From a virus: DNA of 28,043 bases. Of this stretch, positions 1 to 28,043 are shown piece by piece. Positions within the stretch are counted from its first letter, which is position 1. Each line of letters begins with the position of its first letter. The stretch is taken from the IMG/VR virus record IMGVR_UViG_3300008267_000305, positions 1-28,043 of that record; one strand, written 5' to 3'. The notes under the pieces were generated by a model. The model worked only from the letters and a program-made list of their open reading frames with translations. It searched no databases and was not told the DNA's origin. The position numbers and the translations under genes are program-made.

Positions 1-671
1 TTCAGTCGCTTGCGGTACTTCGGTGCGGTGTTCGTGTAAATGAATATGGGTCGTATCGCATCGCCAAACCCGAACCCGACGCGTTCATATATACCCGGCG
101 TTAGGTGCGCGGTCCTTGCTCGACCGGGGTATGCGACGAAGTAGCGTGATGGTCGACGGTTACGCCGACGCATGGCACGTTGCTTCGATGCTGGCGTTTC
201 GTTGGCTAGGCTATCGCGTGATGCTTGCAACTGCGACAGTATGCGAGTGATCACGCCACCCGGTACGTTCCCGTAGGCGTCTAGCGGTGCTGCTGCTGTG
301 GGTACGGCATACCAGTTATCAGGCATAACGCCTGATCGCTGTAGCAGTTTCTCGAATCCCTTTAACTGTCTTGTGCCACCTCGGATTTGGTGGATCAAGT
401 AGCGATCCGCTGGCACGCCTTTAAACGATTCGTCTTTTAAATACACCTTGGCAAATAGTCTTGCCTTAGTTGCTGCCTTCAGCCACACGGCTTTTTGTGT
501 GTACGGCGTAGGTCTATCGAACACGCGTTTAATGTCCGCTTCGATATCCTTTTTCGCTTCCTGCGCCGTCTTGGTCAACGCATACGCCGTCGCAAACGGG
601 ATTTGATCCTTACGCAAGTTGCGTAACGACTTTTCTACGTCCCGTAAGTCAGCGCGTATGTCGATTTGCAT
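1..671 (-). CDS. Probable virion morphogenesis / minor tail protein (gpZ-like), C-terminus beyond left edge
   Basis: Open frame from ATG at 671 to the window edge (at least 223 residues) with no stop, so it is partial. The start is preceded by CCGGGGTATCT, a usable ribosome binding site. The N-terminus (MQIDIRADLRDVEKSLRNLR) is amphipathic and is followed by a segment with YALTKTAQEAKKDIEAD and then a basic stretch rich in Arg (MRRRNRR). This layout resembles lambda minor tail protein Z and HK97 gp10-type tail completion proteins, which act at the head-proximal end of the tail. The family assignment is by general resemblance only. It follows the Q-like regulator and is read in the same direction, so it is likely the first visible late gene. 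No other start fits better. Confidence 0.5.
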   Translation of the reverse strand, partial: MQIDIRADLRDVEKSLRNLRKDQIPFATAYALTKTAQEAKKDIEADIKRVFDRPTPYTQKAVWLKAATKARLFAKVYLKDESFKGVPADRYLIHQIRGGTRQLKGFEKLLQRSGVMPDNWYAVPTAAAPLDAYGNVPGGVITRILSQLQASRDSLANETPASKQRAMRRRNRRPSRYFVAYPGRARTAHLTPGIYERVGFGFGDAIRPIFIYTNTAPKYRKRL

Positions 672-775
672 AGATACCCCGGTGGTCGGCCTTAACGTAA
701 AAAATACCGTGTGGAGTGTGCCGGTCGGGGTTGATTCGTGGGTTACGCATACACGTTACCCCATTTTGCCCGCTT

Positions 776-1132
776 TTAGCCGTTTTTCGGGGCATCGTCA
801 ATACTCAACAAGGTACGCCATACCTTTTGCTCGGCATTGCCGACGCGCCGACTATACGTGCGACGGGACAGGTTAAGACGAATCGCCTTCATCCATAGCG
901 GACCATTCGATGCGTATTGCATGGTTAGCAGTTGCTTATCGTGATGCGGAATCTTGCATATCACGCGTTCGATTAACTGCACTTCCTCGGGCGGTTCGTC
1001 GTTGTTGTCGCCTCGTCTGCTGCCCATGTTGGCGAAGTAAAACGCCGACGCCGTAGGGTATCCCGTGCGTGGCTTACCTCTGCACCATCGCCCCCATTGC
1101 GTCAGCAATACGCGTGTCCATTCCAGCGTCAT
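776..1132 (-). CDS. Probable phage antitermination protein Q (PF06530-like)
   Basis: 118 residues. The N-terminus (LLTQWGRWCRG) followed by GYPTASAF, and a C-terminal helical region with LLTMQY...RRTYSRRVGNAEQKVWRTLL, match the layout of the phage antitermination Q (DUF1133-type) family: an aromatic WG.W motif, a spacer, then an HTH-like segment ending in an amphipathic helix. These proteins load on RNA polymerase at a late promoter and let it read through terminators into late genes. The position fits: it is the last gene of the minus-strand early operon and is followed directly by a probable virion gene. It starts inside the stop of the nuclease gene (ATGA overlap at 1129-1132), so translation is probably coupled. 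No late promoter could be named in 672-775. Confidence 0.6.
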   Translation of the reverse strand: MTLEWTRVLLTQWGRWCRGKPRTGYPTASAFYFANMGSRRGDNNDEPPEEVQLIERVICKIPHHDKQLLTMQYASNGPLWMKAIRLNLSRRTYSRRVGNAEQKVWRTLLSIDDAPKNG

Positions 1133-1470
1133 CGTGCGTACTCGGGTTTAATCTTGGCGTTGTAGCGTTCCCACAAGTCACGCACGGTCTGTTCCGGTGT
1201 ACGTGCTTCGATCCACTCGCCGCGTGGCTCCCATACCGCGCGTGCGGCTTGTTGGCCTTCGGACAGTTTGCCGTGTTTGCTCTTAATCTCCAGCCAACAG
1301 ATGAAGAAATGCGTTCCTTCAATGCCGTTCGGATGCGGTAGCGGCTTAATGGCGAGTTTGTCCGGTATACCGATTCCGGCTTTCGTGTAGTCGATCACGC
1401 TAAAGCCCGCTTGTTTAACGGCTTCCGTTATCTCGGCATCGTTTAAGTCTCGGCGCATCGCGTGACGCAT
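1129..1470 (-). CDS. VRR-NUC domain nuclease
   Basis: 113 residues. Motifs of the VRR-NUC branch of the PD-(D/E)XK nuclease superfamily are clear: GIPDKLAI with Asp37, then FFICWLEIKSKHGKLSEGQQ with Glu61, Lys63 and Gln73/Gln74. Stand-alone phage VRR-NUC proteins are structure-specific nucleases thought to act on Holliday junctions or flaps. The slot just before Q is where lambdoid phages often carry Nin-region recombination nucleases. I chose the ATG at 1470 because it forms a TAATG junction with the upstream stop. A longer start at 1524 would overlap the previous gene by about 55 bases. Part of the early minus-strand operon. Confidence 0.78.
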   Translation of the reverse strand: MRHAMRRDLNDAEITEAVKQAGFSVIDYTKAGIGIPDKLAIKPLPHPNGIEGTHFFICWLEIKSKHGKLSEGQQAARAVWEPRGEWIEARTPEQTVRDLWERYNAKIKPEYAR

Positions 1471-1703
1471 TAGCCAGAGCCACTTTTTCGCGGATCGTTT
1501 CCAGTTAGCCACGTCAACCACCATATCGCTTTGGCTGCGTCTTGCTCTATCGGGTTGCCTTCCTTGCGTCCTGCGCGTGCTATATAGCCTAGCGCGGTTA
1601 GTCGGCAAAACTCGACGAAGTGTTCGTCGCTTTTAGCGTTCGCACGCATGAAGTCGACGGTTTCTATGTCCTGCTTGTAATGCTGTGGGTTAATGTGGTC
1701 CAT
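1470..1703 (-). CDS. DUF3310 domain protein (T7 gp1.7-like family)
   Basis: 77 residues. The pattern NPQHYK near the N-terminus, ETVDFM, GYIARAGRK and a C-terminal DAAKAIWWL is the signature of DUF3310, a small domain found in many phages. The family includes T7 gp1.7, reported to be a nucleotide kinase, so a role in nucleotide metabolism is possible but not shown here. The C-terminal tail is short and Gly/Ser-rich (RKSGSG). The start ATG lies 3 bases downstream of the stop of the zinc-ribbon gene, and the stop overlaps the nuclease start. Confidence 0.8.
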   Translation of the reverse strand: MDHINPQHYKQDIETVDFMRANAKSDEHFVEFCRLTALGYIARAGRKEGNPIEQDAAKAIWWLTWLTGNDPRKSGSG

Positions 1704-1706
1704 GTG

Positions 1707-2003
1707 TCACCAATGCGCTGTTAGCCGTCCTATGTCGACGGCCTTGTTAAGTTCGTCGACTAGTGGTCTTAACGCTTTGATCTTTTTCTTGTTCCGATAA
1801 ATTTTATAGATGATTGCCTTTTGCTTTTCGAAACGTGACGGGCCTTTGTCTTTCGCCCATTCGGTACATTGCCTCGCGTTGACGTGTCCGTGCTTGGCGG
1901 CTCGATTGCAACTTTTGCAGACAAGCCCACCGGGAGATTCAATACCGCACGAAGGACAGCGTTTATAAGGTTTTTCACATAACCCCCAATCAGCGCGAAA
2001 CAC
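1707..2003 (-). CDS. Small zinc-ribbon protein, possible HNH-like
   Basis: 98 residues from a GTG at 2003. A CPSCG motif (Cys16, Cys19) and CKSC (Cys29, Cys32) form a four-Cys zinc ribbon. A very basic segment rich in Lys follows (FEKQKAIIYKIYRNKKKIKA). The Cys pairs with a nearby His-Gly-His (AKHGHVNA) recall the zinc-binding front of some HNH endonucleases, but no HNH catalytic core is convincing in the rest. Probably a nucleic-acid-binding early protein. It overlaps the upstream gene by 14 bases, so the GTG start is coupled to that gene's end. Confidence 0.6.
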   Translation of the reverse strand: MFRADWGLCEKPYKRCPSCGIESPGGLVCKSCNRAAKHGHVNARQCTEWAKDKGPSRFEKQKAIIYKIYRNKKKIKALRPLVDELNKAVDIGRLTAHW

Positions 2004-2298
2004 GGTGCGGCTTCGCTTTAGTGACGCTCACGGGTCGGCATTCCTGCAAATCCGTAATGCAACTGGCGACGGCGTAGGCATCCTGCCTAGTCTCGAAGAT
2101 ACGTGCGCGTTCGATGCTGCGGGTCCACATTGGCCCGTGACCGATACCGACGTTAAGTTCTCCGGTCCAGTACAGCCCGCCCGATGCACTCTTGACCAGT
2201 GCGAATCCGTCAAATGCGGGTTTCGTCCGTAAACGCTCTGTACGGCGTTCTCCGTCGTCCCCTATACCAAACCCTACCCCCGGCGCTTCAAGTGTCAT
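1990..2298 (-). CDS. Hypothetical early phage protein
   Basis: 102 residues. I do not recognise it. The start ATG at 2298 overlaps the previous stop as ATGA, which decides between this start and longer in-frame openings. The sequence contains TGELNVGIGHGPMWTRSIERARIF followed by TRQDAYAVASCITD. The pattern of a short beta strand region and then a helix with R-A-R-I-F and A-x-x-V-A is reminiscent of small proteins reporting column-like fields, but function cannot be inferred. Gly-rich N-terminus, basic C-terminus (KAKPHRVSR). Confidence 0.6.
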   Translation of the reverse strand: MTLEAPGVGFGIGDDGERRTERLRTKPAFDGFALVKSASGGLYWTGELNVGIGHGPMWTRSIERARIFETRQDAYAVASCITDLQECRPVSVTKAKPHRVSR

Positions 2299-2552
2299 AT
2301 ATCGCCTCTGCTTTCGTTTAATCGCATTCCGTATACCCGTTCGAACAACTGTGCGTATGTTTCGGGTTTCCGGTCCTTCGGGTTCCGTCCCACAATGACC
2401 GCCGATAGTCCGTTGTCGACGATACCCTGCCTGATCCGCTCCCGACGCATTCTGGCATCCGTTAGCCCTGCGGTTATGTGCGGTACGCCATGCTCGACCA
2501 ACCTTTTGCTGATCCACAACTCGACCGCCAATAATTCCGTGCCACGGATCAT
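2295..2552 (-). CDS. Hypothetical early phage protein
   Basis: 85 residues from ATG 2552, which overlaps the preceding stop (ATGA) and so sets the start. Predicted mostly helical: LLAVELWISKRLVEHGV and ARMRRERIRQGIVDNGL suggest two amphipathic helices, followed by NPKDRKPETYAQLFERVYGMRL. No known domain is recognised. It lies between the probable helicase-loader gene and another small hypothetical gene and is translationally coupled on both sides. Confidence 0.6.
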   Translation of the reverse strand: MIRGTELLAVELWISKRLVEHGVPHITAGLTDARMRRERIRQGIVDNGLSAVIVGRNPKDRKPETYAQLFERVYGMRLNESRGDI

Positions 2553-3067
2553 GCGTCGAGCAACCGCCCTAGCAGTCGATCCGCTGGCGCTGGCCCTGCC
2601 AACTTCGGCGCATTCACGATACCGGGCAACGCCGCAATCGTATCGCGCTTGTCGGTCAGTTCGGCGTAATGCTCTGCAAACCGCTTTTCGAGGAAATGCG
2701 TTTTGTCTTCCTCGCAGAATGCCAGCGCACGCCAACCGCCTAGTCCCTGCACGGCCAGTTCGATTGCGCGGTCAGGATGCGGAACCTGTCGCCATTGGCC
2801 ACTAGCGCAATGCGCTAACGCTTGCGCGAATGCCTCGGCGCTGGTCGTCGTCCCTGCCTTGCGTACTTGCTCGAAGTCGTACGGGGTCGGCATAAAGCGA
2901 CACGTTTTCGCCAAGTGACTCGCCGCTGCGCGAAAGTCTGCAATGTCCCAATCGCGCATAGCACCGAACCAAACTTCGAGTGCCTCTGGCGTTACCTTCG
3001 CGTTCGGCATGATCGCGGCTAGTCCCAACAGCACGCGTGACATTTCGATTTTGTCGGAGACTTCCAT
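2549..3067 (-). CDS. Probable replication protein, helicase-loader-like (Gp39P/G40P-inhibitor type N-terminus)
   Basis: 172 residues. The N-terminal region (IEMSRVLLGLAAI, LEVWFGAMRDWDIADFRAAA, LAKTCRFMPTPYDF) follows the pattern of the small helical domain of phage helicase loaders of the Gp39P / 'loader and inhibitor of G40P' type: a helix, a W..A+.D.....F.AA helix, then F.P.P..F. Such proteins bring the replicative helicase to the origin. The position supports this: in lambdoid gene order a P-type loader follows the O-type initiator, although here small genes lie between them. The C-terminal half (PHPDRAIELAVQGLGGWRAL) contains a segment seen in related phage proteins. Assignment is by motif and context, not by a search. 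Confidence 0.55.
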   Translation of the reverse strand: MEVSDKIEMSRVLLGLAAIMPNAKVTPEALEVWFGAMRDWDIADFRAAASHLAKTCRFMPTPYDFEQVRKAGTTTSAEAFAQALAHCASGQWRQVPHPDRAIELAVQGLGGWRALAFCEEDKTHFLEKRFAEHYAELTDKRDTIAALPGIVNAPKLAGPAPADRLLGRLLDA

Positions 3068-3069
3068 TG

Positions 3070-3294
3070 TTACCTCGCGTAGTGGCGAGTAAACCCGCCG
3101 TTTTCGTTAATTGATTCGACCAGTTGTTTTGCGTCATTCTCGAAATCAAAGTCGTTTACCTGTACGAAGTTTTGCCAGTCGTCGCTTTGGCCCTGCGGCA
3201 ATGCGTACACGTACCACGCATACGCACGACCGTCTTTTGATTTCCAGAATCGCACGCGTGGCTTCGTGGCGGGGATAAATTCCTCGCGCATCAC
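3070..3294 (-). CDS. Hypothetical early phage protein
   Basis: 74 residues; two adjacent Met codons (3294 and 3291) make the start uncertain by one residue. The start overlaps the stop of the gene upstream. Compact alpha/beta-like sequence with aromatic residues (VRFWKSKDGRAYAWYVYAL, DDWQNFVQVNDFDF). No domain recognised and no membrane segment. It is sandwiched in a tightly packed operon, which supports it being real. Confidence 0.6.
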   Translation of the reverse strand: MMREEFIPATKPRVRFWKSKDGRAYAWYVYALPQGQSDDWQNFVQVNDFDFENDAKQLVESINENGGFTRHYAR

Positions 3295-3554
3295 TTGTTA
3301 CCCCTCGCACGGATGGCCGATGGAAGGTCAGGGTTAAGAGCGCACAGCAATTTTGAAAACGCCGCGTGTGGTATTGGTTCTGGTTGATCCAACAAATACA
3401 TTGCCTCGCGCATCGCGTGTTTTAACCTCTCACATTCGTTTTGCTCGGCTGCGGCAACAAGGGCGGCGAAGCGTTCAAGTGGAAGCGGCCAAGCATCCAT
3501 AAGTTCACCAAATCCAGCCTCTTTCGCCAGTCGGATAATGTCGTCGCGGGTCAT
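3291..3554 (-). CDS. Hypothetical phage protein, common small helical type
   Basis: 87 residues. The opening MTRDDIIRLAKEAGF and the later RFAALVAAAEQNECERL are typical of a widespread small phage protein of unknown role that begins with a helix-turn pattern and continues as an Ala/Glu-rich helix. The ATG overlaps the stop of the membrane protein gene (ATGA at 3551-3554). No catalytic residues seen. Confidence 0.65.
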   Translation of the reverse strand: MTRDDIIRLAKEAGFGELMDAWPLPLERFAALVAAAEQNECERLKHAMREAMYLLDQPEPIPHAAFSKLLCALNPDLPSAIRARGNK

Positions 3555-3703
3555 TTCTCAACCCCTAACGATTTGCATAGGTCGTAATAGGCAAGCCCGA
3601 ACCATAAGAAAAGCGCCATGCCAACCATGTACGGCAAAATCCATATCGGCGAAGTAACGATTATTAAAACCGCTAATACCCGTTTCCAAAAGTTTTTAGT
3701 CAT
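3551..3703 (-). CDS. Small membrane protein, two predicted helices
   Basis: 50 residues. ATG at 3703 overlaps the stop of the replication initiator (ATGA), which favours this start over a longer in-frame opening that would lie inside the initiator gene. Two hydrophobic stretches are visible, VLAVLIIVTSPIWILPY and MVGMALFLWFGLAYY, after a short basic N-terminus (MTKNFWKR). It is a probable inner-membrane protein of unknown role, perhaps in host takeover. Confidence 0.6.
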   Translation of the reverse strand: MTKNFWKRVLAVLIIVTSPIWILPYMVGMALFLWFGLAYYDLCKSLGVEK

Positions 3704-4413
3704 TGCGCTAACCACTGCTGCACGGCCAATACGTTTGCGTCCTGCTGCGTCTCGGCTTTGGTCTTCGGTAACGACCATGGCAGTGCAAAAGACTTGTCTG
3801 GTCCTAGGAACGATGCCGCCTGTTTAACGTACTCGGTCCCAAGTTTGCCGGTCGCCTCGCAAAACGCTCTGTACCGCATCGCGCCTTCGATAAATTCGCC
3901 CGGCGTGTGTCCCTCGGCCATCCGTGCGTTGGCGGCTTTCAACGCCCGCTGCCAGCCCTGATCCCCTGCCCGCTCCGGGTATAGGTCGCGGAATTGAGCA
4001 AACCAATCCGGTATGGCTGGTTTGGCTTTTTTGGCTTTAGGGGGGGTAGGGGGGGTTATATCTGTTTCTGTATCTGTATCTGTATCTGTATCTGGAGTAG
4101 CAAGTTGCTTGCACGTTGCTAGCGTGTTGCTAGCATCGTCGAAAAACCCGTGTTCAATCAACGGTACTAGCGCCGAAATGAATTCCTTTTCCGTAAGTCG
4201 CACGCGGAACGCAATTCGGCTGGCTGGACCATGAATCTCGCCCCCTTCTTCCTCGGCTGCTAGCAACCATAAAAACGGTGCTAGCGCCTTGCTAGCAACA
4301 GGCAAGCAAGCAAATTCGTAGTCGTCGAGTAAGTCGCGGTGCAACTTAATCCATGGCGGACGACGACCCTTGTAATGCTGAAAACGACGCCAGTTCTTCG
4401 GTTTAATGACCAT
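3700..4413 (-). CDS. Probable phage replication initiator / replisome organizer (lambda O-like position)
   Basis: 237 residues from ATG 4413, preceded by GGAG at good spacing; a GTG two codons upstream is less likely. The N-terminal ~100 residues (WRRFQHYKGRRPPWIKLHR, LWLLAAEEEGG, RLTEKEF) form a predicted winged-helix region seen at the N-terminus of many phage replication proteins. A low-complexity Asp/Thr then Pro/Lys linker follows (about residues 107-133). A C-terminal helical domain contains DWFAQFRDLYPERAGDQGW and YVKQAASFLG. The first gene after the Cro-like regulator is the classic place for an initiator. The middle of the gene holds iteron-like DNA repeats, as lambda O does. The linker is encoded by a hexanucleotide repeat and two G7 tracts. 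The exact family is uncertain. Confidence 0.6.
   Translation of the reverse strand: MVIKPKNWRRFQHYKGRRPPWIKLHRDLLDDYEFACLPVASKALAPFLWLLAAEEEGGEIHGPASRIAFRVRLTEKEFISALVPLIEHGFFDDASNTLATCKQLATPDTDTDTDTETDITPPTPPKAKKAKPAIPDWFAQFRDLYPERAGDQGWQRALKAANARMAEGHTPGEFIEGAMRYRAFCEATGKLGTEYVKQAASFLGPDKSFALPWSLPKTKAETQQDANVLAVQQWLAQ
4040..4095. repeat. Microsatellite: two G7 tracts and ~6 copies of TCTGTA
   Basis: On the plus strand, G7 at 4040-4046 and again at 4049-4055 are separated by TA. Hexamer units TCTGTT, TCTGTA x4 and a partial copy then run from 4061 to 4095. The tract lies inside the replication initiator gene and codes for its Thr/Pro and Asp/Thr linker. The hexamer is a multiple of three, so copy-number change would alter linker length without a frameshift. 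Slippage in the G tracts would shift frame. Confidence 0.85.
4104..4299. repeat. Iteron-like GCTAGC repeats, candidate replication origin
   Basis: Three 11-base direct repeats are contiguous: GTTGCTTGCAC (4104-4114), GTTGCTAGCGT (4115-4125) and GTTGCTAGCAT (4126-4136). A second group has GCTGCTAGCAAC (4256-4267), GGTGCTAGCGC (4277-4287) and CTTGCTAGCAAC (4288-4299), with the last two GCTAGC cores again 11 bases apart. The core is a palindrome. The 11-base period is not a multiple of three, so the repeats are not explained by a repeated peptide. Lambda carries its origin iterons inside gene O, the equivalent place. Origin function is an inference. Confidence 0.5.
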
Positions 4414-4424
4414 AAACACTCCAA

Positions 4425-4462
4425 ATCGCTAAAGCGATACCCCAAAACGACCGCGAAAGCGG
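4425..4462 (-). promoter_or_regulatory. Leader hairpins between the Cro-like and initiator genes
   Basis: In the 85-base gap there is a perfect inverted repeat ATCGCT-AA-AGCGAT (4425-4438), directly beside the GGAG ribosome binding site of the initiator. A second hairpin CCGC-GAAA-GCGG (4451-4462) is followed on the minus strand by TCGTTTT. The second could act as a weak terminator or attenuator after the Cro-like gene. The first could mask the ribosome binding site or be a protein-binding operator. The structures are seen; the roles are inferred. Confidence 0.35.
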
Positions 4463-4498
4463 AAAGACTGCCGAACCGGGCTAGCAGGAGTAACCAGC

Positions 4499-4690
4499 CT
4501 AGCGCGGGGTAGCGCCAACGGACGGCCCGACAGTCCTTCCTAGAATCTCGCGGAATTCATATACCCGGCGTGCGGGTAATCGGTTCGTGCGGACCCAATA
4601 GGCTACGGCAAAACGCGTTACCCCGAACGCCCTTGCTGCTGCTGCTTGTGATCCGCCGAAGTGGTCGATTACGTCTTTCACGCTAGGCAT
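4499..4690 (-). CDS. Cro / YdaS-like HTH transcription regulator
   Basis: 63 residues from ATG 4690 (a second ATG at 4714 would add eight residues; neither has a strong ribosome binding site). The sequence VIDHFGGSQAAAARAFGVTR followed by FAVAYWVRTNRLPARRVYEF is a textbook Cro/YdaS helix-turn-helix: a G-S-Q-A-A-A-A-R-A-F-G-V-T helix pair, then a recognition helix with A-V-x-x-W. It is the first gene of the minus-strand early operon and faces the plus-strand operon across a short control region, as lambda cro does. It probably binds operators in 4691-4790 and damps early transcription. Confidence 0.75.
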   Translation of the reverse strand: MPSVKDVIDHFGGSQAAAARAFGVTRFAVAYWVRTNRLPARRVYEFREILGRTVGPSVGATPR

Positions 4691-4754
4691 GGCGCAAATA
4701 GTAACCGGTCGCATCCGGCCAATGTGACCGCAGAATGGTCAATGTTTAAATATG

Positions 4755-4784
4755 TTGAGTTTCCTACACGCATGGGTATATGAT
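4755..4784 (+). promoter_or_regulatory. Sigma70-type promoter for the plus-strand early operon
   Basis: TTGAGT at 4755-4760 and TATGAT at 4779-4784 are separated by 18 bases, giving a good -35/-10 pair about 40-50 bases before the first plausible start (4833). Just upstream, TTTAAA-centred AT-rich sequence (4741-4754, AATGTTTAAATATG) is a near-palindrome that could be an operator. No equally good promoter was found for the opposing minus-strand operon. A TTGACC on the minus strand at 4742-4737 lacks a matching -10. Confidence 0.5.
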
Positions 4785-4832
4785 TCTCACATGGGCGGCG
4801 CGGTGCTGCTCGTAACTAGGGAAGCAAGACAA

Positions 4833-5270
4833 ATGATCAACTTTATCTACGACAAAAACTTTGAAAACAAGTTAGTCGGCGTGAGCCATAAGTTCGACGA
4901 AACCGATGGAATCTGTGTCAACCGTAACGACATGGTTTCGTTTCAAGATGCAGAGCAAATTGCGAATGACGCCAACGCGTTTTTCGCTGGCACTGGTCGT
5001 GTGTTCGTTGCGGTTGATGCTGGCGAGTGGACCAGCCCGCGCTTTGATGTAGTCGAAGTGCCGAAGGTTGGCGACGAAGTGTCCCGTGCCTTTAACGGTG
5101 ACTCATACCCGACTGGCACAATCACACGCGTAAGCGGCAAAGACTTTCGCGTTATAACGACCAGCACTGGCGCGAAGTTCTATCGTCGTCGGTTGTCGGC
5201 TTCGTGGATTGCTGATCAAACGTGGTACTTACTCAAAGGTACGCACAACGAACGCAACCCAAGTTTCTAA
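4833..5270 (+). CDS. Hypothetical early phage protein with conserved C-terminal motif
   Basis: 145 residues from ATG 4833, preceded by AGGGAAG. The frame opens earlier (ATG 4752), but that start would overlap the promoter. The C-terminal half has VGDEVSRAF followed by GDSYPTGTITRVS, then a TTSTGAKFYRRR motif and a final W...GTHNERNPSF. I recall this pattern as common in uncharacterised aquatic-phage proteins. The N-terminal part is acidic with a predicted helix (FQDAEQIANDANAFF). First gene of the plus-strand early operon and separated from the next by a GC-rich hairpin. Function unknown. Confidence 0.7.
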   Translation: MINFIYDKNFENKLVGVSHKFDETDGICVNRNDMVSFQDAEQIANDANAFFAGTGRVFVAVDAGEWTSPRFDVVEVPKVGDEVSRAFNGDSYPTGTITRVSGKDFRVITTSTGAKFYRRRLSASWIADQTWYLLKGTHNERNPSF

Positions 5271-5277
5271 ACATAGA

Positions 5278-5297
5278 GGGGCGGCGCAAGCCGCCCC
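5278..5297 (+). terminator. GC-rich hairpin with GCAA tetraloop, possible weak terminator
   Basis: GGGGCGGC (5278-5285), loop GCAA, GCCGCCCC (5290-5297): a perfect 8-bp stem directly after the stop of the first plus-strand gene. It is followed by GTCTTT, a poor T tract, so it may partly terminate or instead stabilise the upstream transcript end. It lies 20 bases before the next start. Confidence 0.45.
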
Positions 5298-5316
5298 GTC
5301 TTTCGGAGCAATAGTC

Positions 5317-5451
5317 ATGCAGCGCAAATACACAAAACGTGATTGGTTGCCGCAAGCAATCGGATTACTGATTCTGTTAATCGTCGCCGGGGTGATGGTT
5401 CCGTGCGACGGTAAGTCGTGCGACAACCCAAACACGCATTACACGGAGTAG
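5317..5451 (+). CDS. Small single-pass membrane protein
   Basis: 44 residues from ATG 5317, with GGAG upstream. A basic N-terminus (MQRKYTKRDW) is followed by one membrane segment (AIGLLILLIVAGVMV) and a short tail with two Cys (PCDGKSCDNP). Orientation is probably N-in, with the Cys-bearing tail in the periplasm. The Cys after the helix is not in a lipobox context. Role unknown; the operon is early, so it is not obviously lysis-related. Confidence 0.5.
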   Translation: MQRKYTKRDWLPQAIGLLILLIVAGVMVPCDGKSCDNPNTHYTE

Positions 5452-5456
5452 CCGAA

Positions 5457-5693
5457 ATGCACGAAGACGAATTCTTTTTGAACCTGTCGGAATTCGTGTC
5501 GGTAATTGATGAAGACGGGTCGACTAGGGTGGTATCAAAGTATGCGTTATATCGTGAGTATCTTAATCGTCGGTACAGTGCTTTTAATCGCACTGTGGGC
5601 GGCGAGACGGGAAAAGAAAATGCTTCGGGATTACGACTGGTCGTCGGTCCCGCCGCCGAATTGGAAGTGCCGCCGGGGTCGGTTAGGCGGTGA
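5457..5693 (+). CDS. Hypothetical protein, overlaps a membrane-protein frame
   Basis: 78 residues from ATG 5457, preceded by CGGAG. Acidic N-terminus (MHEDEFFLNLSEF) then VVSKYALYREYLNRRYSAF, predicted helical and basic. The C-terminal third is low in conserved features (GPAAELEVPPGSVRR) and shares its DNA with the downstream membrane-protein gene in another frame. Either both frames are used, or only the N-terminal part has been under selection. No family recognised. Confidence 0.4.
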   Translation: MHEDEFFLNLSEFVSVIDEDGSTRVVSKYALYREYLNRRYSAFNRTVGGETGKENASGLRLVVGPAAELEVPPGSVRR

Positions 5694-5703
5694 CTATGAA
5701 TAG
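5542..5703 (+). CDS. Small single-pass membrane protein
   Basis: 53 residues from ATG 5542, preceded by AGGGTGG. One clear membrane segment at the very N-terminus (YIVSILIVGTVLLIALWAA), then a basic stop-transfer stretch (RREKK) and a hydrophilic tail ending GRLGGDYE. It overlaps the 5457 frame for about 150 bases and the exonuclease start by 8 bases. The good ribosome binding site and clean topology make it likely real. Function unknown. Confidence 0.5.
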   Translation: MRYIVSILIVGTVLLIALWAARREKKMLRDYDWSSVPPPNWKCRRGRLGGDYE

Positions 5704-6328
5704 GTTAATTGACGTTCAACAGGGTTCGGGCGACTGGTTGTCTGCCCGCGTGGGTCGCGTTACGTCGTCGCGGCTTAAAGACGTATGCGATTTTTTGAAG
5801 TCCGGTAAGTCGTCGGCTGCGCGTGATGGTTATTTAATCGAAATCGTCACGGAGCGATTGACCGGCCAACCTGTCCCGCACTTTACCAACTCGGCAATGC
5901 AACACGGCACGGATAACGAACCGGCTGCACGCGTCGAGTACGCATGGTCGCGGCAAATCGAAGTCGAGGAAACCGGCTTGTGGGTTCACGAAAAACGGAT
6001 GTTTGGCGGATCGCCCGACGGCTTGGTTGGGAAAGACGGGTTAATCGAAATCAAATGCCCGTGGTCAAGTGGCATACACGTTCGCACCATCCTTAACGGG
6101 ATGCCGGACGAACACGCTTACCAAATCCAAGGTAACTTATATGTGACCAATCGAAGTTACGCGGACTTCATTTCGTACGACCCACGAATGCCGGAAGGTT
6201 TGAAGTTGTACGTACAACGCATCGAACGCGACGAAAAAATGATTTCGTTGATCGAAGAAAACGTCGACCAGTTCTTAACCGAAGTCGACGCTATGGTTAC
6301 AAAACTACGGGAAATTCAAAATGTCTAA
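5696..6328 (+). CDS. YqaJ / lambda Exo-type recombination exonuclease
   Basis: 210 residues from ATG 5696 (a GTG two codons earlier is less likely), with TAGGCGGTG upstream. Motifs of the YqaJ viral recombinase family are intact: GTDNEPAAR (Glu75), GGSPDGLVG (Asp108) and LIEIKCP (Glu118, Lys120). An N-terminal WLSARVGRVTSSRLKDV matches the conserved entry helix. The enzyme is expected to resect one strand of double-stranded ends 5'-3' and to hand the single strand to the annealing protein encoded immediately downstream (8-base overlap). Length and order match phage Exo/RecT (SynExo) pairs. Confidence 0.9.
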   Translation: MNRLIDVQQGSGDWLSARVGRVTSSRLKDVCDFLKSGKSSAARDGYLIEIVTERLTGQPVPHFTNSAMQHGTDNEPAARVEYAWSRQIEVEETGLWVHEKRMFGGSPDGLVGKDGLIEIKCPWSSGIHVRTILNGMPDEHAYQIQGNLYVTNRSYADFISYDPRMPEGLKLYVQRIERDEKMISLIEENVDQFLTEVDAMVTKLREIQNV

Positions 6329-7007
6329 TGCAATCGTATCGGTAAACGATATTCAAACCATGGCTGTTGCCGTGGCGAAGTCGGGAATGTTTGGCGTGCG
6401 AACGCCAGAGCAAGCCATGTCGCTAATGCTTATCGCGCAAGCCGAAGGTTTGCACCCAGCCATTGCGGCGCGTGATTACCATGTGATAAACGGAAAGCCC
6501 GCATTAAAGTCGGATGCAATGCTGGCCCGATTCCAGACTGCGGGCGGTCGCGTCGAGTGGCTCGACTTTACGGACGACAAGGTATCTGCACGCTTCACGC
6601 ACCCGCAGGGTGGTTCGGTCGTTGTCGACTGGACCATCGAACGTGCCAAGCGTGCCGGTGTTGCCAATAACCCGACGTGGGCAAAGTTCCCACGCGCCAT
6701 GTTGAAAGCCCGCGTGATTAGCGAAGGTGTCCGCACGGTGTACCCCGGCGTTACGGTCGGCACGTATACGGTTGAGGAAGTACGCGACATGGCCGGTACG
6801 CCAGTGGCGTATACGGAAATGGAAACGGCAGTCGATCCGGTCGACGCAATCATGGCCGCGGCAGATTTGGACGCGTTAAAGAATGCGTACATTGCTGCGA
6901 TCAAAGCCGCTAAAAAAGCGAAAGACGGCGAGTTAGAACGCCGCTTAAACGAAGCAAAGGACCGGCGCAAGTCGGAGTTAGAAGCAATCACGGTGGAAGT
7001 TGAATAA
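6321..7007 (+). CDS. recT: RecT-family single-strand annealing protein
   Basis: 228 residues; ATG overlaps the exonuclease stop. Features of the RecT family are visible: an N-terminal helical part with PEQAMSLMLIAQAEGLHP, the ARDYHVINGKPALKSDAMLA strand-turn-helix, a beta region (VEWLDFTDDKVSARFTHP), then WAKFPRAMLKARVISEGVR and a Tyr/Glu segment (GTYTVEEVRD). RecT proteins coat single-stranded DNA and anneal it to complementary strands. The C-terminal ~60 residues are a Lys/Glu-rich helix (AAIKAAKKAKDGELERRL). Pairing with the upstream Exo and the downstream SSB-tail protein makes a compact recombination module. Confidence 0.85.
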   Translation: MSNAIVSVNDIQTMAVAVAKSGMFGVRTPEQAMSLMLIAQAEGLHPAIAARDYHVINGKPALKSDAMLARFQTAGGRVEWLDFTDDKVSARFTHPQGGSVVVDWTIERAKRAGVANNPTWAKFPRAMLKARVISEGVRTVYPGVTVGTYTVEEVRDMAGTPVAYTEMETAVDPVDAIMAAADLDALKNAYIAAIKAAKKAKDGELERRLNEAKDRRKSELEAITVEVE

Positions 7008-7261
7008 TGGAAAGGAAAGACAATAGCGGTGCGCTGTTTAAGAATGACCGCAAACGCGAAGGTAAAAAGGACGCCGACTATCGCGGCAAAGCGGTTATCG
7101 CTGGCGTCGAATACTACGTCGATGCGTGGGTTAACGAATCCAAGGACGGTCGAAAGTATTTCGGCGTGAAGTACAAACCCGTTGGCGAATCTAGCGCGGC
7201 TCCGGCTCCGAAAGCGGCCCCGGCTGTCGATCCAGAATTCGACGACGAAATTCCGTTCTAA
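7007..7261 (+). CDS. Small protein with SSB-type C-terminal tail
   Basis: 84 residues; TAATG overlap with recT. The N-terminal half (KDNSGALFKNDRKREGKKDADYRG, then AVIAGVEYYVDAWVNESKDG and KYFGVKYKP) looks like a small beta domain found next to phage recombination genes. A flexible Ala/Pro linker (PAPKAAPAV) leads to the acidic end PEFDDEIPF, which closely matches the C-terminal tail of bacterial SSB (DFDDDIPF) used to recruit host repair proteins. It is too short to be a full canonical SSB, although the beta part might be a reduced OB fold. Probably binds single-stranded DNA or recruits host SSB partners to the Exo/RecT complex. Confidence 0.65.
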   Translation: MERKDNSGALFKNDRKREGKKDADYRGKAVIAGVEYYVDAWVNESKDGRKYFGVKYKPVGESSAAPAPKAAPAVDPEFDDEIPF

Positions 7262-7326
7262 TCATTCGTGATCGCGCCACGCTCCCTAGCGGTACGCCGA
7301 CGCCGTGCGCGTAGTCGGCAACTCTT

Positions 7327-7455
7327 ATGAATACAGATTCAAAAGACAAGGTAACAACCGTGATCGTTGGGATAGGCGGAACCGTCCTGCTTGCAATCGT
7401 CACGGGTATTTTTGTTGGCGTAACGTGGAAGGTCGCGCAATGGATAATCAATTGA
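7327..7455 (+). CDS. Small single-pass membrane protein
   Basis: 42 residues. MNTDSKDKVTTVIVGIGG begins a predicted single helix (VIVGIGGTVLLAIVTGIFVG) with a short tail WKVAQWIIN. No strong ribosome binding site precedes it, so it could be a weakly translated or spurious frame. It overlaps the next start by 16 bases. The 65 bases before it contain no other recognisable feature. Confidence 0.4.
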   Translation: MNTDSKDKVTTVIVGIGGTVLLAIVTGIFVGVTWKVAQWIIN

Positions 7456-7634
7456 TTTGGGATAATAAGTCGATTTGGGGCGACGCTGTGATCAAGCGTC
7501 AGCGCGAAGAAATCCAGTTTCTTAATGGCCGCGTGGCCGCGCTGGATGAAGAAAACCAAATGCTTCGCAAGTTGCTGAAAGACTGGCAAACCGGACAGCG
7601 CCAGTATCACGGCAAGGAAGTCCACACTCGCTAA
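7440..7634 (+). CDS. Small coiled-coil protein
   Basis: 64 residues from ATG 7440; longer in-frame starts would lie in the membrane-protein frame. The sequence is dominated by one long predicted helix with a heptad-like pattern (EIQFLNGRVAALDEENQMLRKLL), suggesting a parallel coiled coil. The stop TAA forms TAATG with the next gene. Role unknown. Confidence 0.55.
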   Translation: MDNQLIWDNKSIWGDAVIKRQREEIQFLNGRVAALDEENQMLRKLLKDWQTGQRQYHGKEVHTR

Positions 7635-8089
7635 TGTTGGTCCAACTGTCAGCACAGGAAATAATGCTGGCGGCTAATGCCGGGGTAGTACGTCGCGTGC
7701 GTGCTATCTCGGCAAATGCACAACGGACGCACGGGCAACCGGATAATAATCGTTGGGAACAGGATATAGAAGGTTGCTGCGCGGAAATGGCCGTATGCAA
7801 AGCGTTCGGCATTTATTGGACCGGTGCGGAACGCATCCGGGCAAATGACGCTGGATCATTCGACGTGCGGTACACTCCGCACCCGAACGGCTGTCTAATT
7901 CTGCACGACGAGGACCCGGACCGGCGCTTTGTGCTGGTTATTGGCAAGTACGGCGTCTATAGGCTGGCCGGTTGGATTGATGCGGTCGAAGGTAAGGTGG
8001 AGCGATTTTGGGGCGACAAAGGCCACAATCGACCGGCGTATTGGATACCGCAAGACGAATTGCACCCGATGGACACACTAGATAGGTGA
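7634..8089 (+). CDS. Hypothetical phage protein, possible PD-(D/E)XK-like fold
   Basis: 151 residues. A segment with RWEQDIEGCCAEMAVCKAFG, then DAGSFDVRYT, then GCLILHDEDPDRRFVLVIG and YRLAGWIDA follows the order helix (Glu), strand (Asp), strand, strand seen in a family of small phage proteins that resemble reduced PD-(D/E)XK nucleases. The expected E-x-K is replaced by HDED, so catalysis is doubtful. The C-terminal PAYWIPQDELHP is typical of the same group. Translationally coupled to the coiled-coil gene. Confidence 0.6.
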   Translation: MLVQLSAQEIMLAANAGVVRRVRAISANAQRTHGQPDNNRWEQDIEGCCAEMAVCKAFGIYWTGAERIRANDAGSFDVRYTPHPNGCLILHDEDPDRRFVLVIGKYGVYRLAGWIDAVEGKVERFWGDKGHNRPAYWIPQDELHPMDTLDR

Positions 8090-8092
8090 CAA

Positions 8093-8233
8093 ATGGAAAC
8101 GATTAAAGCGAAGTTCGTTGCGTTTTGGACCTACTTAAAAACGCTGGTTACGGGAATTGAACCGCAAAAGCCGGAACCGCCGAAGTCGGCTAGTCGGCGC
8201 AATGCTCCCGTGCGTAAGGTCGTGAAGAAATAA
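8093..8233 (+). CDS. Small hypothetical protein
   Basis: 46 residues from ATG 8093, preceded by GGTGA. A hydrophobic, aromatic helix (IKAKFVAFWTYLKTLVTGI) is followed by a Pro/Lys/Arg-rich tail (PEPPKSASRRNAPVRKVVKK). Probably peripheral membrane or DNA associated. It is the last plus-strand gene and its 3' end overlaps the end of the convergent late operon by 44 bases. No clear terminator is seen at that junction. Confidence 0.5.
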   Translation: METIKAKFVAFWTYLKTLVTGIEPQKPEPPKSASRRNAPVRKVVKK

Positions 8234-8396
8234 ACAGCACGCCGTCGCACTTACAGTCGCCGTCAAGCGGCTGGTTTACCGCTGGATGCGTGCAACAAAA
8301 CGCCGCGTTGCGGTACTTAAAGAAATGGCAATTCTGGCAACGGTCGTGTTCGCAATACGACAGTTCGTCTAGTTGCTCTTGGGTAAGGACACCCAT
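8190..8396 (-). CDS. Cys-rich small protein, probable metal binding
   Basis: 68 residues from ATG 8396; a longer start at 8477 would lie well inside the phosphoesterase gene. The sequence SYCEHDRCQNCHFFKYRN then CCTHP and GDCKC gives a spaced set of Cys and His likely to bind zinc or a metal cluster. The start overlaps the end of the metallophosphoesterase gene by 28 bases and the gene ends the visible late operon. Function unknown. Confidence 0.6.
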   Translation of the reverse strand: MGVLTQEQLDELSYCEHDRCQNCHFFKYRNAAFCCTHPAVNQPLDGDCKCDGVLFISSRPYAREHCAD

Positions 8397-9565
8397 TCTG
8401 TTTTTTCCGTAGTCGTTTTGCGTTGTACGAATATCGGCATACGAAACGTGATGCCGTGCTGTGGATGCGTAATCCACATGGCTTGCTGTGCTTGCTCAAC
8501 GTCGAAGTTGTTAGCGTCGGCGTATTCATCGTATCCCTTCAACGACCCATTGACACAAAATCGCGTCAGATGGATGTATTGATGCCAGTGTCCTAGCATC
8601 ATTACGTCAAAGGACCGGTCGGTTTGTCCGTTGCGTGCGCGTTTCTTTTTATCGCCCCGGCTAATCGGGCCTAGTGCGCCAATCATGCCGTCGCCACCTC
8701 GGAATTGGTCACCATGAGTAAGCAAATAACGCGTGTTATGAACCATAAAGTACGCGTCCGGCCCCTCGGGAATTAGGAAGGTCACGCGTTTGTCGTTCTC
8801 GAAATACCGCTGCAACAATTGGTACAGCAACCAATCGAAGTTAGTGTGATTGCGCCGCTTGGCGCGTGGCTTGCGGCTGGTCCGGCCATGGTTGCCAGTG
8901 ACGCATGGCACGAACACGTTTCCGAATTCGTCTGCCAAGGTTCGAATACACCACGCCAGCACGCCGACCAACTCCAGCAATGCGGGCATGGTCGGAACCT
9001 CGTTAGTCTCCGACAGTTCTTCGTGTATGTCGCCGGATAGCATATCGCCACCCAACGCGAAGACGACGCCCGGATATTTGCCGCGCAAATGGTTACGCAA
9101 TAGGTCGATGGCGACATTAATAAAGGTTCGCGCCCTTTCCTTTGCTATCGTCATGTTGTATTCGTTAACGCCGCCGATTTCGGCTGGCCGTACAACCTCG
9201 CCAAAGTGCCAGTCGGACGCAAACAGCGTCGGCACACCCATAAGGTCGGTTGCGGGTTTGCTCGGCTTGGTTAACCAGTCCGGCGTTTTCGGCGTGGCTG
9301 CGGCTACCTTCAGCAGTTCGGCCCGTACCGCTTCGTCGGTTAATTGCTGTTTTTGTAACTGCTTAACCTGTTGGCGAAGGTAGATTAGTTCGTTGTCGCC
9401 TTTAATCTTGCGCTTCTCGCCGTTTTCTACGTTGTCAACGTGAGAAATTACGGTTTGGCGGTGAAGTCCTAACTCGCGTGCGGTTGCCGATACATTTCTG
9501 TCGTTGCGGCAAAACGCTTCGTATACGTCTTGCGATATTAGGTTTTTAGGTCTTCGGTCTGTCAT
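8369..9565 (-). CDS. Calcineurin-like metallophosphoesterase with N-terminal HTH
   Basis: 398 residues. Residues 8-45 form a helix-turn-helix (YEAFCRNDRNVSATARELGL then HRQTVISHVDN), followed by a coiled-coil-like linker (about 55-88). The phosphoesterase domain has all metal and active-site motifs: ASDWH (Asp118, His120), GGDMLSGD (Asp174), TGNHG (Asn225, His226), LTHGDQ (His284) and LGHWHQ (His326, His328). The domain therefore should be active on phosphoester bonds, possibly in DNA or nucleotides. HTH plus phosphoesterase architectures occur in phages but their substrate is not settled. Located downstream of the lysis genes in the late operon; the start overlaps the preceding gene by 20 bases. 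Confidence 0.8.
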   Translation of the reverse strand: MTDRRPKNLISQDVYEAFCRNDRNVSATARELGLHRQTVISHVDNVENGEKRKIKGDNELIYLRQQVKQLQKQQLTDEAVRAELLKVAAATPKTPDWLTKPSKPATDLMGVPTLFASDWHFGEVVRPAEIGGVNEYNMTIAKERARTFINVAIDLLRNHLRGKYPGVVFALGGDMLSGDIHEELSETNEVPTMPALLELVGVLAWCIRTLADEFGNVFVPCVTGNHGRTSRKPRAKRRNHTNFDWLLYQLLQRYFENDKRVTFLIPEGPDAYFMVHNTRYLLTHGDQFRGGDGMIGALGPISRGDKKKRARNGQTDRSFDVMMLGHWHQYIHLTRFCVNGSLKGYDEYADANNFDVEQAQQAMWITHPQHGITFRMPIFVQRKTTTEKTEWVSLPKSN

Positions 9566-9875
9566 AAGTAGATGGCTCGAATGTAACTAATGCTTGCGCG
9601 AGTAAATGCGCGGTCGAGTCGATAAAGACTTCATCGCTGCACAGTTCGTGATAACCCGCAATGTCAGTGATGCAATGCAGCAATTCGTGAACGAATGTCT
9701 GTTGTCGGTTTGACCCTTTCAGTGATCCGATAATTTCGATGCGGTACTGATCCGGCAAATACATTCCCACGCAATTTTTACCGTGCTTCCACTTCTTAAC
9801 GGGAACCGTTACAACCTCGATTTTATGCGCTGCGACCATAAAACTGGAAGGAATGCCGTCGTTACGTCGTGCCAT
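9546..9875 (-). CDS. HExxH metallopeptidase-like protein
   Basis: 109 residues from ATG 9875, which has GGGGG just upstream and overlaps the endolysin end by 14 bases. The helix QTFVHELLHCITD gives HELLH (His63, Glu64, His67), the zinc-binding motif of many metallopeptidases, followed by DEVFIDSTAHLL where an acidic third ligand may lie. An upstream beta region (MYLPDQYRIEIIG) fits the short metallopeptidase-like domains found in phages. A protease or a peptidoglycan role near the lysis genes is possible; substrate unknown. Confidence 0.65.
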   Translation of the reverse strand: MARRNDGIPSSFMVAAHKIEVVTVPVKKWKHGKNCVGMYLPDQYRIEIIGSLKGSNRQQTFVHELLHCITDIAGYHELCSDEVFIDSTAHLLAQALVTFEPSTYDRPKT

Positions 9876-10359
9876 GTAACCCCCGCATATATAGCCGTTG
9901 CTCGTCGAGTCGACGCTTAACCAGCCCCGGCAGTACACGACCGCCGCCTTTGGTCCACTTCATAAATTCTTCGGCTGCGCCTTCGTAGTCGCCGCGATTG
10001 TGTTTCATCCGAAGACTGGACCGCTGCAAGTTTCCCAAGCCGACGTTAAACGAGAAACTTACTAGTGCGTCAAATTGGCCTTGATGATTAACAGCAGTAG
10101 GGCAATATCGGGCCACGCCGCGCTCAAATCGCGCAAGGTCCGAAACAAGTAAAGCGTTAATTTCGTCATTGCTCCATGTCCGATTATCTTCTGGCCGTAA
10201 CTGGAACTGTAGCCTATCGGATACAGTCAGTTTTGCTTGCTCGGGGTACAGCACATGTCCCACGGCCACGGTCCATAGTTTAGCCGGACACAAATACGGC
10301 CTGTTTCTTACGCCTTCATGGTGGCTGATCATTGCGATTGCCGCCGGACTAACTTTCAT
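9862..10359 (-). CDS. Endolysin, GH24 (T4-type) lysozyme
   Basis: 165 residues from ATG 10359, which overlaps the holin stop as ATGA (a start ten codons upstream is possible but lies inside the holin gene). The catalytic pattern is E-x8-(D/C)-x5-T: Glu15, Cys24, Thr30 in HHEGVRNRPYLCPAKLWTV, followed by GH. Cys in place of Asp is a known variant of this family. Conserved later motifs include FDALVSFSFNVGLGNLQ and W.KGGGRVLPGLVKRR. No signal peptide or anchor is evident, so export depends on the adjacent holin. It hydrolyses peptidoglycan glycan bonds. Confidence 0.9.
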   Translation of the reverse strand: MKVSPAAIAMISHHEGVRNRPYLCPAKLWTVAVGHVLYPEQAKLTVSDRLQFQLRPEDNRTWSNDEINALLVSDLARFERGVARYCPTAVNHQGQFDALVSFSFNVGLGNLQRSSLRMKHNRGDYEGAAEEFMKWTKGGGRVLPGLVKRRLDEQRLYMRGLHGTT

Positions 10360-10841
10360 TTTTTCTGGAATGCTTGTGATCCAAACCAAAACGCAATAAT
10401 GGACGACAGAATAATCATTTCGTCATCGCCAAAGACGTTTTCCATTGCTTCGACAAACGGAATGCCGGTCGAGTAGGCGTACCAGACGCCAGCAATGTTT
10501 AGCGCGACCAACTCCAGCACGAAAATATAGGTAACAACCGGTCGCACGCTGGCGCGAAGGTTGATGATCCACTGCGACGCGCCTTTTCCAATTTCCATGT
10601 CGTGCTGATACAGCGCCACGCGTTCCTCTGCGGCTGTCTCCATGGCGATTTGCTCGGTCTTGATTTCCTCGACGCGGGCCTGTGCGATAAATCCTTTTTC
10701 GGCAAGTGCTAACTCGCGTTCCTTCTGCGCCATTACTAACGCTAGTTCGTGCTTCTTGTCTTGCTTGTCTTGGAAGATTTGCAGAATCTTCGGCAAGCCG
10801 CCAGCAAGGAACGATAAGAATGTCGATAATAACGTCGTCAT
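10356..10841 (-). CDS. Holin, GTA-type three-TM family (PF11351-like)
   Basis: 161 residues. An N-terminal hydrophobic/amphipathic segment (LLSTFLSFLAGGLPKILQIF) is followed by a long charged helix rich in Lys/Glu/Ala (about residues 25-80). Two C-terminal membrane segments then follow (VTYIFVLELVALNIAGVWYA and IILSSIIAFWFGSQAF). The ending FWFGSQAFQKK is typical of the holin family first described from gene transfer agents. It would permeabilise the inner membrane at lysis and release the endolysin encoded immediately downstream. Confidence 0.8.
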   Translation of the reverse strand: MTTLLSTFLSFLAGGLPKILQIFQDKQDKKHELALVMAQKERELALAEKGFIAQARVEEIKTEQIAMETAAEERVALYQHDMEIGKGASQWIINLRASVRPVVTYIFVLELVALNIAGVWYAYSTGIPFVEAMENVFGDDEMIILSSIIAFWFGSQAFQKK

Positions 10842-10851
10842 TTGGCGTGCC

Positions 10852-11004
10852 TCACTTATCCCGTTTGTTCACTAGGTCGAACAGTGTTTTTATCTTGTCT
10901 TCGAGTACCGCAACCCGTAAGTCGAGTTTCGATAGAACGATAATTAGCGTAATCAGTGCGAGTATGACCGGCCATGCACGCGTGAAGATTTCGAATAGTT
11001 CCAT
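10852..11004 (-). CDS. Small membrane protein with coiled-coil tail
   Basis: 50 residues from ATG 11004, immediately downstream of a G-rich ribosome binding site (GGGGGGCGGCT). One N-terminal membrane segment (WPVILALITLIIVLSKL) is followed by a charged helix (LRVAVLEDKIKTLFDLVNKRDK). It sits between another membrane/coiled-coil gene and the holin, so it may be a lysis accessory such as an antiholin or a spanin-like partner. No lipobox Cys is present, which argues against an o-spanin. Confidence 0.6.
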   Translation of the reverse strand: MELFEIFTRAWPVILALITLIIVLSKLDLRVAVLEDKIKTLFDLVNKRDK

Positions 11005-11020
11005 AGCCGCCCCCCATCGT

Positions 11021-11278
11021 TTAGCGTCGCTCTAACACTCGGTCTAGTTTTGTTTCTATGCTCTTTAATCGCTCGGTTTGACTAGCCATCTGCGCCTCAA
11101 TCACGGCAATGCGCCGGTCGGCTTCTGGCTGAATCTTGACCGCCTCGACAACTTCCAGACGTTTCGAAATTCCTTCTAATCGTTCCGTAATCTGGCCCAT
11201 GGCGTAGACCAAACCAAATACCAACGCTACGTCGAGGACTAGCGATCCGGGCGGAACCTTAAATTTCGATACGTCCAT
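11021..11278 (-). CDS. Small membrane protein with coiled coil, lysis region
   Basis: 85 residues. An N-terminal membrane segment (GSLVLDVALVFGLVYAMGQI) is followed by a long Glu/Arg/Ile helix with heptad character (ITERLEGISKRLEVVEAVKI and RLKSIETKLDRVLERR). The single N-terminal helix plus periplasmic or cytoplasmic coiled coil resembles i-spanin topology, though position before the holin and absence of an o-spanin partner leave this open. It follows the fibre-associated gene after three bases. Confidence 0.6.
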   Translation of the reverse strand: MDVSKFKVPPGSLVLDVALVFGLVYAMGQITERLEGISKRLEVVEAVKIQPEADRRIAVIEAQMASQTERLKSIETKLDRVLERR

Positions 11279-11281
11279 AAG

Positions 11282-11665
11282 TTATCCCTCAATCAAAACG
11301 GCAAAGGTCTTTTTCAGATACGGCCACGGGTCGATTTGGAACACATACCCGCCCGGTCCCGGCAACGAAATACTAAATTCTGTTGACGCTTGATAGACTT
11401 CGTAGCGATCCGGCAACGTGACGTTAATAATCGCGTTGTCGGGTAATCCGGTAATCGTGACCGTATTTCCAGCGACCGTATGCGTTACGCTCGACGGCTG
11501 CTTGTCGACAAACTCGCTGCCGTTCCAGTAGGAATTAGCCGCGTTTGCAGACTCGCATTCGATAAATTCCGCGCCATCCGGCTTCGGACGTAGCGGCAGT
11601 AGTTCGGGTTCGCACGTAAAAATGCCGACAATGCGACCGTTCGATGCAACCGTGGCGTATCTCAT
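11282..11665 (-). CDS. Hypothetical tail-fibre-associated protein
   Basis: 127 residues; ATG overlaps the stop of the J-like gene (ATGA). The N-terminus ([20 protein letters not shown]) and a [11 protein letters not shown] motif are typical of small phage proteins encoded after tail-tip or fibre genes, sometimes called fibre assembly or cap proteins. A Thr/Val-rich centre ([20 protein letters not shown]) is predicted beta. No catalytic residues seen. Confidence 0.6.
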
Positions 11666-14600
11666 CGTTTGAATTCCGTAACGACGCTAATAATGTCTTC
11701 GTAAATGTATGTCGTGCTGCCGCCTAGGGTCGGCTCGACTTTGATGTAATAGGTCGTGCTGCCAGCCGACGGCGTGTCCATGTATTGCAACGGCACACGG
11801 TACGTACCGCCCGACGCAAGACTGGTAATCGGAATGTCGACCAGCAACGTCGACCCGCGATAAATCTTGTAAATGTTGATTAGACTTCCGGTCGCCAGCG
11901 TGAATTTAAACGTCAAGTCGCACCGAATCAGCATATTCGTGCTGCCGGTTGCTGTAATCGTAATGGTCGACAGCGTGTTATCGACACCACTATTTGTGCT
12001 GGTTAGCGTTACGTCGGCTGGAAGGTCCGTGGCGCTGGCGGTAATGGCGTTGCTGGCGACGCTGCCGGTAAGAATGATGCCGCCGTTAACGGTTAGGTCC
12101 GAACCATCCCAACGGATATTTTTTCCGCTCGGGTTGCCGAATGAGAATTTCGGCGTTCCGCTATCGTTGCCGATATAGAAACCGGTTCCGGTGTTGTACG
12201 CGGTTTGGCCGGAGCGAATAAAGCCGCCCGACGGCAATACGATAGTACCGGCAGTGATACTGCCCAAGTCGGCGCTAATCGCCGCAAGGTTAGTAACGCT
12301 GATTTTCGCGGCTGTGACAGCACCCGCGCTAATTTTGTCGGCGGTGATGGCGTTTGCGGCTACCTTTGCGGCGATAACCGCGCCATCTTCGATCAATACG
12401 GAGTTAGACGCACGAATCATTCGCACGTCGTCGGCATAGGTGGTCCCGCCGCTAATATCAGATACAACTTCGACATTTACCGCGACAACGCTTGCCGGAA
12501 CAGTAAATGTGCCGCTAGATTTTACGTAACTAGTATTGCCAGTGGCAACAGTGTTACCCGCTTGCGTGCTAATTTCTGATCCGCCGGAATCCAAGCCTCG
12601 CAAGCGGACGTATGATCCGTTGCCACTAGCACCACTGTATTTAATCCATGCCTCAACATAGAACACTTCACCCGGCGTTGTTTGCACTACTTGTGAATTA
12701 CGCAATGCCGATGGCGAAGTAGACGTACACGCTGCGGACCACGACCCTGTGCGGGCATTATTGGCGTTGATAGACCAGCCGCCACCTTTGTTCCAGTCCG
12801 TGTCGCCTTCTTCAAAACCAAAGTTTTTAGCCTGTACGGTAAAATCGCCAACGGCAATTTTTGTGGATGTAACCGCATTTGCGGCCAACTCGGTAGTATT
12901 AATCGCTCCGGCTGCAATTTGTCCGGCAGTGATACTGTCGGCAACAATCTTCGAAGCGTCCAAAGTTCCGGCAGATATGCGGTCGCCGTTGATACTGTTC
13001 GCCGTCATCTTGGCGGTTGTGATCGCGCCGTCGGTTATCTGCGTGCCGGTAATCTGTCCCGACAAATCAGTTGTCGCAACCGACGCGACATACGACGAAC
13101 CATTCCAACGGTACAACTTGCCGTCGGTCGTGTTGAAAATAGAATTCGTCGACTTTGTGCCGGGAACCGACGAAACAATGGTTACGGGTTCGATGCTCGA
13201 CGCGAACGCTGCCGTTTGTAGCGTTCCAGCCGTAATATCCGCGCCGCTAACCGCTGCCGTCCATGCGGACCCGGTGTAGCGATACAACTTGTCGTCGGTC
13301 GTTAGGAATACGATTCGGCCCTCGAAAAGATTGGTCGACGGCAATGATCCGACGATTTCGTATCCAACTTTGTTTTTCGATGCACTAAACGTGGCCGTGT
13401 ACGTAACGGCGTTGTATAGAACCGTGAAGGTCAACGAACCAACGTCGCCCGACATGGCCGTAATGCGGTAATAGCCTTTTGGCTGTCCGCTAACTGGCGT
13501 GTTCGTCGCCGTGTTAATTGTGCCAGTAACGCCGCTACTGGCCGACGCGGACAGCGTAGCCGATGCGGTTACGTCCGTCGCGCCGCTATAAACGGTCAAC
13601 TGGCCGGATGCGTCCGCGTAACTCGGCACACTGCCGTCGGCGTAGGCGGTTAATTGAACCGCTGTGCGGCTTAAAACAATCGATACGGAATTTGTACCGC
13701 TAGTACCGGCTTTGGCTTTGCCTACGGTAAATACCTTGGTAACGGTAACGCCGCCATACGTCGCCGACATGGTGAATTGTCCGGTATCGGCAGTTAGTGA
13801 CGTGACGCGATAGTAACCAATCGGTTGACCACTAACCGGCGTGTTGGCGGCAGTGTTCAAATCGCCATCGCAATTTACTTCGGAAACGACGGCAAAGGTC
13901 GTGCTGGCGGTAACGTCGTTCGGACCGCTAAACAACTTAAACAAGCCGACCGCATCCGCGTAACTGCTAACCGTGCCGGACGAATCTGCTGGTACTAGCG
14001 TCGCTTCGTTCGTCAGGTAGCCGTTAAGCGTGGCAATTTTGCCGGACGACGACAGGCCCGCGCCGGATGGCGTCGGGTCGGATGTGCCGCCAGTAACTCC
14101 ATAGTACGACTGCACCCAAAAATACCGCGTTGCGGTATCGGTGCGTGGCACACGTAACTGTGTATCTGCGCCTTCGTAAATCTGTGTGGCCGACGAAAAC
14201 GGCGTCGACGCTGTGTACTGAAATACACGGTACAGAATGCCGGGAACGCTGTTAGACGGTGCGGCCCACGATAGCAAGATGGATTCGATTTCTTGCGTTG
14301 CCGTGAACGATTGTGGCGAACCGGGCGAATAAGTCGCCGGATCGCTTACCACGACGGATGCCGGGGTTACATACGTCCCTGTCGACGGATCGCTATAATC
14401 GCTCGACGCTGCTTCAATCAACGTAAGTTCGATGGCCGGTTCCGGTCGGAATTTCCAACCGATACAACGCACGGTTTGATTGGTCCAGCCGACTTCGGCA
14501 ATCGTGACCGTGCCAGTTTCAAACGGACGTATTTTGTAGGCGTTCAGACTGCAAACGACTTGCACTGTCTTTTGTCGGCGCGATTGGCGCGACAGAATGA

Positions 14601-15807
14601 TGGCGTTACGCTGCGCTTCGTACTGGTTATTGCACGCCGGGAACGCGACTTCGGTGTAGATGCGTTCGCCGTCTTCCGCTTCGTATGTTGAGTTTAGGAT
14701 CGGCTCAAACTCGACCGGCTGATAATTGCGGTCCTTGTCGACAAACTGTCCGCGAACGGCATTGTAATAACCTTCGCGTTTACGACTCTGTGCCGTCTGG
14801 ACCGTCACCTGTCCGATAATGTCGTCTTCGGTAATGCTAAACGCCGACGATGACCACGCGCCCGCTGCCATGCGCCATTTACCACCGGAGTAGTAGCACG
14901 CGCCCATCATGGCTTGCGTCAACGCTTGAATGTTGTTCTCGAATTCGGCGGTCGCTTCCAGCACCAAATTACAGGTATACCGTTTTTGCGTCGTCGACCC
15001 CGGAATGGCTACGTTTTCGTCGCAAATGTTTGCGGCTGTTACAACGGACGCCCAATCGACGCGGCTTCCGTCCTCGCTCAACCCATACGACGCCATGAGA
15101 TAGTCGGCAAGACACAACGCCGGGTTTGTCGTGTACGCGGCGTAACTCGAGTTTGTCGGATTCGCACCCGGTGACGTGTCTAATCGCGGGTCGTAACACT
15201 TCTTGCCCTGCACGATACAGGTAACGTCGGGTTTGCCGTTGCGGTATACCTCTTGGTCGAAAGTATATTGCAACGCTAAATACGCGATACCGCGTCCACG
15301 ATGGTCGGAATCCCATTCCGTAATCGCGGCGTTTAGGATGCTATCGACCGTTTGCGTCGATGTTCCTGTGTACTTACGGACCGATGCTTTGCCGGAAAAA
15401 TTACCGGCTGTTACGTCGCCGCTGCCGTTTAGCGTTAACGCTTCGTCGTTAAAGTAAACGGTGTTTATTGCGTTGACTTCGTGTCCGACCAGCGCCAACA
15501 CTTGATGCAAATATTCGCCTTTTGATCCGGTCACAATCGCCGGAATGACGTTCATTCCAGAAATCTTGTTTTCGCCGTAGACAATGCGACGCGGTGCAAC
15601 CGTATCGGAGTATTCCACGTCGGGCGGTCGTGACGTAGCGCGTGGAACCTTCGGACCTAACGCTTGCGAAACCTTCATCAAAAGCAAGTTGCCGCCAATG
15701 TAGACAATGGCGTTAGCGGCCACCATTGCGGCAACCGTGGCTGCGGCAGACGTGCCGCCAAAAACCACTAACAAAAAGTTTGTTACCGCACTTACAACTG
15801 GAGCCAT
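11662..15807 (-). CDS. Tail-tip / host specificity protein, J-like, multi-domain
   Basis: 1381 residues, the largest gene in the window. N-terminal hydrophobic, Ala-rich segment (1-50), then a hub region to about 480 with motifs such as [15 protein letters not shown] and [20 protein letters not shown], as in lambda J-like central tail proteins. Next are a fibronectin type III-like domain (about 486-590) and two related Ig-like modules (about 596-705 and 706-812) that share [12 protein letters not shown]. Repeats with KLYRY/KLYRW and ITAG.I.A.AI follow to about 990. A carbohydrate-binding-like domain (about 995-1132, [18 protein letters not shown]) and a beta-rich C-terminus complete it. It should form the tail tip and bind the host surface. 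Overlaps its neighbours by 1 and 4 bases. Confidence 0.87.
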
Positions 15808-16211
15808 TATTTAACCTTCCAACTGCAAATAGCCTGTGCCATGGGTACGTGAGCAATGCCGGTTTCGCCGACCGTCACGATCCGATCACCAACGCAAATA
15901 CCTAGGGTTTCGCGTCCTTCGTTGTTGAACAGCACCACGTCGCCGCGCTGTGTATACGCTAGAGATATACACGGTTCGCCTAGCCAATCCTTCACGGCTT
16001 CCTGAATGGACCCGTGCGAATTGATGTAAGCAAGTGCGGTTTTTTCGTCGTGATACATTTCTGCAAGACGTTTTGCGTAGTCGCTACCGGTCATTGCATC
16101 GACGACACGCGCCGAAAACAGGCAACAATCATTTTTGCCGTATGCAAAGGTTTCGGTACTAACTTGCTCAATCGCCGCAAACAAGCGGTCGACCCAATCT
16201 TCGTGTCGCAT
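15807..16211 (-). CDS. DUF6950-like tail-tip protein, NlpC/P60-related position
   Basis: 134 residues. The sequence [21 protein letters not shown] is the signature of DUF6950, a small alpha/beta family with a Cys (here CC) at the start of the first long helix. [20 protein letters not shown] then follows, where a peptidase would carry its His. The family is encoded between hub genes and J in many siphoviruses, the position of the lambda K (NlpC/P60) peptidase. A peptidoglycan peptidase role is plausible but the expected catalytic His is not obvious. Confidence 0.65.
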
Positions 16212-16828
16212 TAGAACGGGTCCAAACGGAAGTTAGGATCATACGGACGACCGCCACCACCACTAAAGTTCGTCGGTTTGTCGCCCCATGTCGCTTTATA
16301 GCGTGGGATGAATTGCGTTAGGTTAAAGAATGTGTCGCCAGCAAATGCTAGGCGCTGGTCCTCATCCGTGAACCTTGCTAATACCGGCTCTTTTCTCAAA
16401 CGGTATTCACAAGATAACGAAATGACCGCGCTGTTTTGGTCCATGCTAATTGACATGGTGTCCATGCGGCCCGACCAGATTTCTTCGGGGTCGGCGACAA
16501 AGTTTAGGTTTTGATCCAAAAACCCGACATAAAAGGTTGCCGGTCGGCCCTGATAAACTTCGTCCATCACGATAGGGACCAGCGACGTATCGACGCCGGA
16601 CAATGTGACTTTAATTCCACGGGCAACGGTATCAATGTTTTCGTCGATAATGTCGAACGAACCATATTTGCCAACGCCCAAGTACGTATTACCGTCGAAG
16701 GTCACGCTACCAACGCCGTCGTGGACGTAGACCGTACCGGAATCGAATTCCAGTTTCGCCATCGTGATAATAAAAAGCGACGCCTTCGCCGCTTCCGTTT
16801 GGTTCGTGTTGCTAACCCAACGCGTCAT
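16211..16828 (-). CDS. Minor tail protein, tail-hub component (lambda L / DUF2163-like)
   Basis: 205 residues, joined by single-base overlaps to both neighbours. Beta-rich with VHDGVGSVTFDGNTYLGVGK near the N-terminus, VKVTLSGVD-like strands, GRPATFYVGF and then WSGRMDTMSI and ISLSCEYRL. It ends in a Gly-rich loop (FSGGGGRPYD). This succession of strands matches the hub proteins encoded just before the NlpC-like gene in lambda-like tails, which bridge distal tail and tip. Assigned by position plus general pattern. Confidence 0.65.
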   Translation of the reverse strand: MTRWVSNTNQTEAAKASLFIITMAKLEFDSGTVYVHDGVGSVTFDGNTYLGVGKYGSFDIIDENIDTVARGIKVTLSGVDTSLVPIVMDEVYQGRPATFYVGFLDQNLNFVADPEEIWSGRMDTMSISMDQNSAVISLSCEYRLRKEPVLARFTDEDQRLAFAGDTFFNLTQFIPRYKATWGDKPTNFSGGGGRPYDPNFRLDPF

Positions 16829-17835
16829 TAGGCTATGTCCTCGACTAGATCAATCGTCATTTCTGAAAGCGTGCCGGGTCGTGTCGACCAACTGCCCGCA
16901 TCCTCGGCCAATAGGAAACGCCCCATTGGATTACGGAACACGACTGGCGTGTTATCCGCTGGCGACGTGCGTAGCGTCGGCTCGAACATGATGTAACCCG
17001 CGCCGCTATCGTCGGAATTAAGGTCGGCGGTTAGTCGCTTTAGTTCGCCGTTAATCTCGACCCAATCGCCCGCACGGGCCAACCCGTTTGTCGAAGTCGG
17101 CAAGCCGTCGATGTTCAACGCCCCGCCAGTTTGCGATCCGCCCGCCACTAGCGCACAACGTGTCAGTGACGCCCACGAAAGAAACTGAAACGCTCCGGCT
17201 GCACGTCCGCTGTAGTAGTCGTAGAAACTAACGTGCGTCGATGTACCGGACGCCGTGAACGAATCGGTATAACGTCCGGCTGCTGTACGTACAGTGCCGT
17301 TTAATAGCGTCGTGCCGCCCTGCGACGTACCAGCCGCCGCCCCAATACGGACGTTGCCTTTTCCGGCCCCATAAACGGCCCGTATTGCGTAGGGCGCACT
17401 GGCAACCGTAGTGGCTGCGGATTGGTAGGCGTAGGCGTCTGCCGTAACCGCTGTGCGGGCAAGACGCAAGCCAAAGTGCGAGTCTGCCGACAATGCGACT
17501 TCGGCGCTCGACGATGACCACCCTGTAGTCGTCACGACTGCCGCGTTGTTAGTGATCAACTCGGGACAGGAAAAGGAACCGGCAAACGAATAGCCCGGTT
17601 CGGTAAACCATAGCCGATTTGAGCGACCGCGCAACGCGGCCAGCAATGACAGCAAGCGTCGTCGTTTCTGATCCGACAGCGCACGGAAGGACAGCGTAGC
17701 GGCCCACCTATTACCGGGCCGGGAATAAGTCTTAACCGCTCCCGAAAGCGGAGACGAATACGACGCTGTGTTGTCTAGGATGCGCCACTGTATTTCGTTG
17801 GCGACTAAATCCGGCGGTAGTATGTAGTCGGTCAT
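16828..17835 (-). CDS. Distal-tail / minor tail protein with inserted beta domain
   Basis: 335 residues; the start overlaps the tape measure stop (ATGA), the usual place for a distal tail or lambda M-type protein. The N-terminal ~95 residues (WRILDNTASYSSPLSG, RWAATLSFRALSD) and the C-terminal ~95 (DWVEINGELKRLTADLNSDDSG, VVFRNPMGRFLLAEDAG) look like the two halves of one tail-base domain. They are separated by a Ser/Thr/Ala-rich beta domain (about 100-240) resembling a carbohydrate-binding insertion. Such insertions are frequent in distal tail proteins and can add host-surface binding. Confidence 0.65.
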   Translation of the reverse strand: MTDYILPPDLVANEIQWRILDNTASYSSPLSGAVKTYSRPGNRWAATLSFRALSDQKRRRLLSLLAALRGRSNRLWFTEPGYSFAGSFSCPELITNNAAVVTTTGWSSSSAEVALSADSHFGLRLARTAVTADAYAYQSAATTVASAPYAIRAVYGAGKGNVRIGAAAGTSQGGTTLLNGTVRTAAGRYTDSFTASGTSTHVSFYDYYSGRAAGAFQFLSWASLTRCALVAGGSQTGGALNIDGLPTSTNGLARAGDWVEINGELKRLTADLNSDDSGAGYIMFEPTLRTSPADNTPVVFRNPMGRFLLAEDAGSWSTRPGTLSEMTIDLVEDIA

Positions 17836-19034
17836 CGCCCTATCCCATAACGTCGGTCTAGTTCATCGAATATGCGCCGATTGTTTTCGGCCATGATTCC
17901 CGGCAATGCCTTTTGCAAATCTGCCGTGGCCCCGCGTGCGTCGATGTTGTAAACCGGCGACACGGTTACGCCACCCATGGCGTGATTGGGAACAATGCTG
18001 CCAGATGTATTCGGCACGAACAATTCCGGCCCGCGTTCGCCGACCATGTATGGCGTATTGCCAGTGACCGGACCACCCATGGCCCGCGCCGATAGTGTAG
18101 AAACGGCAAACTGCCCGATGCTACCGGCGATACCGCCAAAGCCGCTCATATACTGGAAGAATTGGCGCAACAGATAAGACGCCATTAGTTCCGCAATCAT
18201 GCGACGGATCGCGTCGATAAATCCTTTAACCATGCCGCGCAAACCGTTTTGGAACGGATCAAACAGGAAATCGGCAAACGCGGTTTGTATGCTGGATGCT
18301 GCTTGTTGGGCAAAATTCAGCATCATATCGTCGGCCATGTTCATTTCTTCCAGCATATTTTGAACGCTGGATGCCATGGTTACGTCGGCTGCGGTAAACG
18401 TCGTAGAAAACAACTCGGGTATTTCTTCCAAGTCTTTTTTAAACGCGGCCATTTCTCGCGCCCGCGCTGCGTCGGCTTCGTTTACCTTGGCGCGTGCTTC
18501 CGCTGCGGCTTCGGCCCACTTCTTTTCAGTTGCCAGCGCCTTTTGCCGAAACTTCCAGTCGTTTTCCATCGCGGTCGTTTCGTTGAAATTGCGACGACCA
18601 CGCGCCGCAAATCCACGGAACCCGCCACGATTGCCGGTCAACTGCGAACGGTCAATGTCTGGACCAATAACGCCCATTTCTTGACCGATAGCCTTAACGC
18701 CTCGAAGCGCCTCGGCGGAAAACTCGACTACCTTGGCAAAGCCGGTAACAAGTGCTGCGGTAAAACTGTTGGCTGCTTGTACTAGCGTCGGGTCTTTTAG
18801 CGCGGCGTTGAAACGATCAATCGCTCGACGCCCTTCCTCGGTTTTCTTCGCGGCTTCGGCAATCTTGTTAAAACTTCCAAGCAATGCCGCGCCAGTTAGC
18901 AACCCAAAAGCAAGGTTAATGGCCTTGCTAGTAACCTTCGCGGTCTTTTCTAGCGTCTTCATGCCGCTAGATACCGACTTTAGCGCCGCTTGTGTCCTAT
19001 CGACTGCGGTAATGATTACTTGTGCTTGCGCCAT
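17832..19034 (-). CDS. Tape measure protein (short)
   Basis: 400 residues, short for a siphovirus tape measure. N-terminal helix with VDRTQAALKSVSSGMKTLEK, a hydrophobic segment (INLAFGLLTGAALLGSF), long Ala/Lys/Glu-rich helices (about 165-215) and another hydrophobic/amphipathic part around 290-325 (AELMASYLLRQFFQYM). The C-terminal motif RAMGGPV.GNTPYMVGERGP is diagnostic of phage tape measure proteins. With about 0.15 nm per residue, the usual rule of thumb, the tail would be near 60 nm. The gene start overlaps the end of the frameshifted chaperone extension by 19 bases. Confidence 0.85.
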   Translation of the reverse strand: MAQAQVIITAVDRTQAALKSVSSGMKTLEKTAKVTSKAINLAFGLLTGAALLGSFNKIAEAAKKTEEGRRAIDRFNAALKDPTLVQAANSFTAALVTGFAKVVEFSAEALRGVKAIGQEMGVIGPDIDRSQLTGNRGGFRGFAARGRRNFNETTAMENDWKFRQKALATEKKWAEAAAEARAKVNEADAARAREMAAFKKDLEEIPELFSTTFTAADVTMASSVQNMLEEMNMADDMMLNFAQQAASSIQTAFADFLFDPFQNGLRGMVKGFIDAIRRMIAELMASYLLRQFFQYMSGFGGIAGSIGQFAVSTLSARAMGGPVTGNTPYMVGERGPELFVPNTSGSIVPNHAMGGVTVSPVYNIDARGATADLQKALPGIMAENNRRIFDELDRRYGIGR

Positions 19035-19533
19035 TTGTCTTCCTGCTCTTGTGCTTCTAACTTACAGGTTGCGATCAGATAGGAAAAATCGATTTCCGTC
19101 ATTTCGAAAATATGTTCCGGTAGGACGTGCAGACGTAACGCTAGTGCGTAAATCATCCTTAATTGCACGTCCTCAATTATTTTTTTTCGGCGTCCTCCAC
19201 AGATACGGTCCCGTTGTTCATGGCTGCGACAATCGTAGCCATCACTTCCGGGTCGTATTCGTTGAGCAATTCGCGCCGTTCCGCATTGACGAAAATTCGT
19301 TTGCCGTTCTTATCCCGCGCCCGAACCAACAGCGTTACCGCCATTGCTTCTAGGTCCAACACGGTCGAATCGCCATCCTGTTTCGCCAGCAAAAAGATTT
19401 CGCGTCTTTCCGCCAGCGTCATATCCGGCCAGTAATAAACCGTGGTGTCCCATTCTGGAACCGGGATCGCAACTAGCGTTTCTGGCTTGCGCCGTTCCGC
19501 AAATTGCGATTTGGCTTTATCTTTCCAATCCAT
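19016..19533 (-). CDS. Tail assembly chaperone gpGT-type fusion made by -1 frameshift
   Basis: Frame 0 runs from 19533 to the AAA at 19182-19180 (118 codons). Slipping back one base there continues as IIEDVQLRMIYALALRLH... for 54 more residues to a stop at 19018-19016, giving a 172-residue product. The extension is Leu/Glu-rich and helical (PEHIFEMTEIDFSYLIATCK). The pair of products, the short gpG-like form and the long gpGT-like form, is what lambda and most long-tailed phages use to recruit tape measure and tail tube proteins. The extension overlaps the tape measure start, as in lambda. Confidence 0.8.
19177..19533 (-). CDS. Tail assembly chaperone, gpG-type short form
   Basis: 118 residues ending in EDAEKK. 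It sits between the tail tube gene and the tape measure. Composition is charged and helical with MTLAERREIFLLAKQDG and RRELLNEYDPEVMATIVAAM, as in gpG-type chaperones, which bind tape measure protein during assembly and are absent from the finished virion. The stop TAA follows directly after an A8 run. Confidence 0.75.
   Translation of the reverse strand: MDWKDKAKSQFAERRKPETLVAIPVPEWDTTVYYWPDMTLAERREIFLLAKQDGDSTVLDLEAMAVTLLVRARDKNGKRIFVNAERRELLNEYDPEVMATIVAAMNNGTVSVEDAEKK
19180..19186 (-). promoter_or_regulatory. -1 ribosomal frameshift slippery heptamer A AAA AAA
   Basis: On the minus strand the in-frame reading is GAA AAA AAA TAA; the last seven As form X XXY YYZ with X=Y=Z=A. The zero-frame stop is the next codon, which would pause ribosomes over the site. 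Just downstream AATTG (19178-19174) and CAATT (19165-19161) could pair with an 8-base loop as a stimulatory hairpin, although it begins closer to the slip site than usual. Confidence 0.75.
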
Positions 19534-19546
19534 AAACCCTCAACTG

Positions 19547-19942
19547 TTAGGATGCTGTACCCGTCGTCAACGCGCCGTTACCGACGAAGTTAAACGAAAT
19601 TTCGGTGATCGCGCCGCGCTGCACGTTGCGTGTGATTTCCGTAACCAACGCATCGCCATAGTAGTACGTGTCGCCAGTCGTCGCGCCTTCGGGGTACAAC
19701 TTCAACGCCACATTTGCGCCGGTCACCATAGCCAACTGGCCGTTAGTGTCCGTCTCATCCCAAAACGCGGTAACGCTTCCGTTCCACGCGGTAATCGCGG
19801 TGACGTTGTACGTCTTCGCGGTATCCGACAGCGTGGTGTCCTCGGCGTACTCTGCCGTTTGCGTGAACGAAAACCCGGTGACTTCGCCGACCGTGTTTGC
19901 GCCAATCTTTACCAATCCTTCCGACCCGTGATGTGTTGCCAT
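19547..19942 (-). CDS. Major tail protein (tail tube)
   Basis: 131 residues. Gly/Thr/Ala-rich beta protein opening with HHGSEGLVKIGANTVGEVTGF and continuing QTAEYAEDTTLSDTAKTY and AWNGSVTAFWDETDTNGQ, then VTEITRNVQRGAITEISFNFVGNGAL. This is the pattern of small siphovirus tail tube proteins. Position between the tail terminator and the chaperone genes agrees. Subunits would stack as hexameric rings along the tape measure. Confidence 0.8.
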   Translation of the reverse strand: MATHHGSEGLVKIGANTVGEVTGFSFTQTAEYAEDTTLSDTAKTYNVTAITAWNGSVTAFWDETDTNGQLAMVTGANVALKLYPEGATTGDTYYYGDALVTEITRNVQRGAITEISFNFVGNGALTTGTAS

Positions 19943-19958
19943 GTTTTTTGCCTCTCAA

Positions 19959-20399
19959 CTAAACTGAAATTTCCGCGTTGTTTTCTGCGGTCCTATACAT
20001 AACTCGAAATTGCATCCTAGCCGACCCAATCGGCGCGTCGCCTGTGAAGTCGTGCGTAATTGTTGTGTCCGCCATGATGCAATCTTTAACCAGCCCGCTT
20101 AATGTGTTGTTAGCGCCAACGGCGTTTTCTACGTTCTTACAAAGCGTGTCTAACTGGTCGTCTAAATCTGCAAGTTTTCGCGCAACACACTCGACCACGA
20201 TAATTAGTTCGCGGGTTAAGTTACGCGGCGCGTGCAATGTCGTATCAGTAACGCTATCGGCGTTTGTATAAATTAACGCCGCTGTCGTCGTGTCTGCCGG
20301 TAACGGGTATACACGCGACGATGAAATAGTCGATGCCACGTTTGCCGTGGTCAGGACGGATGCGAACGCTTCGCGGATTTGCTGTCTGACGTGCGCCAT
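19959..20399 (-). CDS. Tail terminator / minor tail protein U-like
   Basis: 146 residues, one-base overlap with the upstream head-tail joining gene. Begins MAHVRQQIREAFASVLT, then a strand-rich centre with REALTR-like NLTRELIIVVECVARKLADL and a helical DDQLDTLCKNVENAVGAN. The order helix, strand, V-E-x-x-A, D-D-x-L-D-x-L is typical of lambda gpU-type terminators that cap the tail tube and join it to the head. Confidence 0.65.
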   Translation of the reverse strand: MAHVRQQIREAFASVLTTANVASTISSSRVYPLPADTTTAALIYTNADSVTDTTLHAPRNLTRELIIVVECVARKLADLDDQLDTLCKNVENAVGANNTLSGLVKDCIMADTTITHDFTGDAPIGSARMQFRVMYRTAENNAEISV

Positions 20400-20710
20400 T
20401 ATTCGGTCGCCTCCAGCCGCAAGCGAGTGATGCCAGTTCCATCGTTTTCGATGTTACGAATCGTATACACGTCGTCGTCGATATAAAGCGTATCGCCTAC
20501 ATACGCACGACAAGGTAACGATGCGGTCGGGAAATGGAACGCTGGAAGTGTGCTGGCAAACTCCACGTCGGACACATTCACGCCGATATACTCGCGGTCG
20601 AAAATGCCCTGCACCGGGTAACGCTTGCCGCCGCTTTTGTAGATAGCGGCCACGCCCCAATCGGACGCGGCGCACATAGATGCGCGATCCGCTGCGGTTT
20701 CAACTGCCAT
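20399..20710 (-). CDS. Head-tail joining protein, lambda FII-like
   Basis: 103 residues from ATG 20710. A beta-rich protein with YKSGGKRYPVQGIFDREY, FPTASLPCRAYVGDTLYIDDDVYTI and final GTGITRLRLEAT, matching the small head-tail connector family that includes lambda gpFII: an N-terminal extension, then a beta barrel containing a G-D-x-L/x-I turn. It lies just upstream of the tail terminator gene, the expected order. The start overlaps the methyltransferase end by 11 bases. Confidence 0.65.
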   Translation of the reverse strand: MAVETAADRASMCAASDWGVAAIYKSGGKRYPVQGIFDREYIGVNVSDVEFASTLPAFHFPTASLPCRAYVGDTLYIDDDVYTIRNIENDGTGITRLRLEATE

Positions 20711-21245
20711 AAGTGATACCCCACATAACCGACGTGGACGTTGGCCCGATTTCGTGAACCGTGCCGGTTAATTCCTGCCTAAAAAGTTGATCCCATGCCG
20801 GATACGGTCGAGCGGACGGATGCAAGTTTACGCCGTCCCAATAAGTCGGATAGTCGGCTGCGGCAATCAACAGATACTTACGCGTTACGCGTTGTAGTTC
20901 ATGCAACGCCGGGATCACGTCTTGCGGTAACAAATGTTCGATTACGTCGATGCACGTAACCACGTCGAATGCGTTATCGTCGAACGGTAACGCGTGTATC
21001 TGCGCCTCGGTTATCCCGTAGCCGCATAACTCCGGTACGGCTTCCGTTCCCGTGATAGGCGCAAAACCCATGTCGGCGGCTGCTTGCAACAACTCGCCAC
21101 GGCCACAAGACACGTCGAGAAATGAACCCGACCGCCCTTTTAAAGCGGCGACAACCGGTTGTAGCCGGTCGGGAAACATCCGGTAATCAGGATATTTCGC
21201 GTAAACCTGTCGGTATTTAAGAATTTCCTTTTGCCGGTCGTCCAC
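20700..21245 (-). CDS. Class I SAM-dependent methyltransferase
   Basis: 181 residues from a GTG at 21245 (weak AGG upstream). Motif I is FLDVSCGRGELLQAA, the SAM-binding loop; acidic loop ITGTEAV; and VVTCIDVIEHLLPQDV is the post-II/III region of the Methyltransf_11/25 type. The domain spans about residues 38-145 and is followed by a short tail (DGVNLHPSARPYPAWDQLFR). Substrate unknown; the family acts on sugars, lipids, small molecules and proteins. It interrupts the head-to-tail gene order, so a role in modifying glycans made by the neighbouring transferases, or a virion protein, is an inference. Confidence 0.8.
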   Translation of the reverse strand: MDDRQKEILKYRQVYAKYPDYRMFPDRLQPVVAALKGRSGSFLDVSCGRGELLQAAADMGFAPITGTEAVPELCGYGITEAQIHALPFDDNAFDVVTCIDVIEHLLPQDVIPALHELQRVTRKYLLIAAADYPTYWDGVNLHPSARPYPAWDQLFRQELTGTVHEIGPTSTSVMWGITYGS

Positions 21246-21444
21246 GTTTCTTAACCTGTGTTTCGATCAAGTTAGAAACGGTGTCCAGCATCGACGGTTC
21301 CGCGACTGGTTCCGCGCCGTGATACGGGACCGCCATTCCTTTTGACGTTAGCCATAAGCCAAATTTGTTGTCGACTTCGACAACCCGTCCGGCTTCCAAG
21401 GTTCTGCCCGCATACATACGGGACCGTCGCATTTCAACCTTCAT
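21217..21444 (-). CDS. Small head-region protein, function unknown
   Basis: 75 residues. MKVEMRRSRMYAGRTLEAGR followed by VVEVDNKFGLWLTSKGMAVP is a pattern seen in short phage proteins with a KOW/SH3-like fold near head genes. The second half is acidic then a Lys/Arg-rich end (KKRGRPAKGNS) resembling an AT-hook-like GRP. It overlaps both flanking genes, and lies between DUF115-like and methyltransferase genes. Confidence 0.6.
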   Translation of the reverse strand: MKVEMRRSRMYAGRTLEAGRVVEVDNKFGLWLTSKGMAVPYHGAEPVAEPSMLDTVSNLIETQVKKRGRPAKGNS

Positions 21445-21961
21445 ACGCGGAAAATACCTTAATTAGTGTGCCACTTACAACTTTTACCCTTGTCGGGTCT
21501 TGCATTCGGTCGCGGACGTGCTGCCACGCACCGATCGCCGAAATGCCCAACTCCAGCCCTCGGTCGCCTACCTTCGAATGCCAGTAACGGCGATTCTCCA
21601 TGTAGTTATCGCAACCGCACACGATGATTTCTTCGCACCCTAAATACTCGGCAATCCAAACGGCAGTGCCGCCAGAAAAGCCGAAGTCGGGACAAATGCC
21701 CGACCATATATCCGCTTGGTCCTTATGGTGCGTGACCAACGGGAACCCGTGGCCGGTCAGGATTGGGAACAGTTCCCGGTCCTGATACACCACGTAATCT
21801 AACGCCAACAATAACGAATGCTGGTTAACGCCAATCCATACGCCGTCCCGCTGGACGCGTGGCCGGACCCGGCGCAAGTCCGATAACAAGGTAGGGCCGC
21901 CACCCAAGACAACAGCACGTTGCCCTGAATGGCGGCCCCGGATTGATGCTAGATCAATCAA
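21434..21961 (-). CDS. DUF115-like Rossmann-fold protein, possible sugar transferase
   Basis: 175 residues. No ATG is available near the N-terminus; a TTG at 21961 is the best start, 13 bases after the capsid stop. AVVLGGGPTLLSDLRRVR is the G-x-G-P-S/T-L motif of DUF115/MAF-type proteins. GVNQHSLLLALDYVVYQD, TAVWIAEYLGCEEIIVCGCD and a final YRYWHSK-like segment follow the same Rossmann layout. Members of this group act in glycan transfer to flagella or surface polymers, and phage relatives are common. Its place between the capsid and head-tail genes suggests co-expression with assembly. Confidence 0.65.
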   Translation of the reverse strand: MIDLASIRGRHSGQRAVVLGGGPTLLSDLRRVRPRVQRDGVWIGVNQHSLLLALDYVVYQDRELFPILTGHGFPLVTHHKDQADIWSGICPDFGFSGGTAVWIAEYLGCEEIIVCGCDNYMENRRYWHSKVGDRGLELGISAIGAWQHVRDRMQDPTRVKVVSGTLIKVFSAYEG

Positions 21962-21974
21962 GACTGCGCCGTTA

Positions 21975-24362
21975 TTAGGCGGTCACAATCTCGTTACACT
22001 CGGCGAACGACTCGACATGGCGCACGGCGAAGTCGCAGTCGTGGAACGCCACGATACGGACTGTGCCAGCGTTGCTGCCGGTGTACGGGTCGGCCATAAG
22101 GTCGATGCCCGACCACTGACCAACCAACAAGTCGCTCCAAACGCCGAAGATCATGGCCGACAGCGTGCCGGACGCCGAACCCTTCGACAGGTTCGACGGG
22201 ATTTGCTGCGACACAACCAGCGGGTAGCCGTAAATGTTGTTCACGTCCGGTCCCAACAGGAAGTTACCCTCGACGCCCGAAGTCTGCTTCGGAGTCGACG
22301 CCAACTTCGCCTTAACCTGTCCGTTGGTCAGGAATGCCGCCGCGCCGTTGAGCGCGTTGTCAATCTCGACTTCCTTAACAAGGCCCGTGACCATGGCCCA
22401 AGTCGGCGCTCCGCCGTTCGTGCCAAGCGTGACCGAACCAATGCCGGACGTGTTGAGAATGCCGGTCGGACGGTTAGAACCCGAACCGGAGATAGCAGCA
22501 GCGTCCATAGCCACGGCGATTGACGCGGCAAGGTCGTTACGCACCATCGTCTCGACATCCATTGACGACTGCAACATCAAGCGACGGCTGTAGTCGACAT
22601 AGGCGGCAAGCGTCTTCGGCGACAACGTGACCTGATCAAAGGTCATGTTGCCCTCGGTCGGGGCGCTGTTCTCACCGACCCAATACGAAGTCGCACCGGC
22701 AGTCTTACGCGGGATCGCCACGTTGCCCTGCAAGCCCGTGAGGAATTGCGCGCCCAAGGTGTTCAGGACCATCTTGTTACGCAACACGTCGATAAACGAA
22801 CCGGCCAGAAGGTCGGTCGCAACAAGGTTACCAGCCTTCGAAGTACCGGACGCAATCGAAGTCGTCAGATCACGCTTCAGCACGTCCACCGGAACGGTGA
22901 TACCACGGCTGTCGCGGCCTTCCTTCTTGGCGGCTGCTTCGGAGACTTCAAACTCGAAGCGGGCATCGTCCTGTGCGCGGCGATCCTGCGGGTTCGAAAG
23001 AGCGCGAATGGCCTTCACGAATGAGAACGAACGCGCCTCGCGGTCCGACAGACCAACTTCCACGTCGACGTTCAGCGGCTTGGACGCCACCTTGTCGAGC
23101 AACGCACCACGGAATTGCTCAATGGTCGCACCCTCGCGCACGGCAGACTCGCCAAGTTCGCGCTGGTTGTGACGGGCGGCAAGGTCCATGATCGCCGAAA
23201 CGCGGCTGCGCTCGGCCTTCATGCCATCTTCGCGGACGGCTTCGCTAGAAATATCGCTCATAATTTGTACCTTCGGTGAATGTGAAATAACTTCCGGTTT
23301 CGGCGTTTCCGCCATGCTTCGGCCTACGCCGACGCTAGTATCTGCCGGAATGGACACGATACTAATTTCGAGTGGCGACCAACTGGTTGCGCGGTAAACC
23401 TCCCGGCCATCACGCTTCCCGTCAGCGACCATCTCGTTAATGACGTATCCAACAGACACGTTCCCACGTATCCCGTCTTTCACGTCTTGCCAAATTTCCT
23501 CGGCTCGTTGGCTTTTCCCAAAGCGAACGACGGCGCGTGCAACACGATCCGAACCCAAGGAAACCATTTCGACCACGCCGATTTGGTCGGCGGGGTCATG
23601 GTCGACCAGTAGCGGCGCACGGCCACTACCAATAAACGATGAATCTATCGCACCGGGCGAATGGTCCAGCACTTCCATACCCCAACCGCGCTCGACGGCG
23701 GCTTCGCTGGAGAATGCCAAACTAACCCGACGGTCGGCGTCCTGCACCGACTCGCGTTCGAATACCGCGCTTCGAAATACGCGTTTCTCCGGGCCTTTGC
23801 GTTTGGCCGGTCCTGCGTAATCTTCCTCCCACGGCTCATTACCGTAAACGTCTTTGGGACGTTCGCCGATTAACTCGGCTTCATCCTCGGCGGCTTCCTC
23901 AACCGCTTCGATTGCGGCTTCGGCTTCCTCGGATTCGTCCATGTCCATTACGGATTTTTCGAACGTAATGGTTACGGTCGCTTCGTCCTCGACGACGGCG
24001 ACAATGTGTCTTTGTTGGTCCATATTCCGACCCTCGCTTTCCTCGGCATCTAATAGCCGGTCTTTTTCATTCGCCCATGCGCGGCCCGGATCGCCGCCCC
24101 ATAGCGCCCATGCAATCCGTCCAGCGGACGGGTAGCCATCTTCCCCCGGCGACCACCCTTCGCCCTGCTTGTCGACTTCATGTCTTGCAAAATACGAAAC
24201 CATCCGTCGGACGGTTTCCGGTGATAATGTAACACGGTTTTTTATATCACGCGCCCTAGCGACGCCGACGGCGGTTCCGCCCCGTCCAAATTCCTCGCGC
24301 CACGCTAACCCGCGTTCGGCTTCCTCGGCCATCGTTGCCGTTGGTTTTAGGTCAATCGCCAT
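21975..24362 (-). CDS. Fused capsid maturation protease and HK97-fold major capsid protein
   Basis: 795 residues. Residues 1-110 are a small domain with ARARDIKNRVTLSPETVRRM and GYPSAGRIAWALWGGDPGRAW, seen in other phage head proteins. An acidic linker (about 120-185) leads to a prohead protease of the S78/HK97 gp4 type (about 195-345). Its probable catalytic residues are His255 in LLVDHD and Ser303 in NVSVGY, and it ends in SWSPLEISIVSIPAD. Next come a helical scaffold-like delta domain (about 375-470) and an HK97-fold capsid domain (about 490-795, with GATSYWVGENSAPTEGN). The fusion means protease, scaffold and shell are made in equal amounts, so the protease must cut itself off. The stop is followed by a TTG-started gene. 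Confidence 0.85.
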   Translation of the reverse strand: MAIDLKPTATMAEEAERGLAWREEFGRGGTAVGVARARDIKNRVTLSPETVRRMVSYFARHEVDKQGEGWSPGEDGYPSAGRIAWALWGGDPGRAWANEKDRLLDAEESEGRNMDQQRHIVAVVEDEATVTITFEKSVMDMDESEEAEAAIEAVEEAAEDEAELIGERPKDVYGNEPWEEDYAGPAKRKGPEKRVFRSAVFERESVQDADRRVSLAFSSEAAVERGWGMEVLDHSPGAIDSSFIGSGRAPLLVDHDPADQIGVVEMVSLGSDRVARAVVRFGKSQRAEEIWQDVKDGIRGNVSVGYVINEMVADGKRDGREVYRATSWSPLEISIVSIPADTSVGVGRSMAETPKPEVISHSPKVQIMSDISSEAVREDGMKAERSRVSAIMDLAARHNQRELGESAVREGATIEQFRGALLDKVASKPLNVDVEVGLSDREARSFSFVKAIRALSNPQDRRAQDDARFEFEVSEAAAKKEGRDSRGITVPVDVLKRDLTTSIASGTSKAGNLVATDLLAGSFIDVLRNKMVLNTLGAQFLTGLQGNVAIPRKTAGATSYWVGENSAPTEGNMTFDQVTLSPKTLAAYVDYSRRLMLQSSMDVETMVRNDLAASIAVAMDAAAISGSGSNRPTGILNTSGIGSVTLGTNGGAPTWAMVTGLVKEVEIDNALNGAAAFLTNGQVKAKLASTPKQTSGVEGNFLLGPDVNNIYGYPLVVSQQIPSNLSKGSASGTLSAMIFGVWSDLLVGQWSGIDLMADPYTGSNAGTVRIVAFHDCDFAVRHVESFAECNEIVTA

Positions 24363-25416
24363 TGTGCGCCCCCGTATACCACTTCAAGTTTTGCGCCAGT
24401 CTTGCGTCGTTTGGCGACGCTTCCACGGCTAGTTTGCCCTGCTCAACAGCGACGGCTTGCAGTCCTAAATTCCATGCGGACACGGCGGCTAGGTCGTGCG
24501 GCCAGTGGCCCCATACCGCCGGATCGCACGTATAAACCAGCGCACGATCCTTAATCGACAGCGCCCGCATCGACGCCGCGTAGCATTCTGCCCACCGGTT
24601 TTGCCGGTAATACAGCATTGCTAATTCGCACCATGGTTCGCGGGTATTCGGCGCTTCCGAACACGCCTTTAATAAGTACCCTTCGGCTTGCGTGTAATCG
24701 TTTAACTCGGCGTGCGACTTGCCAAGTAAGCGATACGCGTAACAGCGTTCATTCGGCCACGTCGCTTGCGGCATGGCTAGATACTTATTCAAAGCGGCTA
24801 TTGCTTCGTGCCACTTCTGATAGAAGGTCAGTTCGCGTGCGTAGTAAAACGCATTGCGCGGACAGTGCGGGTCTTCTTTTACGGATACCGCCAACAAGTC
24901 TAAATACTGTCCACGGCTTTTCGTCGGGTCGGGATGGTGACTAACCAATAGTTTGTCGGTTTGCGCCCACACTTCCGTTATACGGCCATCCGGTACAGGG
25001 TATTCGTGACATGGGTGATGCCACAAGTAACCGTGCCGTGCGTGTATTTTTTCGTACAGAAATTTAATCCCGCAACCCCAATCGAAGTAATACCGCAACC
25101 GGGTTGTGCCTTCCGTCCAGACGCGTTCGATTTCCTTGCGCCAGCCCGGTTCCAATACTTCGTCAAGGTCGAGCGAAATGCAAACGTCTATGTCACGCGG
25201 AACCAATGCCAATGCCGCATTTCTCGCCGTATCGAACCGCCACGGCGTAATGCAAATGTCCTGCACTATAGCGCCACATTCGGCGGCAACAATCGCGGTA
25301 TCGTCCGTACTGCCAGTGTCGGCTATCAGGATTAAATCGGCGTCTTTTGCAGATTCGCAAAACCGCTTAACAAAATGCGCTTCATTCTTGCTGATCGCAT
25401 ACACGGCAATTCGCAC
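24352..25416 (-). CDS. GT-A family 2 glycosyltransferase with C-terminal TPR-like repeats
   Basis: 354 residues from GTG 25416. The N-terminal GT2 domain has YAISKNEAHFVKRF, IADTGSTDDT and a metal-binding D-x-D within SLDLDEVLEPGW (Asp83, Asp85). A W-x-H-H-P-C-H-E-Y motif follows the nucleotide domain. From about residue 190, helical repeats (PRNAFYYARELTFYQKWHEA, CYAYRLLGKSHAELNDYTQA, PWCELAMLYYRQNRWAECYA) are TPR-like. This domain pair is frequent in aquatic phages; it may decorate virions or host glycans. It is interleaved with the structural genes and overlaps the start of the capsid gene by 11 bases. Confidence 0.85.
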   Translation of the reverse strand: MRIAVYAISKNEAHFVKRFCESAKDADLILIADTGSTDDTAIVAAECGAIVQDICITPWRFDTARNAALALVPRDIDVCISLDLDEVLEPGWRKEIERVWTEGTTRLRYYFDWGCGIKFLYEKIHARHGYLWHHPCHEYPVPDGRITEVWAQTDKLLVSHHPDPTKSRGQYLDLLAVSVKEDPHCPRNAFYYARELTFYQKWHEAIAALNKYLAMPQATWPNERCYAYRLLGKSHAELNDYTQAEGYLLKACSEAPNTREPWCELAMLYYRQNRWAECYAASMRALSIKDRALVYTCDPAVWGHWPHDLAAVSAWNLGLQAVAVEQGKLAVEASPNDARLAQNLKWYTGAHNGD

Positions 25417-25428
25417 GGAATACCCCTA

Positions 25429-25758
25429 TTAGATTGGATTCCCGTCTACTGTAATCGAAAATTCGTCACTCGCTACAGCAGAGGCGGTGATCGGCGTCGG
25501 CTCGATAACCGGCGGCACCTCGCCCTCTGGCAACGTCACAACGTACTCACATTCTACCCAAGCCATTTCGCCGTGGTTCCAGTTCCATTGGTAGCCGGGA
25601 CGATCCTCGGGCTTTGGATCACGCACGACCCACTCGCCGTTTAGCCACGCAACCTGCTTGCCCTCTGGCGCTTCGGGCTTGGCGGGAACTTCGTACCAAC
25701 CCTTGTTGTTGTCTGTGACTTCAACCGGGTAATGGCCTTTAAAACTATAAAGAGTCAT
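25429..25758 (-). CDS. Hypothetical structural-region protein
   Basis: 109 residues. Begins MTLYSFKGHYPVEVTDNNKG and contains a WLNGEWVVRDPKPEDRPGYQ segment and a Pro/Glu-rich stretch (PEGEVPPVIEPTPI). Trp/Asn-rich short segments are usual in fibre-associated or fibre-assembly phage proteins. It directly follows the LamG-repeat gene and precedes the glycosyltransferase, so it may accompany the LamG protein. No catalytic or membrane features. Confidence 0.6.
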   Translation of the reverse strand: MTLYSFKGHYPVEVTDNNKGWYEVPAKPEAPEGKQVAWLNGEWVVRDPKPEDRPGYQWNWNHGEMAWVECEYVVTLPEGEVPPVIEPTPITASAVASDEFSITVDGNPI

Positions 25759-25766
25759 GTGTCACC

Positions 25767-26408
25767 TTACAGGGTCAGGAACGCCGTAGTCGGCGGGGTG
25801 AAGTTGCTGGTGTAACGGGCGATGCCTTTGGTGATACGAAGGTCGTCGATGTATGCGTCTATTGCTTGGTCGCCAGCGGCAGTTCCAGCGCCGACTGTTG
25901 TTGCGCCAGAAGTACCAACAGCCTCAGATGCCGTTGCAGAGGTTCCAGCAATTCCGTCTTTATAAATTCTGACGGTATTCCCATACCTCACGATAGCCAA
26001 ATGCTGCCAAGTGTTGAGTGAAACATCCAAGCCAGAATCGGTGCCTAAAATTTGCCAATTCGTGGCTGCAGCGTTGGAAACAAACATTAAATAATTTCCG
26101 GCAGAATCCATGACTATGCATGGGCCACCGTATCCAGACGTACTCGCCCGCTGCGCCCACAAGGTTTCATATTGCCCCGCACCCGGTAGGCTGTTTGGTC
26201 TAAACCAGCACTCCCAAGTAAAGTCGCCAGTCCCCATTTGCAGGTCTGCGGTTGTGCGCGTTACAAGATAATCCCCCGTCCCATCGAAATACATCGACGA
26301 CCCGCCGAACTTGCTCTGCGTCGTGCTGATCTGCGCGTTGCCCACCGTCTCAAGGTCGTTCTTGGACGTAGCGTCGTAGATGCATCTGCGCGTTGCCCAC
26401 CGTCTCAA
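25767..26408 (-). CDS. LamG-domain structural protein, third fragment (C-terminal, frameshifted)
   Basis: 213 residues in this frame, ending in the usual TTAFLTL-type finish. It holds one complete LamG/concanavalin-like jelly-roll domain: YFDGTGDYLVTRTT, GDFTWECWFRP, NTWQHLAIVRYG then YKDGIAG and YIDDLRITKGIARYTSNFTP. The first few residues (MRRWATRRC) are read-through of a 55-bp duplication; the real continuation begins with IYDATSKNDLE, in common with the fragment upstream. Together with the two fragments upstream it would be one long multi-LamG virion or fibre protein. Confidence 0.7.
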   Translation of the reverse strand: MRRWATRRCIYDATSKNDLETVGNAQISTTQSKFGGSSMYFDGTGDYLVTRTTADLQMGTGDFTWECWFRPNSLPGAGQYETLWAQRASTSGYGGPCIVMDSAGNYLMFVSNAAATNWQILGTDSGLDVSLNTWQHLAIVRYGNTVRIYKDGIAGTSATASEAVGTSGATTVGAGTAAGDQAIDAYIDDLRITKGIARYTSNFTPPTTAFLTL

Positions 26409-26438
26409 GGTCGTTCTTGGACGTAGCGTCGTAGATGC
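26329..26438. repeat. Exact 55-bp tandem duplication in the LamG gene
   Basis: Bases 26329-26383 and 26384-26438 are identical. The unit starts ATCTGCGCGTTGCCC and ends GTCGTAGATGC. As 55 is not a multiple of three, the second copy shifts the reading frame, which separates LamG fragments two and three. Removing one copy restores GIYDATSKNDLETVGNAQ followed by ISTTQ in one frame. Confidence 0.95.
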
Positions 26439-27054
26439 CTGCGTTGGTGAAGTTGCAGAGCAGTTGCGTGTTGGTAATTGCGGTTAACGGAGCCGTAGGC
26501 GGCGTAAAGGCTGCGGTGTATACGGCGGTTCCCTTAACAAAACGCACCCCATTCAAATAGCCAACAATCGGGAACGAACCAATGCTGCCGCCGCTTGGGG
26601 CAATAGCAGTTGCGCCAATTCCTAAATCCGATGCGTTATTGAAATTGGTACTATTTGTTGCGGAACCAACCGAAGCGCCGTTGAGATATAGAACCAGCGA
26701 TGTTCCGTTACGAACAAGCGCCATGTGGTTCCACGCATTTGCCCTGACTGCTGCGCTTGCGGTAATAACCGCGCTGCCGGAAGCGTAAACAACAATCTGC
26801 CCGTCGCCATTTCCCGTTTGCAGAAGCAAGCCACCAGACTGCGCGTAGCCTTTATCAATCGGATTTTGATATCCGGCAATGCTGGTCGGATACCACCAGT
26901 ATTCAATAGTGAAGTCTCCGCTGCCCATTTGCAGAGCCGCATTATTGGAAACCGTCAGGTAATCCCCGCTCCCATCAAAATACCCACTCCCGCCATACGT
27001 CGCTGCACTCCACGCTGCCGTGGGGTTGAACGGGCTGAAGGCTTGGACAGACAC
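26350..27054 (-). CDS. LamG-domain structural protein, second fragment (frameshifted at both ends)
   Basis: 234 residues in the displayed frame; the first codon is GTG inside the phrase GDVSVQAF, so it is not a natural start. It carries one LamG domain: SGYFDGSGDYLTVSNNAALQ, GDFTIEYWWYPTS, NAWNHMALVRNGTSLVLYLN and YLNGVRFVKGTAVYTAAFTP. It ends NTQLLCNFTNAGIYDATSKN then, through the duplication, MHLRRYVQERP and a stop. Its upstream side (TRNGD) lacks the start of a domain linker seen elsewhere in the protein. Confidence 0.65.
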   Translation of the reverse strand: MSVQAFSPFNPTAAWSAATYGGSGYFDGSGDYLTVSNNAALQMGSGDFTIEYWWYPTSIAGYQNPIDKGYAQSGGLLLQTGNGDGQIVVYASGSAVITASAAVRANAWNHMALVRNGTSLVLYLNGASVGSATNSTNFNNASDLGIGATAIAPSGGSIGSFPIVGYLNGVRFVKGTAVYTAAFTPPTAPLTAITNTQLLCNFTNAGIYDATSKNDLETVGNAQMHLRRYVQERP

Positions 27055-27055
27055 A

Positions 27056-28043
27056 TCACCGTTGCGCGTGGGTGTTGGTAATGGCGGTAAGCGGCGTCGT
27101 GCTAGGCGTAAAGTTGGCCGTGTATACGGCAGTTCCCTTCACAATGCGGAAATTAGAAATGTAACCGTTGAAGTTATATCCCGCAGTACGGTTTGCGGCA
27201 ATCCAACAAGCCTGCGTGGTGCCAAGGTCGCCCGATACCGTTGATGAATTTCTTTGAGTACCGTTTACGTAAGTTCTTAACGTGCCAGACGAACGAACAA
27301 ACGCAATCTGCGTCCAAGTGTTTAATGCGACAGTACCAACGGTAATTTCGGTGTTTGCGGGGCCGTTGTAAAACAACAAATTTAAAGACGAGTCAATTCT
27401 TGAATTGCAAGCAGTTGCGGTCGTCCCTGTTCGCAAATCAAATAGCGTACCCGGCCCGTTTGCTGGGTTTGCAGTCGGGTACACCCACATCTCAATCGTA
27501 AAGTCCCCCGTGCCCAAACCAAATGCGGTGCTTGATCCAGCATCTAAATAATCACCCGTCCCATCAAAATAGTTCCCCCACCCCGTCTGCGAGAACGGCG
27601 AGAACGTACCCTGCGTCGTGTTGCCGTTGCGGGTAATCGTGAAGTTGTTGGTAGACGAGTCTAGGAACGTATTGTTCTGCGCTCCGTTGGTGCCGTTACC
27701 GGGCAACAGCAGAGTGGTGTAGTCAAAGTACGGATCGGCAGTCAGCGTGACCGTACCGCCAATGTTCGGGAACTCTGCCGTTGGAGGCGTAAAGTTGTAG
27801 GGGTAGCGGCCTACGCCCTTGGAGATACGCCAATCGTCAACGTATCCGTTCCAAGGCCAAGTTCCTCCCGGCTGCTGTCCAATGTTTAGAACCTTGGACG
27901 TAGAACCGATGGAATTAGTGTTCGCAATCGTGGCAAACGCTGTGCCGTTGATGTATGCCTTGATAACACCAGCATTGCGCGACGCAGCAAAATGATACCA
28001 AGTGCCAGTTTTAATAAGGCCTGTTGCAAAAAAACTAGTATTT
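27056..28043 (-). CDS. LamG-domain structural protein, first fragment, N-terminus beyond right edge
   Basis: The frame is open from the window edge (no start seen) to a TGA at 27058-27056, at least 328 residues. It includes the end of one LamG domain (YHFAASRNAGVIKAYINGTA, YVDDWRISKGVGRYPYNFTP) and a second complete domain (LPGNGTNGAQNNTFLDSSTN, YFDGTGDYLDAG, GDFTIEMWVYP, YISNFRIVKGTAVYTANFTP). It stops at AITNTHAQR where the neighbouring repeat unit continues NTQLL. LamG/concanavalin folds bind carbohydrate or protein and in phages sit in fibres, decoration or tail proteins. Confidence 0.7.
   Translation of the reverse strand, partial: NTSFFATGLIKTGTWYHFAASRNAGVIKAYINGTAFATIANTNSIGSTSKVLNIGQQPGGTWPWNGYVDDWRISKGVGRYPYNFTPPTAEFPNIGGTVTLTADPYFDYTTLLLPGNGTNGAQNNTFLDSSTNNFTITRNGNTTQGTFSPFSQTGWGNYFDGTGDYLDAGSSTAFGLGTGDFTIEMWVYPTANPANGPGTLFDLRTGTTATACNSRIDSSLNLLFYNGPANTEITVGTVALNTWTQIAFVRSSGTLRTYVNGTQRNSSTVSGDLGTTQACWIAANRTAGYNFNGYISNFRIVKGTAVYTANFTPSTTPLTAITNTHAQR

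Follow-up and report, generated by a model that had tools for sequence, protein, structure and literature searches.

The window analysed here, meaning the whole stretch of 28,043 bases of a metagenomic fragment, carries a replication initiator gene on its minus strand, and within the coding sequence of that gene lie two helically phased arrays of a short palindrome. The features concerned are the following.

3700–4419, minus strand: replication initiator gene (239 aa), with a winged-helix N-terminal domain (about aa 1–100), a linker and a C-terminal DnaD-like helicase-loader domain
4259–4307, minus strand: array group 1, in the N-domain coding sequence, with GCTTGC at 4302–4307 and GCTAGC at 4291–4296, 4280–4285 and 4259–4264
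4096–4134, minus strand: array group 2, at the border of domain and linker and of exact 11-bp pitch, with GCTAGC at 4129–4134 and 4118–4123, GCAAGC at 4107–4112 and GCTACT at 4096–4101
4057–4095, minus strand: purine-rich (CAGATA)n tract, a candidate unwinding element, which encodes the linker DTDTDTDTETD
4480–4485, no strand assigned: lone GCTAGC in the leader, 61–66 bp upstream of the start codon, present only in the near-identical relatives L001–L003

The whole initiator matches phrog_26426 ("replication protein", E 1.7e-50) and its C-terminal half alone matches phrog_1701, a DnaD-like helicase loader (E 3e-20), so that in its C-terminal domain the protein agrees with the DnaD-like phage helicase-loader initiators of PHROG 26426 and 1701. 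No Pfam or NCBIfam family was matched by the whole initiator. The Pfam family of the lambda O N-terminus was matched neither by the whole protein nor by 40 members of its N-domain family (E 1), and PF06970 by none of these 40 (E up to 1); DnaD_N was matched by nine of them (best E 0.007). The AlphaFold2 model of the N-domain is a winged helix (pLDDT 84.5), the best structural matches of which include the N-domains of staphylococcal RepA_N initiators (4pql_B and 4pt7_B, Z 7.1; 5kbj_C, Z 6.8), values below 8 not being decisive. Overall the RepA_N matches (4pql, 4pt7, 5kbj and 4pta) span Z 6.5–7.1, which is only suggestive, since winged helices commonly reach values near 7, and the match to DnaD (2vn2) is lower (Z 4.9).

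When all 28,043 bases were scanned, GCTAGC was found to start at 4118, 4129, 4259, 4280, 4291 and 4480 and nowhere else, the last being a further copy that the original prediction had placed at 4480–4485. Six copies are unremarkable beside the roughly 4.1 expected from dinucleotide shuffling, and the signal therefore lies only in clustering, phase and synonymous choice. All six fall within 368 bp (4118–4485; chance about 2e-9 under random placement), five of them inside the initiator gene and one in its leader. The palindrome is not dense elsewhere: outside the gene its density in the window is 0.04 per kb, and the 36.9-kb contig of relative L001 holds one additional copy. TCGCGA, which becomes relevant below, is absent from the window.

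The original prediction of five GCTAGC copies and one GCTTGC variant (plus strand, 4107) was correct as far as it went, and each group holds at least four units once degenerate ones are counted. Two such units in 11-bp register, both on the minus strand, had been overlooked as units: GCTACT at 4096–4101, and GCTTGC at 4302–4307, inside GCAAGCAAGC. The two groups had also been given an exact 11-base period, and this holds for every step except one, since the plus-strand starts are spaced by 11 and 11 bp (4107, 4118, 4129) and by 11 bp (4280, 4291), with 21 bp between 4259 and 4280. On the coding strand, group 2 reads GCTAGCAACAC GCTAGCAACGT GCAAGCAACTT GCTACTCCAGA, four units of 11 bp each, and group 1 is GCTTGCCTGTT GCTAGCAAGGC GCTAGCACCGT, with GCTAGC 21 bp further on; the two thus form helically phased groups at 4096–4134 (four units, 11 bp) and 4259–4307 (11, 11 and 21 bp). 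Synonymous codon shuffling of the window gene gave 1.1 GCTAGC copies against the five present and 0.012 exact 11-bp pairs against two, and none of 1000 shuffles reached either five copies or two pairs. The lone GCTAGC in the leader is possibly an auxiliary site or a chance occurrence.

Relatives were sought in two ways. A motif-first scan of viral contigs for TGCTAGCNNNNTGCTAGC returned at least 120 stretches, and in a set of 134 sequences, composed of the motif loci listed, the window and loci obtained by other routes, 95 encode an N-domain homologue, typically at the motif. About 37 motif-first loci among the matches listed are without this domain, many of them resembling chance matches. In this motif-found and hence search-biased set, homologues of 40–60% identity carry the sites on the same codons (about 40.0, 43.2, 50.2, 94.0, 97.2 and 105.0). 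Because such a scan is biased towards the motif, all statistics below rest on protein-found sets. The window protein as a single query found no relative among bacterial-genome contigs; an alignment of the N-domain, blind to the DNA motif, found 80 viral and 39 bacterial-genome loci.

In both sets, synonymous conservation proved to be as the original prediction would have it. GCTAGC copies number 286 against 58 expected from synonymous shuffling in the 80 viral loci and 94 against 15 in the 39 genome loci, and for exact 11-bp pairs the viral loci give 69 where 1.03 are expected and the genome loci 25 where 0.155 are expected, with no shuffle in 1000 as high. The density per kb is 5.2 inside the gene and 0.084 outside it for the viral loci, and 3.4 and 0.107 for the genome loci. 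GCTAGC pairs at 10 or 11 bp occur in 31/51 and 18/36 non-redundant genes of the two protein-found sets, GATATC pairs of this kind occur in 5/36 genes, and among the 64 hexamer palindromes no further one is paired in this way in two or more genes of either set. The distance from an exact site to the next near-match peaks sharply at 11, 22 and 32–33 bp with almost nothing between. The distance between the groups is variable, mostly by multiples of three, so that each group is phased internally but the two are not phased relative to each other. The repeats are present in close and distant relatives with the same N-domain, with the consensus GCTTGCC.gTTGCTAGCAagGCGcTAGCaCC..TgcT.TGGtTGCTaGCA for group 1 (64 non-redundant relatives) and gatGcTAGCga..tGCTAGCAga.tGCtaGCAagaTGCTA for group 2 (75 relatives); some relatives (L222, L230, L239 and L251) have only degenerate units or none. 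Separately, 11-bp GCTAGC pairs were seen in initiator-like genes without the window's N-domain, at 851–912 of L054, 4405–4443 of L119 and 9242–9258 of L097, whose products are a MTFPIDFPDHPKV protein, a MARIRYIKPEFF protein and a DUF1376-like protein, respectively.

The palindrome changes when the N-domain does. Four complete cultivated or environmental phages found by protein (L009–L012, including Limnohabitans phage DC33 and Xanthomonas phage PBR31) are without GCTAGC and carry GATATC every 11 bp in the same place, as do five prophages in which GATATC likewise replaces GCTAGC. In a tree of the N-domain, built on few columns, the sequences with GATATC fall into a single clade (support 100/98) that is embedded among those with GCTAGC, and the sole member of that clade labelled as a GCTAGC user, L221, also has an 11-bp GATATC pair. 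A more drastic exchange is seen in L004 and L005, whose initiators have the C-terminal half in common with the window's (96–97% identity over the matched part, with near-identical DNA) and an N-terminal half of another, unrelated family (MARIRSIKPEF...). Their initiator genes contain no GCTAGC; six copies of TCGCGA occur in each contig (35.6 kb and 15.3 kb), every one of them within the swapped half, in two groups of 10-bp pitch. In a protein-found set of the swapped-in family, TCGCGA pairs at 10–11 bp are present in 69 of 74 genes, and they number 160 where 1.24 are expected. When the profiles of the two N-domain families were compared, no real sequence kinship emerged (hhalign probability 14%). 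The palindrome follows the encoded N-domain family across unrelated phages and prophages of many phyla, and the swap in L004 and L005 is the strongest evidence that it would belong to the DNA-binding domain. As a separate observation, NWxxFQHYKDRxPPW at the start of the window's N-domain (aa 1–30) resembles NWLKHQKIDxPS at the winged-helix end of the L004 N-domain (aa 85–105), and this likeness, together with the order of secondary structures, looks as if the domain had been circularly permuted.

The swapped-in family includes "RepA-like" initiators of cultivated phages, for which the following features can be listed.

L255 1198–2064, L336 701–1579 and L338 701–1573: RepA-like initiator genes of mycobacteriophages or gordoniaphages (Brujita, Raymond7, Denise), with TCGCGA in two groups at 10–11 bp

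In the Raymond7 gene (gp54), TCGCGA lies at 182, 193 and 204 and at 371, 382, 393 and 404, exactly 11 bp apart; Brujita (gp63) and Denise have similar arrays (p 0.002), that of Bantam is weaker (p 0.014), that of Babsiella is marginal (p 0.05), and Polly, Che8 and TChen have no significant exact palindrome array. We regard the arrays of Brujita, Raymond7 and Denise as candidate origins of these laboratory phages. For the RepA phages of their own study, Miko and Rachaly, Wetzel et al. found no repeats, stated the origin to be unidentified and suspected it to lie within repA (PMC7157519). Nine cultivated phages with O-like initiators (SfV, BcepIL02, PhiR5_2, JC1, HK639, F10, Bordetella IFTN3, Marinomonas P12026 and Austintatious) have no phased hexamer-palindrome array, which means either that the rule is not universal or that the units there are not 6-bp palindromes. 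The rule applies to certain N-domain families and does not extend to phages at large.

Adjoining group 2, positions 4057–4096 are the least stable 40-mer of 3400–4800 (-1.16 against a mean of -1.47 kcal/mol/bp, sd 0.11). Among relatives, the least stable 40-mer of the whole gene follows the last site at a distance of no more than 60 nt in 23/74 genes (7.0 expected) and 12/60 genes (4.8 expected). Synonymous shuffles keep much of the purine-rich, unstable tract, which is therefore partly due to the protein (Thr/Glu repeats), and purine bias alone was rejected as a signal at the DNA level since the protein explains most of it. The tract of several cultivated phages consists of tandemly repeated units of 7 or 8 bp (GGGAACA, GGGGAACA), a period that is not a multiple of three and thus points to selection on the DNA there. 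Such repeats directly follow the linker array in L255 (1609–1640), L257 (1578–1630), L336 and L340–L342, persist in Che8 and TChen despite their degenerate palindromes, and are possibly a single-strand or unwinding element. Just beyond the CAGATA tract of the window, at 4040–4060, there are also two runs of seven G on the plus strand (GGGGGGGTAGGGGGGG), which recur with small changes in L001–L003.

All of these observations suggest that the winged-helix N-domain of the initiator itself binds specifically to both arrays and that these together form an intragenic phage replication origin, a reading that we consider very probable. As the original prediction had proposed, the array would be the initiator's own site and the putative origin of the phage, and conserved codons, the dependence on synonymous choice, the tracking of the N-domain through the swap and the adjoining least stable stretch all argue for it. 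Each 6-bp palindrome would be bound by one initiator unit, and with one palindrome per turn of the helix the proteins could line up in phase along a single DNA face. The resulting nucleoprotein complex could strain and open the unstable purine-rich tract beside group 2, where the C-terminal DnaD-like domain would recruit the helicase loader and helicase. Since one stretch of DNA holds the site and also encodes its reader, N-domain and origin would be inherited and exchanged as one cassette. Sequence comparison establishes the arrays and their phasing, the constraint acting on the DNA, the co-inheritance with the N-domain and the adjoining unstable tract, and from these we infer binding, cooperative assembly, unwinding, helicase loading and origin activity. 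The cumulative GC skew has a minimum near 4 kb, but the turn at 4–5 kb coincides with a divergent switch in gene orientation and is therefore uninformative as evidence for an origin.

Many initiators repress their own synthesis, and the arrays could instead be initiator-binding sites that serve mainly for autoregulation, as a road-block or repressor within gene and leader, with the true origin elsewhere. That the sites overlap the gene and that one GCTAGC lies in the leader would fit, but this leader site is not common to distant relatives, the window has no second cluster of initiator sites, and most sites are deep in the coding sequence, in long phased arrays by an unstable tract as in lambda and RepA_N origins (PMC7466680, PMC5703833); we therefore hold this to be unlikely, although autoregulation may occur additionally through the same sites. 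Less likely still is that a different protein of phage or host (a repressor, partition protein, module-exchange recombinase or packaging protein) is bound at the sites and that their location in the gene is incidental. Some of the array sequence does stand at the border of the domains, at which modules recombine; however, group 1 is inside the N-domain coding sequence, away from that border, and across many phyla unrelated phages and prophages switch palindrome in exact step with the family of their N-domain. Finally, although the amino acids of the conserved VASKALAP stretch encoded by group 1 permit the sites, the notion that the arrays are a by-product of protein conservation (AS..LA motifs) or codon bias has practically no probability left and is already refuted by the synonymous-shuffle test, in which shuffles preserving protein and codon usage rarely recreate the sites (one fifth of the copies and 1–2% of the 11-bp pairs), the pitch moreover not being a multiple of three and the sites falling about equally in two reading frames, as the original prediction had argued against protein repetition.

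The reading of the arrays as an intragenic origin bound by the initiator has known counterparts. Lambda iterons are longer hyphenated palindromes at a pitch of roughly two turns. Origins inside the initiator gene are classical in lambdoid phages (PMC7466680), and the candidate binding repeats of the window, at 4096–4134 and 4259–4307 within 3700–4419, resemble the lambda origin in gene O in being tandem, putatively initiator-bound repeats placed between DNA-binding and helicase-loader parts (PMC7466680). As in lambda, where there are four units and the N-terminal half is co-inherited with ori (PMC7466680), an easily melted tract (4057–4096) stands beside the repeats. The analogy with lambda drawn in the original prediction is thus strongly supported by comparison, except that the unit here is a 6-bp palindrome at a one-turn pitch (10–11 bp; 11 bp in the window) in two groups, whereas the lambda iterons form one group, and that the present protein has no Pfam match to the lambda O family.

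RepA_N plasmids offer a second counterpart. In pSK41, ori is central within rep, and in plasmid pPR9 about 500 bp comprising the N-domain and the origin have been naturally swapped while the C-terminal part was retained (PMC5703833). The difference between L004 and the window resembles this swap. RepA_N initiators likewise combine a winged-helix N-domain, here predicted, with a DnaD-like C-terminal domain. Their iterons, inverted repeats of 8–9 bp, are described as semi-palindromic and as converging towards a poly-A tract (PMC7145576, PLE RepA), in contrast to the contiguous 6-bp palindromes without a poly-A centre found here; moreover, RepA_N systems belong to Firmicute plasmids, whereas the present one occurs in phages and prophages, mostly of Gram-negatives, and does not match PF06970. 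The RepA-like initiators of mycobacteriophages and gordoniaphages are homologous to the N-domain swapped into L004 and have intragenic TCGCGA arrays in Brujita, Raymond7 and Denise, but differ from the window in palindrome and N-domain sequence. By analogy, the system would appear to work like lambdoid and RepA_N origins while failing their sequence tests and differing in unit, pitch and two-group layout.

In a wider sense, it is rather probable that every winged-helix N-domain family goes with a particular 6-bp palindrome (GCTAGC, GATATC, TCGCGA and probably further ones), set one turn apart in two intragenic arrays, so that reader and origin form a single exchangeable cassette and a readable specificity code links domain sequence to palindrome. 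Such a rule would hold generally across a large and mostly uncharacterised portion of tailed phages, and the origins of hundreds of them could be located from sequence alone. In the open-access literature searched, subscription papers being outside its scope, we found neither a report of these arrays nor a rule by which domain and palindrome travel together, and the PhiPLPE genome paper describes other repeats only. For many phages and prophages without an assigned origin, including cultivated mycobacteriophages, a candidate origin is hereby located with a precision of tens of bases, and the comparison of GCTAGC, GATATC and TCGCGA provides a ready data set for target change in winged helices. 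An exchange of domain and origin together between near-identical phages, as the swap suggests, would give compatible replicons.

Far from this locus, at 25767–27706 on the minus strand of the window, three consecutive open reading frames in different frames each carry a similar LamG-like repeat and a foreign-looking tail, and they may represent a single long repeat gene interrupted by frameshifts or by errors of assembly.
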